Shown: in pieces, positions 1-64,000 of the stretch | How positions within the stretch are numbered: the first letter of the stretch is position 1 | How the letters are laid out: each line of letters begins with the position of its first letter | Origin: Eubacteriales bacterium | GTDB lineage: Bacteria > Bacillota > Clostridia > Lachnospirales > Lachnospiraceae | NCBI GenBank assembly: GCA_030539055.1 | Contig: JAUNSV010000002.1 | Coordinates: 32,513-96,512 of the forward strand | Reading direction: 5' to 3' | Length of the DNA: 64,000 nt | Notes under the pieces: generated by a model | Told to the model about the DNA's origin: nothing | What the model saw: only the letters and a program-made list of their open reading frames with translations | Databases searched by the model: none | Program-made: the position numbers and the translations under genes

Positions 1-340
1 CTGTTTGAATTCCAGGATATACTGGTATTTTATTATCTAAGCAATACTTTACTAATTTCTCATCGAATCCAGGGGAAACTATGTATTTTGCGCCACACTC
101 TATTGCTTCTTTTGCTTGTTCAATATTTAATATAGTACCAGCACCTACTAAAACATCTGGAAAATTTGATGAAATAATATTTATTACTTCTTTTGCTTTT
201 TTTGTTCTAAATGTTATTTCTATAATATCTAAGCCTCCATTAATTAAAGCATTTGTTAATGGTATAGCTTTATTTTCATCATCTATTACTACGACAGGTA
301 TTATTCCAGATTGGTATATTTTTTTATCCACATCATTCAT
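1..340 (-). CDS. eda: 2-dehydro-3-deoxy-phosphogluconate (KDPG/KHG) aldolase, 3' end cut by window edge
   Basis: The N-terminal ~113 residues of a class I aldolase that splits KDPG into pyruvate and glyceraldehyde-3-phosphate. The sequence shows the family strand order: a start with SGIIPVVVIDD, then GGLDIIEITFRT carrying the conserved catalytic Glu, VGAGTILN, and KYIVSPGFD, ending near PVYPGIQT. The Schiff-base lysine lies beyond the window edge and cannot be checked. The start ATG (338-340) follows a GGAG ribosome site, and a TATAAT hexamer at 365-370 on this strand may be its -10. It is divergent from the peptide transporter operon. Family assignment is firm; substrate (KDPG versus KHG) is not resolved. 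Confidence 0.88.
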   Translation of the reverse strand, partial: MNDVDKKIYQSGIIPVVVIDDENKAIPLTNALINGGLDIIEITFRTKKAKEVINIISSNFPDVLVGAGTILNIEQAKEAIECGAKYIVSPGFDEKLVKYCLDNKIPVYPGIQT

Positions 341-569
341 AATTATCTCCTTTTTGTTTTTCTTATTATATACTTTCTATGATAAAAATTTTTCTTTTTT
401 ACATTATAAAAATATTATACTAATCTTCTATACTAAAGTCAAAACAAATATTTATTATTTCTTAACTTATTATGAATTATATTATATAAAAATGCTATTT
501 TCAATTGAAAATATCTTCATAATTCAATCATTTTATGATATACTTAAAAAAAATGAAAGGAAGAAAAAT

Positions 570-1481
570 ATGTTGGATTATACTTTAAAAAGAATAGGAC
601 TATGTATTGTTACTCTTTTTGTTATTATTACTATTACTTTTTTCGCTATGAATGCTATTCCTGGCGGTCCCTTTGATAGTGAAAAAGCACCATCTGAACA
701 AGTAAAACAAGTTCTACTAGAAAGATATCATTTGGATAAACCACTTGGTGAACAATACATATTATATTTAAAAAATCTTCTTCATGGAGATTTTGGTGTA
801 TCATTAAAAACTGGAAGAAATATAAGTGATACTATTTCACAAACTTTTGGTATATCCTTAAGTATTGGATTTAGAGCGATTTTTCTTTCACTTATTTTTG
901 GTGTATTCTTTGGCTCTATTGCAGCTTTCAATAAAGATCTATTTTTGGACAGATTTATTATGCTTTTTACAACTCTCTTTGTCTCCATACCCTCCTTTAT
1001 AGCTGCTAGCCTACTCCTTTATATATTTTGTTTAAAATTAAAATTAATTCCAGTATGGAGTGTAGAAAACAAAAATTATATTCTTCCTGTAATTTCTCTT
1101 ATGATTTATCCATTAGCAAATATTAATAGACTAACCAGAACTAGTATGATAGATGCATTATCTCAAGACTATATTAGAACAGCTAAAGCAAAAGGTGTGA
1201 GCACAAAAAATATAATATTTAAGCATGCACTAAGAAATGCTTTGATACCTGTTCTCACTTATATAGGCCCTATGAGTGCTTTTGTAATCACAGGCTCCTT
1301 TGTGATAGAAACTATTTTTACTATAGGTGGTCTTGGTATGGAATTTGTTACAAGTATTACTACTAGAGATTATTCTATGATTATGGGAACTTCTATTTTC
1401 CTTGCTAGCTTAGTTGTTATTATTTCATTAATATCTGATTTGTGTTATAAAATTGTAGATCCAAGAATAAAGTTTGATTGA
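570..1481 (+). CDS. oppB: Oligopeptide/dipeptide ABC transporter permease, OppB/DppB family
   Basis: Inner-membrane permease of a peptide importer, 303 residues. It opens with MLDYTLKRIGLCIVTLF (first membrane helix), then the periplasmic-type loop ERYHLDKPLGEQY typical of OppB/DppB, and further helices; the EAA-like coupling segment is DYIRTAKAKGVS followed by HALRNALIPVLT. It ends DPRIKFD, the usual DPR terminus. The frame stays open far upstream to position 81, but that stretch overlaps the divergent aldolase gene and lacks a ribosome site. The ATG at 570 is preceded by GAAAGGAAG, so that start is chosen. First gene of oppBCDFA; partner permease follows after 7 bp. The symbol denotes family only, as dpp or app specificity cannot be told. 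Confidence 0.93.
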   Translation: MLDYTLKRIGLCIVTLFVIITITFFAMNAIPGGPFDSEKAPSEQVKQVLLERYHLDKPLGEQYILYLKNLLHGDFGVSLKTGRNISDTISQTFGISLSIGFRAIFLSLIFGVFFGSIAAFNKDLFLDRFIMLFTTLFVSIPSFIAASLLLYIFCLKLKLIPVWSVENKNYILPVISLMIYPLANINRLTRTSMIDALSQDYIRTAKAKGVSTKNIIFKHALRNALIPVLTYIGPMSAFVITGSFVIETIFTIGGLGMEFVTSITTRDYSMIMGTSIFLASLVVIISLISDLCYKIVDPRIKFD

Positions 1482-1488
1482 GGTATAT

Positions 1489-2574
1489 ATGAATGATAAA
1501 AATTTATTAAGTATGCAAATTGATTTGTCAAAATTTAATGATTTATCAAAAATAGATAAATCGTACTTTGACAAGCTTACAAATGAAGAAAAACAAAATG
1601 TAGAAGAAATCCCAAAACAAATCTCCTTTTATAAAGATGCTTTCATAAAAATAAAAAATAACCCTCTAGCAATATTAAGTATTATTCTACTCTCTCTTGT
1701 AATCATTTTGATATTAGTAGGCATTTTTATTAATCCATATAAATATAATGAAATAATAACAATAAATGGAATAAGAGATGTAACAGCACAAGATTTAAAA
1801 CCTTTTGAATACTCTTTAAATGAATTGGAAGAAATAAAAAATGGAGCAAAAATTTTTCCACATATATTTGGAACAGATTCAATTTGCCGTGATTATTTTG
1901 CAAGAGTTGCTATAGGTAGTGCTATATCTCTTTTTATAGGAATTTTTGCAAGTATACTAGTTCTCATTATAGGGCTTATTTATGGTTCTATCTCTGGGTA
2001 CTTAGGTGGCAAAGTGGATTTGATTATGATGCGAATTTGTGACATAATTTATTCTCTTCCAGATATGCTTATAATTATTTTGTTATCTGTCATTCTAAAC
2101 CCACTGCTTTCAAATAATTTAACAGGAATATTTGCTGACTTAGGTGTAAATATTATTAGTTTACTTATAGTGTTTGCTCTCTTGTATTGGGTTTCCATTG
2201 CAAGACTTGTTCGTGGTCAAATATTGTCTATACGAAAAAATGAATATATTGAAGCATGCAAACTTATAGGTACTCCAGTGCCAAGAATTATTAAAACACA
2301 TATTATACCAAATTGTATGAGCATAATTTTTATTGCTACTACTTTACAAATACCATCGGCTATATTTACAGAAAGTTTTTTATCATTCGTAGGTCTTGGA
2401 GTTCAAATTCCTCTTTCTTCTCTTGGTTCTCTTGCAAATGACGCTAGAACAAGTATGAGTTTGTATCCTTACAAAATGATTATTCCTGCCTTATTAATCG
2501 CTATGCTAGTGTTATCATTCAATTTGCTTGGAGATGCATTTAGAGATGCATTCGATCCAAAGCTAAAAAAGTAG
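1489..2574 (+). CDS. oppC: Oligopeptide/dipeptide ABC transporter permease, OppC/DppC family
   Basis: Second permease subunit, 361 residues. A cytoplasmic N-terminus of about 50 residues carries the OppC_N-like segment FYKDAFIKIKNNPLAILS leading into helix 1. An extracellular loop contains HIFGTDSICRDYFARV, the family's GTDxxGRD-like motif with Cys in place of Gly. The coupling segment is NEYIEACKLIGTPVPRI, and the protein ends GDAFRDAFDPKLKK, a normal OppC terminus. An in-frame TTG lies 15 bp upstream, but GAGG at 1480-1483 sits five bases before the ATG at 1489, so that start is preferred. It forms the translocation pore with the upstream permease and is energised by the two ATPases downstream. 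Confidence 0.93.
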   Translation: MNDKNLLSMQIDLSKFNDLSKIDKSYFDKLTNEEKQNVEEIPKQISFYKDAFIKIKNNPLAILSIILLSLVIILILVGIFINPYKYNEIITINGIRDVTAQDLKPFEYSLNELEEIKNGAKIFPHIFGTDSICRDYFARVAIGSAISLFIGIFASILVLIIGLIYGSISGYLGGKVDLIMMRICDIIYSLPDMLIIILLSVILNPLLSNNLTGIFADLGVNIISLLIVFALLYWVSIARLVRGQILSIRKNEYIEACKLIGTPVPRIIKTHIIPNCMSIIFIATTLQIPSAIFTESFLSFVGLGVQIPLSSLGSLANDARTSMSLYPYKMIIPALLIAMLVLSFNLLGDAFRDAFDPKLKK

Positions 2575-2580
2575 GTGAAT

Positions 2581-3558
2581 ATGAATAATATATTGGAAGT
2601 AAAAAATTTAGAAACAACATTCATAAACAAAGACAATAAAACTAAAGTCTTAAATGGCATAAGTTTTGATTTGCAAAAAGAGCATATCCTAGGTATAGTT
2701 GGCGAATCGGGTTCTGGTAAATCTGTAACAATGCTTTCTATAATGAAACTCTTAGATAAAAGAAATACAACAATAAACGGAGAAATTCTATTTTGTGGCA
2801 CAGATATATCTAAATACAATGAAAAAGAAATGCAAAAAATAAGAGGAAAAAAAATTTCGATGATATTCCAAGATCCTATGACAGCACTAAATCCTGTTTG
2901 GAGCATAGGATATCAATTATTGGAGAGTATACACTTGCATACGAATTTAAGAGGTACTAGTGCTAGTGATAAGATAATAGAATTATTAACTCAAGTTGGA
3001 ATAAGTGATGCAAAAGAAAGATTGTCTGTTTTTCCTCATGAATTATCTGGTGGTATGCGTCAAAGAGTTATGATTGCTATGGCTCTTTGCTCTAGCCCAG
3101 ATATATTAATAGCAGATGAACCTACTACAGCACTTGATGTTACAGTTCAAGCAGAAATCCTAGAATTAATTAAATCATTAACAAAAGTTCATCATATGTC
3201 CACAATAATTATAACTCACGACTTAGGGGTAGTAGTTGATTTATGTGATGAAATATGCGTATTATATGCAGGTAGAATTTGTGAAAAGGGTACTACTTAT
3301 GATATATTCAAAAATCCAAAACATGAATATACAAAAGGTTTACTCAATTCCGTTCCCACTCTAAAAGGAAATAAAAGAATGAACCCGATCGGTGGCAACC
3401 CAATCAACATTCAGGCTCTTCCAAGTGGATGCCCTTTTTATCCAAGGTGCAAATCTTCTATGAAAATATGTAAAATTGTAGTTCCACCACTTAAAAGTTT
3501 TGGCAATAACCATTATGCATCTTGTTTTATGAATGAAATTAATTCGGAGGACAAATAA
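2581..3558 (+). CDS. oppD: Peptide ABC transporter ATP-binding protein, OppD/DppD family
   Basis: Cytoplasmic ATPase of the peptide importer, 325 residues. Walker A is GESGSGKSVT, the Q-loop lies in IFQDPMTALNP, the ABC signature is LSGGMRQRV, and Walker B is ILIADEPTTALD followed by the family's DVTVQAEIL. The switch His is in IITHDLGV. The C-terminus has the oligo_HPY extension with a Cys-rich GCPFYPRC and further cysteines, a pattern associated with Fe-S binding in this family. A GTG two codons upstream abuts the preceding stop, but AGGTG fits the ATG at 2581 better. The next gene begins directly after its stop codon. Confidence 0.93.
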   Translation: MNNILEVKNLETTFINKDNKTKVLNGISFDLQKEHILGIVGESGSGKSVTMLSIMKLLDKRNTTINGEILFCGTDISKYNEKEMQKIRGKKISMIFQDPMTALNPVWSIGYQLLESIHLHTNLRGTSASDKIIELLTQVGISDAKERLSVFPHELSGGMRQRVMIAMALCSSPDILIADEPTTALDVTVQAEILELIKSLTKVHHMSTIIITHDLGVVVDLCDEICVLYAGRICEKGTTYDIFKNPKHEYTKGLLNSVPTLKGNKRMNPIGGNPINIQALPSGCPFYPRCKSSMKICKIVVPPLKSFGNNHYASCFMNEINSEDK

Positions 3559-4536
3559 ATGAATACTCCAAAAACATTAATAGAAGTAAAAAATTATTCA
3601 AAATATTTTGAAATAAAAATTGGTTTTGGTAAAAAACAAACTTTAAAAGCTCTAGACAATGTAAATTTTACAATCAATGAGGGAGAAACTCTTAGCGTTG
3701 TTGGAGAATCCGGATGCGGAAAAAGCACACTTGGTAAAACTCTCCTTGGCTTACATACAGAAACTACAGGTTCTTTGTATTATAAAAATGAATTAGTAGA
3801 TAATAATAAACGAAACTATTTAAGAGATAAAATGCAAATGATATTTCAAGATCCTTTTTCTTCTCTTAATCCAAGAATGACAATATTCGATATAATAAAA
3901 GAACCTATAGTTGTATTAAAAAAATATAAAAATAAAAATGATTTAGAAAAACAAGTTTATGATTTAATGGACTTAGTGGGTATTAGAAAAGAATATGCAT
4001 CAAGATACCCTCACGAATTTTCTGGTGGGCAATTACAGCGTGTAGGCATAGCAAGAGCTTTATCTATTAATCCCGAATTTATAGTGTGCGATGAACCTGT
4101 GTCGGCACTTGATGTATCTATAAAAGCTCAAATAATTAATTTGTTTATGGATATTCAAGAAAAGAAACATATTACTTATCTTTTTATAACACATGATTTA
4201 TTATCTGCAAGATATGTAAGCACTAGAATTATGATAATGTATCTAGGTCAAATAATGGAAATTGGAGATGCAAATGAAATAATAAATAACCCTCTTCACC
4301 CATATTCCAAAGTACTACTATCTTCTATATATGTACCAGATATAGATGAAAAAACTAAAACAAATCGTATCAAAGCTATAGGTGAAATTCCATCCCCACT
4401 AAACGCTCCTATTGGTTGTCCATATTTTAATAGGTGCCCTTTTGCAAAAGACATATGTAAAAATGAAAAACCTATTTTAAAAGATGTTTATTTCAATAAT
4501 AATTTAAATAGAAAGGTGGCGTGTCATATATGTTAA
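3559..4536 (+). CDS. oppF: Peptide ABC transporter ATP-binding protein, OppF/DppF family
   Basis: Second ATPase of the importer, 325 residues; works as a heterodimer with the OppD-type subunit. Visible motifs are Walker A GESGCGKST, Q-loop IFQDPFSSLNPRM, signature FSGGQLQRVGIARAL, Walker B FIVCDEPVSALD, and H-switch FITHDLLSARY. The C-terminus carries GCPYFNRCPFAKDIC, the Cys-rich oligo_HPY tail. The ribosome site CGGAGG at 3545-3550 is well placed for the ATG at 3559. The last codons overlap the start of the binding lipoprotein gene, which suggests translational coupling. Confidence 0.93.
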   Translation: MNTPKTLIEVKNYSKYFEIKIGFGKKQTLKALDNVNFTINEGETLSVVGESGCGKSTLGKTLLGLHTETTGSLYYKNELVDNNKRNYLRDKMQMIFQDPFSSLNPRMTIFDIIKEPIVVLKKYKNKNDLEKQVYDLMDLVGIRKEYASRYPHEFSGGQLQRVGIARALSINPEFIVCDEPVSALDVSIKAQIINLFMDIQEKKHITYLFITHDLLSARYVSTRIMIMYLGQIMEIGDANEIINNPLHPYSKVLLSSIYVPDIDEKTKTNRIKAIGEIPSPLNAPIGCPYFNRCPFAKDICKNEKPILKDVYFNNNLNRKVACHIC

Positions 4537-6266
4537 AAACGAATAAACAATATAAATTAATATTTATTATGATACTTCTATTTTCATCTTTTTTTCTATA
4601 CTCTTGCCAAGATGTAAATGGAAATGACAATGTAGGACAGGGTGAAAAAGGAGTCGTAGCAAAAATTGACTGGACTGAATATGATACTCTAATTTCTAAT
4701 ATTGCAAAAGAAACAGATCCTACTTTGCGTATGCAAATGATGCATAGAGCAGAAGATATTATAATGGAAACTGGTGCACAAATTCCTATTTTAAATGTTA
4801 TAAATAAAACTTTAATAAAACCTGAACTTAGTGGTGTATATATTACATCTACTGGTTTAGTAAATATTAATCAAGCTTATATGCCAAATAAAGATATTTT
4901 GAGTATGAAAATAATTACTGAACCATCGGGTTTAGCATTTAATCTTCTTTCTACAGAAGATACTACTTTTCTTTGCAATGCTACATCTGCTTTATTAACA
5001 AAAATAGATAAAAACGTAAAAACAACTCCTTCCGCAGCAAAAGATATAGAGATTTCTAGTGATAAACTTACTTATACTTTTACATTAAGAGATAATTTAA
5101 AATGGTCAAATGGAGAACAAATAAAAGCAAGTGATTATGAATACAGTTTTCGCTTTAGTGCTGCAGAAGAGAATGCAGCTGAAGCACGAGATTTTTTTAA
5201 GTATATAGATGGATATCCAAATAATTTAAATATAAAATCAATTGATAATGAAAATAAATTAATAATAAAACTTCAATATCCTTGTGCTTATTTTTTAGAT
5301 ATAGCAGCATATCCTACTTGTATGCCTCTTTATAAAAATGATATAGAAAATGCAAAAGGATATAAGGATGAAAATGGCAAAGTAATAGATCCAAAAGCAT
5401 GGGGTCAAACAATTGAAAGAGTGTATAGTGGACCTTATATAATAAGTGAATGGAAACACCGTGAATCTATAACATTAAAGAAAAATCCATATTATTATGA
5501 TAAAGATACTGTAAAAACTAATCAAATTGATTTAATGCTCACACAAGATGATGCTGTAATATATGATGCATATAAAAATGATGATATATGTTTTATTAAA
5601 AAAGTATCATCAAGTATTCTTCGTGATATAAAAGATAGTGATGAGTTGCATAGTTTTCCTCTTCTATCTATAAATTATATGATTTTCAATGTGAATTCCA
5701 AAATATTTGAGGGACTAACTATGGAAGAAGCATCTACTTTTAGAAAAGCTCTATTTTATGCTATAGATAGAGAATTTATAGTCAATGTTGCTTTACAAGG
5801 TGGTGCTATTCCTGCAAATACTCTTGTTCCAAGTGCTTGCTTAGATGGAAACGGTGAATTATTTAAGAAAAATAGTGAATATTATACTTATCCAGATAAT
5901 ACTAATGGTGAACTAGGATATTTTCCAATAAAAAGAGATATAGAAAAAACTAGACAAATTCTTAAATCATTAGGATATAAATTTGATAAAAATAACAAAC
6001 TTGATACTCCTATTACTATAGAATATTTGTTTAATCCATCACAAATAAATTCCCTAGTTGCAGAGTGTATACAACAAGACTTATTGGAACTTGGTATAAG
6101 AATTAAACCTACTAGTATGGAAATAGCTCAATTTCTTTCTCAAAGAGCAACAGGGCAGTTTAATTTATCTCGTGGTGGTTGGAATTTGGATTATGATGAT
6201 CCAAGTTCATTTCTAGATATAAATGCAAGTAAAAGCCCAAATAATTTTGCACAATATGGAAAATAA
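4530..6266 (+). CDS. Peptide-binding lipoprotein of SBP family 5 (OppA/DppA-like) with circularly permuted order
   Basis: Extracellular lipid-anchored solute receptor, 578 residues from the ATG at 4530. A hydrophobic signal ends in LYSC, giving a lipid-modified Cys26. After a Gly/Asn-rich linker, residues 47-118 (4668-4883) resemble the normal C-terminal end of family 5 proteins: YDTLISNIAKETD, HRAEDIIMETG, IPILNVINKTL and KPELSGVY. Residues from about 123 then resemble the normal N-terminal half: IITEPSGLAFN, LTYTFTLRDNLKWSNG and ASDYEYSF. The protein stops after DYDDPSSFLD and SPNNFAQYGK, the point where the first module would normally follow. Nothing resembling the missing end is encoded downstream. 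The chosen start follows AAAGGTGG; a GTG at 4521 is too close to it. Family is clear; the permutation is read by eye and not aligned. Confidence 0.9.
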   Translation: MLKTNKQYKLIFIMILLFSSFFLYSCQDVNGNDNVGQGEKGVVAKIDWTEYDTLISNIAKETDPTLRMQMMHRAEDIIMETGAQIPILNVINKTLIKPELSGVYITSTGLVNINQAYMPNKDILSMKIITEPSGLAFNLLSTEDTTFLCNATSALLTKIDKNVKTTPSAAKDIEISSDKLTYTFTLRDNLKWSNGEQIKASDYEYSFRFSAAEENAAEARDFFKYIDGYPNNLNIKSIDNENKLIIKLQYPCAYFLDIAAYPTCMPLYKNDIENAKGYKDENGKVIDPKAWGQTIERVYSGPYIISEWKHRESITLKKNPYYYDKDTVKTNQIDLMLTQDDAVIYDAYKNDDICFIKKVSSSILRDIKDSDELHSFPLLSINYMIFNVNSKIFEGLTMEEASTFRKALFYAIDREFIVNVALQGGAIPANTLVPSACLDGNGELFKKNSEYYTYPDNTNGELGYFPIKRDIEKTRQILKSLGYKFDKNNKLDTPITIEYLFNPSQINSLVAECIQQDLLELGIRIKPTSMEIAQFLSQRATGQFNLSRGGWNLDYDDPSSFLDINASKSPNNFAQYGK

Positions 6267-6322
6267 AATATATTAAATAATCAATATACAAAACTATAAT
6301 ATAGTTTTAGTATTAAAATAAA

Positions 6323-6364
6323 AAGATGTCACGGAGTATGATTTGTGGCATCTTCTTTTTTTAC
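6323..6364. terminator. Bidirectional intrinsic terminator between the opp operon and the alcohol dehydrogenase gene
   Basis: AAGATGTCAC (6323-6332) pairs with GTGGCATCTT (6345-6354) with one G-T wobble, followed by a T-rich run on the plus strand; the minus strand also ends in T-rich sequence. It lies between two convergent genes and can serve both. A second weaker palindrome, AAAACTATA/TATAGTTTT, lies at 6290-6308. Confidence 0.85.
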
Positions 6365-6434
6365 TTAATATTTTTTATTGGCTACAATATTAAAATTAAT
6401 ACTACTTGTTTAAAAAATTAAAATTAGTGATTGA

Positions 6435-7652
6435 TTAAAAATCTACTTCTGTATCATAATAACAACATTTAAGTAACTCTTCCATTTCTTCTTGATTTAC
6501 TTTTCTAGGGTTAGAACCAGTACAAGCATCTAATATAGCATTTTTTGCTATTTCCTTATATCTCTCTAAGAAAATATTTTCTGGTACGAATCCTTCTTTT
6601 GCTGGTAATCCATCTACTCCATAGTTTTTGATGCAATGAGGAATGTTTAATTTATCATTCATATCTCTTAAATAATTTATTAATAATTTTACTTTTTCTT
6701 TATCTCCACTACCACCAAGTCCCATATAATCTGCTATAACTCCATATCTTTTAATTGCTTCTTCATTTTTTGCGTTAAATGCAATTACTTTTGGAAGATA
6801 CATTGCATTTGCTGCACCATGTATAATATGTGCTCCTAAATCTGCAAATGCTGCACCAGTTTTGTGTGCCATTGAATGAACAATTCCAAGTAGTGCATTA
6901 GAAAAAGCCATACCAGCTAAACATTGTGCATTATGCATTGAATCTCTTTTTGTCATATCATCATTGTATGAATCTACTAAATCTTCTTGTATCATTTTGA
7001 TAGCAAACATTGCAAGTGGATCTGTATAATCTGTGTGAGCTGTTGATACATATGCTTCTATAGCATGAGTCATTGCATCCATTCCTGTATGAGCAACTAA
7101 TTTTTTTGGCATTGTTTCTGCAAGATCTGGATCCACTATAGCAACATCTGGAGTAATTTCAAAATCTGCTATAGGATATTTTATTCCTTTATTATAATCT
7201 GTTATTATAGAAAAAGCAGTTACCTCTGTTGCTGTTCCAGATGTAGAAGAAATTGCACAAAAGCGTGCTTTCTTTCTTAATTTTGGTAAGCCAAAAACTT
7301 TGCACATATCTTCAAATGTAGTATTTGGATATTCGTATTTTATCCACATAGCTTTTGCTGCATCTATTGGAGATCCACCGCCCATAGCTATAATCCAATC
7401 TGGTTGGAATTTTTGCATTGCTTCTGCACCTTTCATTACTGTTTCTACAGATGGATCAGCTTCTATCCCCTCGTAAACTTCAACTTCCATTCCTGCTTCT
7501 TTTAAATAATTTTCAGCTCTTTCTAAAAAACCAAATTTTTTCATACTTCCGCCACCAACCAAAATCATTGCTTTTTTTCCATCAAATGTTTTTAGAGCTT
7601 CCAATGCTCCCTTTCCATGATATAAATCTCTTGGTAATGTAAATCTGTTCAT
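6435..7652 (-). CDS. Iron-containing (group III) alcohol dehydrogenase
   Basis: NAD(P)H-dependent metal-containing dehydrogenase of 405 residues, likely reducing an aldehyde to an alcohol during fermentation. The nucleotide-binding loop is AMGGGSPIDAAKA. SSTSGTATEVTAF and IVDPDLAETMP follow, and the metal-site region includes GMDAMTHAIEAY, HSMAHKTGAAF and GAHIIHG, supplying the expected Asp and His ligands. A longer frame begins five codons upstream, but that ATG overlaps the GGAGG ribosome site that serves the ATG at 7652, so the shorter start is used. It follows the phosphatase gene by 55 bp on the same strand and could be co-transcribed with the redox sensor pair. The exact substrate (ethanol, butanol, lactaldehyde) is unknown. 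Confidence 0.9.
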   Translation of the reverse strand: MNRFTLPRDLYHGKGALEALKTFDGKKAMILVGGGSMKKFGFLERAENYLKEAGMEVEVYEGIEADPSVETVMKGAEAMQKFQPDWIIAMGGGSPIDAAKAMWIKYEYPNTTFEDMCKVFGLPKLRKKARFCAISSTSGTATEVTAFSIITDYNKGIKYPIADFEITPDVAIVDPDLAETMPKKLVAHTGMDAMTHAIEAYVSTAHTDYTDPLAMFAIKMIQEDLVDSYNDDMTKRDSMHNAQCLAGMAFSNALLGIVHSMAHKTGAAFADLGAHIIHGAANAMYLPKVIAFNAKNEEAIKRYGVIADYMGLGGSGDKEKVKLLINYLRDMNDKLNIPHCIKNYGVDGLPAKEGFVPENIFLERYKEIAKNAILDACTGSNPRKVNQEEMEELLKCCYYDTEVDF

Positions 7653-7707
7653 TTTATTATCCTCCATTTTTATTTGTAATTTATATTAATTTTTATTAAT
7701 ACCTAAT

Positions 7708-8889
7708 TTAAAAATATGATACATTGATATTTTTACCCATTTTTTCTAGAGCTTTTGTTAATTCATCTACTATGCTCATTTTTTTATCAAAACCTAAATT
7801 TGTATCATTTATATATGCTGCATTCGATGCTTTTCCTACAAAAAAATTAATATCTGTTGCTTCTTCAAAAAGCATTTTGGATACAAGAGATGCACCATCT
7901 TTTTTATAGCTCCATTTTTCAAAAGCCTTGTTGTCTAATAAATAATCATTTGCATACTCTAATACTTTTTTTAATGTTATTAATCCCTCTGTTACAAGAT
8001 CGCACCCACAAAGGTAAGATATAGGTGGTATTTCAGGATCTAAATTGTTTGAACTAGGCTCTAATTCTTTATTTAAATATTTTGATGCGATTTTAGATGT
8101 TGTGCCACCACATATAATATGTTTACCCTCTTTTGCAAAAAATAAATTTAACATTTTTTCACAATCGCTCTTTATTTCAGGTGGTCCAAAGCATAAATTT
8201 ACACTTAGTCTCTTTTTAATTTTAATTGCACAAACACTTGCATCATCTAGTGGCTTGTTTTTATATAATCTATTTGTTTCTTCAAGAAGTATGGTTGCTA
8301 ATGTTTTTGCATTAAATCCTACATAATAAAATGTTGTTAAAAAGTCAATTATGTCGCTTCTTTTCCACTTTAAATTATAATTTATACTCTCTCCTGCATG
8401 CTCCACTCCATCTGAAAAAGCTACTAGTATGTCATTTTCTTTTAAATCAATCTCTGTTTTAATTATTTCTTTATTTGAAATATTAATCTCATAAAATGGT
8501 AATTCAAAATTTTTTCCATCTCTAAGTAATATAGTTTTTGGATTATCATATTGTATTACTTCTGCTTTTTCATTGTTTTGAATTCTTATAATTGTAAATG
8601 TTGAATATGCTACTTTTCTTTCTTTACAAACAGGAAGTGTATCTATTATTGTTTTTACACATTCTTCTAAATTTAAACCCTCACAAAGCATTGTTGATAT
8701 AATTTTTGATGTTAAAATTGATAATATATTTGCTTTTACTCCACTTCCTAGTCCATCTGCAAGCACTATTATTTCATAATTATTTTCTTTATTATTCAAT
8801 ACTTCTATATGATCACCACACAGCTCTTCGTTGTAGTGATTGATACTCACATATCCTATATCAGAAAATAAATTATTCACTGTCTTCAT
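7708..8889 (-). CDS. SpoIIE-type PP2C serine phosphatase with an extra C-terminal domain
   Basis: Protein of 393 residues. The first ~225 residues form a PP2C/SpoIIE fold: LADGLGSGVKAN is the metal-binding Asp-Gly motif, VAFSDGVEHAG the second, and LDDASVCAIKI the third. Residues ~230-393 form a separate domain with CFGPPEIKSDCEK, CGGTTSKIASKYL and LCGCDLVTEGL, to which no known function is assigned here. The start lies inside the end of the hydrogenase-like gene (17 bp overlap), which suggests translational coupling. In Clostridia, SpoIIE-type phosphatases are often encoded next to sensory hydrogenase-like proteins; the inferred role is to relay a redox or hydrogen signal by dephosphorylating a partner, possibly an anti-sigma-antagonist type protein. 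No sporulation role is implied. Confidence 0.85.
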   Translation of the reverse strand: MKTVNNLFSDIGYVSINHYNEELCGDHIEVLNNKENNYEIIVLADGLGSGVKANILSILTSKIISTMLCEGLNLEECVKTIIDTLPVCKERKVAYSTFTIIRIQNNEKAEVIQYDNPKTILLRDGKNFELPFYEINISNKEIIKTEIDLKENDILVAFSDGVEHAGESINYNLKWKRSDIIDFLTTFYYVGFNAKTLATILLEETNRLYKNKPLDDASVCAIKIKKRLSVNLCFGPPEIKSDCEKMLNLFFAKEGKHIICGGTTSKIASKYLNKELEPSSNNLDPEIPPISYLCGCDLVTEGLITLKKVLEYANDYLLDNKAFEKWSYKKDGASLVSKMLFEEATDINFFVGKASNAAYINDTNLGFDKKMSIVDELTKALEKMGKNINVSYF

Positions 8890-10555
8890 TTCTTATTTGA
8901 TCCTTTAATTTTGTGAGTGCTATTTTAGTTTCTGCTGTAGTTTCTCCAAGGAGTGATGCTATTTCTTGTACTATTCTCATTTGTTTTTCTACTACTTTAT
9001 CTGCTACTTCAATAGTTTTTTTACTTATTTCTTTCTTTTTATTATTTTCATTCTCTTCATTGCTTACATCTCTAAAAATCGCTATTAAATTTTTTGATAC
9101 TTTTTCTTCTACTATAGTAAGCTCCAAGAATTTATCAAACTCTGCATAATAATTTCTTTTATTAAAAACTTTTTCTTTTTTTTCTCTTACCAAAATAAAA
9201 TCACTAGGATTTATTATACGAACAAGTGGCTCTCCTAACACATCTTGTTTTTGTTTTATATTTAATAACTTTTGTGCTGCATTGTTGATTTCATCTATTT
9301 CATAATGTTCATTTACAACCATTATACCGTTTGGTGTATTATCTAAAATATTATTTGTAAAACTTTCAGATTTTTTCATAAGAAAAGGTAAACACATTGT
9401 AATCTCTGCTTTGCCATAATAAATTGCTTTTGCTTTTTCTTTGCAAGTATCATATCCACAACTACCACAATTTAATTCATCCTCTTTCTTTGTTTTTCCC
9501 ATTTGTTTGAGAATATTTAATATATCTTCTTCTGATGGTTCTGTTATTTTATTTTGCGTAGTGGTATATTTAAATAACAAATCTTTTGATTCTAACTCTT
9601 TTATATCAAAATCTTTTTTTTTAGCTGTTTTAATTACATTGTTGTAATTTGTTAATGGAGTATTCCCTTTCTTTTGCATTATGGGACCATTTGAGCAACT
9701 ACCAATGCAAGATGACATCTCTATAAAACAATGATTGATTTCTCCATTTTGTATGTCTTCTAAAACATTTTTACAATTCTCAATACCATCTACAGAAATA
9801 TATGTGTATAGTGGATTTTTATTAAGCATCGATTTTAATATGCCACCATTTGTAGGAAATAATCTTGTAAGCCCTTTTTCTTCATTTTTTACTGTTTCAT
9901 TTTTTAATGTTATTTTTGCTTTCTCAAACATAGAATTTAATTCATCAAATGTGAGTGCTGCATCTATTTTATCTCGATATGCTTCATCCTTTTTTGATAA
10001 GCAAGGGCCAATAAATACTATTTTTGCTTTTGGGTATCTTCTTTTTATATCTGTAGCATGTGCATACATTGGTGTTTTTACTGGTGCTAAGTATTTTACT
10101 AGTTTAGGATAATATTTTTCTATAATTAAATTTATTGTATGACAACAAGATGTGATTATGACATTTTGCTTTTCTTCTAATACTATTTTTTCATACTCTT
10201 TTTTTACCATCAAGGCACCTTTTGCTGTTTCTTCTGCATGAGAGAATCCTAATTCTTTTAATGCTCTTTCTAGTGAAGTAAAATTTAGTTCTTTAAAATA
10301 TGCAGCAAATGATGGAGCTACACTCGCTATAACTTTGTCTTTTCCATTAAGCAATGCTTCTACTATTTCTCTTTCTTCAGCAATTTGTTTTGCGTTTTGT
10401 GGACATACTACAAAACAATTTCCACAAAGAATACATTCATCTTGTATTACTGTAGCCAAATTACCAGAAAATCTAATCGATTTTACAGGACAATGTCTTA
10501 TACATTTATAACAATTTTTACAATTTGATTTTTCAAATTTTAAAAATTCTACCAT
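8873..10555 (-). CDS. Sensory [FeFe]-hydrogenase-like protein with ferredoxin and PAS domains
   Basis: Protein of 560 residues. The N-terminus has two ferredoxin-type clusters, CKNCYKCIRHCPVKS and CILCGNCFVVCPQNA. The hydrogenase core follows with H-cluster motifs TSCCHTI, GPCLSKKDEA and EMSSCIGSCSNG, so all four cysteine ligands and the proton-relay Cys are kept, although canonical TSCCP is TSCCH and MPC is GPC. Next comes a CGSCGYDTCKEKA Fe-S segment, then a PAS-like domain (NILDNTPNGIMVVNEHYEIDEI split over that region) and a C-terminal helical tail. This order matches the sensory group C/D hydrogenases rather than catalytic fermentative enzymes. The ATG follows GGAG. Likely a cytoplasmic H2 or redox sensor; whether it turns over H2 is unknown. 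Confidence 0.88.
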   Translation of the reverse strand: MVEFLKFEKSNCKNCYKCIRHCPVKSIRFSGNLATVIQDECILCGNCFVVCPQNAKQIAEEREIVEALLNGKDKVIASVAPSFAAYFKELNFTSLERALKELGFSHAEETAKGALMVKKEYEKIVLEEKQNVIITSCCHTINLIIEKYYPKLVKYLAPVKTPMYAHATDIKRRYPKAKIVFIGPCLSKKDEAYRDKIDAALTFDELNSMFEKAKITLKNETVKNEEKGLTRLFPTNGGILKSMLNKNPLYTYISVDGIENCKNVLEDIQNGEINHCFIEMSSCIGSCSNGPIMQKKGNTPLTNYNNVIKTAKKKDFDIKELESKDLLFKYTTTQNKITEPSEEDILNILKQMGKTKKEDELNCGSCGYDTCKEKAKAIYYGKAEITMCLPFLMKKSESFTNNILDNTPNGIMVVNEHYEIDEINNAAQKLLNIKQKQDVLGEPLVRIINPSDFILVREKKEKVFNKRNYYAEFDKFLELTIVEEKVSKNLIAIFRDVSNEENENNKKKEISKKTIEVADKVVEKQMRIVQEIASLLGETTAETKIALTKLKDQIRNEDSE

Positions 10556-10590
10556 TTGTTCTCCTGCTTTTTAATACTTTTATACATATA

Positions 10591-10619
10591 AATATAACCT
10601 ATGTTTATTTTTTTGTAAA
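10591..10619 (-). promoter_or_regulatory. Predicted sigma-A promoter for the sensory hydrogenase operon
   Basis: On the minus strand, TTTACA (10614-10619) and TATATT (10591-10596) are separated by 17 bp, each one mismatch from consensus. It lies just past the terminator of the upstream LysR gene and 36 bp before the hydrogenase-like start codon. Confidence 0.55.
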
Positions 10620-10626
10620 ATAACAA

Positions 10627-10664
10627 AAGCCACATATCGATATAACAAAATCGTTATGTGGCTT
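10627..10664 (-). terminator. Intrinsic terminator of the eleven-gene minus-strand cluster
   Basis: Perfect 10-bp arms AAGCCACATA (10627-10636) and TATGTGGCTT (10655-10664) with an inner CGAT/ATCG extension, followed on the minus strand by TTTTGTTATTTT. It lies 36 bp past the LysR stop codon. Confidence 0.85.
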
Positions 10665-10700
10665 ATTAATCATTATTATATTATTATATTATTTTGTTTT

Positions 10701-11636
10701 TTATTTTAAATCATTTTTTAATTCATTTTTAATAATATTTATTTTTTCTAAAAACTGTTTATCAATTTGTGATAATTTATAATCATTTTTATAAATGAGA
10801 ACATCTTTATATATTTTATCATTATCTATACATTTCTTTTGGACTAATTTATACCTTTGTAGTAATCTTTTTGGTACGGGAGATACCCACATAAATGTAT
10901 TTGGTGACTCTGATAACAAATCCATTTGACTGCCTCTTTCAAATACATATATATGTTTATCTATATCTTCAGATATTTCATTTTTTCTTAAAGTGCTAAG
11001 AGACATTGATGGTACAAACGGATCTGCATGTGCTATTTCAACATAAGATTTTAAGTCTTTAATAAATATTTTTTCTTTTTTTGCAAGTTTACTCTTATTA
11101 GAAAAAAGCAATAAATAATGAAAATTAAAAATTGTTTCATAATGCATATCTTTTTCTTTCAATAATTCTTTAAACTTTTCATCATATGTGTCTTGATATC
11201 TAATAATTCCTAATTTATAATCTGAATCACAAATATTATTAATTGCTCTAAGAGCATTTGTTTCTTTATAAAATGCTTCTAAGCCACAATCAATATTCAT
11301 TTCTTTTATGTATTCTGTAAATGCTGTAGAAATATAACTTGCTCTTGGTACAGATATAGAAAATTTAATTTGCTTTTTCTTATTTGTATTGTACATCTCT
11401 TCTATTGCATCTACTTGGCGTAATATGCTTCTTGCATATTGAAGAAATTCTTCACCCTCTAATGTAAGTATTATTCCTTTTGATGTACGCTTAAATATAT
11501 TTATACCCAAAGAGCTCTCAAGCTCTTTTATAGCTCTACTCAAATTGGGTTGTGTTGTATATAATCTGTTTGCTGCTTTTGTCATAGACAAAGTTTCAGC
11601 TATTTCAATTGCATATTTTAAATGAATAAGATTCAT
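10701..11636 (-). CDS. LysR-family transcriptional regulator
   Basis: DNA-binding regulator of 311 residues. The N-terminal winged helix-turn-helix is clear: YAIEIAETLSMTKAANRL, TTQPNLSRAIKELESSLG and FKRTSKGIILTLEGEEFL. The remaining ~220 residues form the effector-binding domain, poorly conserved as usual; its ligand cannot be predicted. It follows the class II aldolase gene by 13 bp and is the last gene before a strong terminator. Genes of this family often control neighbours, and the divergent or adjacent targets here would be the aldolase or the hydrogenase operon, but no operator was identified. Confidence 0.9.
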   Translation of the reverse strand: MNLIHLKYAIEIAETLSMTKAANRLYTTQPNLSRAIKELESSLGINIFKRTSKGIILTLEGEEFLQYARSILRQVDAIEEMYNTNKKKQIKFSISVPRASYISTAFTEYIKEMNIDCGLEAFYKETNALRAINNICDSDYKLGIIRYQDTYDEKFKELLKEKDMHYETIFNFHYLLLFSNKSKLAKKEKIFIKDLKSYVEIAHADPFVPSMSLSTLRKNEISEDIDKHIYVFERGSQMDLLSESPNTFMWVSPVPKRLLQRYKLVQKKCIDNDKIYKDVLIYKNDYKLSQIDKQFLEKINIIKNELKNDLK

Positions 11637-11649
11637 ATTTTACCTTATG

Positions 11650-12513
11650 TTATGCTTTATTTATAGAACCAAACAAAGTTAATTTTTCTTTTACTGTCTC
11701 TTTTATTGCTTCGTAACCAGGCGCTAAAATTTTTCTTGGGTCATAGCCTTTACCTACAAGGTCTTTTTTTTCTTCAAAATATTTTCTTGTTGCACTTGCA
11801 AATGATAGTTGACATTCTGTATTTACATTTATTTTAGATACTCCCAAATCTATTGCTTTTTTAATCATATCTTCTGGAATACCTGTTCCACCATGAAGAA
11901 CTAATGGCATATTGCCTACTTTTTCTTTTACTTTTGCTAGTGTGTCAAAAGAAAGGCCCTCCCAATCATCTGGATATTTGCCATGAATGTTACCAATGCC
12001 TGCTGCAAGAAAATCTATCCCTAAGTCAGCTATTAATTTACATTCTTCTGGGTTTGCATGCTCGCCTTTTGCTTTTACTCCATCCTCTTCTCCTCCTATA
12101 GCTCCTACTTCTGCTTCTATAGAAACATTCATTTTGTGTGATTCTTCCACTAATTCTTTTGTCAATTTAATATTTTCATCAATGCTATAATGAGAACCAT
12201 CAAACATAATAGAAGAAAAACCAGCTTCTAAACATTTTTTAGCTCCCTCATAAGTGCCATGGTCTAAATGTAAGGCTACTGGCACTTTAATTCCTAAGCT
12301 TTCTATCATAGAAACTACCATTTCTTTTACTACCTTAAAGCCACCCATATACTTTCCTGCACCCTCACTTACTCCTAGTATTATTGGTGATTTTAATTCT
12401 TCACTTGTTAAAAGAACTGCCTTAGTCCACTCAAGATTATTGATATTAATTTGTGCTACAGCATAATGCTCCTTTAGTGCTTCACACAGCATTTCTTTTG
12501 CATTTACATACAT
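11650..12513 (-). CDS. fba: Class II fructose-1,6-bisphosphate aldolase
   Basis: Zinc-dependent glycolytic aldolase, 287 residues, cleaving fructose-1,6-bisphosphate to the two triose phosphates. Key motifs are ALHLDHG (catalytic Asp and Zn His), MFDGSHYSIDENI, EAEVGAIGGEEDG, GIGNIHGKYP (Zn His), LVLHGGTGIP (Zn His) and KINVNTECQ. The start ATG has a strong AAGGAGG site. It sits 11 bp after an ABC permease gene and 13 bp before the LysR gene, so it is likely read in the same transcript. That is an unusual place for a core glycolytic gene, though an internal promoter in the upstream gene cannot be excluded. A tagatose- or ketose-bisphosphate aldolase role is possible but less likely given similarity to streptococcal Fba. 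Confidence 0.92.
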   Translation of the reverse strand: MYVNAKEMLCEALKEHYAVAQININNLEWTKAVLLTSEELKSPIILGVSEGAGKYMGGFKVVKEMVVSMIESLGIKVPVALHLDHGTYEGAKKCLEAGFSSIMFDGSHYSIDENIKLTKELVEESHKMNVSIEAEVGAIGGEEDGVKAKGEHANPEECKLIADLGIDFLAAGIGNIHGKYPDDWEGLSFDTLAKVKEKVGNMPLVLHGGTGIPEDMIKKAIDLGVSKINVNTECQLSFASATRKYFEEKKDLVGKGYDPRKILAPGYEAIKETVKEKLTLFGSINKA

Positions 12514-12524
12514 AAAAAACCTCC

Positions 12525-13214
12525 TTAAGATTTGAAAATTTTTAAATTTATAGTTAATAAAAACAAAACAACAGTTGCAAATATTTCTACTATTACAATC
12601 GATAAAAAATTACTAAATAAAAAATTTATAGAATTAATTTGATAAAATAACCACGCACCTATCAAAAAACAAAATAAGTAATGAAAAAATATTCCACTTA
12701 AATTATCATTAAATAATCCAGATATTAAAATGCCACTAGTAGAAACTACAAAAGATGTAAGAATAAGTATGATGCTTAAGTATAAATATTTTACTAGTGA
12801 AAAACCACCAAATATAAATGATAAAGAAAAAATAGGCAAAATAGAAATAATAATGAAAATTAAAGAATAAGTAGAATGCAATATTTTTGCTAAAACCAAT
12901 TCTCCTTTTGAAATATTAGTAGTCATTATCATATCTAGGTGTCCATTTTGTTTTTCTTGGTTTAAAGAACCAGCTACAAATATTGGTCCAATAATTAAAA
13001 CTAAAGCAAATATACCTAGTGTCATTATTTTCATTACATTCAAAATAATTATATAGTTCAATTCTCTTTTTACATAAGCTTCACTCAATGTTTCATTGAA
13101 AAGAATTAATAAAACAGCTGCAAAAATAATACCAATAATCATACTTAGTATTGGAATGATTTTTCTTCTCTCATATAAATATACTTCTCTTTTAAAAATC
13201 GTAATTATGTTCAT
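12525..13214 (-). CDS. ABC-2 type transporter permease
   Basis: Membrane protein of 229 residues with about six hydrophobic helices. A characteristic ABC-2 cytoplasmic segment, GSLNQEKQNGHLDMIMTTNISKGELVLAKI, occurs between helices 2 and 3 (written here in parts: NQEKQNGHLDMI and KGELVLAKI), as in NatB, GldF and similar exporter permeases. Its start overlaps the ATPase gene by 23 bp, so the two very likely form one transporter. Together with the upstream large exported protein it resembles the arrangement of GldF/GldG-like or bacitracin-resistance-like modules. Substrate is unknown. Confidence 0.8.
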   Translation of the reverse strand: MNIITIFKREVYLYERRKIIPILSMIIGIIFAAVLLILFNETLSEAYVKRELNYIIILNVMKIMTLGIFALVLIIGPIFVAGSLNQEKQNGHLDMIMTTNISKGELVLAKILHSTYSLIFIIISILPIFSLSFIFGGFSLVKYLYLSIILILTSFVVSTSGILISGLFNDNLSGIFFHYLFCFLIGAWLFYQINSINFLFSNFLSIVIVEIFATVVLFLLTINLKIFKS

Positions 13215-14088
13215 ATTCGCTCACAAATGACCTTATTCCAAATTTATTTTGAACCAATTTATATAATAATTCTTTTTCATCTTCCTCTTTTCCAGAAAAT
13301 CCTAAATAAAGTACACTCCCTTGCAAGGTAATGTCTTGTACTAATTCCTCTCTTTTCAAAAAAGAAATAATATTATTATAATCTGAATCAATTTCTATAA
13401 TTAATTTTTTTTGAAAAATTGATGTTTTTATTATATCTTTAATCGCACCATATTCACTTATTTTTGTGTGTTCCAAAATGCCTATATGAGTACAAAAATT
13501 TCTTACTTCTGAAAATTGATGTGATGTAAGTATAATAATTTTACCCTCTTCTCTCAAATCGTGTAATATACTTATAAATTCTTCTTTAGAAAAAGCATCT
13601 AATCCGTCTAGTGGCTCATCTAAAATAAAAATATCTGGATTTGCTATTAGTACTCTTGCCAAAGCTACAATTGCTTTTGTTCCTTTAGAAAAAGTATCTA
13701 CTAATTCTTCTTTTCTATTTTCTAAATATAATTTCTTTAGTACCTTATCTACTTTATTTTTTCCTCTTATTCCATAATAAGAATAACAATTTGCATAAAA
13801 AATTAAATATTCATATAGTGTATAATTTGTTTCGCTTTCAAATCTATCTGAAATATATCCAATTTTTTTTATTTTATTCCTTTTTATATCCTTGATTTTT
13901 ATTCCATCTATTAATATCTCTCCTTCATCCTTTTCGATTAGAGAAAGTAATAATTTAAGCATTGTAGTTTTTCCTGCACCATTTCTTCCAATAAGTGCAA
14001 AAATAGAAGCATCTTCTATTTTAAAAGATACATTTTGCAAAACAATATTATCAAAAAAAGATTTTTTTACATTAATAAATTCAATCAT
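13192..14088 (-). CDS. ABC transporter ATP-binding protein (exporter type)
   Basis: Cytoplasmic ATPase of 298 residues in the NatA/CcmA group. Walker A is GRNGAGKTTML, signature-like FSKGTKAIVALARVL (degenerate LSGGQ), Walker B DIFILDEPLDGLD, and H-switch ILTSHQFSEV. A C-terminal region of about 80 residues follows, typical of this group. Start ATG overlaps the stop of the 783-residue membrane protein gene (TAATG). The motif FSKGT in place of LSGGQ is common in this subfamily. It powers the ABC-2 permease encoded next. Confidence 0.9.
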   Translation of the reverse strand: MIEFINVKKSFFDNIVLQNVSFKIEDASIFALIGRNGAGKTTMLKLLLSLIEKDEGEILIDGIKIKDIKRNKIKKIGYISDRFESETNYTLYEYLIFYANCYSYYGIRGKNKVDKVLKKLYLENRKEELVDTFSKGTKAIVALARVLIANPDIFILDEPLDGLDAFSKEEFISILHDLREEGKIIILTSHQFSEVRNFCTHIGILEHTKISEYGAIKDIIKTSIFQKKLIIEIDSDYNNIISFLKREELVQDITLQGSVLYLGFSGKEEDEKELLYKLVQNKFGIRSFVSEYEHNYDF

Positions 14089-16439
14089 TATGCTTCATCC
14101 TTTTTCTCAAGTACTCTAAATGTAGGTAAATAAATTGGTCTATAGAACATATCTTTACTATATTGCTCAAATCTTACTCGTATACTATTTGCTGGAGATA
14201 AATAATCATTTAATTGTTCTTTTTTTATTTCATTTGTTCCTATCAAATCATAATTTAATGTATTCCTATTATAAAAATAAATTTTACCATCAAATGGAAC
14301 TGTGTAATCTAGAGCATCTTTTGGCATTTCTATATTATCTATAAAAAGTTTTTCTATAGTACGATTTGAATTAAAATAGTATTCGTTCTCTACAGGAGTA
14401 TCTCCGCTTATTGTATTATCGACTATATTATAATTACCATTTATTTTTCTTGCTTCCTTTGCTAATGAAAGCGATTCATAATAATTTTTTGATTCTCTTG
14501 ATACATTAGCATCTTTTGATAAAAATGTTATTCCCTCTATGTCTTCTAAATCATTATCAATAAGTGTGGATATATCATTATCTTGTATAAATCCCATTAT
14601 TTTTGCATTGCTATAAAAACCTGTAATATGTGTGTCCAAATAATGCTTTATTATTTTATTATTAGGATAATCTCCCAAAGCTTCAGACATTTGATAATTA
14701 TTCATTATAGGCATATCTATAAAAGTAAAATTATCTATATTTATTGATTCTCCTGCTTTTAAGTCTCCTATTTTTATTATGCCATTAAAAAATACTAATG
14801 ATAAATCTGTAATATCATAATTCATATTATTTTTTATATAACCACTTGGCACATTATTGTATATATCAATAGAACTTTCTATATTATAATTTTGTTCATT
14901 AACTGATTTTTTTGTTGCACTCATAAAAGAAGAAAAGAATGGTTCTTTGCTATGTATTATTACATTATTTTTTTCATTGGTATTAGAAATTACAGTCTTA
15001 TTTATACTTGTATTATTTATATCTTCTTTAGAAATATTTTTATTAATATTGCCAATTAATACATTTATATCTGTTCCTATATCTGTAGTATATTTATACT
15101 CTCCCTCTTCTGGAGTCCTAATATTGAACATTATTTTTTCTTCTGCAGATGTATCTGTCAATTCTATGGTTTTTACAAAAGTAACAAAATTATTTTGCTT
15201 TCTAGAATTAGAAAAAAATATAATTATGATTATTACAAATATAAATGAAGTAAAAATCATTGTCATAATATAATAATGTCTTCGATACTTATGTGTATAA
15301 AAAATAATAATAGCTATTAAATTTATAAACAAATATATGCCACATATTATCATTACCATACTCATATTGGGTAGCAAAGATGATTCTACTATATTTATAA
15401 GCTCAGATATTGTTTCTAAATCATTATTTGATCTTGTACCAGCTGAAAGCTGATAAGAGTATAATCTTGTTTGACCAATTATTTTAGATAAAAAATCATT
15501 TATTATTTCTGGATGACTATCTACATAATTAGCAATATCTCCAAAAGAAAAAGTTGCATTGGAAAGAATCCCCGCACCAATAGACTTGTTTCTAAGTAGT
15601 TGCACTCCATCTATTTCTTCTATTATTGTATTTCCATCAAAATCATAATTTGTCAAATTTAATTCTATTTCATCTCCATAAGGTACTAAAAGAGATGAAT
15701 TGATTGCAAAATTAACTTTCTTAGTATATGTGTTTACTGGTGAAGTTAAATATGTTTCAAAAATATTTGGTATAGCTTCCATTCCATCGCTTCCTGTCCC
15801 TAGTATTACTATGCCTCCACCGTGTATGAAGTTAAAAATATTTCTCTCCAACTCCCCAGCTAAATTTGAGCAATCATAATCTGATATTAGTAGAATGTCT
15901 AAGCTATCAAATATTGAAAGATTTCTTTGCAATTTTCTTTTATCTAAATTAATTACTTTTGTTTTTATAGAGTTATTACTTATATTTACTTTGTCAAAAT
16001 AATCTAACTTCCATGGAGTATCAGACAATATTCCAATAATAATATCTGTATCCAAACTTTGTACATCTATATTTAATTGTTCCTCTGTTATTAATTCCTT
16101 TTTGTCATTTAATATTTGAATTAATAAATTATTAATATTTGATCCAATTGAAAGAGAAATATTTTTATATACTATAGAATCAGCCATCATTTCTAGCTCG
16201 TATTCATATTGAGCTAATGAATACTCTTTATCATACATATATACTTCTATATATCCTAAAAATGGACTCTTTTCTCTATTTTCTATTATTAGCTCTATTG
16301 GTAATTTTTTTCCTGCTTTTGCTTGATTATCTACACCATAAGTCAAATCAAAGCGAATATCTGCTGCTTTAGTTGGAATAGTAAATAGTACAATAATAAA
16401 AATTAATACTATTAAATTTTTGATTATATTTTTTTTCAT
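14088..16439 (-). CDS. Large exported, membrane-anchored protein of an ABC/two-component module; function unknown
   Basis: Protein of 783 residues. An N-terminal signal sequence ends near TKAAD. The first outside region (about 27-350) begins with a beta-rich segment with PIELIIENREKSPF, then a Rossmann-like part, LDILLISDYDCSNL and IHGGGIVILGTGSDGM, reminiscent of class I glutamine-amidotransferase-like folds without obvious catalytic residues. Two membrane helices follow around 355-420, and about 360 residues form a second, probably extracellular, region. Gene order is histidine kinase, this protein, ATPase, permease, with overlapping starts and stops throughout. The arrangement suggests an accessory or sensory subunit of the ABC transporter. 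I do not recognise a named family and assign no function. Confidence 0.8.
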   Translation of the reverse strand: MKKNIIKNLIVLIFIIVLFTIPTKAADIRFDLTYGVDNQAKAGKKLPIELIIENREKSPFLGYIEVYMYDKEYSLAQYEYELEMMADSIVYKNISLSIGSNINNLLIQILNDKKELITEEQLNIDVQSLDTDIIIGILSDTPWKLDYFDKVNISNNSIKTKVINLDKRKLQRNLSIFDSLDILLISDYDCSNLAGELERNIFNFIHGGGIVILGTGSDGMEAIPNIFETYLTSPVNTYTKKVNFAINSSLLVPYGDEIELNLTNYDFDGNTIIEEIDGVQLLRNKSIGAGILSNATFSFGDIANYVDSHPEIINDFLSKIIGQTRLYSYQLSAGTRSNNDLETISELINIVESSLLPNMSMVMIICGIYLFINLIAIIIFYTHKYRRHYYIMTMIFTSFIFVIIIIIFFSNSRKQNNFVTFVKTIELTDTSAEEKIMFNIRTPEEGEYKYTTDIGTDINVLIGNINKNISKEDINNTSINKTVISNTNEKNNVIIHSKEPFFSSFMSATKKSVNEQNYNIESSIDIYNNVPSGYIKNNMNYDITDLSLVFFNGIIKIGDLKAGESINIDNFTFIDMPIMNNYQMSEALGDYPNNKIIKHYLDTHITGFYSNAKIMGFIQDNDISTLIDNDLEDIEGITFLSKDANVSRESKNYYESLSLAKEARKINGNYNIVDNTISGDTPVENEYYFNSNRTIEKLFIDNIEMPKDALDYTVPFDGKIYFYNRNTLNYDLIGTNEIKKEQLNDYLSPANSIRVRFEQYSKDMFYRPIYLPTFRVLEKKDEA

Positions 16440-17569
16440 ATTTCTTTTATATTTTCTTCTTTTAAATCCAAATTTAATGGAAGTCTTACAATAAATCTAG
16501 TTCCTTTTTCATCAGATAAAACATTTATTGATCCATTGTGCATATCTGTAATGCTTTTTGCTATAGCAAGACCTAATCCTGTACCACCTGTAGTTGTTTG
16601 ACGAGCTTCATCTACTCTATAAAATTTATCAAATATTTTATTTATATCCTCTTTTTTTATTAATTTTCCAAAATTTATGACTTCTATTTTTACTATGTCT
16701 TGATTTATATCTTTATCTATTTTTACTTCAATTCTTTTTCCATCTGAACCATATTTTATGGCATTTGAAAACAAGTTTTCAAATAGTCTTGCTATTAAAT
16801 TGCCATCCACTTGTATAACTATACTTTGTTCGTTTGATACAATTGTGTATTTTAAATTATTTTTTTCAAATAAAGGATATGTTTCATCTAACAATTGTTG
16901 CATTAATTTTACTATATCTACTTCTTGTAAGTGGACATTTTCTTTTCCATAAGTAAGTTTTGTATATGAGAATAATTCTTCAATTAAATTTTGTAATCTT
17001 TTTGATTTGCTATATACTATATCAATATATTTTTTTTCTTCATCTGTATTATCGTTTGATTTTATTAATTCCAAATATCCTAGAATTGATGTAAGTGGAG
17101 TACGCAAATCATGTGCAATATTTGTAATTAACTCGTTTTTTGTTTTTTCTGATTCTCTTTCGCTCTCCATTAACTTTCTTGTTCTATCTATCATCTTATT
17201 AATATTGTTTGCAAGATAAGCAAATTCTGAAGAATCATCTATGTTTAGTTTGGTTTGAAAATTACCATTTGATATTTTTTCAATAGAATTTATTATTAAA
17301 TATATTTTATTTATACTATTTCTTTCCAATATTAAAAAAGAAATCATAAAAATGATTATTCCAATAATAAAGTATATTACTATCATATAAGCATTTGTTG
17401 ATAAAAAAATTGCTATAGGATTATCTAAACCATTTATTTTTTCTTGAAGCGTTACAATTTTTGATATATTATAAACTAAAAACAACTCAAAAATAATTGC
17501 TATTATACTTGATATAACAACATTAATTACTAAATTTGTATAATGAGTTTTATAATAATTATTTCTCAA
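16436..17569 (-). CDS. Sensor histidine kinase, two membrane helices
   Basis: Membrane histidine kinase of about 377 residues. Two hydrophobic helices flank a short external loop of roughly 25 residues, followed by a HAMP domain. The phosphoacceptor H-box is NIAHDLRTPLTSILGY, the N-box LFENLFSNAIKYG, and the G-box GTGLGLAIAKSI. It partners the OmpR-type regulator just upstream; this pair resembles VanSR-type systems. The short external loop suggests sensing within the membrane or through a partner protein, such as the large exported protein encoded next. Start is uncertain: two in-frame TTG codons exist (17581 and 17569). The first abuts a GGGGAG ribosome site with no spacer, so the second is chosen. 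Confidence 0.9.
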   Translation of the reverse strand: MRNNYYKTHYTNLVINVVISSIIAIIFELFLVYNISKIVTLQEKINGLDNPIAIFLSTNAYMIVIYFIIGIIIFMISFLILERNSINKIYLIINSIEKISNGNFQTKLNIDDSSEFAYLANNINKMIDRTRKLMESERESEKTKNELITNIAHDLRTPLTSILGYLELIKSNDNTDEEKKYIDIVYSKSKRLQNLIEELFSYTKLTYGKENVHLQEVDIVKLMQQLLDETYPLFEKNNLKYTIVSNEQSIVIQVDGNLIARLFENLFSNAIKYGSDGKRIEVKIDKDINQDIVKIEVINFGKLIKKEDINKIFDKFYRVDEARQTTTGGTGLGLAIAKSITDMHNGSINVLSDEKGTRFIVRLPLNLDLKEENIKEI

Positions 17570-18263
17570 TCTTATATCCAACTCCCCAAACAGTTGTTAT
17601 TATTTGATCGAAATTTCCTTCTTCTCTTAATTTATTCCTAAGTCTTCTTATATGCACCATTACAGTATTTGTAGCATCGTATGCTTTTTCTGTCCATACA
17701 TTTTCAAAAATTTCATCTGTAGAAAAAACTTTACCTGCATTTGATGCTAGTAAATATATAATATTAAATTCTATAGGTGTTAATTTTATATCTATGCCAT
17801 CAATAACAAATTTGTGTGATGATTTATCTATTACAAAATTTCTCATTTCTATTCTAGTTTCTTTTGGGGCACTCTCTCCCTTTAAAGGATTTAATTCGTT
17901 GAAGCGTCTCAATTGTGCTTTTACTCTTGCTATTAATTCCAAGGGGTTAATAGGTTTAGTAACATAATCATCTGCTCCTATAGATAATCCTGTAATCTTA
18001 TCTTGTTCTGAAACCTTTGCTGTTACCATAATAATAGGAATATTTGATATTTCTCTTATTTTTTTACAAGTTTCTATTCCTCCCATTTTGGGCATCATAA
18101 CATCTAAAAGAACTAAGTCAATTTGTTTTTCTTTTATTATTGTTAATGCTTTAAATCCATCCTCTGCTTTAAATACTCTAAAATCATGACTGAGTAAGTG
18201 TATTTCTATTAATTCAGCTATTTCTTTTTCATCATCAACTACTAATATATCTTTACCATCCAT
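17559..18263 (-). CDS. OmpR/VanR-type response regulator
   Basis: Response regulator of 234 residues. The receiver domain has acidic residues VVDDEKE, phosphorylatable Asp54 in LVLLDVMMPK, Thr81 and Lys103 (DDYVTKP). The C-terminal winged helix has KLTPIEFNIIYLL, VFSTDEIFENVW, NTVMVHIRRLRNKL and the terminal TTVWGVGYKIEK typical of the OmpR family. The ATG follows AAGGAG. It overlaps the kinase gene, forming a two-component pair embedded in the cell-envelope gene cluster, and may control this operon or envelope-stress genes elsewhere. Confidence 0.93.
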   Translation of the reverse strand: MDGKDILVVDDEKEIAELIEIHLLSHDFRVFKAEDGFKALTIIKEKQIDLVLLDVMMPKMGGIETCKKIREISNIPIIMVTAKVSEQDKITGLSIGADDYVTKPINPLELIARVKAQLRRFNELNPLKGESAPKETRIEMRNFVIDKSSHKFVIDGIDIKLTPIEFNIIYLLASNAGKVFSTDEIFENVWTEKAYDATNTVMVHIRRLRNKLREEGNFDQIITTVWGVGYKIEK

Positions 18264-18275
18264 AAAATTCTCCTT

Positions 18276-19019
18276 TCAAGAGTCCATTTCTTTTAGCTTT
18301 TTTAGCATATCTAGTATAATTTCTCTTGTATACTTTCCTATATTTTTTTTATCTTCTATTTTCAATTCATTTATATCTATTGCTTCTCCAATTTGTACAT
18401 ACACTTTTGCTTTTTTAACTTTTGGAAAATGTTTTTCAAATAAATCATCTGTTTTATACATTGCTACGGGAATGATTTTACATCCTGTTTTTTTTGCTAC
18501 CTCGAATGATCCCTCTTTGAATGGAAGCATATCAAGTGGATTTTCATTTTTACACCTTGTTCCCTCTGCGAATATCCAAATTGAAATACCTTTTTTTACA
18601 GTTTCTATAGCATTTATTATTGTTTTAAACTCTTCTCTAATATTTCCTCTATTTATGAAAAGTCCATGAAGTTGTTTATTCCATGAGTTTAAAATAGGTA
18701 CTTTTGATATTTCTTTTTTTGCTATAAAACCTGTTGGTGCTTTTACTATGGTATAAGCAAGTAATGTATCTAGTTCTGATCTATGATTTGCTATATATAA
18801 ATATGTTTCATTTGTTTTAATATTTTGTTTACCATCTAAGTATAAATCAATACCTGTAATAAATAAAATAATATGTGATACTATTTTAACATATTTTAAT
18901 AATAATATATCTTTTATTTTAGTATTAAAAAATCCAATTAACAATATTATTAAGTAAAATATTTGACCTATTGTTGCAAATACAATCAAAAATAGTATTT
19001 CTATAATTAATCTAATCAT
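18276..19019 (-). CDS. plsC: 1-acyl-sn-glycerol-3-phosphate acyltransferase (PlsC family)
   Basis: Membrane-associated acyltransferase of 247 residues that transfers an acyl chain to lysophosphatidic acid to make phosphatidic acid. The catalytic motif NHRSELDT (HX4D), the glycerol-phosphate motif FAEGTRCKN and the later IPVAMYKTDD match the family. A long hydrophobic N-terminus of about 45 residues anchors it. The ATG follows GAGGG and lies 8 bp after the ABC permease stop. Its place in a surface-glycan cluster may be incidental, or it may act on another lipid. Confidence 0.85.
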   Translation of the reverse strand: MIRLIIEILFLIVFATIGQIFYLIILLIGFFNTKIKDILLLKYVKIVSHIILFITGIDLYLDGKQNIKTNETYLYIANHRSELDTLLAYTIVKAPTGFIAKKEISKVPILNSWNKQLHGLFINRGNIREEFKTIINAIETVKKGISIWIFAEGTRCKNENPLDMLPFKEGSFEVAKKTGCKIIPVAMYKTDDLFEKHFPKVKKAKVYVQIGEAIDINELKIEDKKNIGKYTREIILDMLKKLKEMDS

Positions 19020-19027
19020 TTTCCCTC

Positions 19028-19828
19028 TTATATTACATCAGCAAAATGCGGACGCAATTTTTTAAATGTCTTATAACCCAAAATAAATAAAATAATTGTT
19101 ATAAACCAAAAATAAATTGTAAGCACTAATTCATTATTGAATATATCTCCTATCATTGCTTTTCTATATCCTTTTACTATATAATAAAAAGGATTAAGTT
19201 TTATAAGAAGTACCACTATAGGTACTTTATCTATAAACATTGATTCATCGTACATTATAGGGCAAAGCCATATTCCAAATTGAATACATATACCAACTAT
19301 TTGCATCATATCTCTAAAAAACACAATTATAGAAGAAGTAAAATATCCTAATGCAAGAGAAAACATACCACAACAAAAAGAATAATATATTATCATTAGC
19401 ATATTTGTAGAAAAATGTTGTTTTGTAATTAAAAAAACTAAAAGCATTATTATAACAAAACAAGTATGCACCAATATTGCAGATAATAATTTTATAATTG
19501 GCAATAATTCTACTTTAAAAACTACTTTTTTTACTAAGAAATTATATTCAAGTAATGACGATGTTTCATGAACTAGTGCTTCTTGAAAGAAAAACCAAGG
19601 CACAATTCCTGGTATAAGCCAAATAACATATGGTACATTTGATACTGGTGGTGTAGCTCTAAATCCTATTTGAAAAATAAATGTATATATTAAAACTGTT
19701 ACTGTGGGTTGAATAAACATCCATAATACACCAAAATATGATCCCACAAATCTTTTTTTGAAATCATCTTTTGCAAGAATTATTAACATTTTTCTTTCTT
19801 TATATATTGTTGATATTAGTTCTATCAT
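19028..19828 (-). CDS. ABC-2 polysaccharide/teichoic acid exporter permease (TagG/RgpC-like)
   Basis: Membrane permease of 266 residues. Visible family features are LAKDDFKKRFVGSYFGVLWMFIQP at the N-terminus (in parts: KKRFVGSYFG, LWMFIQP), PGIVPWFFFQEAL, and the ending KKLRPHFADVI, a hallmark of O-antigen and teichoic acid exporters. Start ATG follows AAGGAC. The normal ATP-binding partner (TagH/RgpD/Wzt type) is not encoded next to it, where it is usually found. It shares an operon with a rhamnosyltransferase-like enzyme and a flippase, so it probably exports a surface glycan. Confidence 0.88.
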   Translation of the reverse strand: MIELISTIYKERKMLIILAKDDFKKRFVGSYFGVLWMFIQPTVTVLIYTFIFQIGFRATPPVSNVPYVIWLIPGIVPWFFFQEALVHETSSLLEYNFLVKKVVFKVELLPIIKLLSAILVHTCFVIIMLLVFLITKQHFSTNMLMIIYYSFCCGMFSLALGYFTSSIIVFFRDMMQIVGICIQFGIWLCPIMYDESMFIDKVPIVVLLIKLNPFYYIVKGYRKAMIGDIFNNELVLTIYFWFITIILFILGYKTFKKLRPHFADVI

Positions 19829-19841
19829 TTTTTGTCCTTAT

Positions 19842-20738
19842 TTAGTAATTATCAATATTATCAAAAAATAAAGGATTCATACTATATTTTTTGCATTTTT
19901 TAATACTAATACTTTTGTAATTTTTGCCTTTTTTGTATCCTAAATATTTACATAAAGAATAAATAAACAATTTGAAAATATTTATAATATCTAATTTTTT
20001 TAAAAAATAACAAAATGAATTTTTTACTAACTTCTTTCCCTCATTTATTGATGGAATTGAATCAAAATCTATTTTTATAGAGTATTTTCTTTTTTCTTCA
20101 TTCATCATACTTTGAGATACTCCAATATCAAAATTTCTTTTAAAATACTCTTCTAAAGTATAATTATGAGAATGATACACTTTTGCACTTGATTTGTAAA
20201 GCACCTTGTATCCACTTTGTATAGCTTTGTAAGCATAAAACATATCTTCATTTAATATTACATTATTTTCAAACCCACCTAAGCTTTCAAAAATATCTCT
20301 TTTATAAATTTGGCACACATTAGAGCAAAAATAATTTTTAATACCATATTTTGTTTCTGTATTTTTGTCTTTTATAATATCTTTATCGCCATAATTAAAT
20401 TCTCTTGTATATTTTTCTATTGCATTTGTATTGGGATAAGGGATTTGCCTTGCATATGCACAAGATATATTTTTATCACTATTAAGACCATTCAATAAGT
20501 TTTCTATCAAATACTCATTGTATGGAATAGCATCTTGCGTCATAAAAATAAAATAAGGGGAGGTTGTATTTTTTACTAATTCATTTCTTGATGTACCATG
20601 ATTAAATTCTTTTGGATCAATAGTTTCTTTTTCTACAATATTACATTTTATACTTTGCATTTTTAATGATTCTCTTAATGAAAAGTATTTTTCATTTGGT
20701 TTATAAAGCATTATGAAAACATCTATATTTGTATTCAC
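19842..20738 (-). CDS. Family 2 glycosyltransferase, rhamnosyltransferase-like
   Basis: Cytoplasmic GT-A glycosyltransferase of 298 residues. The pattern FNHGTSRNELVKNTTS, followed by FMTQDAIPYNE in place of the DxD site, and the later NEDMFYAYKAIQSGYKVLY with HSHNYTLEEYFKRNFDIG, is typical of rhamnosyltransferases of surface polysaccharide pathways. The start overlaps the flippase gene by 4 bp. It probably adds one sugar to a lipid-linked glycan that the neighbouring transporters move outward. The donor sugar is inferred from family likeness only. Confidence 0.85.
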   Translation of the reverse strand: MNTNIDVFIMLYKPNEKYFSLRESLKMQSIKCNIVEKETIDPKEFNHGTSRNELVKNTTSPYFIFMTQDAIPYNEYLIENLLNGLNSDKNISCAYARQIPYPNTNAIEKYTREFNYGDKDIIKDKNTETKYGIKNYFCSNVCQIYKRDIFESLGGFENNVILNEDMFYAYKAIQSGYKVLYKSSAKVYHSHNYTLEEYFKRNFDIGVSQSMMNEEKRKYSIKIDFDSIPSINEGKKLVKNSFCYFLKKLDIINIFKLFIYSLCKYLGYKKGKNYKSISIKKCKKYSMNPLFFDNIDNY

Positions 20739-21997
20739 ATTCTCTCCTCTTTAGTAATTGAAGATTCTTTCCAAAATAAAGCCAAAAATAATAATATCAT
20801 AATTGTAATATGTGCTATACTAGCACCTATTATACCATATTCATTCACAAAATATAATGATAAACAAATTGATAAAATAAATATAAAAATATAAATATAT
20901 AATATTGATTTTTGTTTATTTTTTATTACTAAAATATAATATGCTAATGAAGACAATGAATAAAACATTCCTGCTATAGTTGAAAGAATAATAATTATTT
21001 TAGATGTGTTATGCATATCTTTATATGCATAAGAAGTAAAATAATCTAATATTGGTAATGATATTTTTAAACTTAAACTAATAATTAATAAAAGCAAAAG
21101 TGAAAGCATAATTATTTGAGTATACACTTTTTTTCTTAAGTTTTTATATTCCTTATTGCTTTTTGAATGATAAAATGATGACAACGCTCCTATATGTGGT
21201 CTAATAATAAAACTTGCAAAAACAAATAATAATGAAGATGGCATAAAATATATTGCATAATATCCATTTTGTATGTCGCCTAAAATGTATTCGATTGTAT
21301 ATTTGCTTATAGCGAATATAAAAAAATCTAAAAATATTGTTAAAAATAATGGAAGACTTTCTTTAAATAAATTTTTAATTTTATTTTGATTATATTTCAA
21401 ATCATCAAAAAGAAACTTCTTATTAAAACTTGTAATATATGCTACAAGAATTTTCGCAATTAATGCTAAAATAATAGAAATAAATAAATTTTTAAATAAA
21501 ATAATACTTGTTATTAATACAAAATCATATATTATTATTCTAAAAAAAATAGCTTTTCCTGTTAGGTCTAACCTATTCTTTCTTTGCATTTCGCAATCAT
21601 ATACATCCATAAATCCCTCAAAAATATTATTGCTTGATAAAATAAACAATATAAGGATTTTTTTTAAAGAATAGTCATTAAATAAAAAACAAGATATTAA
21701 AAAAATAAATAAAATTAAAATTGATGCTAGAGATGTACACTCTCTATGTTTTTTATACTCAAAAAAAGAATATTGTTTTTCTATATCTGCAATATGAAGA
21801 GATCTTACACCAAAGTATGACAAAATAAAAAAATGCTGTCCCAAAGTAGAAAATCCATAATTAAAAATACCCCCCTCTTCTTTTCCAATAAAACTAACTA
21901 CTACCATTGTAAGTAGTATAGAAGAAAAAGCATATGTAAAAGAACCTATAGCGTACCAAAATGTGTTCTTGTTTAATTTAATTTTAATTTTATTCAC
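20735..21997 (-). CDS. Polysaccharide flippase (Wzx/PST-like, MOP superfamily)
   Basis: Polytopic membrane protein of 420 residues with about 12 to 14 hydrophobic helices. The opening NTFWYAIGSFTYAFSS and NYGFSTLGQHFFILSYFG match the PST/Wzx group. It would flip lipid-linked saccharides across the membrane. The only usable start is a GTG at 21995-21997, with a stop four codons further upstream and no Shine-Dalgarno sequence in the very short region before it. First gene of the eleven-gene minus-strand cluster, divergent from the L,D-transpeptidase with only 32 bp between them. Confidence 0.87.
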   Translation of the reverse strand: MNKIKIKLNKNTFWYAIGSFTYAFSSILLTMVVVSFIGKEEGGIFNYGFSTLGQHFFILSYFGVRSLHIADIEKQYSFFEYKKHRECTSLASILILFIFLISCFLFNDYSLKKILILFILSSNNIFEGFMDVYDCEMQRKNRLDLTGKAIFFRIIIYDFVLITSIILFKNLFISIILALIAKILVAYITSFNKKFLFDDLKYNQNKIKNLFKESLPLFLTIFLDFFIFAISKYTIEYILGDIQNGYYAIYFMPSSLLFVFASFIIRPHIGALSSFYHSKSNKEYKNLRKKVYTQIIMLSLLLLLIISLSLKISLPILDYFTSYAYKDMHNTSKIIIILSTIAGMFYSLSSLAYYILVIKNKQKSILYIYIFIFILSICLSLYFVNEYGIIGASIAHITIMILLFLALFWKESSITKEERM

Positions 21998-22021
21998 TTT
22001 TTTAATTTTTTATGATATAAT
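21993..22021 (+). promoter_or_regulatory. Predicted promoter of the L,D-transpeptidase gene, overlapping the divergent flippase start
   Basis: TTCACT (21993-21998), a 17-bp spacer and TATAAT (22016-22021). The ATG begins nine bases after the -10 box, so the transcript would be nearly leaderless. A TATCAT-like -10 for the opposite gene overlaps it at 22012-22017 on the minus strand. Confidence 0.45.
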
Positions 22022-22029
22022 TTTTTTTT

Positions 22030-22968
22030 ATGAGATATGTTGTTTTTCAAAAAATAAATATTTTATTAATAATAATTTTAATAACTACTATTTCATATGG
22101 TGCAACTGTAAGCGCATCTAATGATTATGATATTCCTGCAAGTGAAGAAGAAATTACATATGAAGAAAATGGTGTCATATATCACTCTGCAAAAATATAT
22201 AATCCTATACATTATGTTATCAAATTCGACCAAAATGCAAATTATATTTTTCCTACCACAAAAGATGGTTTAAAATCATTGTATGATGAAAAATTCACTT
22301 TGTCTCATAATGCATTGAGTGGTACACAAATCTTTTCGGAGGGCTGGCATAAGTTAGATGGGTATAATTTTTATTTTAATGAAGATGGCGAGCTTATTCA
22401 AGATGTAAGATATATGTTTGAAGATACCACAAATTACTTAGTTGCTGTAAATAAAAAAGAAAATTGTGTTACTATATTTACTCTTGATTATGAGGGTTTT
22501 TATACTATTCCACTTGTTTCTTTTATAGTTTCTTGTGGAGACAGAACACCTGTTGGTTTGTTTTCATCAAGGGAACATATGGATTGGAAACTTATGTATC
22601 ATGATATATATACAAAATATTCTACTAGAATAGTAAATCATTTTTTATTTCACTCTTGTCTTTATAATGAAATGGATAATTTTGCTTTTAGACCAGAAAG
22701 CTATAATACTTTAGGCACTAAGCAAAGCGGTGGCTGTATTCGTATGCAAGGCAAGGATTGCTATTGGATATATAACAATATTCATACTGGAACTCCAGTT
22801 TTGGTTTATGAAAGTGATGTTCCTGGTCCATTTGATATGCCTCGAATCGAACGGATATTAGAACCTTATGAAACATACGATCCTACAGATCCAGATGTTA
22901 CTTTAGCAAGTATTAGTCAACTTATACACCCTCTTGCTACTACAAATCCAGAATCACTTGGAAAATGA
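22030..22968 (+). CDS. Secreted L,D-transpeptidase (YkuD family) with a wall-binding-like repeat
   Basis: Exported enzyme of 312 residues that would cross-link peptidoglycan or attach proteins to it. An N-terminal signal ends around TVSAS. At about residues 108-128 is GWHKLDGYNFYFNEDGEL, matching the choline/glucan-binding repeat pattern. The YkuD domain follows: NYLVAVNKKENCVTIF, VSCGDRTPVGLF, FLFHSC, and the catalytic QSGGCIRMQGKDCYWIY. The usual SHGC reads SGGC, but the catalytic Cys and the Arg are kept. The ATG has only T residues before it and no ribosome site, and no alternative in-frame start preserves the signal peptide. The end overlaps the convergent pantothenate kinase gene by 52 bp. 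Confidence 0.87.
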   Translation: MRYVVFQKINILLIIILITTISYGATVSASNDYDIPASEEEITYEENGVIYHSAKIYNPIHYVIKFDQNANYIFPTTKDGLKSLYDEKFTLSHNALSGTQIFSEGWHKLDGYNFYFNEDGELIQDVRYMFEDTTNYLVAVNKKENCVTIFTLDYEGFYTIPLVSFIVSCGDRTPVGLFSSREHMDWKLMYHDIYTKYSTRIVNHFLFHSCLYNEMDNFAFRPESYNTLGTKQSGGCIRMQGKDCYWIYNNIHTGTPVLVYESDVPGPFDMPRIERILEPYETYDPTDPDVTLASISQLIHPLATTNPESLGK

Positions 22969-23708
22969 GCTATTTTATTATACATATTGATTACTTTATT
23001 AATTATACTTTTTGCTAAGTCATTATCTATAGCATTACCTATAAAAATAATATCTTTTACATCTTCTGTTATTGATGCAAGTGATGCCATAACAGCAATG
23101 CTTTGATAAACCATATTAAATATTCCAGCTGCTTTATCATTAGAATTTGCTTTATTTATTTTACCAAAGTTTGAGCAAACTAAATCTCCTGTAAGATTAC
23201 CAATATTATTTTTACTTATATCTTTAATAAGTAAATCTACATTGTCTGTACTTCCAAGTAAGGCTTTTTCATATATTTTTTCAAATGACTCTCCATTATT
23301 TAGTCCAATAATAGTGCCACCACCAAGACCTGACCCTCCTATATGCTTGAATAAATTGTCTTTTACAAAAATGAATGTTGTACCAGTACCACAATTAACT
23401 ACAATTGCTTTTTTTAAGCCAGTGGCCTTTTGTGCTCCTATTTTTGCCGCTTCAAATTCTCCAATAAGAACAGGTTTTATATCAAAAATTTTTTCTTCTA
23501 TAAATGACGATTTTGCACCAGTTAATCGTATTTCTTTTATATCTTGCAATTGAATTGAATTCTCTTCCAAAATTATTTTTATACATTTTTCGATTTCTTT
23601 AGAAGAAACTATATCTACTACATTCTTTTTTATTTGTATTATTTCTTCATCTTCTTTTTTTGCAACTAATTTTAATAAAGTTGCACCTATATCTATCCCT
23701 ATTATCAT
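22917..23708 (-). CDS. coaW: Type II pantothenate kinase
   Basis: First enzyme of coenzyme A synthesis, 263 residues, of the acetate/sugar-kinase/actin-like fold. Motifs are GIDIGATLLKLV (phosphate loop), EFEAAKIGAQKATG, VVNCGTGTTFIFV and HIGGSGLGGGTIIGL, all matching the CoaW/type II family found in staphylococci and many Clostridia. The length is typical. Starts one base before the PrsA-like gene's stop and is last in the recN-containing cluster. Its C-terminal 17 codons are antisense to the L,D-transpeptidase gene. Confidence 0.88.
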   Translation of the reverse strand: MIIGIDIGATLLKLVAKKEDEEIIQIKKNVVDIVSSKEIEKCIKIILEENSIQLQDIKEIRLTGAKSSFIEEKIFDIKPVLIGEFEAAKIGAQKATGLKKAIVVNCGTGTTFIFVKDNLFKHIGGSGLGGGTIIGLNNGESFEKIYEKALLGSTDNVDLLIKDISKNNIGNLTGDLVCSNFGKINKANSNDKAAGIFNMVYQSIAVMASLASITEDVKDIIFIGNAIDNDLAKSIINKVINMYNKIAHFPSDSGFVVARGCIS

Positions 23709-24680
23709 TTAACCTCCAAAATATTTATCAAATAATGATATAAAATTGTTTGCTTTACAATTATTTTCTACAGAAATAGAAATTTCTTTCCAGTATTGTT
23801 CTTTTAAATATATTAAATGATTTTCTTTAAATTTATCATATTGTTCATCAAAAGCAATTTGCCTTATAGCTTTTATTAAATCTTCTCTTCTTCTTTTTGT
23901 TTCTTCCTCTTTGTATCCATTTGTACATTTAAAAATATAATAATACCCTTGGCTAGATAATACATCACTTATTTCTCCTGTATTCAAATAGAATACTTCT
24001 GGAAAAAGAGTCGACATTTCATCTCCACGTTGTATTTGATATGTTGTTACTATATCCTCTGAATATTGTTTTGCATAATATGAAAAAGAAACTCCCTTGC
24101 TACCTACTTTTTCTCTTATGTCATTTGCTTCTTCCAACGTTTTTAATTTGATTTGCTCTACTTCTATAACTTTTGCTTCTGATACACTTATATCATCATT
24201 TGCTCCTTGAATAAGTATTTCTGATGTTTTGTATGCTTTATAATATTCATTATATAAATTTTGTACATCTTCCTCTGTGCATCCAATATATGATAAATCA
24301 TCCTCTGTTAGCGAGTTATAATATTCTTTTGATACTTCTTCTATCTTTTTTTTGTCATCTGCAGAAGCTGCAATTTGATCTGATGTAAATATTAAATTGG
24401 TGGTCATTATTTTTACTACGCACTCTTTTATATTTTGAATTATATAATCTTCGTATGTTGTTCCCTCTTCTGTACCACTTAATGACCAAATATCTTTTCC
24501 AAAAGAATTCTCAAAAGCATTTTTTTCTTCTGCAACTAAAATCATAACCATACCTTTTGACCATTCATTTACTTGAATTACTGGATTTGGTATTTCGACA
24601 CCTGTACAAGAGGATGCAGTTATAGAAACAATCAAAATATTTATTATGAATAATAATTTTTTTACAAATTTATATTTCAT
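23709..24680 (-). CDS. PrsA-like lipoprotein, parvulin-type peptidyl-prolyl isomerase
   Basis: Exported foldase-type lipoprotein of 323 residues. The N-terminus is a lipoprotein signal ending TASSC. The central parvulin-like region reads VEQIKLKTLEEANDIR, FSYYAKQYSED, TLFPEVFYLNTGEISDVL and GYYYIFKC, the usual order in PrsA/PpiC. It would help exported proteins fold at the membrane-wall interface. The ATG overlaps the upstream stop by 4 bp (ATGA). Active-site residues of parvulins are only partly visible, so isomerase activity is uncertain. Confidence 0.82.
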   Translation of the reverse strand: MKYKFVKKLLFIINILIVSITASSCTGVEIPNPVIQVNEWSKGMVMILVAEEKNAFENSFGKDIWSLSGTEEGTTYEDYIIQNIKECVVKIMTTNLIFTSDQIAASADDKKKIEEVSKEYYNSLTEDDLSYIGCTEEDVQNLYNEYYKAYKTSEILIQGANDDISVSEAKVIEVEQIKLKTLEEANDIREKVGSKGVSFSYYAKQYSEDIVTTYQIQRGDEMSTLFPEVFYLNTGEISDVLSSQGYYYIFKCTNGYKEEETKRRREDLIKAIRQIAFDEQYDKFKENHLIYLKEQYWKEISISVENNCKANNFISLFDKYFGG

Positions 24681-25129
24681 TTTATAACCATTATCCCTAT
24701 AATAGAAACTATAAGCCCAACCATTGCACCTACTACGACTTGAAAAGGTGTGTGCCCAACATACTCTTTTAAGCGTCGTTCAAACTCTTCATCTGAGGTT
24801 GCAAAAATTGGATTCTCTAATATTTTATTTATTACTTTTGCTTGCTCTCCAGTTTCATATCTTACTCCCACTGCATCGTGTATTACTACTATAGCAAAAA
24901 TAAATGAAATTGCAAATTCTGCTGAATTCATCCCTTGAATGTACGATGTTGTTACCATAAGAGCAACTACAGTTGCTGTATGTGATGATGGCATACCACC
25001 TGCACCAATTATTCTTTTCAAATCAAAAGAATGATTTACTCTGATTTCAACTATGACTTTTAATACTCCTGCTACTAACCAAGAAATTGCAGAAATAATT
25101 AGTATTTTATTTTGCATTAATTCTTCCAT
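24677..25129 (-). CDS. Divergent PAP2 family protein (YuiD-like)
   Basis: Membrane protein of 150 residues, or 146 from the second ATG at 25117. It carries GAGGMPSSHTATVVAL, FAIVVIHDAVGVRYETGEQA, and EYVGHTPFQVVVGAMVG, typical of the DUF212/YuiD family related to acid phosphatases (PSSHT and the GHT segment echo PAP2 motifs). Its physiological role is not established. The first ATG overlaps the recN stop (TAATG), which suggests translational coupling; the second has a GGAAG site. Confidence 0.85.
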   Translation of the reverse strand: MEELMQNKILIISAISWLVAGVLKVIVEIRVNHSFDLKRIIGAGGMPSSHTATVVALMVTTSYIQGMNSAEFAISFIFAIVVIHDAVGVRYETGEQAKVINKILENPIFATSDEEFERRLKEYVGHTPFQVVVGAMVGLIVSIIGIMVIK

Positions 25130-26742
25130 TACTCTTTTCTTTCTATCTTGTTTTTCATTTCTTTTGCATTTTTCAATGCACTTTCTGTTAATTCTCCACT
25201 TGACATAAGTCTTGCTATTTCTTTTATTTCTTCTTCATAATTTAATTTTTTAATAATAGTATATGTATGCCCCTCACTTACTTCTTTTTTTATTTCATAA
25301 TGAGATTGTGCTTTAGCTGCTATTTGGGGGAGATGAGTTATACAAATTATTTGTCTATTTTGTGCTATTTTATATAATTTATTTGCTACTTTTGCTGCTG
25401 TGATACCAGAAATTCCTTGATCTATTTCATCAAATATTAATGTATTAGTGTCATCCATATTTGCAAGTATCGTTTTTATAGATAACATTATTCTCGATAA
25501 CTCTCCACCAGATGCTATTTCTGTAAGTGGCTTTAAAGGTTCCCCTACATTTAGAGATATATAAAAATTAATTGTATCAAAACCATTTTTTGTAATAATA
25601 TCTTTTTGTTTAAACTCAATTTCAAATTTTACATCTAGGAAACCTAAATCTTTTAATTCTAAAATTAATTCTCTTTCGAAATTTTTTGATGTTTTTTTTC
25701 TTTCATTTGATAATACCTTTGCTATTTCATATAATTCACTTTTAATTTTTGCTATTTTTTCATTGCATTTTTTTTTAGCATTTTCGTAATCTTCCAATTT
25801 TTTTAATTTTTCGGATTTTTCATTATATTTTTCTAATGTTTTTTCTACATTTCCACCATTCTTCATTGTGATACTTCTTATTAGATTAAGTCTATTTTCT
25901 ATTTGTGTAAACTCTTCTTCATTAATATCATATGATTCCAATATGGAGTCTAGCTCTTTTTCTGTGTCTTCCAATATTTGATTCGCATCATTCAAGCTAT
26001 CATAAATATTTGTAAGTGAAGCATCATATTTTAATACATTATTTATTTCCTTTTGAGCTAAAGAAATATTTTGTTCAGATAAAATGTTTTTTGCATTATT
26101 TATACTGTTTATTATATTTGTTGACTTGGCATATTTTTTATATTTTGCTTCTAGCTCTTCTTCTTCTCCAACTTTCAAATTTGCTTCTTCTATTTCTTCT
26201 ATTTCATATTTTAATAAATCCATCTCTCTTATGCGAAGATTTTCATCCATATTAAAAAATTCTAGTTCGCTTAAAACACTTTTATACAATTCATATTTTT
26301 CAGCTACTTTTGTTTTTAGTGGCTCTATTATATTTTTATTGTATTTATCTATAAAATCTATGTGCTTTGAATCTAAACGCAAATCTTCAGAGTCGTGTTG
26401 GCCATATATATCTATTAATTTTGATGTATACTCTTTTAACTCTGCTAGTGTTACATTCTCTCCATTTATTTTTGCACTTGATTTTTCTTTGCTTATGGTT
26501 CTTTTTATTATTATATTATCTTCGTATTCTTTTTGTGTGAATACTAATTCTACACTTGTTTCTTTGTTTTCATCTTTAATCAATTCTTTATTTGCTCTTT
26601 TTCCCAAACAAAGATTGATTGAACCTAGTAAAATTGATTTACCTGCTCCTGTTTCACCTGTCAAAATATTCAAATTTTTATTAAATTCCACATTTGCTTC
26701 TTCTATAAGAGCTAAATTTTTAACATGGATTTCTTGTAACAT
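25129..26742 (-). CDS. recN: DNA repair protein RecN
   Basis: SMC-like ATPase of 537 residues acting in double-strand break repair. The N-terminal ATPase half has ILTGETGAGKSILLGSI (Walker A). A long coiled coil spans about residues 150-360, and the C-terminal half has ASGGELSRIMLSIK (signature), TLIFDEIDQGISG (Walker B) and ITHLPQIAAKA. The gene follows argR by 3 bp, the standard order in Firmicutes. The downstream spoIVB and spo0A genes usually seen in spore-forming relatives are absent, replaced by a YuiD-like gene. Confidence 0.95.
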   Translation of the reverse strand: MLQEIHVKNLALIEEANVEFNKNLNILTGETGAGKSILLGSINLCLGKRANKELIKDENKETSVELVFTQKEYEDNIIIKRTISKEKSSAKINGENVTLAELKEYTSKLIDIYGQHDSEDLRLDSKHIDFIDKYNKNIIEPLKTKVAEKYELYKSVLSELEFFNMDENLRIREMDLLKYEIEEIEEANLKVGEEEELEAKYKKYAKSTNIINSINNAKNILSEQNISLAQKEINNVLKYDASLTNIYDSLNDANQILEDTEKELDSILESYDINEEEFTQIENRLNLIRSITMKNGGNVEKTLEKYNEKSEKLKKLEDYENAKKKCNEKIAKIKSELYEIAKVLSNERKKTSKNFERELILELKDLGFLDVKFEIEFKQKDIITKNGFDTINFYISLNVGEPLKPLTEIASGGELSRIMLSIKTILANMDDTNTLIFDEIDQGISGITAAKVANKLYKIAQNRQIICITHLPQIAAKAQSHYEIKKEVSEGHTYTIIKKLNYEEEIKEIARLMSSGELTESALKNAKEMKNKIERKE

Positions 26743-26745
26743 TTC

Positions 26746-27192
26746 TTACCTCAACAATAATTGAAATTTGTTTTTTAAAATCATTGTTTTGTCTTCGTTT
26801 TTTGATATACACATTATTGTATCATCTCCAGCAATAGAACCAACTATCTCCTCTAATTCCATTTTGTCTATTGCTGCTGCAGCTGCATTTGCCATACCAG
26901 AAAGAGTTTTAATAACTAAAATATTCATTGCTATTTCCATATGTAGCACACAATCTTTTAATATGCGTACATATTTTTGATCAAATGTTTGAGTGTCTTT
27001 CAATATTACATACTTTTGAGTTCCTCTTTCTGTAGGTACTTTTGTTAATTTTAATCTATTTATATCTCTTGAAACAGTTGCTTGAGTTACTTTGAATCCC
27101 TCTTTATGTAGCAAGTCTACCAATTCCTCTTGCGTTTCAATATCTTTTATTCTAACAAGCTCTATTATTTTTTCATGCCTTGAATTTTTCAT
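26746..27192 (-). CDS. argR: Arginine repressor
   Basis: Transcription regulator of 148 residues controlling arginine synthesis and catabolism. The winged helix is RHEKIIELVRIKDIETQEEL and TQATVSRDINRLKLTKVPT (parts of residues 4-60). The C-terminal hexamerisation and arginine-binding domain includes LSGMANAAAAAIDKM and GSIAGDDTIMCI, close to the usual GTIAGDDT. ATG follows AGGAGGG. Likely targets in this window are argH (34.0 kb) and argG (47.0 kb), although no convincing ARG box was seen. Confidence 0.95.
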   Translation of the reverse strand: MKNSRHEKIIELVRIKDIETQEELVDLLHKEGFKVTQATVSRDINRLKLTKVPTERGTQKYVILKDTQTFDQKYVRILKDCVLHMEIAMNILVIKTLSGMANAAAAAIDKMELEEIVGSIAGDDTIMCISKNEDKTMILKNKFQLLLR

Positions 27193-27202
27193 TAATCCCT
27201 CC

Positions 27203-28018
27203 TCATATTGATTTCATTTTATTTCGTAAGTTATTAATAAAAATATCGTCTTTTAATTTAATAAAGTTTAATTTGCTTTTTGATTTTTTAATTATTATTT
27301 TATCATCACTTAGTAAAAAAAGTGAATTTTTGCCATCATATACTATTAGATTATCATCTGAATTTGTAATTATAGTTATTATTTTATTGTCTTCTATAAT
27401 AAACCCTCTTTGATTAAAAGCAAGTACACATATAGGTGTTAAAGCTATTACTTTTGCATTTGGTTCTATAATTGAACCACCAGCAGATAAATTATAAGCA
27501 GTTGAACCCGTTGGAGTAGCCACTATCATACCATCAGAAGAATATGTATTAAATAATTTATTGTCTAAATATATAGTATATCTACTAATCTTTTTTATGC
27601 CCGCTTTTGATAAATATATATCATTTAATGCTACATCTTTTAATAATAACTTACCCTTTCTATAAACGCTAGCTTCAAGCATACTTCTTTTATCTAATAA
27701 AAATTTTGTAGATTTTATTTGTTCTATTGCTTTATCAATATCTTTTATTTTATCTATTTGAGTCAAAAAACCCATATGCCCAGTATTTATACCAAGAATA
27801 GGTATATTCAAATTAGCTACCTTACTTGCTATATTTATTATTGTACCATCTCCACCAACTGTAATAATAAAATCTATATTAATAAAATCTTTTTTAGATA
27901 CTTCTTTACCATCTACAACAAAAAAATCAATATTATTCTCTTTTAAACTAATTTTTAATTTTGATAAAAATTTATTAGCATTTTCTTTTTTTGGATTAAA
28001 TATTATTATACTTTTCAT
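27203..28018 (-). CDS. nadK: NAD kinase
   Basis: Cytoplasmic enzyme of 271 residues phosphorylating NAD to NADP. Motifs are TVGGDGTIINIA (catalytic GGDG), GINTGHMGFLTQ and TPTGSTAYNLSAGG, all standard for the family. The start overlaps the tlyA stop by one base (TAATG). Located between tlyA and argR in the conserved cluster. Confidence 0.95.
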   Translation of the reverse strand: MKSIIIFNPKKENANKFLSKLKISLKENNIDFFVVDGKEVSKKDFINIDFIITVGGDGTIINIASKVANLNIPILGINTGHMGFLTQIDKIKDIDKAIEQIKSTKFLLDKRSMLEASVYRKGKLLLKDVALNDIYLSKAGIKKISRYTIYLDNKLFNTYSSDGMIVATPTGSTAYNLSAGGSIIEPNAKVIALTPICVLAFNQRGFIIEDNKIITIITNSDDNLIVYDGKNSLFLLSDDKIIIKKSKSKLNFIKLKDDIFINNLRNKMKSI

Positions 28019-28851
28019 TAATCTAATTCCTTGTGTGCATTATTTATTATTTTTTGAATTAAATTTTGTTCTTCATCTTCTAATTCTTTATTTTCTTCAT
28101 TATTATTTAAACTTAAATATAATAAAAATTCTATATTGCCTTTTGGGCCTTTTATGGGAGAATAATCTAAGCCTTTAATAGAAAAATTTATTGATTTTAC
28201 ATATTTTAATATATTCTCTATTATGTCTTTTTGTATGTTTTTATCTTTTATTACACCCTTTCCTTTGTCTACTATTTCTTTTCCTGCTTCAAATTGTGGC
28301 TTAATTAAAAAAATACACTCTGCTTCATTTTGTATCACATTTTTTATTTTTGGTATTATTTTTAATATAGAAATAAAGCTTACATCCATAGATACTATAT
28401 TTATTTCTTCATTGAATAACTCTATATTTAAATTTTTAGCATTAAATTGTTCTATAGATATTACTTTTTCATTTATTCTTAATTTGTAATCCAACTGATT
28501 TGTTCCTACATCAATTGCATATACTTTTTTTGCACCATTTTGCAAAAAACAATCTGTAAAACCACCAGTTGATGCTCCTATATCTAAGCATATTTTATCA
28601 TTTACATTAATATTAAATACATCCAATGCTTTTTCTAATTTGTATCCACCACGACTAACATATTTTAATTTATCACTTTTTATTTCTATTTTTTGATCTG
28701 GTTTGATTAAAGTTCCTGCTTTGTCCTCCCTTTGATTATTAACAAAAACCAAACCCTCCATAATCATACTTTTTGCTTTTTCTCTAGATGATGCATATCC
28801 ATTTTCTAATAAAAAAATATCTAAGCGTATTTTTTTTATTTTTTCTTTCAT
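28018..28851 (-). CDS. tlyA: TlyA family rRNA 2'-O-methyltransferase (hemolysin-like)
   Basis: Protein of 277 residues. An S4 RNA-binding domain at the N-terminus (RLDIFLLENGYASSREKAKS and EGLVFVNNQREDKAG in parts) is followed by an FtsJ-type SAM methyltransferase fold: ICLDIGASTGGFTDCFL, KVYAIDVGTNQLDYKL, SMDVSFISILKIIP and LIKPQFEAG. TlyA proteins 2'-O-methylate cytidines in ribosomal RNA. It begins 4 bp after the ispA stop; dxs, which commonly lies here, is absent. Confidence 0.93.
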   Translation of the reverse strand: MKEKIKKIRLDIFLLENGYASSREKAKSMIMEGLVFVNNQREDKAGTLIKPDQKIEIKSDKLKYVSRGGYKLEKALDVFNINVNDKICLDIGASTGGFTDCFLQNGAKKVYAIDVGTNQLDYKLRINEKVISIEQFNAKNLNIELFNEEINIVSMDVSFISILKIIPKIKNVIQNEAECIFLIKPQFEAGKEIVDKGKGVIKDKNIQKDIIENILKYVKSINFSIKGLDYSPIKGPKGNIEFLLYLSLNNNEENKELEDEEQNLIQKIINNAHKELD

Positions 28852-28855
28852 TTGT

Positions 28856-29836
28856 TTAATTTTCTCTATGTATCAAGAAAGATATTATTTCTTTTAATTT
28901 TTCAAAATTTGCTTTTGTATCATATTCGAAACTTTTTGTTTCTTCTTCTATTTGTGTTAAATCGTTAATAATATTATTGTATTCATTCTCTACTATTTTT
29001 TTTGATTCTTCTATACCAAATAAAGTAACATATGTTATTTTTTTATTAATTACATCTATACCAATTGGTTTACCTATTTTTTCTTCTGTAGAAGAAGCAT
29101 CTAAAATATCATCTTGTATTTGAAATACTTTTCCAAATGTAAGACCTATTTGTCCCATTTTATCACATATATATTTGTCTGCTCCAGCTATTATGCTTCC
29201 TACTTTAAATGCTATACTAAAAAGAGCACCTGTTTTCATTTCATAAGTATAATCTAGATTCTCTCTTGTTAAATTCTCATCATAAAATAAGGTATCTCTT
29301 GCTTCTCCTAGGACTAAACCGTATATTCCTGCATAAGATGAAAATGTTTCCTTGCATGCTAAATATTTTTCATTCATATTAAGAATAAATTCTTCTCTTA
29401 CACTGTCTTTATAATTTTGCAATAAATGTGTATGCCCAATATCAATCAAGTTTAACGCACAAAATATTAGTGCATCGCCAGATAAGAGTGCTGTATCTTC
29501 ACCATATTTTTTCCAAGTACTCTCTTTCCCTCTTCTTGTTTGAGAGTTGTCTATTTGTGGCAAGTCGTCATGTATTAATGAAAAAGTATGTATCATTTCT
29601 AGAGCTAATTCAAATTTTTCAATATATGTAGTATCTACTTTATCTTTAGTAAAACTCTTATATATTTCATATAATAAAAATGGTCTTAATCTTTTTCCTC
29701 CTGCCTCTATAGAATAATCTATAGCATCATAAAGAATAGGGCATTCGTTTTTTACTACTTCAAGTGTCTTTTTGTTGTCATTGTAAATATTGTCAAATCT
29801 TTTTCTGTATTGTACCATTTCTTCTTTAATATTCAT
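28856..29836 (-). CDS. ispA: Polyprenyl (farnesyl/geranyl) diphosphate synthase
   Basis: All-helical prenyltransferase of 326 residues. It has GGKRLRPFLLYEI, the first Asp-rich motif LIHDDLPQIDNSQTRRGK, ALLSGDALIF, and the second motif FQIQDDILDAS, with KKITYVTLFG downstream. It would condense isoprenyl diphosphates for quinone, wall-carrier or carotenoid-type lipids. ATG follows GGAGGGG, inside the end of xseB. The family is IspA-like; chain length of the product is not predictable here. Confidence 0.93.
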   Translation of the reverse strand: MNIKEEMVQYRKRFDNIYNDNKKTLEVVKNECPILYDAIDYSIEAGGKRLRPFLLYEIYKSFTKDKVDTTYIEKFELALEMIHTFSLIHDDLPQIDNSQTRRGKESTWKKYGEDTALLSGDALIFCALNLIDIGHTHLLQNYKDSVREEFILNMNEKYLACKETFSSYAGIYGLVLGEARDTLFYDENLTRENLDYTYEMKTGALFSIAFKVGSIIAGADKYICDKMGQIGLTFGKVFQIQDDILDASSTEEKIGKPIGIDVINKKITYVTLFGIEESKKIVENEYNNIINDLTQIEEETKSFEYDTKANFEKLKEIISFLIHREN

Positions 29837-30035
29837 TGTTCCCCTCCAAAATTTTTATTTTTCCCTCTATTTTTTGTATAGAATCTTGTGCTTCTTTACA
29901 AAGGTTTATTCCTTTTTTATACAATTCAAATGATTTTTCTAGTGAACAATTTTCATCTCTCATATCATCAACAATTTTTTCTAGTTTTTTCATAGTTGTT
30001 TCAATATCATTTGATGTTATTTTTTGTTTTGCCAT
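29826..30035 (-). CDS. xseB: Exodeoxyribonuclease VII small subunit
   Basis: Small helical subunit of 69 residues with the conserved TTMKKLEKIVDDMRDENCSLEKSFELYKKG pattern (in parts: MKKLEKIVDDM, CSLEKSFELYKKG). It binds XseA as multiple copies and is required for exonuclease VII activity. Its AAAGGAGG site and start lie inside the end of xseA (19 bp overlap), and its end overlaps ispA by 11 bp. Confidence 0.93.
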   Translation of the reverse strand: MAKQKITSNDIETTMKKLEKIVDDMRDENCSLEKSFELYKKGINLCKEAQDSIQKIEGKIKILEGNNEY

Positions 30036-31231
30036 GTTTTCTCCTCCTTTTGTATTATTTTGCTTTCAAATGAGCCGTCTTTAATATATGCTTTTATTAC
30101 CTCTCCCTCTTTTATATCTTTTATAGAAGAAATTTTCTTTGAATATTTATTTTCAACATATGCATATCCACTCTTCAATTTTTGTAAAGGGGATAGAGCT
30201 TCTAGTAAGTCTATAGTGTGATTTATATCTAGTTTTATATTAATAAATTTATTTTTTATTTCATTTTTTAAATTAATTCTTATTTGTTCTATTTTATTTT
30301 TATACTCTTCTATTTTATTCATAGGTGAGCTATCGTATAATAATAGTAATGTTTCTTCTAATTCTATTGTTTTTTCGTTTATTTTTGTTTCTAATAATTG
30401 TTTATACTCTTCTCTTTTTTCATTTAATTTTAAAAAATAATCATCTACATTCCAAGCAACTAGACTCGCTGCTTCTGTAGGAGTTTGTGCTCTTATATCT
30501 GCTACAAAATCTGTTATTGTATAATCTATTTGATGCCCTACAGCAGAAATTATTGGAGTATTTGCATTGAATATTGTATATGCTAATTCTTTGTCATTAA
30601 AACAATTTAAATCTTCAAAACTCCCACCGCCTCTTCCTACAATTATTACATCTAAATTTAATTCATCTAATTTATTTATTCCTTTTATTATTGACTGTGG
30701 AGCTTTATCTCCTTGAACTAACGATGGATAAAGAGTTATTTCTATATAAGGATTATTTCTAGATATTACATTTCTCATATCCTCTATTGCTGCTCCATCT
30801 TTTGATGTTACTATGCCTACTTTCATAGGATATAAAGGTATTTTCTTTTTGTAAATATAATCAAACATTCCACTCTCTTCTAGAGCTTTTTTTAATGCTT
30901 CATACTCTTCATAAATTTTTCCTATGCCAGATTTTTCCATAGTATTTACTATTATGGAATAGCTGCCTCTTTTTTTATATACTTGCACGCTTCCTCTAAC
31001 ATCTACAAATAGACCGTCTTTTATTTCAAAAGTAATATTTTTTAATACACTATCAAAAATATTAATTTTTATTATACTATTATCATCTTTTAAATCACAA
31101 TAAAAAACATTTCCCGATTGTTTGCATGAAGATAATTCGCCTTTAACATATACATTCTTCAATACAAAATCATTTTGCATTAATGCTTGAATATAATTAT
31201 TTAATTCGCTTACACTAAATGGTTTTTTCAC
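30017..31231 (-). CDS. xseA: Exodeoxyribonuclease VII large subunit
   Basis: Catalytic subunit of 404 residues that degrades single-stranded DNA. The N-terminal OB fold contains VKGELSSCKQSGNVFYCDLK. The nuclease core has GIVTSKDGAAIEDM, IIVGRGGGSFEDLNCFN, ISAVGHQIDYTITDFVADIRA and TPTEAASLVAW. A coiled-coil region that binds XseB follows. Begins with GTG and overlaps the nusB end by 17 bp. Confidence 0.95.
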   Translation of the reverse strand: MKKPFSVSELNNYIQALMQNDFVLKNVYVKGELSSCKQSGNVFYCDLKDDNSIIKINIFDSVLKNITFEIKDGLFVDVRGSVQVYKKRGSYSIIVNTMEKSGIGKIYEEYEALKKALEESGMFDYIYKKKIPLYPMKVGIVTSKDGAAIEDMRNVISRNNPYIEITLYPSLVQGDKAPQSIIKGINKLDELNLDVIIVGRGGGSFEDLNCFNDKELAYTIFNANTPIISAVGHQIDYTITDFVADIRAQTPTEAASLVAWNVDDYFLKLNEKREEYKQLLETKINEKTIELEETLLLLYDSSPMNKIEEYKNKIEQIRINLKNEIKNKFINIKLDINHTIDLLEALSPLQKLKSGYAYVENKYSKKISSIKDIKEGEVIKAYIKDGSFESKIIQKEEKTWQNKK

Positions 31232-31676
31232 TATTACTTTCCAATATATTTGATAATATTTTATTTACAAAACCATATGATTTTTCACTACCATATTTTT
31301 TTGCAATCTCAATTGCTTCATTTACAACTATTGATACATCGATTTTTTTTGAAGAATAATATATTTCAAAAATTGCAAGCCTTAGTATCGCCATATCTAC
31401 TTTTGGCACTCTACTTAGCTTGCGATTTGTTAATGTTTGTTCTATTTTTTGATCTATTTCATTAATATGTAATATTAAATCTTTTACTTCGTTTATTAAA
31501 TATTGTTTCTCTTCACTTTTTATATCTTCTACAAATACAATCTTTCCATTTGTTTCATCATCAAAATATGAATGGGAATCGAAATATTCCTCAAATGCTT
31601 CTTCATAATTTTGGAGATTAAAAGAATATAAAAATACTAATTTAAATTTATGCTCTCTTTCTTTGTATTTATTCAC
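31215..31676 (-). CDS. nusB: Transcription antitermination factor NusB
   Basis: All-helical RNA-binding factor of 153 residues, acting with NusE in antitermination of rRNA operons. Recognisable are REHKFKLVFLYSFNL, the C-terminal helices VPKVDMAILRLAIFEIYY and VSIVVNEAIEIAKKYGSEKSYGFVNKIL (in parts). The start codon is GTG, preceded by AAGGT. The middle region is a little longer and more acidic than usual. Located between asp23 and xseA, the standard order. Confidence 0.93.
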   Translation of the reverse strand: MNKYKEREHKFKLVFLYSFNLQNYEEAFEEYFDSHSYFDDETNGKIVFVEDIKSEEKQYLINEVKDLILHINEIDQKIEQTLTNRKLSRVPKVDMAILRLAIFEIYYSSKKIDVSIVVNEAIEIAKKYGSEKSYGFVNKILSNILESNSEKTI

Positions 31677-31685
31677 AAATTTACC

Positions 31686-32021
31686 TTAATAATTTTCATC
31701 TAAATCAATATCTACTATTTTTATATTGACAGCTTTGACTGTAAAATCTAACATACTCTCTATACTTTCTTTTACCCTATCTTGTACTTCTGTCGATATT
31801 TGCATAGCATTGTATCCACTTTCCAAAATAATAGATAAAAATACTTCTATCGTATTATCTTTAATCTCTATTTTTATTCCTCTTTTTAAAGCTTGGGCTC
31901 CTATTGATGTAATAATAGAATCTGTTAAACCACCATTTAAGGCTTTTACTCCTTTTACTTTTGTGGCACTTACACCTATTATAGAAAGAATTACATCATC
32001 AGCAATTTGTACACTATTCAT
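31686..32021 (-). CDS. Asp23/Gls24 family envelope stress protein
   Basis: Protein of 111 residues with the family pattern ADDVILSIIGVSATKVKGVKAL, KRGIKIEIKDNTIEVFLSI and YNAMQISTEVQDRVKESIESML (given in pieces over the chain). Members localise to the membrane and are linked to alkaline and envelope stress. ATG follows AGGAGG. First gene of the nusB-recN transcript, with a strong promoter directly upstream. Confidence 0.9.
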   Translation of the reverse strand: MNSVQIADDVILSIIGVSATKVKGVKALNGGLTDSIITSIGAQALKRGIKIEIKDNTIEVFLSIILESGYNAMQISTEVQDRVKESIESMLDFTVKAVNIKIVDIDLDENY

Positions 32022-32051
32022 TTAAACCTCCTACTTTATTAAGTGTTGCAT

Positions 32052-32080
32052 ATTATAACATAAGTGTGCATATTTAGCAA
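32052..32080 (-). promoter_or_regulatory. Sigma-A promoter of the asp23-nusB-recN operon
   Basis: Minus-strand TTGCTA (32075-32080) and TATAAT (32052-32057) with a 17-bp spacer and a TG extended -10. It lies 30 bp upstream of the asp23 start. Confidence 0.75.
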
Positions 32081-32120
32081 ATATTTAGTGTCCATTTTAA
32101 TTAGACAAAACATTACTTTT

Positions 32121-34031
32121 TTAATTAGAATTATTTTCCCACTCTATATATGCTTTTGATATTTTTTGTTGCAAAATCTCTATTTTTTCATGTATTTCAT
32201 GAAGAATTATATAATTTGTTTGTATTTCTGAATCATTTAATTTTTCTTCTAATTCCTTTTTTTCTTTTTCAAAATTTTCTATATCATTCTCTAATTTTTT
32301 TAAGTAATTCTCTTTCTTTCTATTCTCTTTAAATTTTAAGTGATCATTATTTTCTTTTGATAATATTATATTATCATCTTTATTGTTTTCTTCAAAAATA
32401 CTCTCATAATTGTTTTCTTTGTATGAATTTGATACATACTCTTCGTATCCATCATTATAAAGAAAAATTTCGTTATTTTCATTAAAATGTAATATTCTAT
32501 TTGATACTCTTTTCACAAAATATCTATCATGTGATACAAATAGGACTGTTCCCTCATATTCATCTAATATATTTTCTAATGCTTCCTTTCCCAAAATATC
32601 TAAGTGATTTGTAGGTTCATCTAGAATAAGAAAATTTGGTTTGTGTTCAAATATTTTTGCTAAAGATAATCTTACTTTTTCACCACCAGATAAAATATTT
32701 ATTTGTTTAAATACATCACTAGATGTAAATAAAAAATTTCCTAATTTATTTCTTACTTCTGTGTTTGTAAGCCGTGGGAATTCATCACTAAAATCATCAA
32801 ATATAGTCTTATTTGATAATATTTTCAATAAATCTTGGTCAAAGTATTCATACTCTATATCCTTACCAAATATTATTTCACCTTGCAATGGTTTTAAGTT
32901 TCCTACTATAGTTTTTAGGAGAGTGGATTTTCCTGTACCATTCTTTCCTATAATTGCTAATCTGTCCTTTCGCAATAATTTAAAATTAATATTATTTGTT
33001 TGTATGGTTTTTGTTTCATACCCAATTTTTAAATTGATTACATTAAGAACTTCTTTTGAGCCCTCTTTCCTTGGGATAAAAGATGTTCTAAAGCTTTTAT
33101 CGGAAGAAGAGAGTGGTTTTTGTATCATTTCTTTCTCTAATTTTTCTTTTCTTCGTAATCTTGATAGCGCAAGTTTTGCTTTGGTTGGTTTATATCTAAA
33201 TCTTTCATATATACCATTTAATTTTTTTATTTCTTCTGATTGTTTTTCATATGTTTTTAATTTTGTTTCGTAATCTATAGCTTTTTTATCGATATAATTA
33301 TCATAATTACCTACATATCTTGTAACTTGTTTGTTTTCTATCTCATAAATTACATTGCATATTTGATTAAGAAATTCTCTATCATGCGATACAATAATCA
33401 ATGCTTTTTTATAATTTTTTAAATATATAGATAACCAATCTATTGCTTCTATATCCAAATGATTTGTTGGCTCATCTAAAATAATAATATCTGGTCTTGA
33501 AAGTAATAATTTTATTAGAGCTATTTTTGTTCTCTCTCCACCAGAAAAAGATGATAAAGGCTTATTTAATTCTTCTTTTTTAAATCCAAATTTTAAAAAA
33601 GCCGAATTTTTTTCTTTATTTATTGTTTGTCCACCAAGATTATTGAATTGTTCTATTGCATCAAGCAAAGCATTTGCTTTTTTTTCATCATATTTTTCTT
33701 CAAGTTCCTTTTGCAATTTATCTATTTTTCTTTCATATACTAATATATCTTCAAATGCGCCTTGCAATTCTTCATCTACACTTTTTTCTAAATTAGAAAA
33801 ATTGATTTGTGATAAAAAACCTATTCTATCTATTTTATTTTTAATTATATTTTGTTTGTTACTTTTTTCTATAGGAATTTCTTCTTGCAATACTTTAAGT
33901 AGTGTGGTTTTTCCCGACCCATTCTTTCCTACAATACCTATTTTATCTTTATCTACAACTCGAAAATTTACATTGGATAATATTTCTTCTCCCGATAAAA
34001 AAACATTGCAATCATTTAGTTCTAGTAACAT
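32121..34031 (-). CDS. ABC-F family ATPase (YdiF/EttA-like)
   Basis: Soluble twin-ATPase protein of 636 residues acting at the ribosome in this family. Domain 1 has Walker A GKNGSGKTTLL, signature LSSFSGGERTK and Walker B DIIILDEPTNHLD; domain 2 has GKNGTGKSTLL, ILSGGEKVRLSL and FLILDEPTNHLD. The inter-domain linker is basic (RYKPTKAKLALSRLRRKEK), as needed to contact rRNA. A C-terminal coiled coil of about 70 residues follows. No sign distinguishes a translation factor from an antibiotic-resistance type. Overlaps argH by 20 bp. Confidence 0.92.
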   Translation of the reverse strand: MLLELNDCNVFLSGEEILSNVNFRVVDKDKIGIVGKNGSGKTTLLKVLQEEIPIEKSNKQNIIKNKIDRIGFLSQINFSNLEKSVDEELQGAFEDILVYERKIDKLQKELEEKYDEKKANALLDAIEQFNNLGGQTINKEKNSAFLKFGFKKEELNKPLSSFSGGERTKIALIKLLLSRPDIIILDEPTNHLDIEAIDWLSIYLKNYKKALIIVSHDREFLNQICNVIYEIENKQVTRYVGNYDNYIDKKAIDYETKLKTYEKQSEEIKKLNGIYERFRYKPTKAKLALSRLRRKEKLEKEMIQKPLSSSDKSFRTSFIPRKEGSKEVLNVINLKIGYETKTIQTNNINFKLLRKDRLAIIGKNGTGKSTLLKTIVGNLKPLQGEIIFGKDIEYEYFDQDLLKILSNKTIFDDFSDEFPRLTNTEVRNKLGNFLFTSSDVFKQINILSGGEKVRLSLAKIFEHKPNFLILDEPTNHLDILGKEALENILDEYEGTVLFVSHDRYFVKRVSNRILHFNENNEIFLYNDGYEEYVSNSYKENNYESIFEENNKDDNIILSKENNDHLKFKENRKKENYLKKLENDIENFEKEKKELEEKLNDSEIQTNYIILHEIHEKIEILQQKISKAYIEWENNSN

Positions 34032-35349
34032 TTTTCTTTTTCCTTTTTTTTATACAATTTTCAATTTGTATTTCTTTATATAAGCCTTTATTTACATTTT
34101 TTACATATTTTTTGTATTCTTCTAATGGAAAATCTTCTAATGTGCATTTTCTTTTTTCACATTCAAGAATTATCTTTCCCACTATCTCATGTGCTTTTCT
34201 AAAAGGTACTCCTTTTTTTACAAAGTAGTCAGCTAAGTCTGTAGCATTTACAAATCCATCTAGTAGTGCTTGTTTCATTCTGTCTTTATTAAACTCTATT
34301 GTTCTAAGCATTTTATTCATCATTCTAATACAATCATTTGTTGTATCTATAGCATCAAATGTTAATTCTTTATCCTCTTGCATATCTTTATTGTAAGCAA
34401 AAGGCAAGGCTTTCATTGTTATGCATAAAGAGCTTAATGCACCAAACACTCTGCCACTTTTTCCTCGAATAAGTTCTGCTATGTCGGGATTTTTCTTTTG
34501 TGGCATCATAGATGAACCAGTTTGATACTCATCTTTAATCCTAATATATGAATAATCATTTGAATTCCATATAATTATTTCTTCTGCTATTCTCGATAAG
34601 TGCAATTGAATAAGAGTCAAATCAAATAAAAATTCTAAAACAAAATCTCTGTCGGATACAGAGTCTTGATAGTTTTCTGTTGGTTTTTCAAATAATAAAA
34701 GCTCTGATACATACTCTCTATCAATATTAAATCCTGTGCCATTGAATGCTCCGGCTCCAAGAGGACACTCATTCATTCGATCCTTACAATCAAATAATCT
34801 TCTTATATCTCTTAAAAACATTACTCTAAATGTATCATAATGTGCTGATATGGTTGTTGGTTGTGCTTTTTGCATATGAGTAAAACCTGGTACATATGTA
34901 TCATTATTATTTGCTATTATATAGTTTATGCCTCTAATTAAACCCATAAGATTGACGGCTGTTCTAAATATTTTTCTTCTTATAAACAATTTCATATCAA
35001 GTGCTACTTGATCATTTCTTGATCTTGCTGTATGAAGTTTTTTTCCTGTATCTCCTATTCGTTTTATTAATTCTGCTTCTATGAATGAATGAATATCTTC
35101 ATATTTGCCAATATATTTTTCTAATTTAATTTTGGAAGTAGAAATATCTTTTTGTATTTTTTTTAAATTTTTAATTATTAAATTTGCTTCCTTTATGGTA
35201 ATAATTTTTTTTTCTCCAAGCATTGTAGCATGTGCAATTGACCCCTCAATATCTTCTTTATATAATCTTTTGTCAAAAGAAAAGCTTTCATTAAAATCAA
35301 ATGCTTCTTTGTTTGGTTTTTCGTTGAATCTTCCACCCCATTGCGTCAT
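34012..35349 (-). CDS. argH: Argininosuccinate lyase
   Basis: Final enzyme of arginine synthesis, 445 residues, splitting argininosuccinate into arginine and fumarate. Visible motifs are WGGRFNEKP, HTARSRNDQVALD, FTHMQKAQPTTI, and the superfamily signature GSSMMPQKKNPD. argG lies 12 kb away on the other strand instead of beside it. The C-terminus is lysine-rich. It ends inside the ABC-F gene start. Confidence 0.95.
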   Translation of the reverse strand: MTQWGGRFNEKPNKEAFDFNESFSFDKRLYKEDIEGSIAHATMLGEKKIITIKEANLIIKNLKKIQKDISTSKIKLEKYIGKYEDIHSFIEAELIKRIGDTGKKLHTARSRNDQVALDMKLFIRRKIFRTAVNLMGLIRGINYIIANNNDTYVPGFTHMQKAQPTTISAHYDTFRVMFLRDIRRLFDCKDRMNECPLGAGAFNGTGFNIDREYVSELLLFEKPTENYQDSVSDRDFVLEFLFDLTLIQLHLSRIAEEIIIWNSNDYSYIRIKDEYQTGSSMMPQKKNPDIAELIRGKSGRVFGALSSLCITMKALPFAYNKDMQEDKELTFDAIDTTNDCIRMMNKMLRTIEFNKDRMKQALLDGFVNATDLADYFVKKGVPFRKAHEIVGKIILECEKRKCTLEDFPLEEYKKYVKNVNKGLYKEIQIENCIKKRKKKNVTRTK

Positions 35350-35373
35350 TTTTTATCTCCTTTTTCTTTTTTA

Positions 35374-37914
35374 TTATTTTTGAATTATTTTTTTATTTTT
35401 TATTTTTTGTTTTGGTTTTTTAATTATTATAATAGTAAATAAAAGTATTACTCCTATCATTGTCATAATCAGTCCAATTACAAAACCTTGTGGCATATAA
35501 TACATTTTTATATTATGTTCTCCTTGTTCTATATCTATTGTTAAAAATGTATCCCAAAGTGCTTTTGTTTCTTTTTTTTCATCATCAACATATATTGTCC
35601 AACCCTTATCATAAGGTATAGACATAAAAAGTGTTCCATTTTGCAGTGCATCAATATTGTACTCTAGAGTATTTGATTCCCATTTTTGTAATGTAAAATT
35701 AGAATTTATTTGTATATTATCTACAAGGCTTTTTAGTGTGTCATAATTAAATCTAAACACTTCACATTTAAAATCTAATGCTCCCTTTTTTTGATTCTTC
35801 ATATTTACATCACTTCCCTTTGGCAAATAACCTAATTCTAAGAAGAACCCTCTGTCTACATTTTTGAATGTTTTTTGCGTTGTTGGAGTATTTACATATA
35901 CTTCTTCAATACTCATATCTCTTACAAATACATAATAATCTCCTGCTTCTTTTGTAGTAAAATCAACACTTGTACCAACTTCATTTATTTCTTGTTTATC
36001 TAGTACTCCCTTACCTCCACCAAAAGACCTCGACAAATTATTTTGAATTGTTGCTGGGTTAGCTGATGACTTGTCAAATTTTTCCAAATCTTCATTTTTT
36101 AATACAAAAGCAAGTGGCAGAGTATTTCTATTTTCATATAAATAAGTATTGCCAGAGAATGATAATAATTTTAATTTTAAAATATCAACATTTGGAGCCT
36201 CACCTGTATATAATGCATATTTTATACTAAATAAAGCATTTACAAAAGGAGTAGACCCTGTAATAGAATATGCATTCATTGCTGCTTCGCAACCTATTTT
36301 TTTATAAAAATCTGAGAGTGCCCCATATGCAGATGAAGAAAAAATTGAAGCTGATGGAAAATTCATAAATGCACCATCATCTTTTGTTTTTCTTTGCATC
36401 TTTTCTATTCTATAAAATGAATTTTCATTTTGTTTAATATAATCTTTCATTGCATAAACATCTTCATTGTCATCTAAATATGCACTCCTACTTGTAGTTG
36501 TAACAGATGTTATGCCCATATTTAATGTAGATTCTAAAAACACTAATGATATAGCAATAATAAAAAGTATTTCCTTAAATTTTTTCTTTTCTTTATATAA
36601 ATATATTAAAATAAAATATAAAGTCATAAATATAATAGCTAAATAATATGATGAAAAATTTGTTTTGGAATTATTAACTGTATGTTGCAAAAGCAATATT
36701 AATGATATTATAATACCAAAAGCGATTTGTATTTCTTTAGTAGTAAATGTTTTTATTTTATAAAATGCTTTGTAAGATAAAATTATTACAATAAAAATAT
36801 ATACAAAGCTTTGGCGTGCTGGAAGTGAATTTGGAAAATGAAAAAAATGCCAAAAAAAGTTTAAATAATTCAATGCAAAAGATGCATATAATAAAATTAA
36901 AAACAAACCATAAGTAATTTTTTCTTTTATACTTATTTTTTTTGAAATCATAAATAATAATAGAAAAAATAATGTAGCTACACCACAAAAAATATTTGGC
37001 CAATGCTCTAATCCATTCTCTATTTCTACATTTGGAAGATGACGCACCAAAATTTCTAATATAGAAAAATACTCTGTCCATTTTGTAGGAAATGATACAT
37101 CGCTTGATGCTGTAGTATTGAAAGCAAAAATAACTGGTATTAGTATAATGCTTGCTATAAGCGCTGATATAAGAGAGTATACAATAAAACGAAAAATCCT
37201 TTTTAAATATATTTTGATTTTTTTATCATTCGATATAATATTAATTACTATAAAATATAAAATAGCAAAAATACAAACCATTGTAGCTATATAATAATTT
37301 GACATTATAATTAAACTTAAACTTATTATATATAAAAGAATAGATTTTATATTATGTGAAGAGTTTTCAAAAGTAATTCTTTCTAATCCTAAAATAAAAA
37401 GAGGAAGTAATATTACAGCATCAAGCCACATTATATTCCATGAGTATGCAGCAATATACCCGCTCATTGCATAAAAAATTGAAAAAAGTGAAATACATAA
37501 ATTTGAATTTGTTTTGTTGTTTTTATTATTATTATTATATTTTAAATTTAAATAAATAGACATACTTAAACCACTTAAGCCTATTTTTAAAATAATTAAA
37601 TAAGACATAAAATCTATAACATATGCCTTAGGTATGAATATTAGTAAAACATTAAGTGGGCAAGATAAATAATACGCTATAATAGTTAAAAAATTTGTGC
37701 CTAGCCCTAAATCCCAAGTAAAAAATAATGAATCAAAATTTTTTAATTTAAATTGTAATTCACTAAAAAAAGGTGCATATTGATGATACATGTCTGTTCT
37801 TAAAAAAGATCTGTCACCAAATGGAAAAATATTTTTAGTAAAAAAAATTAATACCATAGATACTATTGGTATAAGAAGAGATAATAAATATACTTTTTTA
37901 TTACTTTTTTTCAT
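35374..37914 (-). CDS. YfhO family membrane protein (GT-C type glycosyltransferase-like)
   Basis: Protein of 846 residues with about a dozen membrane helices over the first ~460 residues and a large outside C-terminal domain, closed by a final helix near residues 805-830. Early motifs are LRTDMYHQYAPFFSEL and TWDLGLGTNFLTIIAYYLS; ending features include DKGWTIYVDDEK. This is the YfhO pattern, linked in Bacillus and Listeria to glycosylation of lipoteichoic acid. It probably transfers sugars from a lipid carrier onto a surface polymer. The location between argH and a HAD phosphatase gives no extra clue. Confidence 0.88.
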   Translation of the reverse strand: MKKSNKKVYLLSLLIPIVSMVLIFFTKNIFPFGDRSFLRTDMYHQYAPFFSELQFKLKNFDSLFFTWDLGLGTNFLTIIAYYLSCPLNVLLIFIPKAYVIDFMSYLIILKIGLSGLSMSIYLNLKYNNNNKNNKTNSNLCISLFSIFYAMSGYIAAYSWNIMWLDAVILLPLFILGLERITFENSSHNIKSILLYIISLSLIIMSNYYIATMVCIFAILYFIVINIISNDKKIKIYLKRIFRFIVYSLISALIASIILIPVIFAFNTTASSDVSFPTKWTEYFSILEILVRHLPNVEIENGLEHWPNIFCGVATLFFLLLFMISKKISIKEKITYGLFLILLYASFALNYLNFFWHFFHFPNSLPARQSFVYIFIVIILSYKAFYKIKTFTTKEIQIAFGIIISLILLLQHTVNNSKTNFSSYYLAIIFMTLYFILIYLYKEKKKFKEILFIIAISLVFLESTLNMGITSVTTTSRSAYLDDNEDVYAMKDYIKQNENSFYRIEKMQRKTKDDGAFMNFPSASIFSSSAYGALSDFYKKIGCEAAMNAYSITGSTPFVNALFSIKYALYTGEAPNVDILKLKLLSFSGNTYLYENRNTLPLAFVLKNEDLEKFDKSSANPATIQNNLSRSFGGGKGVLDKQEINEVGTSVDFTTKEAGDYYVFVRDMSIEEVYVNTPTTQKTFKNVDRGFFLELGYLPKGSDVNMKNQKKGALDFKCEVFRFNYDTLKSLVDNIQINSNFTLQKWESNTLEYNIDALQNGTLFMSIPYDKGWTIYVDDEKKETKALWDTFLTIDIEQGEHNIKMYYMPQGFVIGLIMTMIGVILLFTIIIIKKPKQKIKNKKIIQK

Positions 37915-37932
37915 TTTTAATAACCTCTTGCC

Positions 37933-38598
37933 CTATATTATATCAAACAATTCATGTGGATTGTTTATAATATATTCTGCATTATACTCTTTGAATTCTT
38001 CTATATTACCATAACCCCACAATGCACCACAGGCTTTTATACCATAATTATGAGCCCCCTCTATATCATAAAATCTATCGCCTATCATAAGAGTTTCTTC
38101 TTTTGAAGAAATTTTTTCTCTAAAAAAAATATTGTCAATTACTTGTTTTTTTACATCTTCTACCATTCCATCCTCAGAACCATAAATGCCAAGAAAATAC
38201 TTGCTTAAATCTAAAAAATTTAAAAGTGATTTTAATGAATTAATATGGCGAGCTGATGCTACAAAAAGTTTACGCTCTCCGTTTTTATTATTTAGGTTTT
38301 CTTTATTTAATTCTTTTACTACTTCTACTAAATCATCATAGGGTTTGCATTCCTTATATGTTACATTATCAAAATAAGGTCTATATATTTCTGATGCTTT
38401 CATAACAAGTTGCTTGTCCTTTATGCCTCCATATCTAAAAAAACCTTCTTCAACAGAAGGTCCTATAAATTTTTTTAATATTGTATCATTTGGTATTTCT
38501 AAATTTAGCTCTTTGTAAGTGTGTTTTAATCCAGAAATAATTCCTTGTCCAGAATCTACAATTGTACCATCTAAATCAAATAGCAAGTTTTTATACAT
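37933..38598 (-). CDS. HAD-family hydrolase, phosphoglycolate-phosphatase-like
   Basis: Cytoplasmic phosphatase of 221 residues. HAD motif I is LLFDLDGTIVDSG, motif II region LFVASARHINSL (S in place of the usual S/T at the motif), and motif IV MIGDRFYDIEGA. The cap insertion is of the small helical type between motifs I and II. Related proteins hydrolyse phosphoglycolate, nucleotides or pyrophosphate; substrate is uncertain. Its neighbours suggest a nucleotide housekeeping role. ATG has AAGGAGAT upstream. Confidence 0.85.
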   Translation of the reverse strand: MYKNLLFDLDGTIVDSGQGIISGLKHTYKELNLEIPNDTILKKFIGPSVEEGFFRYGGIKDKQLVMKASEIYRPYFDNVTYKECKPYDDLVEVVKELNKENLNNKNGERKLFVASARHINSLKSLLNFLDLSKYFLGIYGSEDGMVEDVKKQVIDNIFFREKISSKEETLMIGDRFYDIEGAHNYGIKACGALWGYGNIEEFKEYNAEYIINNPHELFDII

Positions 38599-38614
38599 TT
38601 ATTATACTATCTCC

Positions 38615-39142
38615 TTATTGTTGCTTGTGTTTTTTTCGAATATTACTAAAATATTTTTGCAAAATACTTTCACACTCTTTTTGTAAAACATCATATTTTA
38701 TTTTTACTTTATGATTTAATTTATTATTGTCTAAAATATTAATTATGGATCCTGCTGCACCAGATTTTTTACTTTTGGTTCCTATAACTAAAGTTTGTAT
38801 TCTTGATTGTAGTATTGCACCTGCACACATAGGGCAGGGTTCTAATGTAACATACATAGTGCAATTTTCTAATCTAAAGTCCTTAATTTTTTTGCAAGCT
38901 TTATCTATTGCTAATATTTCTGCATGATTAATTGCTGAATTTGTTTTGTTTCTTTTATTGTATGCTTTTGATAAAATTGCATTATCATTTATATTAATAC
39001 TCTCCATATGTTTACTCATTACAATATTTTTATCATTTTTTTTATATACTATAACACAACCTATGGGTACATCTTCATACAAAAGAGCTTTTTTTGCTTC
39101 TTTTATAGCTATATTCATATAAAATTCATCATCTATTTGCAA
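38615..39142 (-). CDS. tadA: tRNA-specific adenosine deaminase (TadA) with an insertion
   Basis: Zinc-dependent deaminase of 175 residues converting A34 to inosine in tRNA. It has DVPIGCVIVY, the zinc motif NHAEILAID (His and catalytic Glu), and LEPCPMCAGAIL (two Cys ligands), followed by GAAGSIINILDNN typical of TadA. Between the first strand and the HAE motif lie about 19 residues more than in E. coli TadA. The start is a TTG preceded by AAAGGA. Confidence 0.9.
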   Translation of the reverse strand: MQIDDEFYMNIAIKEAKKALLYEDVPIGCVIVYKKNDKNIVMSKHMESININDNAILSKAYNKRNKTNSAINHAEILAIDKACKKIKDFRLENCTMYVTLEPCPMCAGAILQSRIQTLVIGTKSKKSGAAGSIINILDNNKLNHKVKIKYDVLQKECESILQKYFSNIRKKHKQQ

Positions 39143-39152
39143 TTTTTTTCCT

Positions 39153-40349
39153 TTATAATATACTATTAGTTTTTATCATTTGATCGTTTGAGTTTAAATT
39201 AAAGTTTTTTAATATAGTACTTGCAATAACAGCAAAGCTATTTTGATCTTCTAATCTTTTATTATTATGTAAATCTTTTGCATATATAACTAGGGGTACT
39301 CTCTCTCTTGTGTGATCTGTGCCCCTAAAAGTTGGGTCGTTTCCATGATCTGCTGTAATCATCAAAAGATCTGTGTCTTTCATTTCTTTTACAAATTCTC
39401 CTAGTTTTTCATCAAACTTTTCTAATTCTTCGCCATATCCTATTACATTTCTTCTATGACCCCAGAGTGCATCAAAATCTACTAAATTTACAAAACATAT
39501 TCCATTAAAATTTTTATTTTTTTCTATATCTATTGTTTGCTCCATTCCATGAACAGATGATTTTGAATGATATGCTTCAGATATACCTTTTGTAGCAAAT
39601 ATGTCGGATATTTTTCCTATAGAAATTGTATCAAATTTATTGTTTTGTAAAATATTTAGTGCTGTATCTATTGGTGGAGAAACAGCATAATCTCTTCTAT
39701 TATCTGTTCTTTTAAACTCTCCCTTTCTCTTTCCTATATATGGTCTTGCTATTACTCGTCCTACTTTCCATTCATCTTTCATAGTTAATTTTCTTGCTAT
39801 TTCACAACAATTATATAATTCTTTTAAATCAAAAGTTTCTTCGTTACCACATATTTGAAGTACAGAATCTGCTGATGTATATACTATCATCTTTTTTATT
39901 TCTTCTTTACTTGATAATATTTCTTCTTCTGCTAATTCATCTAAAATAGTAGTACCAGATGCTGCTTTGTTACCTATTATTTTTTTATTTGTTTCTTTTT
40001 CTAAAGCTTCTATTAATTCTTTTGGAAATCCATTTTGTGTAAATGTAATAAATGGTTTTGTAGTAAGGTAACCCATCATCTCCCAATGGCCTGTCATTGT
40101 ATCTTTACCATTAGACATTTCATTTAATCTTAATGTGATAGCATTTTGATTTACTATTTTGTTATTTAATAATGCTATTAATCCCATTTTTTCTAAATTG
40201 GGAATCCGCAAGGGCTTTTCTCTTTTTTCAAATGTTTCTAAAATATGACCCAAAGTATTTGCACATACATCACTATACTCATAAGCTTTATCATCATATC
40301 CTATACCGAGGGAATCTATTACTATCAAAAATACTCTCTTATAATTCAT
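39153..40349 (-). CDS. deoB: Phosphopentomutase
   Basis: Metal-dependent mutase of 398 residues interconverting ribose/deoxyribose 1- and 5-phosphate, of the alkaline phosphatase superfamily. Motifs are [34 protein letters not shown] (phospho-Thr site), [12 protein letters not shown] and [10 protein letters not shown]. It feeds the sugar product of nucleoside phosphorolysis into the pentose pathway and lies in a cluster with uridine phosphorylase. Confidence 0.95.
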
Positions 40350-40375
40350 ATTATTTCCTTTTTATAATACATTAA

Positions 40376-41143
40376 TTATTTTGTGTTTATCATAATTTTT
40401 ATTGCTTCTATAGCAACTTTTATTGCTGAGTCTGTATCATGCACTTGTGGATTATCAAGCCCTAGTTTGTCTCTTTCTTGATTAGCTACACATAAAAATA
40501 CAGAACCACATTTTACATTTAATACATTTGCACAAACAAATAATGCTGCTGATTCCATTTCTGATGCCTTGCATCCAAGTCTTTTCCATGCTTCCCATTT
40601 ATTTAATAATTCATATGACACTGGCATTTTTTCTGGCTTATGCTGACCATAAAATGAATCTTTACACTCCGATACTCCAACATGATATTTTTGTTTTAAA
40701 TTTTTTGCAGCTGTTACCAAAGCATTTGTAACATCAAAGTCTGCTACAGCTGGCCACTCTATAGGTGCATACTCCCTTGAAGTTCCCTCCATTCTTACAG
40801 CGCCAGAAGCAATAACACTATCTCCACCTTTAACATCTAAATCTATGCCTCCACAAGTTCCTACTCTAATAAATGTATTTGCTCCACACATTACTAATTC
40901 TTCCATAGCAATAGTTGCAGATGGACCTCCTATACCTGTAGATGTTACAGATACTTTTTCTCTTAGTAAGGTTCCAGTGTAAGTCGTATACTCTCTGTTT
41001 TGCCCTATTTTTATGGGGTTATCAAAATATTTAGCTATCTTTTCACATCTTCCAGGGTCTCCTGGCAATATTACATATTTACCTACGCTATTTGGAGCTA
41101 TGCCAATATGGTACATTTTTTCATCTTCACTATAATTAACCAT
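40376..41143 (-). CDS. udp: Uridine phosphorylase
   Basis: Cytosolic nucleoside phosphorylase of 255 residues. [39 protein letters not shown] and [15 protein letters not shown] are diagnostic; the segment [18 protein letters not shown] with KWEAWKRLG matches Udp rather than purine phosphorylases. ATG has AAAGGAG. Its product is uracil plus ribose-1-phosphate, used by the mutase encoded next. Confidence 0.93.
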
Positions 41144-41972
41144 TTTGTTTCTCCTTTATTTGTATTATTTCTGCTGCAACAGATATTGCAATTTCTTCTG
41201 GTGTTTGTGCACCAATTTCTAAACCTATTGGAGTGTGTACCTCTTTTATTCTTTCTTCGCTAAATCCATCTTTCATTAATTTTTCATTAATAACTTTTAT
41301 TTTTTTATGACTTCCTATAACTCCTATATATTTTGCTTTTGTATTCAAAACTTGTTTTTCTACTTCATAATCAAAAGCATGACCTCTAGTCATTATTGCT
41401 ACATAATCATTTTCTTTAATATTTATTTTTGACATAATATCATCATAATTTGATACTATAATTTCTTTACTAAGTGGGAATTTTTCTTTGTTTGCAAATT
41501 CTTCTCTATCATCAATAATAATAGTATCAAAACCTATAAAATTTAATACTTTTTCTAAGCATTGTGATACATGCCCTGCTCCAAAAATATACACTCTACC
41601 ACCAAAATTGTTTTCTATATCCAAATCTTTTAAGATTTTTAGGCTTTCATTTGATGGCTCTAAGTATGTAAAAGAAACTTTTATATCTCCACCACATACC
41701 ATACCTATTTGTTCGTTTCCCTCTCTATCTAAATTGTAGTTGTATTCTCCATTTTTTTTCTCTTTTAATAGTTCTAGTGCTTTTAATGTAGCTAGATATT
41801 CAACCTTTCCTCCACCTATAGTACCCCTAGCTTCATTTCTTTCTGTAACTATCATATATGCACCTTTTGAGCGTGGAGTTGAACCTTTAGAATCAATTAT
41901 TTTTACTAATTCTATTCCTGCACCATGCAAAAACTCTTTTTCCGTTTTTTCAAAAATTTCATCCATAATCAT
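41136..41972 (-). CDS. XdhC/CoxI family molybdenum-enzyme maturation protein
   Basis: Protein of 278 residues. The N-terminal XdhC domain has [25 protein letters not shown] and [12 protein letters not shown]. The C-terminal Rossmann domain has [38 protein letters not shown] and [10 protein letters not shown]. Family members deliver sulfurated molybdenum cofactor to xanthine dehydrogenase-type enzymes. The longer frame begins with TTG overlapping the ribosome site; the ATG at 41972 follows AGGAAGGG and is preferred. No molybdoenzyme is encoded nearby. Confidence 0.88.
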
Positions 41973-41983
41973 AAATCCCTTCC

Positions 41984-42382
41984 TCAAAAATACTTCTCAA
42001 ATGATTTTTTAGTAAATTGCATTATTTCCTCTAAACAATTTGAATATTTTTCCATAAAATCTTTGCCAAATTGTGTAAGATTAGTTTCTCCACCACCACT
42101 ACCACCAGACCTTGTTTCTACTACTTTTTCTTCAAGCTCTCTTTCTACTCTTTTTATAATATTCCAAGCTTTTGAATATGACATTTCCATCTCTTTTGCT
42201 GCTTTTTGAATAGAGCCATTCTTTTCTATTAATTTAAGTAACTCCACAATGCCAGGACCATAAAATTTCTCGTTTCTTTTTAATGTTAATCTTATTAATG
42301 GAGTGAGTTTTTTAGAAAAATTATACTCTTTTATTTTTTTTCCTTGATCTTTGTTTTGTACTTTTTTTATGTCATTTTTCAT
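41984..42382 (-). CDS. ModE-like winged-helix regulator (N-terminal domain only)
   Basis: Regulator of 132 residues. The DNA-binding region has KFYGPGIVELLKLIEKNGSI, QKAAKEMEMSYSKAWNIIK and the Gly-rich SGGSGGGETNLTQFG, as in ModE N-terminal domains. The C-terminal molybdate-binding domains of full ModE are absent. It is read from an ATG preceded by AAGGAG; a TTG further up precedes that ribosome site. Adjacent xdhC supports a link to molybdenum or purine metabolism. Confidence 0.85.
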   Translation of the reverse strand: MKNDIKKVQNKDQGKKIKEYNFSKKLTPLIRLTLKRNEKFYGPGIVELLKLIEKNGSIQKAAKEMEMSYSKAWNIIKRVERELEEKVVETRSGGSGGGETNLTQFGKDFMEKYSNCLEEIMQFTKKSFEKYF

Positions 42383-42402
42383 ATTGTGCTCCTTTTTTTG
42401 TA

Positions 42403-43143
42403 TCAATTCGTTCTATTTTTAAAATTATAACATATCATTTGTGATAAGTAAACGAACAAAGAATATAAAAATCCACCTAAAACTACGCCGCCCACTATGT
42501 CTGTAAACCAATGAACGCCAGAAATAACTCTACACAATATAAGTGTTATCATCAAAATTATATTTACTATTTTAATTATATTATACAACAACTTTTTTAA
42601 TTTATTAGTTCCTTTTAAATATGTTTTTATTATTGTAATATTGCAAGCAAAAACCATAATTGCAAGAGTTGTATGAGTGGATGGATAAGAGCTCTCTAAA
42701 ACTTCTTCAATAACATCTCCAAAATAAGAGTTTCCATAAAATGAAGCTGGTCGGTAGTTTATAACTACTTTATCAAAAAAAACATATTGTAAAGCAAAAA
42801 TTACTACTACTATTCCAAATGATATAATTTTGGGATCAACTTTCCATAAAGATCCTTTTAAAAATAGTTGAAATATAGCTACTACACACCAAAAAAGTAT
42901 AATAAATATAGCTAAATATCCTAAATAATTAGATATATTGTAAATTGCCATTATATAATAGGAAAACACCCTAAAAAGAGAAATTATGTGTTGAAAGGGA
43001 ATATTTATTAACACATAACCAATGGGAGTCTCATCCATTCCAAAATTTTGAACATCGAATGTTTTTACTGATATTGTAAATAAAACAAAAAATATAAATA
43101 ATATTATTGTTGTTATACGATAATTGTTTTTACTATTTTCCAT
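42403..43143 (-). CDS. PAP2 family phosphatase, membrane bound
   Basis: Membrane phosphatase of 246 residues with six helices. The three active-site motifs are visible: FDKVVINYRP (KX6RP type), SYPSTHTTLA (PSXHT), and CRVISGVHWFTDIVGG (SRX5HX3D with Cys for Ser). Relatives dephosphorylate lipid phosphates such as undecaprenyl pyrophosphate. The start ATG at 43143 follows GGAGG; a GTG just upstream contains that site. First gene of the ten-gene minus-strand run. Confidence 0.88.
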   Translation of the reverse strand: MENSKNNYRITTIILFIFFVLFTISVKTFDVQNFGMDETPIGYVLINIPFQHIISLFRVFSYYIMAIYNISNYLGYLAIFIILFWCVVAIFQLFLKGSLWKVDPKIISFGIVVVIFALQYVFFDKVVINYRPASFYGNSYFGDVIEEVLESSYPSTHTTLAIMVFACNITIIKTYLKGTNKLKKLLYNIIKIVNIILMITLILCRVISGVHWFTDIVGGVVLGGFLYSLFVYLSQMICYNFKNRTN

Positions 43144-43169
43144 TTGTTCCTCCACTTGAATTTATACTT

Positions 43170-43198
43170 ATTATATACAAAGCAAAATATAAAATCAA
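43170..43198 (-). promoter_or_regulatory. Sigma-A promoter for the PAP2-to-ABC-F gene run
   Basis: Minus-strand TTGATT (43193-43198), 17-bp spacer and TATAAT (43170-43175), 26 bp before the start codon. Confidence 0.6.
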
Positions 43199-43199
43199 G

Positions 43200-43228
43200 T
43201 GTACATATTTTATAAAATATGATAAAAT
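43200..43228 (+). promoter_or_regulatory. Probable promoter for the flavoprotein pair
   Basis: TGTACA (43200-43205), 17-bp spacer and TAAAAT (43223-43228) on the plus strand, directly back-to-back with the minus-strand promoter. Confidence 0.4.
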
Positions 43229-43252
43229 TGAAACAAAGGATGTAAAAAATAA

Positions 43253-44791
43253 ATGTCAAAATATGATTATATTGTAGTTGGAGCAGGAAATGCAGGACTG
43301 AGTGCATCCCTTACTCTAATTCTTCAAAACAAAAAAGTTTTACTTATAGAACAGAATAATTCGGTGGGTGGGTGTGCTACCTCTTTTATTAGAGGTAGAT
43401 TTGAATTTGACCCCTCTCTACATGAATTATGCGATTTTGGATCAAAAGAAAACAAAGGTACTGTACAAAAATTATTTGACTCATTTTCTATTGATTTAGA
43501 TTGGATAAAAATTAATGATTGTTTTAGATTAATAACAAAAGGTTATGACAATAAAAAAATTGATGTAGTTATGCCAAGCAAAAAAAAAGAATTCATAAAT
43601 AAAATGGAATATTATGTACCAAATTCTAAAGAAAAAATGATACAGTTTTTTGATTTACTTAAAGAAATAAATGATGGCTTAGAATACTTAACTTTATCAA
43701 ATGGTAAATATGATACAAATATATTAAAAGAAAAATATCCTAACCTACTAATATGTGGATCTTACTCTAGTAAAAAAGTTTTTGAAGCTCTTAAACTACC
43801 AAAAGAGTGCCAAGATATTTTAAGTGCGTATTGGCCATACCTAGGAGTTGATTTAGAAAGAATGTCTTTTTTACATTATGCAGTTATGATTTTTAAATAT
43901 ATAGAAAAAAGTGCGTATATACCAAAAAATACATCAAATGATATATCTCTTAGTTTATTTGAAAGATTTAAAAGCCTTGGAGGATGCACTTTATTAAATA
44001 CCAAATGCGAAAAAATACTTTTTGAAAATAGAGAAGTAAAAGGTATAGTAACAAACAATGGCACTTTTGAATCTAATTATGTGTTAGCAAATATTAACCC
44101 AGATATTTTATATGGAAAAATGATTCCAAAAAATGTTTTGCCAGATAGAGAAAAGCGTTTATCGAGTGCTAGAAATAGACATTTCTCTGGAAGAATGCTT
44201 TGTGTGTATTTGGGACTTAATAAAGATTATAAGGATATAGGAATAAAGGACTACTCAATATTTTTACCAAGCCTTGCCGATTCTAAAAAAGAGTATTTGA
44301 GTATGCAAAATAAAAATACAAATAATTTCTCTATATTTTTATGCTACAATGTAGTTAATGCAGATGCTTCGCCAAAAGGTACTTGTATTTGTTCTTTTAC
44401 AACTATGTGTGGTAGGGATGATTTTGGTTATGATATGGATTTAAAAGATTATTATTCAATAAAAGAATCTTTTGCAAAAAAAATGATTAATTCTTTGAGA
44501 GAGAATGCAAATATAGATATATCTCCTTATATAGAAGAAATATCGATTGCATCGCCTCTCACTTTTGCAAGATATTTAAATGCTCCAGAGGGTTCTGTGT
44601 ATGGATATGAACCTAATGATTGGGACTCAATGATTGCAAGAATGATGTCAATTAAAAGCGATTATCCTATAAAAGGACTTTACCCTATTGGCACATCTGG
44701 ACCAAGAGGAAATGGTTACAGTTCAACATATGTATGTGGTAATTTAATAGCAAATTTAGCACTGGGGGATGAAAAAAATGCAAAAAATTAA
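43253..44791 (+). CDS. CrtI/phytoene desaturase-like FAD-dependent oxidoreductase
   Basis: Flavoprotein of 512 residues. The N-terminus is a Rossmann FAD-binding motif YIVVGAGNAGLSASLTL with the acidic end of the second strand at LLIEQN, followed by VGGCATSFIRGRFEFD. The C-terminus has GLYPIGTSGPRGNGYSSTYVCG, the flavin-site closing sequence common to carotenoid desaturases and retinol saturase-like enzymes. The next gene overlaps and encodes a flavin reductase with a 2Fe-2S domain. Substrate unknown; no carotenoid synthesis gene is nearby. ATG follows AAAGGATG. Confidence 0.82.
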   Translation: MSKYDYIVVGAGNAGLSASLTLILQNKKVLLIEQNNSVGGCATSFIRGRFEFDPSLHELCDFGSKENKGTVQKLFDSFSIDLDWIKINDCFRLITKGYDNKKIDVVMPSKKKEFINKMEYYVPNSKEKMIQFFDLLKEINDGLEYLTLSNGKYDTNILKEKYPNLLICGSYSSKKVFEALKLPKECQDILSAYWPYLGVDLERMSFLHYAVMIFKYIEKSAYIPKNTSNDISLSLFERFKSLGGCTLLNTKCEKILFENREVKGIVTNNGTFESNYVLANINPDILYGKMIPKNVLPDREKRLSSARNRHFSGRMLCVYLGLNKDYKDIGIKDYSIFLPSLADSKKEYLSMQNKNTNNFSIFLCYNVVNADASPKGTCICSFTTMCGRDDFGYDMDLKDYYSIKESFAKKMINSLRENANIDISPYIEEISIASPLTFARYLNAPEGSVYGYEPNDWDSMIARMMSIKSDYPIKGLYPIGTSGPRGNGYSSTYVCGNLIANLALGDEKNAKN

Positions 44792-46001
44792 AATGTCTTT
44801 ATTCTCTCCTTTAGATATGTTAAAATTTAAAAACATTAAAAAAAATAGGGATAAAAAAATAAAAGAATCTCCATCTAAAGAAGTTTCTGCTGTTTTTCCT
44901 ATAAATGAAAATGCATTATTACTGCATCCAGATAAGCAAGTTATGATTATAGAAAATATAATTTTGCATAAGAAAGCAAAAGCAAAATCTTTTGTATTAA
45001 AAAATAAAAACAATAAAAGAGCTACCATATTTAGAGCTGGTCAATATATTAGCGTCTTATTAAAAATCGGTGATTCTATTCTTACAAGACCTTATTCTAT
45101 ATCATCTTCTCCTAAGCTTACTTTAGAGGGAAAAATAATTATTACAATAAAGAAAAATGAATGTGATGATGCATTTGCTTCAAATTATATTTTGGAAAAT
45201 TGGAAAATAAATGATGAAGTAATTATTTCTTCTCCTTGTGGCAATTTATATTATGAAAATTTAAGGGATTCAAATAATGTTTTAGCAATTGTTGGTGGAA
45301 GTTCAATTACTCCTATTCTTTCTATGGCTTATAGTATAAGAGATGCTTATGAAGATTTTAATTTGAATATTATTTATGGCTCAAATAATGAAGAAGATAT
45401 TTTATTAAAAGAAAACCTTGATAAACTTGCATCTGAGTGTGATAAAATAAAAGTAAAATATGTAATACAAAATAAAAAAGATAATACTAATGACTTATAC
45501 GAATATGGTTTTATAACAAAAGAAATTATAGAAAAATATGCTTTTGATAATACATTTTCAATATATCTCCTAGGTCCTAAAGAAATGCAAGAGTATATAA
45601 AAAATGAACTTAAAAACTCAAAATATAAAAATGTCAAAGTAAGAACTGAAATGAATATAGCAATTACGAAACCTTATATTTGTGATGACTTTCCGAAAGA
45701 ATTAATAGATAAAACTTTTAATATTACAATCCATCAAGGTTTAGATGTTTATAATATTAAGGCTTCTACTAATGAACCTTTGCTTTGTGCTATAGAAAGA
45801 GCAGGTATAAATGCTCCATCAAGCTGTAGAAATGGTGAGTGTGGATTTTGCAAGTCTAAGCTTATTAGTGGTAAAATATATACTCCAAAAAATAATTCTA
45901 AATTAAGAAAAGCAGATATAAAATTTGATTATTTTCACCCTTGTGCTAGCTTTCCTTGTAGTGATCTTGAAATAGAGATTCCAAATTCTTATTTATATTA
46001 A
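44778..46001 (+). CDS. Ferredoxin-NAD(P)H reductase-like protein with C-terminal 2Fe-2S domain
   Basis: Protein of about 407 residues. A lysine-rich region of ~50 residues precedes an FNR-like module: FRAGQYISVLL, RPYSISSSPKL (flavin motif RxYS) and AIVGGSSITPILSMAY (nucleotide loop) with LLGPKEM. The C-terminal ferredoxin domain has CRNGECGFCKSKL plus a later Cys in HPCASF, the plant-type 2Fe-2S pattern. The gene overlaps the preceding oxidoreductase by 14 bp. Probably passes electrons from NAD(P)H to that partner. Two ATG codons nine bases apart (44769, 44778) compete; the second is better placed after GGGGG. Confidence 0.85.
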   Translation: MQKIKMSLFSPLDMLKFKNIKKNRDKKIKESPSKEVSAVFPINENALLLHPDKQVMIIENIILHKKAKAKSFVLKNKNNKRATIFRAGQYISVLLKIGDSILTRPYSISSSPKLTLEGKIIITIKKNECDDAFASNYILENWKINDEVIISSPCGNLYYENLRDSNNVLAIVGGSSITPILSMAYSIRDAYEDFNLNIIYGSNNEEDILLKENLDKLASECDKIKVKYVIQNKKDNTNDLYEYGFITKEIIEKYAFDNTFSIYLLGPKEMQEYIKNELKNSKYKNVKVRTEMNIAITKPYICDDFPKELIDKTFNITIHQGLDVYNIKASTNEPLLCAIERAGINAPSSCRNGECGFCKSKLISGKIYTPKNNSKLRKADIKFDYFHPCASFPCSDLEIEIPNSYLY

Positions 46002-46083
46002 TATTTATATTTTATACATTTATTCAACATAAATTTGTGATAAAATTTTAAAATAAATAAAACATATGTTTAGGAGGATAAAC

Positions 46084-46956
46084 ATGAATAACCATAAAAA
46101 ATATTACTCTTTATTTTTGTGCTTAATAATAATTTTTTTATTAAGTGCTTGTCAAAATAAAGTGAGTAATGTAGCTTCATCTTCTAATACTACTCTTTCT
46201 ACAGAAGACAACAACTCTATGTCAATATCTGTTGAAAGCATAGTAAATAGTGAAACAAATATTGAAAGTAGCATTAGTGAAACTTTGTCTATTGAAAGCG
46301 AATCGAGTGAAAGCGACAATGTAAGTGATATTACAATTATTGAAGTAGCTAAAGAAGTAAGTATCGAAAATTCTTATATGATTTTGAAAGCAAAAATGCC
46401 TCAAATTAAATCTAATTTGAATCAAGAATTGTATGACGCAATAAATTATGAAATAAAACAAAAGTTTGAGCAAGATTTGGAAAGTGCAAAAAAAGATGCT
46501 ATGGAAGAATATGATGCTTTCAATGCAACAAATGAAACTGTAGCACTTGAAAACTTACCTGCTTCTTATTCGCCAATGCTTGTAGATATTTATTATACTA
46601 TAAAATGTAATGATAGTAATTATTTCTCTATGGAATTTACCACAACTACCACAAGAGCTAACGCATCTTATAGTACAATCTTTTTTAATGTAGATAAAAA
46701 ACAAAATAAAAGAATTACATTAAATGATATTTTTGGTGATAATTTCCTTACTATAATAACAGACAAGGTAAATGACCAAATTGAAGAATTAAAGAAAACT
46801 AATGATTGGGCTTACATAGAAGGTACAGACCCAAAATTATTTATAAAAAATACTTTCTTTTATATAAACGAAAATCATCAAAGCGTAGTAGTATTTGATA
46901 AATATACTCTTGCTGTTGGCGCAGCTGGTGTTTTACAATTTATAATAGAAAAATAA
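46084..46956 (+). CDS. Lipoprotein with DUF4163/DUF3298 (RsiV-like) domains
   Basis: Exported lipoprotein of 290 residues. Signal ends LLSAC (Cys23). A Ser/Glu-rich linker of about 80 residues follows, then the paired DUF4163/DUF3298 fold: SYMILKAKMPQI, NYFSMEFTTTTTRA, YSTIFFNVDKKQNKRITL and VVVFDKYTLAVGAAGVLQF. This fold is found in the sensory part of RsiV anti-sigma factors and many wall lipoproteins. The ATG at 46084 follows AGGAGG; the ATG at 46066 lies before that site. Function unknown. Confidence 0.85.
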   Translation: MNNHKKYYSLFLCLIIIFLLSACQNKVSNVASSSNTTLSTEDNNSMSISVESIVNSETNIESSISETLSIESESSESDNVSDITIIEVAKEVSIENSYMILKAKMPQIKSNLNQELYDAINYEIKQKFEQDLESAKKDAMEEYDAFNATNETVALENLPASYSPMLVDIYYTIKCNDSNYFSMEFTTTTTRANASYSTIFFNVDKKQNKRITLNDIFGDNFLTIITDKVNDQIEELKKTNDWAYIEGTDPKLFIKNTFFYINENHQSVVVFDKYTLAVGAAGVLQFIIEK

Positions 46957-46969
46957 TAAAGGAGCATGT

Positions 46970-48217
46970 ATGACAAAAAAAGAAAAAGTAGTATTAGCTT
47001 ATTCAGGTGGACTTGATACAACAACAATCATTCCTTGGTTAAAAGAAAATTTTAATTATGATGTAATTTGCTGTTGCATAGATGTAGGTCAAGAAGAAGA
47101 ATTGAAAGGCTTAGAAGAAAGAGCCAAAAAAAGTGGTGCATCAAAATTATATATTAAAAATGTAATAGATGAATTTGCAAATGAATATATATCTCCTGTA
47201 GTAAAAAGTGGTGCTGTGTATGAGAATGCTTATTTGCTTGGTACTTCTATGGCTAGACCTCTTATTGCTAAAACTTTAGTTGATGTAGCAAGAAAAGAGA
47301 ATGCTCAAGTAATATGCCATGGAGCTACAGGTAAGGGTAATGATCAAGTTCGTTTTGAGCTTGGTATCAAAGCATTGGCACCAGATATAAAAGTAGTAGC
47401 TCCTTGGAGAATGAATGATTTATGGAATATGAAATCAAGAGAGGATGAAATTGAATATTGTAAAAAACATGGAATAAAACTTCCTTTTTCTAATAATACA
47501 AAATCTTATTCAAGGGATAGAAATTTATGGCATATATCACACGAGGGTTTAGAGCTTGAAAATCCAAACTTAGAGCCAAATTATAAGAATTGTTTGGTAC
47601 TTTCAAAAATGCCACAGGATGCACCAAACAAAGAAACAATCATCAAATTAGATTTTGAAAGTGGTGAAGCAGTAGCTTTAAACAATAAAAAAATGAAGCT
47701 TTCAGAAATTATTAAAAAATTAAATGTAATTGGTGGAGAGAATGGTATTGGAATTATTGATATAGTAGAAAATAGAGTTGTAGGAATGAAGTCTAGAGGA
47801 GTATATGAAACTCCAGGTGGAACTATACTTATGTTTGCAAGAAATGCTCTTTCAGAATTAGTACTTGATAGACAAACATTTGACTTTAATAAAATAGTAG
47901 CAAATAAATTTTCGCAAATAGTTTATGAAGGAACTTGGTTTACTCCCCTAAGAGAAGCTTTATCAAAATATATTGATGAAATAAATAAATATGTAAGTGG
48001 AAGTATTACTCTAAAACTGTATAAAGGAAATATAATAAAATCAGGTTCATATTCTCCTTATTCATTATATAATGAAACTTTAGCTTCTTTTACTACTGGT
48101 GATCTTTATGATCATAATGATGCAAGTGGATTTATCACTCTATTTGGTTTACCTCTAAAAGTTAGAGCTATGAAAATGAGAGAAGTAAATAAAAAGAATA
48201 CAAAAAAATCAAAATAA
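46970..48217 (+). CDS. argG: Argininosuccinate synthase
   Basis: ATP-dependent enzyme of 415 residues joining citrulline and aspartate. The PP-loop is VLAYSGGLDTTTII, followed by GATGKGNDQVRFE, LWHISHEGLELENP, and the C-terminal FVGMKSRGVYETPGG-like segment (VVGMKSRGVYETPGG). ATG follows AAGGAG, 13 bp after the lipoprotein gene. The stop codon lies one base from the opposing rnr stop, and its terminator lies inside rnr. Confidence 0.95.
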   Translation: MTKKEKVVLAYSGGLDTTTIIPWLKENFNYDVICCCIDVGQEEELKGLEERAKKSGASKLYIKNVIDEFANEYISPVVKSGAVYENAYLLGTSMARPLIAKTLVDVARKENAQVICHGATGKGNDQVRFELGIKALAPDIKVVAPWRMNDLWNMKSREDEIEYCKKHGIKLPFSNNTKSYSRDRNLWHISHEGLELENPNLEPNYKNCLVLSKMPQDAPNKETIIKLDFESGEAVALNNKKMKLSEIIKKLNVIGGENGIGIIDIVENRVVGMKSRGVYETPGGTILMFARNALSELVLDRQTFDFNKIVANKFSQIVYEGTWFTPLREALSKYIDEINKYVSGSITLKLYKGNIIKSGSYSPYSLYNETLASFTTGDLYDHNDASGFITLFGLPLKVRAMKMREVNKKNTKKSK

Positions 48218-48218
48218 A

Positions 48219-50231
48219 TTATTCAACTAATTTAAAATCAATAGTTCGCATTTCTTTAGATGCAGAAGCAACTTGAACTCTTAGACGCTCTCCTAATTGG
48301 AAGCGTCTATTTTTTCTTTCTCCTCTTATTTCAAAATTCTTTTCATCAAAAGTATAATAATCATCTTTTAAATCTTTTAATGAAATAAGACCCTCTATAG
48401 TATTATCTAGTTCTACATATATTCCAAAAGAAGTAAGGGATGATATAGTGCCATCAAATTCTTCTCCCAAAAATTCATGCATATATTCGCATTCTTTTAA
48501 TCTTATTAAATCTCTTTCTGCATCTATAGCTCTTCTTTCACATTTTGATGTATCTACTCCTACTTGCTTTAATATTATATCGTAATGCTTTTTTCTTTTT
48601 TCATTGTATGTGCCTTGTAGATTCTCTTTTATTATTCTATGTATTTGTAAGTCTGGATATCTTCTAATTGGTGATGTAAAATGACAGTAGTGCGTTGCTG
48701 CTAGTGCAAAATGACCTAGGTTGTCATTCGTATACCTTGCTTGTTTAAGGGATCTTAAAGTAAGCTTTTCTATTATTGGAGACTCTTTTTTTTTTTTTGT
48801 ATTAATTAATAATTTTTGTATATCCTTTGGGTGTATTTCATTTTTTGTATTGAGATTATAACCTAATTTTTCTACAAATTCTTTTAATGTTTTTATTTTT
48901 TCTTTATCTGGAATTTCATGCACTCTGTATAAAAAAGGTATCTTCTTTAAGTAAAAATCTTTTGCAACTGTTTCATTTGCTTCTAACATAAAATCTTCTA
49001 TCATCTTATGCGATTCTAGTCTTTTTATAATGGATATAGAAATTGGTTTTAAATTTTCATCTACTTTTATATCCGATTCTTGAAAGTTAAATTCTATAGC
49101 ACCTCTTTTCTCTCTTCTTTTTCTAATAATGTGAGATAAGGTATAAGCTTCGCACAATAAATTTTTATATGTATTGTATTCATTTATATCTTCACCATTT
49201 TCTAATTTATTTTCTTTTACGCAAGCTTCTACTCCATTATAAGACATTCTCATATTTACATTAATAATAGATTCGTAAATATCATAAGATATTACTTCTC
49301 CTTTTTCGTTTATATCCATTTCACAAGTGAGAGTATTTCTGTCTACTCCCATATTTAAAGAGCATATATCATTTGATAAAGCTTTTGGAAGCATAGGTAT
49401 TACTCTGTCTAATAAATATACAGAAGTACCTCTATTATATGCTTCATCATCTAATATACTATGCTCTTTTACATAATTAGACACATCAGCAATATGCACA
49501 TATAGTTTGTATATGTTTTTTTTCTTTTCTATGGATATAGCATCATCAAGATCTTTTGCACTCTCTGAATCAACAGTAATAGTTTTTAATTTTCTTAAAT
49601 CTTTTCTTCTTGATAAATTAATATTACTTGATTTTTTATTTTCTATTTTTGAATTCTTATTTTTTTTGTTTTTACTACTACCATAAGCTGCTTCTTCTGC
49701 TTCTTTTATTACTTCTTTTTTAAATTCATATGGTATACCCATACTTTTTATTATAGATAAAATTTCTACATTTGGATCATTTTTAGAACCTAGTATTTCT
49801 AATATTTTACCCTCTGGCTTAGATGTTTTTTTCTTTGGAAACTTAATTATTTGTACTACTACTTTTGATTTATCTTTTGCTCTTAGCGAATTTTTATTTT
49901 CTATATATATATCAAAATTTATTCTCTTATTGTCTGGTATTACAAAACCAAAATTTTTTTGCTTTTGGAAAATGCCTACTACTTTCAAAGTATTGTGTTT
50001 AATAATTTTTATTACTTTTGCTTCTGCTTTTTTTTCACTCTCTACTTTTGTAATTTGTACAAGTACTTTATCATTATCTAGTGCGTTTAATGTATCTTTT
50101 CCTGGAATAAATACTTCTTTAAAATTTTGATCTGTTTCATTTTCGTCCTCGATTTTTACAAATCCAAATGAACTTTGAGTAGAAATAAATATACCCTCGT
50201 ATTTTGCATCTTTTTTATTAAAATTTATCAT
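48219..50231 (-). CDS. rnr: Ribonuclease R
   Basis: 3'-5' exoribonuclease of 670 residues degrading structured RNA. Cold-shock-like domains occupy the N-terminal ~150 residues (SFGFVKIEDEN, NFGFVIPDNKR). The catalytic RNB domain has ESAKDLDDAISIEKKK, YVHIADVSNYV, GTSVYLLDRVIPMLP, FTSPIRRYPDLQIHRI. The S1 domain at the end has FDGTISSLTSFGIYVEL and IEGLISLKDL. It lacks the long basic N- and C-terminal extensions of E. coli RNase R. Located immediately after the SufB-like gene with no gap. Confidence 0.95.
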   Translation of the reverse strand: MINFNKKDAKYEGIFISTQSSFGFVKIEDENETDQNFKEVFIPGKDTLNALDNDKVLVQITKVESEKKAEAKVIKIIKHNTLKVVGIFQKQKNFGFVIPDNKRINFDIYIENKNSLRAKDKSKVVVQIIKFPKKKTSKPEGKILEILGSKNDPNVEILSIIKSMGIPYEFKKEVIKEAEEAAYGSSKNKKNKNSKIENKKSSNINLSRRKDLRKLKTITVDSESAKDLDDAISIEKKKNIYKLYVHIADVSNYVKEHSILDDEAYNRGTSVYLLDRVIPMLPKALSNDICSLNMGVDRNTLTCEMDINEKGEVISYDIYESIINVNMRMSYNGVEACVKENKLENGEDINEYNTYKNLLCEAYTLSHIIRKRREKRGAIEFNFQESDIKVDENLKPISISIIKRLESHKMIEDFMLEANETVAKDFYLKKIPFLYRVHEIPDKEKIKTLKEFVEKLGYNLNTKNEIHPKDIQKLLINTKKKKESPIIEKLTLRSLKQARYTNDNLGHFALAATHYCHFTSPIRRYPDLQIHRIIKENLQGTYNEKRKKHYDIILKQVGVDTSKCERRAIDAERDLIRLKECEYMHEFLGEEFDGTISSLTSFGIYVELDNTIEGLISLKDLKDDYYTFDEKNFEIRGERKNRRFQLGERLRVQVASASKEMRTIDFKLVE
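48282..48315 (+). terminator. Intrinsic terminator of argG inside the opposing rnr coding sequence
   Basis: TAGACGCT (48282-48289) pairs perfectly with AGCGTCTA (48302-48309) and is followed by six T residues on the plus strand. It lies 65 bp past the argG stop, within the 3' end of rnr on the other strand. Confidence 0.8.
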
Positions 50232-51149
50232 TTATCTTAAAAACCCAGCTATGATTTGCTCTTCTGCCTCTTTCTCTGTAAGCCCTAGTGTCATTAATTT
50301 TATTAATTGCTCTCCTGCTATTTTTCCAATTGCTGCTTCATGTATTAATGATGCTTCTGTAGTTTCTGCATATAATTCTGGTGTAGCTAATACTTTTGCA
50401 TTGTCCATAATTATAGAATCACATTCAGAATGACCCTTGCATGAAGTTAAACCATTTAATTTGCTTTTAAAATGTTGGAAGCTTTTATCCCTTGCTACTG
50501 TATGTGAAATAATATTGCAAGAGCTTTCTTCGCCTATTAGATTAGCATCAAAATCTGAAACTGCTTTTTGTTCTCCTGTAGTCATTACAGACTCATGAAT
50601 TTCTAATTTTGATCCTTTTTTTAATTCTGCTTTTGTAGTTCTAGTTGTATCATCTATTCCAGATATTTGTGTTGTTTCCATACGCATAAAAGCATTTTCT
50701 TCTAGTTTTGCTACAGTAGTAGGATTCATAAATTTTTTACCTTTTCCATCTCCATTTGCATAATGTCTTTCTACATATTTTACTTTTGCATTTTTACCTA
50801 CATAAAAAGTATGTATGCCATCGTGGTCAGAATCTTCATTGCCACAATTATGTATCCCACAGCCTGCTATAATAGTAATATCTGCATCCTCGCCTATAAA
50901 AAAATCATTGTATACGCATTCTTTGATACCTGTTTGTGAAATAATAACTGGTATATGTACAGATTCATTTTTTGTACCTGGTTTAATAATTATATCTATT
51001 CCTGGTTTATCTTTTTTTGTTTGTATATCTATATTTGCTGTGGTATTTCTTCCAGCTAATCCACTATTTGCTCTTATATTATATGCACCTTTTGGGAGTG
51101 CATCTAGCATAGCTACTTCTTTTAATAAATTTTTTTCTATCTCTGTCAT
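50232..51149 (-). CDS. SufB/SufD-type Fe-S cluster assembly scaffold
   Basis: Protein of 305 residues, shorter than typical SufB or SufD (400-480). It has the beta-helix-type core: VKYVERHYANGDGKG, ELKKGSKLEIHESVMTTGEQ, HTVARDKSFQHFKSKLNGL and the C-terminal EAAIGKIAGEQLIKLMTLGLTEKEAEEQIIAGFL (in parts), which resembles the SufB/D end motif. Cysteines occur in AGCGIHNCG, SSCNI, TSCKG and SECD. It forms a two-gene unit with the SufC-like ATPase, consistent with the minimal SUF-like (SMS) systems of Archaea and anaerobic bacteria. Confidence 0.87.
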   Translation of the reverse strand: MTEIEKNLLKEVAMLDALPKGAYNIRANSGLAGRNTTANIDIQTKKDKPGIDIIIKPGTKNESVHIPVIISQTGIKECVYNDFFIGEDADITIIAGCGIHNCGNEDSDHDGIHTFYVGKNAKVKYVERHYANGDGKGKKFMNPTTVAKLEENAFMRMETTQISGIDDTTRTTKAELKKGSKLEIHESVMTTGEQKAVSDFDANLIGEESSCNIISHTVARDKSFQHFKSKLNGLTSCKGHSECDSIIMDNAKVLATPELYAETTEASLIHEAAIGKIAGEQLIKLMTLGLTEKEAEEQIIAGFLR

Positions 51150-51160
51150 ACAATTCTCCT

Positions 51161-51862
51161 TTATAATTTTTTACAAGTTGCATTAATATTTTTTATTATG
51201 TCTGGCAATATTTTTTCTTTTTCTTCGTATCTTTCTACTACGCCATCATTTAAATAAATAATTTTACTTGCAATATTTAATATTCTTTCTTGATGACTTA
51301 TTATCAAAATAGAACCTTTTGTATTTGCAATCATTTTTTCAAACACTTGTATTAAGCGTTGAAATGACCAAAGGTCTATACCTGCTTCTGGTTCATCAAA
51401 TATAGAAATTTTAGAATTTCTTGCTATAACCATAGCTATTTCGATTCTTTTCAATTCTCCACCAGATAATTTATTGTCTAAGTTTCTATCATAATAATCT
51501 CTTGCACAAAGACCTACTTCTGAAAGAATATCACAAATTTCGGAAAATGATGCTTCTTTTCCTTTTGCCAATTTTAAAAGATCACTTACTTTTAATCCTT
51601 TAAAAGTAACAGGTTGTTGAAAACCAAAACTAATACCCATTTTGGATCTTTCAGTAATATTTTTGTTTGTAATATCTATATTATCCAAAAATACTTGCCC
51701 TGTGGTAGGTTTAATTATACCTGCACAAATTTTTGTTAATGTTGATTTACCAGATCCATTTGGACCTGTGATTACTACAAATTTATCATCAATTTTTAAT
51801 GATACATCTTTTAATATTTGTTTATCATCAACAATGTAATTAATATTTTTTAATTCTAACAT
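51161..51862 (-). CDS. SufC-type Fe-S assembly ATPase
   Basis: Soluble ABC-type ATPase of 233 residues partnering the SufB-like scaffold. Walker A is GPNGSGKSTLTK, signature LSGGELKRIEIAMV, Walker B ISIFDEPEAGIDLWS, and H-switch LIISHQERIL. The DEPEAGID variant differs from canonical SufC DEIDSGLD. No membrane partner is encoded. It starts the transcript leading to the scaffold gene 11 bp later and on to rnr. Confidence 0.88.
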   Translation of the reverse strand: MLELKNINYIVDDKQILKDVSLKIDDKFVVITGPNGSGKSTLTKICAGIIKPTTGQVFLDNIDITNKNITERSKMGISFGFQQPVTFKGLKVSDLLKLAKGKEASFSEICDILSEVGLCARDYYDRNLDNKLSGGELKRIEIAMVIARNSKISIFDEPEAGIDLWSFQRLIQVFEKMIANTKGSILIISHQERILNIASKIIYLNDGVVERYEEKEKILPDIIKNINATCKKL

Positions 51863-51897
51863 ATGCCCCCTTCAATAATTAAAAATTATTTGTTTAA

Positions 51898-51926
51898 ATT
51901 ATACCAAAGTATTTATATCTTAGCAA
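51898..51926 (-). promoter_or_regulatory. Sigma-A promoter of the sufC-sufB-rnr unit
   Basis: Minus-strand TTGCTA (51921-51926), 17-bp spacer and TATAAT (51898-51903), 35 bp before the sufC-like start. Confidence 0.7.
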
Positions 51927-51948
51927 TATATAACTTTCTTTTTGACAC

Positions 51949-51979
51949 AAAAATAGCCTTTTATTTAGTTAAAGGCTAT
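51949..51979 (-). terminator. Intrinsic terminator of secG
   Basis: Nine-bp arms ATAGCCTTT (51953-51961) and AAAGGCTAT (51971-51979), followed by a T5 run on the minus strand. It separates secG from the next promoter. Confidence 0.8.
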
Positions 51980-52009
51980 AGAAAATTTAATTAAATAATA
52001 TAAATATAT

Positions 52010-52246
52010 TTACCAAACTATATTAAGTACCAAAGCCATAATCAAAAATAGTATTGCGAGTATTGTTGTTATTTTATCTAAAGTTCCCTCAACCGATCTT
52101 CCTTTTGCTTTTGACCAATATGACTCTCCCATACCAGCAATTGAGCCTAGACCTGCTGATTTGCCCTCTTGCAAAAGTATAATGCCTGATAAAGCAACGC
52201 ACACTACAATAAATATCACAATCATTATTATTTTCATTACTTGCAT
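52010..52246 (-). CDS. secG: Preprotein translocase subunit SecG
   Basis: Two-helix membrane subunit of 78 residues of the SecYEG channel. Helix 1 is IIMIVIFIVVCVALSGIILL, followed by the conserved loop EGKSAGLGSIAGMGESYW and the basic SKAKGRSVEGTLDKIT, then helix 2. The longer upstream frame is rejected because GAGGTAG directly precedes the ATG at 52246. In many Firmicutes secG is followed by rnr and smpB; here the two-gene Suf-like unit lies between secG and rnr. Confidence 0.92.
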   Translation of the reverse strand: MQVMKIIMIVIFIVVCVALSGIILLQEGKSAGLGSIAGMGESYWSKAKGRSVEGTLDKITTILAILFLIMALVLNIVW

Positions 52247-52274
52247 TTTTTCTACCTCGCTTAATAAGTTAAAT

Positions 52275-52303
52275 ATTATAACAAATATATAATAAATATG
52301 CAA
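52275..52303 (-). promoter_or_regulatory. Promoter of secG
   Basis: Minus-strand TTGCAT (52298-52303), 17-bp spacer, TG extension and TATAAT (52275-52280), 29 bp before the start. Confidence 0.65.
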
Positions 52304-52358
52304 GTCAAATTTTAATATTATACAATTATGCCCTTTTTGTACAATAATATATATTTGG

Positions 52359-52387
52359 TTGACATTTTTTACAAACAAGTATATAAT
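52359..52387 (+). promoter_or_regulatory. Consensus sigma-A promoter of the mglBAC-galK operon
   Basis: Perfect TTGACA (52359-52364), 17-bp spacer, perfect TATAAT (52382-52387). The 60-base leader holds two small hairpins (AGGCGAAAATGCCT and ACTCTC/GAGAAT type). No clear CcpA or GalR operator is seen. Confidence 0.8.
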
Positions 52388-52455
52388 TATATCTTAATAA
52401 AAGGCGAAAATGCCTAAAAAATACTCTCAAAAAAGAGAATGAAAGGAAATAAAAT

Positions 52456-53493
52456 ATGAAAAAATTACTATCTATTGGCCTTGCTTTAACTATGGTACTT
52501 TCTTTAGTAGCATGTTCTGGCACACCAACAAAAACAGAAACACAAGCACAAGCAGAAACTCAAGCAGAGGCTGTAGCAGAAACAACTAAAGCCACTGCAA
52601 AAAAAGTTGGAGTATGTATTTACAAATTTGATGATGCATTTATGACAACTTATCGTAATGCTCTTCAATCAATGTTAGAAGAAATGGGATATCAAGTATC
52701 TGTAATGGATGGCAACAATGACCAATCTAAGCAAAATGAGCAAATTGATACTTTTATAACACAAGGTGTTGATGCTCTTATCATTAATCCAGTTATGACA
52801 TCTTCTGCTGATGTTCTAATAAGCAAAGTTAAAGCTGCTAATATTCCTACAGTTTTAATCAATCGTGAGCCAACAGTTGAGCAAATGGCTGAATACAACA
52901 AATTAGTGTATGTAGGTTGTGATGCAAGACAAAGTGGTACAATGCAAGGAGAACTTATTCTTGATACTCCTAACAAAGGCGATATAAATGGAGATGGCAT
53001 AGTTAAATATGTTATGATAGAGGGTGATCCAGAGAATGTAGATGCTCAATACAGAACAGAATTTTCTGTAAAAGCTCTTACAGATGCAGGTATGAAAGTT
53101 GAAATGTTAGATGATCAACAAGGTATGTGGGACAGAGAAAAGGGACAAACAATTGCAGCTAATGCTCTTGCAAAATTTGGTGATGAAATAGAAGTTATTT
53201 TCTGTAACAATGATGATATGGCAATAGGTGCTCTTCAATCTATTAATTCAGCTGGAAGAAAAGTAAATGAGAATATATACCTTGTAGGTGTAGATGCTCT
53301 TGATGCAGCTATAAATGAAGTATTGGCTGGCAATATGACTGGTACTGTTTTAAATGATGCTAAAGGACAAGCTTCTGGTGCTGTAAAAGCTATGGAAGAT
53401 CTTCTTGGTGGAAAAACATACCAATCAGGTTCTCAATCAATATATGTTAATTATGTAAAAGTAACCCCAGAGAATGCTAAAAATTATCAATAA
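52456..53493 (+). CDS. mglB: Galactose/methyl-galactoside-binding lipoprotein
   Basis: Lipid-anchored periplasmic-type sugar receptor of 345 residues. Signal ends LSLVAC. After an Ala/Gln/Thr/Glu-rich linker the binding domain has VGVCIYKFDDAFMTTYRN, MDGNNDQSKQNEQID, GVDALIINPVM, VLINREP and VFCNNDDMAIGALQSI-like EVIFCNNDDMAIGAL, matching MglB (galactose/glucose-binding). The acidic loop DINGDGIVKYVMIEG likely corresponds to the Ca-binding type loop seen in E. coli MglB. First gene of the operon; expression is probably kept higher than downstream genes by a terminator after it. Confidence 0.93.
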   Translation: MKKLLSIGLALTMVLSLVACSGTPTKTETQAQAETQAEAVAETTKATAKKVGVCIYKFDDAFMTTYRNALQSMLEEMGYQVSVMDGNNDQSKQNEQIDTFITQGVDALIINPVMTSSADVLISKVKAANIPTVLINREPTVEQMAEYNKLVYVGCDARQSGTMQGELILDTPNKGDINGDGIVKYVMIEGDPENVDAQYRTEFSVKALTDAGMKVEMLDDQQGMWDREKGQTIAANALAKFGDEIEVIFCNNDDMAIGALQSINSAGRKVNENIYLVGVDALDAAINEVLAGNMTGTVLNDAKGQASGAVKAMEDLLGGKTYQSGSQSIYVNYVKVTPENAKNYQ

Positions 53494-53529
53494 TATTATT
53501 AAATAAATTTGTTTACTATTCCTAAAGGT

Positions 53530-53565
53530 GCGTGTGATTCAAATTAATCGCACGCTTCTTTTTTT
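53530..53565 (+). terminator. Intercistronic terminator between mglB and mglA
   Basis: GCGTGTGAT (53530-53538) pairs with ATCGCACGC (53547-53555), one G-T wobble, followed by TTCTTTTTTT. Likely partial terminator that lowers transporter ATPase expression relative to the binding protein. Confidence 0.8.
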
Positions 53566-53589
53566 AAGAATTATTTCGGAGGTATAACT

Positions 53590-55098
53590 TTGGGAGAATA
53601 TCGTTTAGAAATGAAAGACATAGTCAAGTCTTTCCCTGGTGTAAAAGCATTGGACCACGCTCAATTAAAATTAAGACCTGGTACTGTTCATGCTCTAATG
53701 GGTGAGAATGGGGCTGGAAAATCTACTCTTATGAAATGTCTTTTTGGAATATACCATATTGATGAGGGTGAGATTATATATGAGGGTCAAAATATTCATA
53801 TACAAGGACCTCTTGATGCACTACATAAAGGTATTGCTATGGTTCATCAAGAATTGCAACCTATACCCGAAAGATCAATTGCTGAAAATATTTTTGTAGG
53901 TAGATATCCAACAAAAAAAATTGGTCCTATAAGTATAATAGATCACAAAAAAATGAACGAAGATGCTGAAAAAGTGTTGAAAGAAGTTCATTTAAAATTT
54001 GATGCAAAAGCAAAATTAGGCTCTTTAAGCGTAAGTCAAATGCAACTAGTAGAAATTGCAAAAGCCGTGTCGGCAGATTGTAAAGTATTAATTCTTGATG
54101 AGCCTACATCTTCTCTTACACAATCAGAAGTAGAAGCTCTATTTGTAATTGTAAATGAGCTTAGAAGAAAGAATGTATCAATAATATATATAAGTCATAA
54201 AATGGATGAAATTTTACGAATAAGTGATGAAGTTACTATAATGAGAGATGGTCAATACATAGGAACTTGGGATTCAAAAGAATTAACAACAGATATGATA
54301 ATTACAAAAATGGTTGGTCGTGAACTTTCTAATTTATTTCCTAAAAGAAATAATGTACCAGGAGATGTAGTTCTTGAGGTACAAGATTTTACTTCTATTA
54401 ACCCAAAAAGTTTTAGAAATATTTCTTTTAAAGTAAAAAAAGGCGAAATTTTTGGTATTGCAGGTTTGGTTGGTGCTCAGAGAACTGAGCTTATGGAGGG
54501 CTTATTTGGGCTAAGAGCACATTCACATGGTAAAATAATATACAAGGGCTCTTTATTAAATGTTAATCGCCCTCAAGATGCTATAAGACATGGCATCGCT
54601 CTTCTTACAGAGGACAGAAGAGCTTCTGGAATAATGGGTGTTTTATCTGTAGCAGATAATGTTTCTATTGCTTCTTTAGATCAATATTTGGTTTTAAAAT
54701 GTGTGTTAGATAATAAAAAAATAGAATCCCTTGTTAAAGAAAATGTAGATAAAATGTCTATCAAAACGCCATCATCTAAAACATTAATACAATCACTCTC
54801 TGGAGGCAACCAGCAAAAAGTTTTGATAGCAAGGTGGCTTGCAAACTCTCCAGATGTTTTCATAATGGATGAACCAACAAGAGGAATAGATGTTGGTGCA
54901 AAATATGAAATATATTGTATCATAGAGGAATTAGCAAGAAGTGGCAAATCTATTATAATGATTTCTTCTGAGATGAGCGAGCTTATGGGTATGTCGGATA
55001 GAATAATGGTAATGTGCGATGGTAGAATGACTGGTATTATAGATGGCGAAAAAGCTAACCAAGAAAATATAATGGCTTTAGCAACACAGTTCAAATAA
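53590..55098 (+). CDS. mglA: Galactoside ABC transporter ATP-binding protein
   Basis: Double-domain sugar ATPase of 502 residues. Domain 1: GENGAGKSTLMKCLFG, LSVSQMQLVEIAKAVS, LILDEPTSSLT. Domain 2 has the degenerate GLVGAQRTELMEGLFG, intact LSGGNQQKVLIARWL, and FIMDEPTRGIDVGAKYEIY. Starts with TTG at 53590, seven bases after CGGAGG. Asymmetric domain 2 Walker A is normal for MglA/RbsA proteins. Confidence 0.93.
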   Translation: MGEYRLEMKDIVKSFPGVKALDHAQLKLRPGTVHALMGENGAGKSTLMKCLFGIYHIDEGEIIYEGQNIHIQGPLDALHKGIAMVHQELQPIPERSIAENIFVGRYPTKKIGPISIIDHKKMNEDAEKVLKEVHLKFDAKAKLGSLSVSQMQLVEIAKAVSADCKVLILDEPTSSLTQSEVEALFVIVNELRRKNVSIIYISHKMDEILRISDEVTIMRDGQYIGTWDSKELTTDMIITKMVGRELSNLFPKRNNVPGDVVLEVQDFTSINPKSFRNISFKVKKGEIFGIAGLVGAQRTELMEGLFGLRAHSHGKIIYKGSLLNVNRPQDAIRHGIALLTEDRRASGIMGVLSVADNVSIASLDQYLVLKCVLDNKKIESLVKENVDKMSIKTPSSKTLIQSLSGGNQQKVLIARWLANSPDVFIMDEPTRGIDVGAKYEIYCIIEELARSGKSIIMISSEMSELMGMSDRIMVMCDGRMTGIIDGEKANQENIMALATQFK

Positions 55099-55111
55099 AG
55101 GAGATATTTTT

Positions 55112-56095
55112 ATGACAAAGAAGTTTGATATAAAAAAATTTTTATCCAATAATGCAATTATTGTTTTGATTATAGTTCTTGCATTGTTTACAGGTTTTTC
55201 ATCAAAAAATTTCTTTACAGCTACTAATTTCAAAAATCTAATAACAAATATGGCACCAAGATTTATTATAGCCTGTGGTGTATCTGGCTGTCTTATAACA
55301 AAAGGAACTGACCTCTCTGCTGGTCGTGCTGTAGGACTAGCTGCTTGTCTTTCTGCTATGCTACTTCAAAAAGTAGATTACTCAGCAAGAATGCTTAAGT
55401 GGCTACCAGATATTCCTTGGATGTTTGCAATAATAGTTGTAGCAATTATAATGGGATGTATAGGAGCTGTAAACGGAGTTATAGTTTCTAAATTAAAAGT
55501 ACCTCCATTTATAGCAACTCTAGGTATGCAAACTATCATATATGGAATTTGTCAAATTATTACTAATAACCAACCAATGGGCGGATTTAAAACAAGCTAT
55601 TTACGCCTTGCTTCGGGTTATGTGGGTTTCTTTCCTTATATAGCTATTTTTGCAATTATAATCGGTGCATACTTTTGGTTTTTGTACAATAAAACAAGGC
55701 ACGGCAAATATATGTATGCAATTGGTGGCAATGAAAATGCTGCATCTGTTGCTGGTGTAAATGTAACATCTACTCTTATTCGCATATATATGCTTGCTGG
55801 TATAATGTATGGTGTTGCTGGCTTTCTTGTTGGTGCAAAAGCAGGTGGTGCTTCTACTGCTACTGGATATGGATATGAGCTTGAAGCAATAGCAGCTTGT
55901 ACTATAGGTGGTGTGTCTGCAAATGGTGGAGTTGGTAAAGTGTTTGGTATACTAACAGGAGTTCTTGTTTTTGAAATATTAAAAATATGTTTGCAATTTT
56001 TGGGAGTGGATCCAGCTTATACTTACATAGCTCAAGGTTTAGTAATAATAGTTGCTGTAGCACTTGATCTAAGAAAATATTTAGCAAAAAAATAA
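55112..56095 (+). CDS. mglC: Galactoside ABC transporter permease
   Basis: Membrane permease of 327 residues with 8-10 helices. It matches MglC: TNMAPRFIIACGVSGCLITKGTDLSAGR, KLKVPPFIATLGMQTIIYG (in parts), KYMYAIGGNENAASVAGVNV and IAACTIGGVSANGGVGKVFG. Encoded 13 bp after mglA and with the ribosome site AAAGGAG. It forms the channel of the galactose importer. Confidence 0.93.
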   Translation: MTKKFDIKKFLSNNAIIVLIIVLALFTGFSSKNFFTATNFKNLITNMAPRFIIACGVSGCLITKGTDLSAGRAVGLAACLSAMLLQKVDYSARMLKWLPDIPWMFAIIVVAIIMGCIGAVNGVIVSKLKVPPFIATLGMQTIIYGICQIITNNQPMGGFKTSYLRLASGYVGFFPYIAIFAIIIGAYFWFLYNKTRHGKYMYAIGGNENAASVAGVNVTSTLIRIYMLAGIMYGVAGFLVGAKAGGASTATGYGYELEAIAACTIGGVSANGGVGKVFGILTGVLVFEILKICLQFLGVDPAYTYIAQGLVIIVAVALDLRKYLAKK

Positions 56096-56101
56096 TATAA
56101 T

Positions 56102-57397
56102 ATGATTACTATTCAAAAATTAAAAGAAAATATAAATAATGGTTCTTTAGATAATAAACTATCTCTACTGTATAGTAAAAGCAGCGATGATTTGTTGTAT
56201 TATAAAAATAGAATTAATAATTTAATAAATAATTTTAAAAAGTATTATAATATTAATGATGATAATCTTAATGTGTATTTATTTTCTTCTCCTGGAAGAA
56301 CAGAAATATGTGGCAATCATACAGATCACCAAAGGGGTAAGGTATTAACTGCTTCTGTGAATTGCGATATGATTTCATTGGTTAGTTTAAATAATAATAA
56401 AACAATAAATATTTACTCAGAAGAATTTGGGCTAAGTACTATAGAAATAAATAACTATAATAAAAAAACTGAAGAAGAACATACTTCTCTCTCTCTCATT
56501 CGTGGAATACTAAAAAAAATATCTTCACTAGGTTACAAATTTAGTGGTTTTAATGCTTATATTTCATCAGATGTTTTGAGTGGTTCTGGTCTTTCTTCTA
56601 GTGCATCTTTTGAAATGTTAGTTGCTGTTATTTTAAATACTTTATTTTGTAATAATGAAATTAGCCCAAAAGACTTAGCTATTATAGGTCAATATGCAGA
56701 AAATATTTATTTTAATAAACCATCTGGCCTAATGGATCAAATGGGTTGTATGATAGGTGGCATAATAAAAATTGATTTTCATGAAAAAAATAATCCTATT
56801 TTTGAAAAAATTAAATTTGATTTTAACAAAAATAATTTTGTTATGTGTATAATAAATAGTGGAAGTAATCATGCTAATTTAACAAATCACTACTCTTCTA
56901 TTCCATTAGAAATGGAGAGCATAGCTAAGGCTTTTAAAAAAGAAGTATTAAGCGAAGTAAGTGAAGAAGATTTTTATAAAAATATTAATTCTTTAAGAGT
57001 AGCGTGTGGTGATAGAGCCATTTTAAGAGCAATTCATTATTATGATGACAATAAAAAAGTAGATGAAGAAGCTAGTAGTTTAGAAAAAAGAGATTTTAAT
57101 ACTTTTTTAAAATTAATAAAAGAAAGTGGAGAATCCTCTTTTATGCATTTACAAAATGTGTCTTCATATGATGACCCTAGAGAACAAAGTGTAGCTATAG
57201 CACTTGCACTTACAAAAAAAATATTAAATGGAAAAGGTAGCGTAAGAGTGCATGGAGGAGGGTTTGCGGGTACTATTCAAGCTTTTATGCCTTTAGAAAT
57301 TTCAAAAAAATTTAAAAAGGGAATAGAAAAATATCTTGGACCTAATTCTTGCCATATTATGAATATAAGAGATATGGGAGCAGTGGAAGTAATATAA
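56102..57397 (+). CDS. galK: Galactokinase
   Basis: GHMP kinase of 431 residues phosphorylating galactose. Motif 1 is SPGRTEICGNHTDHQRG, motif 2 SGSGLSSSASFEM, the catalytic Asp is in SGLMDQMG, and motif 3 is HGGGFAGTIQAF. An N-terminal extension of about 60 residues precedes motif 1, longer than in E. coli GalK. It starts 6 bp after mglC with no Shine-Dalgarno sequence. Coupling uptake to phosphorylation makes sense; galT and galE are not in this window. Confidence 0.92.
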   Translation: MITIQKLKENINNGSLDNKLSLLYSKSSDDLLYYKNRINNLINNFKKYYNINDDNLNVYLFSSPGRTEICGNHTDHQRGKVLTASVNCDMISLVSLNNNKTINIYSEEFGLSTIEINNYNKKTEEEHTSLSLIRGILKKISSLGYKFSGFNAYISSDVLSGSGLSSSASFEMLVAVILNTLFCNNEISPKDLAIIGQYAENIYFNKPSGLMDQMGCMIGGIIKIDFHEKNNPIFEKIKFDFNKNNFVMCIINSGSNHANLTNHYSSIPLEMESIAKAFKKEVLSEVSEEDFYKNINSLRVACGDRAILRAIHYYDDNKKVDEEASSLEKRDFNTFLKLIKESGESSFMHLQNVSSYDDPREQSVAIALALTKKILNGKGSVRVHGGGFAGTIQAFMPLEISKKFKKGIEKYLGPNSCHIMNIRDMGAVEVI

Positions 57398-57420
57398 AAA
57401 TATTCTCTATTATAATAAAA

Positions 57421-57452
57421 AAGCATTTATAATTTTTATAAATGCTTTTTTT
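57421..57452. terminator. Bidirectional terminator between galK and the surface protein gene
   Basis: AAGCATTTAT (57421-57430) pairs with ATAAATGCTT (57438-57447), followed by T runs on both strands. Confidence 0.85.
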
Positions 57453-57478
57453 ATTATTATGAAATTATTTTTTTATTC

Positions 57479-59995
57479 TTACTCTGGCTCATCCACATAA
57501 TTGCCATTGCTTGTTTTTTCGCTATAATCGGTACTTGTGTTTTTATTTTCGTTAGTTTCACTTGTCGTATCTGCTCTAAGAGTAGATATTTTACTATCTG
57601 GTATGACTGTTCCATCTACTGTACACCATTGCCCATCTCGATTAACATAATAACCATCTGGAGTTTTCTTTATTGGCACAAAGGTATTACCTTTTGTCAT
57701 TTGTCCATAGTTGTTATTCTCTTGAGTAAAATAGTACCAATATCCATTTGAGCTTAACCAATTTGTAGCTAACACTCCATCTTCTCTTCCACCTACATGT
57801 GCATAATAAGTACGCCCATCTGTTGTATTTATTGTGCCCACAACCATCTCAGCATTTTCATTAAATATATATGCTTTTTTATTATATCGACTTATATCAT
57901 TTCCAGTATAATCTTCATCATTTTCTTTATTTTCATACATTACTACCACAGAAGATGTGGCTTCTTTTCCATTTTCAAATACATAATGCCATTTATTTGT
58001 ACTAGGATCTTTATACCACACATTTTGTTTGTCGGCATCTGACTTGGTTGCTTCCCTACGCTTTGTTACCACTATATTGCTTGTTGTGCTAAGTTTTAAA
58101 TCATATATTATTTCTCTTTTCAAAAATAATGTAGTGCTTCCACCTGCTCCTGTGCCACCACCTACTCCTGGTCCAGAAAAACTTCCTGCTCCTCCTACTT
58201 TTCCTCCTCCACCTGAGCTCCCACCTGAAGTTCCTGTACTTCCATTTGCACTTGCACTAGATCTAACATTTATAGGAATATCTGCATCTAGTCCATCATA
58301 AGTTACTGTTACTACTTTATCTGAAGCAAGAAGATATGAATTGTCTGATGAAAAAGAAAAGTCTGCATAATTTGTTACTTTCCATTTTTCGTTACGAGTA
58401 GATAAATCATCATATTCTACTTGAACTTCTAATCCATTTGGATCAAATTCTTCGTACTCTTCATAATTTGTTTTAGGGTAGCTCACTATTATTAAATTTT
58501 CTGGTGCTACATTTGGATTAAGTGTTTCTACTCGTACTTTAATCTCTCCCATAAAACCGCTAGTAGTGCCACCATAAAAAATGGTTATAGGTGTAATTGA
58601 GTAAGCTCCAGGGTCATTAGCTGATTTGAATTGTTCACTAGTATAGTCTGGTGTAAATGTAAATGATTTTTTTGATGCATTATTATATGGGCATTCTATT
58701 GTTTTTTTATTGTTTTCCCATGTAAGTGTAAATACTAAACCACTTGGATCTAAATTCTCACCATTTTTATATGTATATCCACTTCCTGCTTTTGTTGGAT
58801 TTGAAGATATTGTAGTACTTTCTATATTATTTGTGCTATAAAATTTTATAGAGCTACTTGCTGGCAATACTTTTTTAAACTCAGAGCTAGTTAAAAATAA
58901 TCTTCCATCACCACTTGTTGTAGAATTATCTTCTGCAACCCATATTGCTTGAATTGAATTTGTAAGCTCGTTTAAAATTGTAGTGTTTATATTGCCTGGG
59001 ACTATAAAATCCGATCTCGATTTATCAAACATTCCACTACAAGATGTCATTCTAGAAAAATCATATTTTGTTAAATCTATAATTGTAGCCCAAGTGTTTT
59101 GAAATAAGTAATTGTAATTTGTAATATTGTTTGCATTTTCAAGAATTGCATATGGTATTTCTATAAGCTCTGTGCAAGATGCAAACATTGATTCTACATT
59201 TGTTGCACTACTCAAATCTAATCTGTTTACTTCATTTATAGTATTTAATTTAAAACAATTAGAAAACATGTAAGAAAAATTGGTAATCTTTTGTGTGTTA
59301 AAATTTCTACTAAGACTGATAGTACTTACACTTTCACAATCCTTAAATAAAGAGTACATGTTGCCAGCTTCTACATTTGATGTGTCCCAAGATGATACAT
59401 CTATTTCTTTTAAACTTGTACATCCCTCAAAAACGCCTATCATATTTTGAACTTTTTTTGTATTAGCAAATAATTCCACTTCCTCTAAATTAGTACATCC
59501 TTTAAACATTGCTTTTATATCTATTACTTCGCTTGTATCAAAAAAAGAAATGTCTATCTTTTTTAATTTTTCACATCCCTCAAACATTGAAGACATTATA
59601 GTATCTTTGTATGGAATAGTCATAAAATCTGAATTGATTTCTATCTCTTCCAAATTTATACAACCCTCAAACATATTATTTAAAAATTTTCCCGGTACTT
59701 TTACTTCTCTTTTGAAAATTATTTTGGTTATTTTGTCCTTTTCTGGAAGAGGCTCTCCAGTATGTACTTGTCCATCTGGTGCTGTGTAACTTTGACCTGT
59801 AGAATTAGGTACATAGGGAATTTCTCCTTTTTCAAGAGTAAATATACCATCATCATCTAGTGTGTATTGGCAAGTTCCCCACACACCTGTAGTTGCCGAA
59901 AAAGCTTTCATAGGATTTATCCCTATGAAAGCTAATATTAATACTATATAAATTATTTCTTTTTGTAATTTAAAATTTGAAATTTTACAAAACAT
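57479..59995 (-). CDS. BspA-like leucine-rich-repeat surface protein with Ig-like and wall-binding-like domains
   Basis: Secreted protein of 838 residues. After a signal ending KAFSA come BspA/DUF285-type repeats (residues ~100-320), for example MFEGCEKLKKIDISFFDTS and MFKGCTNLEEVELF. Two bacterial Ig-like domains follow (about 385-480 and 485-565, the second with NYEEYEEFDPNGLEVQVEYDD). A glycine-serine-rich linker (~570-610) leads to a C-terminal module with KKAYIFNENAEMVVG, NWLSSNGYWYYFTQ, NNYGQMTKGN and GYYVNRDGQWCTVDGT. Likely an adhesin bound to the wall. Signal start has TGGAG upstream; no LPxTG motif. Confidence 0.88.
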   Translation of the reverse strand: MFCKISNFKLQKEIIYIVLILAFIGINPMKAFSATTGVWGTCQYTLDDDGIFTLEKGEIPYVPNSTGQSYTAPDGQVHTGEPLPEKDKITKIIFKREVKVPGKFLNNMFEGCINLEEIEINSDFMTIPYKDTIMSSMFEGCEKLKKIDISFFDTSEVIDIKAMFKGCTNLEEVELFANTKKVQNMIGVFEGCTSLKEIDVSSWDTSNVEAGNMYSLFKDCESVSTISLSRNFNTQKITNFSYMFSNCFKLNTINEVNRLDLSSATNVESMFASCTELIEIPYAILENANNITNYNYLFQNTWATIIDLTKYDFSRMTSCSGMFDKSRSDFIVPGNINTTILNELTNSIQAIWVAEDNSTTSGDGRLFLTSSEFKKVLPASSSIKFYSTNNIESTTISSNPTKAGSGYTYKNGENLDPSGLVFTLTWENNKKTIECPYNNASKKSFTFTPDYTSEQFKSANDPGAYSITPITIFYGGTTSGFMGEIKVRVETLNPNVAPENLIIVSYPKTNYEEYEEFDPNGLEVQVEYDDLSTRNEKWKVTNYADFSFSSDNSYLLASDKVVTVTYDGLDADIPINVRSSASANGSTGTSGGSSGGGGKVGGAGSFSGPGVGGGTGAGGSTTLFLKREIIYDLKLSTTSNIVVTKRREATKSDADKQNVWYKDPSTNKWHYVFENGKEATSSVVVMYENKENDEDYTGNDISRYNKKAYIFNENAEMVVGTINTTDGRTYYAHVGGREDGVLATNWLSSNGYWYYFTQENNNYGQMTKGNTFVPIKKTPDGYYVNRDGQWCTVDGTVIPDSKISTLRADTTSETNENKNTSTDYSEKTSNGNYVDEPE

Positions 59996-60011
59996 CTTTA
60001 TATCTCCAAAT

Positions 60012-63000
60012 TTATTTTACTGTTATTAAAGTTCCATCTTGAGTACATATTTTTCCCTCGTTATTTACATACACACCATTAGATATCATTGAAACAGAAT
60101 CATATTTTGATTTTACTAAACTACCATAAGAGTTTTGACTTGTATTAAAATAATAATAATACTTTCCTATAGCTTTTAGTCCTGTATATAATTCACCTTT
60201 GTTTTCATTGTCCTCTACACTAGCAAATAATACTTCGCCACTTGTTGTATAAATCCAACCTGTAAGTATAATAAAGTTTTCATCTGTAGCATATGCTATG
60301 TAACCATCATCATATTTTGTATCATCATCTGCATCAGATTTATATGTCACAAAAATTGTATTATTGAATAAATCTGTATTATGTAATTTTGCTGTTCTAT
60401 TGCCTTGATCATCTTCTGAACTTATTGTAAGACTGGCTTTTGAGCTTAACATCATTCTTCCAAGTCCGCCAGCTCCTATTGCTATATTTTCATGTATAGG
60501 GAATGTTTCGTAAGGCTCGTCTTCTCCTGGAATTACTACATCACCTTGTTCAATATCTGGGGTTGTGCTTGTAGGACCTTTCTCTTCATTTACAACTTCT
60601 ATATTTCCACCACCCTTTCCCTCTGGTATTACTTTTACAAAATTTACAACAACATTAACTATAGCTGCTTTTGCTGTTTTTACTTGCTTTTCAAGCACTT
60701 CTGTAGCATATAAATTTAAATTTTGCTTATCAATATCTTCTATTCTTTTTGAAGCTAGTACATACTCTTCTTCTAGTCCATCTTTTAATTCTACTTTTTT
60801 AGGTTCTAGGACTAACTCATCATCATCTACTGCTTTTTTTACACGGTCAGTAAACTCTCTTAAATCATTTAAAAATACACTTTTTCTTTCATCAAACCTT
60901 TTGTTTTTCTCTTCTTTAAATGTATTCTCTAAGTTAGTTATTGCTTCACTTTTGTCTATATTTACTTCTTCTGCCAGTGTATCATTTTCTATTTTTTCCA
61001 AATAAGCATTTGATATTGATGCGATTTTTTCTTTTAATTCTTGTTTTTCTTCATCTGTTATAAAAGTATCTTCTTCTATCAAATCTAAAATTTCATCTTT
61101 CTTATTTTCTATTTCTTTTTTTGCTTCCTCTTTGATTTTTAAGAAATTGTAAATATCATTTGCTTCGTTTAATGTATCTTCTATGATTTTATTTGCTTCA
61201 TTCTTTGTATTTATTACTTCTTCGGCTGTGTTTTGGTCTTTTAAAGCATTAGAAGATGTTGCTTTTAAATTGGATAATACTTCTATTAATCTGTTTGTAT
61301 CATCTTCTACTATCTTTTTATCTATTATTTCTTTTTTTGCTTCTTCTATTTTATCATTCAACTTCTTTTCTATTTCTTCTTTGAAGTTTTTGAAATCAAT
61401 TATTTCTTGAAGCTTATCTAGTACATCTCCTATTTTAGAGTTCTTGTGGTCATTTGTTGTGCCAATAAATTCATCAAGTGATTCTTTTACTTCTTGTATT
61501 GAATTTGTATTGTTTAAGCTTGCAATTCCATCTGTTCTTATGTTTTGTAAATTAGAAATAAGCTCATCTTTTTCACTTGTTGTAATATTATTGTTGTCAA
61601 ATTCTTCAAACACTTTTCCCATAGCATCAATAATTGCTCTTTCTAAAGCTTCTTTTGCTTTATCTTTTTCGTTTTGAAGAAATGTTTCATTTTCTACATT
61701 TGTTATTTTATCTAATGCATCTTGTTTGTTTTGATTGATTTCTTCTTCTGTGGTAGAATTATTGATTTGATTTGTAGCGTCTTCAAGTACTTTATCTAAA
61801 TCTTCTTCTAATTCTTGTTTCTTTTCTTCTGTTAGTTCTCCCTTGTCAAATGCTTCATTGATTTTGTCCTTTAAATCATTTATTTCTTTTTCTATTTCTT
61901 TTATAGCTTCTTCTTTTTTGTTTTCAAAATCTTCTTTTTCAGAAATTAAATCTTTTATATCATTTAATTCTTTTTTTGCTTCATCAAAGATTTTTTCTAT
62001 TTCATATATTGTTTCTTTTTGATCTATTTCGTTATTTTTGTTATTTACTATGTTATCTATTTGATCTTTTAATTCTTGTTTTTTACTTGGGTCTAATATT
62101 TTATCATCTGTATTTTCAATATAGTCTTTTAAATCATTTGCTTCTTTTTCGATTTCTTTTTTTATTTCATCTTTTTTATGATTCAAATTTGCTTTGTCAT
62201 TAATATCATCAAGATCTTCTATTGCATCTTTCATTATATCACTTACTGTGTCTTTATCTTGTGTGTTATTAATATCTTCTATTGCTTTATCAACTATATC
62301 ATTTACTTCTTTTATGTATATTTCTTTTTCTTCATCTGTTAAAGTATTGTTGTCATTAATTTCTTTTATCACTTCTTCTTTTTCTTTATTTATATTAGAT
62401 ATAGCATCTTGCTTTTCCTCTTCTAGTGTTTTTATTATTTCACTTGGAGTTGATTCTTCCTCTTCTTCATCATTTGGTTTTTCACTTTCGCTTGGAGTTG
62501 AAACAGCAATCACAGTGTCTGCATTGTTAGCTATATTTTGCAATTCTTCTTTTGCTTTTTCTAGAGCTTCTTTTATTTCTTCTTCTGTTTTAGAATTTTT
62601 TATATTGTTTTCTCCATCGTTAAATGCATCATCTAATAGTTTGTCATAGTAATTTTTTTCATAATTTGTAAGATTGTCATTGTTTTCTATAGCTTCTTTA
62701 ATTATATCTTTTACTTCTTCAAGCTCTATTATGGCTTCTTCTATTTTGCTTTTAATAGAAGTATTCTCTTTTATTTCATTTAAAATTTCATCTATTTGTG
62801 TATAAGCATCATTTTTTATTTCTTTTAATATATTGTTATTTGCTTCATACATATCATAGGTTTTATTGTCTACTTCATTGTTTTTATCTATTCTTATTTG
62901 TTCTACTTTTTGAATATAATCTATTTTTTCTTCTTCTGTAAGTAGCTTGTTATTTTGTATGCTCTCCTTTGCTTTTTGTGCTTTGTTATCAATTAATACT

Positions 63001-64000
63001 TTAATCTCTTCTTTTTCAATATAAAAATTATTTTTATTTTGTATTTCTATAGAAATATCATCTAGAGTATTTTTATATTTTTCTACTTCGTTGTTGATTT
63101 TTTCTATTGTGTCTATTTCTTGTTTATCTATTTCTGCTTTTGCTTTTGTAGCTTCTTCATTTATTTTTGTTATAAATTCATTCTTTTCTTCTTCTGTAAG
63201 ATATTCATTTTTTGTGATATCTCTTTTTATTTCCTTTTTTGCTTCTTCATCAATTTGTTCTTTTGCTTTTTCTTTTGCATCTAAGACTTCTGCTGTAGTA
63301 GAAACTTTTTCTATATCTTTTATTAATTCTTCCATCAAATTTTCTACATCTTCTTTTTTATCTAGTGTGTCAAATTGTGGGAATTTGTCTTTTATTTTTT
63401 CTAGTTCTTCATACAAATTTTCTTTTTCTTCATCTGTGATTGAACTTATATTTTTTATATTTTCTTTTGTTTCTTCAATAATATCATTTAAATCATCTTT
63501 TACTTGCTCTTTGTATTCTATGAATTCTAGTGCTTCATCTACTTTTTTTATTTCATCATTTATTTTTTGTATGTATTCTTCCAGTGTATTTTTTATTTCT
63601 TCCTTATCTTTTGCTAAATCTATTGCTGTATCACCATTTGTTTTAATATTTCCTATTTCTGTTATTATATCTTCTTTTATAGCATTAGAAACTGAAGCAT
63701 ATTTTATGCTATTAATTAATTCGATTGCTTCTTCTTTCTTTTTATTTAATTCTTCTTTTGCTTCTTCTTTTTTATTATCAATTATTTTCTCTATGTTTGT
63801 GATATTGTCTATTTCTTGTAAGGCATCATTTTTAATATTTTCTACATCTTCTTTTGTTGTTTGATTATCAACTTTATCTTTTGAGATTTCAGATTTTGAT
63901 GCTACTTTATTTATTAATTCTTCTGCTTCCTCTTCTGTTATTATGCCATCGTTTTTGTTATCTTCTATTTCTTTAATTATTTCTTCAACTTTTTTATCTA
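60012..64000 (-). CDS. Giant helical-repeat surface protein, 5' end outside the window
   Basis: The frame is open from the window edge to 60012, giving at least 1,329 codons without a start codon in its first ~195, so the gene begins beyond the window. The chain is rich in Lys, Glu, Asn, Asp and Ile and consists of about a dozen degenerate helical repeats of roughly 85-110 residues, each with a T-EEK turn such as LTEEEKNEF or LTDEEKEIY. A Ser/Pro/Glu-rich segment with duplicated STPSE interrupts it. The last ~100 residues carry DGYIAYATDENFIILTGW, GKYYYYFNTSQNSYG and GVYVNNEGKICTQDGT, like the adjacent protein. Probably secreted and wall-associated; the signal is not visible. Confidence 0.82.
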   Translation of the reverse strand, partial: DKKVEEIIKEIEDNKNDGIITEEEAEELINKVASKSEISKDKVDNQTTKEDVENIKNDALQEIDNITNIEKIIDNKKEEAKEELNKKKEEAIELINSIKYASVSNAIKEDIITEIGNIKTNGDTAIDLAKDKEEIKNTLEEYIQKINDEIKKVDEALEFIEYKEQVKDDLNDIIEETKENIKNISSITDEEKENLYEELEKIKDKFPQFDTLDKKEDVENLMEELIKDIEKVSTTAEVLDAKEKAKEQIDEEAKKEIKRDITKNEYLTEEEKNEFITKINEEATKAKAEIDKQEIDTIEKINNEVEKYKNTLDDISIEIQNKNNFYIEKEEIKVLIDNKAQKAKESIQNNKLLTEEEKIDYIQKVEQIRIDKNNEVDNKTYDMYEANNNILKEIKNDAYTQIDEILNEIKENTSIKSKIEEAIIELEEVKDIIKEAIENNDNLTNYEKNYYDKLLDDAFNDGENNIKNSKTEEEIKEALEKAKEELQNIANNADTVIAVSTPSESEKPNDEEEEESTPSEIIKTLEEEKQDAISNINKEKEEVIKEINDNNTLTDEEKEIYIKEVNDIVDKAIEDINNTQDKDTVSDIMKDAIEDLDDINDKANLNHKKDEIKKEIEKEANDLKDYIENTDDKILDPSKKQELKDQIDNIVNNKNNEIDQKETIYEIEKIFDEAKKELNDIKDLISEKEDFENKKEEAIKEIEKEINDLKDKINEAFDKGELTEEKKQELEEDLDKVLEDATNQINNSTTEEEINQNKQDALDKITNVENETFLQNEKDKAKEALERAIIDAMGKVFEEFDNNNITTSEKDELISNLQNIRTDGIASLNNTNSIQEVKESLDEFIGTTNDHKNSKIGDVLDKLQEIIDFKNFKEEIEKKLNDKIEEAKKEIIDKKIVEDDTNRLIEVLSNLKATSSNALKDQNTAEEVINTKNEANKIIEDTLNEANDIYNFLKIKEEAKKEIENKKDEILDLIEEDTFITDEEKQELKEKIASISNAYLEKIENDTLAEEVNIDKSEAITNLENTFKEEKNKRFDERKSVFLNDLREFTDRVKKAVDDDELVLEPKKVELKDGLEEEYVLASKRIEDIDKQNLNLYATEVLEKQVKTAKAAIVNVVVNFVKVIPEGKGGGNIEVVNEEKGPTSTTPDIEQGDVVIPGEDEPYETFPIHENIAIGAGGLGRMMLSSKASLTISSEDDQGNRTAKLHNTDLFNNTIFVTYKSDADDDTKYDDGYIAYATDENFIILTGWIYTTSGEVLFASVEDNENKGELYTGLKAIGKYYYYFNTSQNSYGSLVKSKYDSVSMISNGVYVNNEGKICTQDGTLITVK
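60660..64000 (-). repeat. Array of degenerate ~90-residue helical protein repeats
   Basis: Repeats are spaced about 85-110 codons, marked by NEYLTEEEK, NKLLTEEEK, NDNLTNYEK, NNTLTDEEK, KGELTEEKK, NITTSEK and FITDEEK. They resemble three-helix surface modules (FIVAR, GA or DUF1542 type). They diverge strongly at the DNA level, so this is not a recent tandem expansion. Confidence 0.65.

Follow-up and report, generated by a model that had tools for sequence, protein, structure and literature searches.

Background

Substrate-binding proteins of family 5 (PF00496, cluster C), among them OppA (8are) and DppE (8ay0), are exported, have both parts of the family fold and are encoded with oppBCDF operons. 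A protein encoded in the window, by which we mean the whole 64,000-nucleotide stretch of DNA that was analysed, resembles them in all of these respects; compared with OppA 8are and DppE 8ay0, however, its C-terminal ~70 residues come first, and its chain both starts and ends in what is a loop of the canonical protein.

The precedent lies in another cluster of binding proteins. TpMglB-2 (Tp0684) of Treponema pallidum is presented, in the accessible part of its report (PMC4990184), as a cluster B sugar-binding protein whose chain is circularly permuted by nature, named 'Cluster Bc'; the same part describes it as the tethered binding protein of an ABC importer, demonstrates glucose binding and a change of shape, and mentions homologues in Gram-positive bacteria, many of which live in the gut. 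Brautigam and colleagues propose there that anchoring may have favoured this topology. TpMglB-2 and the window protein are alike in being permuted bilobed binding proteins of ABC importers (the latter as judged from sequence), yet the window protein is not a member of Cluster Bc, and the two differ in fold cluster and substrate. Moreover, the portion of PMC4990184 at hand describes one arrangement and reports poor conservation of the permuted part (13% identity), whereas in family 5 the moved module has a clear alignment with the corresponding canonical segment. More than one cut point in one fold family, as found here, is also described for the permuted GTPases YRG/YlqF and cpRAS (PMC2430557, to the extent that its text was available), which are unrelated to family 5 in fold and function.

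Results

The window gene and its operon

Five genes follow one another on the forward strand of the window: oppB (570-1481, start placed by inspection) and oppC (1474-2574), encoding the two permease subunits, oppD (2575-3558) and oppF (3559-4536), encoding the two ATPase subunits, and then the gene for the permuted binding protein (4530-6266), the start of which overlaps oppF by 7 bases. All were delimited as open reading frames (ORFs), the last of them also by profile matches. The oppB product is 31-63% identical to those of the permuted and canonical operons that we read, and oppC, oppD and oppF are neighbours kept in relatives; the operon upstream of the binding-protein gene is intact, in agreement with the preliminary description, which had called the upstream ATPase genes normal.

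The binding-protein ORF runs from an ATG at 4530 to a stop at 6264-6266 and encodes 578 amino acids. A hydrophobic signal peptide ending at Cys26 (4530-4607) was recognized by eye, with a lipobox-like LYSC that is atypical in having tyrosine at -2, and is followed by a linker of ~22 residues (4608-4667) that leads from the presumed lipid anchor to the new N-terminus. Next come a module that by homology corresponds to the end of the canonical chain (residues 47-118; 4668-4883), a new turn in which the former C-terminus passes into the former N-terminus (residues 119-123; 4884-4898) and, from residue 124 to residue 578 (4899-6263), the family 5 fold from its N-terminal through its middle part, which ends in NNFAQYGK. 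We refer to this cut point as type I.

A single match to the window protein, its own gene, was found in the source genome (83 contigs), and this genome is the only one of 13 in its genus to have a match. The window protein is also the most divergent type I member (branch of 1.62 on the tree); given this divergence and the sole match among the 13 genus genomes, its function may be relaxed.

Order of the parts

We compared the window protein with a canonical family 5 profile of 580 columns built from 99 linear proteins, in which the mature part occupies columns ~64-572. Residues 47-118, excised, scored 56.8 bits at columns 501-569, and the best of 1000 shuffled modules reached 6.3 bits against the same profile. 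When the whole protein was aligned, columns 501-571 preceded columns 65-499. Single proteins and a curated model agreed more weakly. By phmmer, in OppA 8are, residues 120-572 match positions 18-447 and residues 50-118 match positions 456-524 (9.4 bits, weak on its own), so that the module maps behind the main match, as it also does in DppE 8ay0 (residues 49-112 on 451-514, 12.7 bits). The NCBIfam OppA model NF011684 places residues ~50-111 on positions 471-531 of 543 (E = 0.0041). In Pfam, PF00496 matches residues 166-572 from profile position 3 to 367 of 368 (218.6 bits against a cut-off of 32.4, E = 1.8e-64); it was the only Pfam family listed for the protein at E up to 1, and by this measure of sequence the cluster B (MglB-like) fold is not found.

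These results bear out the preliminary description in its main lines. It had assigned residues 47-118 to the normal C-terminal end of family 5 and the rest of the chain to the N-terminal half onward, ending where that module would continue; both assignments hold, with the refinement that the module match begins at about residue 50, and the order of the parts is that expected of an in-frame permutation. The module did not fail to align with the C-terminal end of the family, nor was a normal full-length alignment from residue 47 onward obtained, either of which the description had named as contrary evidence. Its proposal that the two parts be searched separately against PF00496 was borne out for the main part, while the module alone (residues 47-118) has no match in Pfam, although the canonical profile does match it. 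It had further suggested that NNFAQYGK, at the end of the chain, would run into DWTEYDTLI, near the start, and the two are indeed the sides of one loop, which the canonical relative L024 shows closed ('GNNDTQFGKDPSNTAAPDWTKYDELI'). The claim that the downstream DNA encodes no other copy also stands, as no second module above 8 bits was found in 600 nt downstream of the gene in three forward frames.

The C-terminal end of the family 5 fold is present in the window protein but lies in front, so the canonical order of parts is not kept. On these sequence grounds, the protein is filed as a permuted variant of family 5 (PF00496, cluster C) and not as an ordinary member.

Distribution of the permuted order

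We searched 300 genomes from the family of the source organism with the window protein, and 225 had a match. The permuted order, recognized as a collinear match from residue 35-47 to residue 578 (from residue 1 in the source genome itself), was found in at least 24 of the 300, the source genome included, at 34-39% identity. The loci of 23 others were read, of which 22 (L003-L006, L008-L023, L025 and L026) contain full ORFs. Two further loci, L032 and L197, the latter from another order, are also type I, giving 26 type I proteins with that of the window; the same order in related genomes, which the preliminary description had proposed to look for, thus occurs in 25 others, one gene being interrupted. 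A search of plasmids matched 3092 records. The interrupted gene, L007 (also read as L138, from the single-contig genome G283), carries one in-frame TAG; it is counted here as type I, automated classing having given type III because of the broken frame.

Among the 23 permuted proteins of alignment A1, 79 columns are invariant, nine of them within the moved module. They include W551 and D554, in a region which we take to be the one that anchors the peptide N-terminus in OppA. Because the invariant columns run through both parts, both look constrained in sequence, as would be expected of a folded, used protein. Most type I proteins have a lipobox-like cysteine; three (L008, L011 and L015) have a signal peptide without a lipobox, resembling plain secreted proteins and unlike most of their relatives, and a pattern scan of L032 found no lipobox.

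Of the 25 other type I genes, 21 were read in their genomic context, with ORFs of at least 150 and at least 250 amino acids considered. In 19 of these 21 stretches, oppB, oppC, oppD and oppF precede the permuted gene, one of the 19 (L203) having an extra linear family 5 gene in front of oppB. Of the remaining two, L141 has the permuted gene first in the operon, and L144, on a cut contig, has oppD and oppF only. The permuted gene is the sole family 5 gene in 20 of the 21. Six canonical relatives (L146-L151) occupy the same place in the same operon; therefore, permuted and canonical proteins serve orthologous transporters.

Number of switches at the type I cut

We constructed a tree of 41 binding proteins, rotated to a common order, comprising 23 permuted proteins and 18 canonical proteins of the clade; the window protein was excluded on account of its long branch. 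The permuted proteins do not form one clade, and forcing them into one costs 106.7 log units (p-AU = 1.3e-10, in a test which, like those below, assumes a group named before the tree, here with groups set by gene order and the trees already viewed). At least four changes of order are needed on this tree. The joined OppB, OppC, OppD and OppF proteins of 21 operons, which make no use of the binding protein, likewise reject a single permuted clade (173.5 log units, p-AU = 1.6e-41) and, for the 18 rows that carry a permuted type I or a canonical label, require at least four changes; here the window row was kept, and rows of types III and IV (see below) were left out.

With the window row again excluded for its long branch, trees were also made of the body and of the module separately, and the best tree of each has five changes. 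One permuted clade is rejected for the body (p-AU = 2.2e-5) and not for the module (p-AU = 0.088). The latter result is compatible with a single clade of permuted modules, as would be given by one transferred module; on this view, the original C-terminal end of the gene disappeared, and a module copied from a paralogue or acquired by transfer was added at the front. We consider such a transplant very unlikely, as modules tend to follow bodies: the permuted L025 pairs with the canonical L035 in whole, body and module trees, the canonical L027 falls among the L010-L022 group in all three, and L030 does so in the whole and body trees and is near that group in the module tree. The lack of a second family 5 gene close by in 20 of the 21 stretches also counts against it. 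The switches may all be repeated gains or may include reversals.

Other cut points in family 5

Beside type I, we found three further cut points in 14 proteins. Type II, cut at column 178|183, comprises L060, L063 and L064 (genomes G551, G457 and G434), each encoded by the last gene of an oppBCDF operon. In a quick tree of 41 rows, which also served for types III and IV below, the three form one clade (support 91, not starred). With 67% identity to the nearest canonical relative, type II may be of fairly recent origin. Type III, cut at column 332, comprises L070 (G343) and L108 (G649); because one clade is rejected (p-AU = 0.00024), this cut has arisen in two lineages. Type IV, cut at column 410|411, comprises L105-L107, from the search of the class, and L188-L193, from a search of the phylum, and is spread over several families in at least two classes. 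One clade of type IV is not rejected (p-AU = 0.059), though it is absent from the best tree. Types II, III and IV also adjoin opp genes, and five type IV proteins (L188 and L190-L193) have, by eye, a plain signal peptide.

The phylum search used a doubled canonical query against 299 genomes, 255 of which had a match. At least six rows straddle the join, from 353 to 858-869. Rows from ~8 to 1004 proved linear where loci existed (L174, L180 and L185), and L116 was one false straddle of the doubled-query screen, beside 33 true ones. Altogether, 216 ORFs (179 distinct) were classed, of which 40 are permuted: 26 of type I, three of type II, two of type III and nine of type IV. The share of 40 in 216 is not a frequency, as most loci were chosen for their similarity to permuted queries. 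Among solved chains, none spans both parts of a permuted query (window protein and types II-IV) in one stretch within the best 60 of 71, 60 of 67, 57 of 57 and 60 of 86 matched sequences.

We regard the evidence as evenly balanced on a broader proposition, namely that the family 5 fold is a natural hot spot of permutation. It would have at least four cut points, all at loops by eye from the alignments, and at least five independent events (one each for types I, II and IV and two for type III); at the type I loop, orthologous operons would differ by at least four switches of order, perhaps not all in one direction, and in those proteins that are lipoproteins selection would have favoured relocation of the membrane tether to a different face.

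The cut loop and the joining of the native ends

The type I cut falls in the loop at columns 494-506 (from 'NND.QFGK' to 'YD.LI'), which has a median length of 13 residues over 140 linear rows. It is expanded in 30 of these, the nearest relatives among them, and has at most 13 residues in the other 110. A loop of 21-25 residues occurs in 17 rows (L024, L027-L031, L033-L037 and L146-L151, the last six repeating some of the genes of the others), and in the tree L024, L027-L031 and L033-L037 belong to the clade in which all type I rows are found. A loop of 41 residues occurs in 13 rows (L044-L047, L050, L052, L053, L072 and L198-L202), of which L044-L047, L050, L052 and L053 form the next branch beside the type I clade and L198-L202 were left off the trees. 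The permuted proteins end directly before the loop insert and begin within it.

The 13 canonical proteins with the 41-residue loop carry a conserved 28-residue insert at the type I cut site (in L045, '...SLDLTDLGYDTKVENGTWAET...'). Six matches that end near query residue 394 were followed up as candidate type I cases; L197 is type I, and five (L198-L202) are canonical with an expanded loop.

Where the canonical ends meet, at the join of columns 572 and 64, the gap between the two profile matches is -5 to +2 residues in 33 permuted proteins, of which L023 ('KFFMYATLANGSDTLRINLASE') is an example with almost no linker; such near-linkerless joins are found in all four cut types. Since a turn suffices to join them, this argues that the native ends would lie side by side. 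In Salmonella OppA, both ends are in domain I.

The shortness of the join also bears on whether the product is a simple rotated monomer. The monomer is a reading of sequence (AlphaFold, given the window protein as a single sequence, returned a pLDDT of 34.5), and a short join could suit a swapped dimer, in which the module completes a second molecule, or a cleaved product. We consider either very unlikely, as hardly any linker separates the canonical ends in any of the four cut types, an arrangement in keeping with a hairpin formed by a single chain; by analogy, the solved natural permutant of another cluster behaved as a monomer, according to the accessible part of PMC4990184.

Discussion

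The window protein is very probably an OppA/DppA-type substrate-binding protein (family 5, cluster C) whose chain has undergone natural circular permutation, and one that is exported, is probably lipidated at Cys26 and serves as the binding protein of the adjacent OppBCDF; the source genome has no other match to it. The old C-terminal module comes first, a short turn links it to the old N-terminal part, and the chain ends in a surface loop of which the nearest canonical relatives have an expanded form. We infer that neither the three-dimensional fold nor the peptide cleft has changed and that the protein would still bind peptides and hand them to OppBC, while the exit of the membrane tether would have moved from the native termini to the opened loop. 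An assembly artefact or a dead gene, which the 83 contigs of the genome, the lack of a match in any other of the 13 genus members and the in-frame TAG of the relative L007 might suggest, is hardly credible given a full-length ORF in an intact operon, 79 invariant columns in common with 22 relatives, and the same order in 25 other genomes, which as independent assemblies (two of them single-contig, G197 and G283, the latter with the TAG-bearing copy) also make the misassembly considered in the preliminary description very unlikely.

The permutation most likely arose through tandem duplication, which the preliminary description had suggested as a possibility. The two copies would have fused in frame, a new start would have placed signal peptide and linker ahead of the module, and a new stop would have ended the chain in the loop. 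Among the loci examined, neither a fused gene nor any other intermediate was found. The flanks of 33 permuted genes, to 300 nt upstream and to at most 600 nt downstream (less at locus ends), contain no true vestige of the lost parts as a match above 8 bits ending beyond column 75; the matches that did appear were the part of L007 that lies beyond its TAG and, at L108, 21 residues that belong to the start of that gene itself. In L010, L021 and L022 the module match starts at columns 489-491, which is too short to be claimed as a duplication scar. Two candidate double binding proteins, in frames of 1149 and 1221 amino acids (G821 and G856), proved to be separate genes, three per stretch. These stretches (L212 and L213) each have three canonical family 5 genes on one strand, all adjacent in L213, and in L212 two adjacent and one ~1.8 kb away; such sets are raw material for the duplication route. 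A separate observation concerns a 1060-residue frame (L073:1211-4390, reverse strand) that adjoins a separate family 5 gene: judged by eye, it has a Ser/Thr protein kinase-like part, a membrane segment and a canonical family 5 domain (columns 54-570), and from its sequence looks like a receptor kinase with a binding-protein sensor.

The anchoring idea put forward for TpMglB-2 could, by analogy, be applied to the family 5 permutants. A moved lipid tether cannot explain every case, because L008, L011, L015 and L032 lack a lipobox and L188 and L190-L193 have a plain signal peptide.

The preliminary description knew of no permuted OppA, and we found no report of a permuted family 5 protein in the open-access literature, as far as its text was accessible, most subscription papers and preprints being outside that scope. 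Within these bounds, permuted family 5 proteins are new, and the natural permutation of binding proteins as such is already known from TpMglB-2. Their existence calls for caution with profile searches, which drop the moved part: Pfam reports only residues 166-572 of the window protein. Natural permutations are seldom met with both forms in one and the same operon. In family 5, orthologous transporters are served by permuted proteins in some genomes and by canonical relatives in others, the opened loop can be seen as an expanded one in canonical relatives, and several cut points occur in one fold. Together they form a natural series in which to study the origin and the cost of permutation and to ask whether docking to the importer depends on where the membrane tether is placed.
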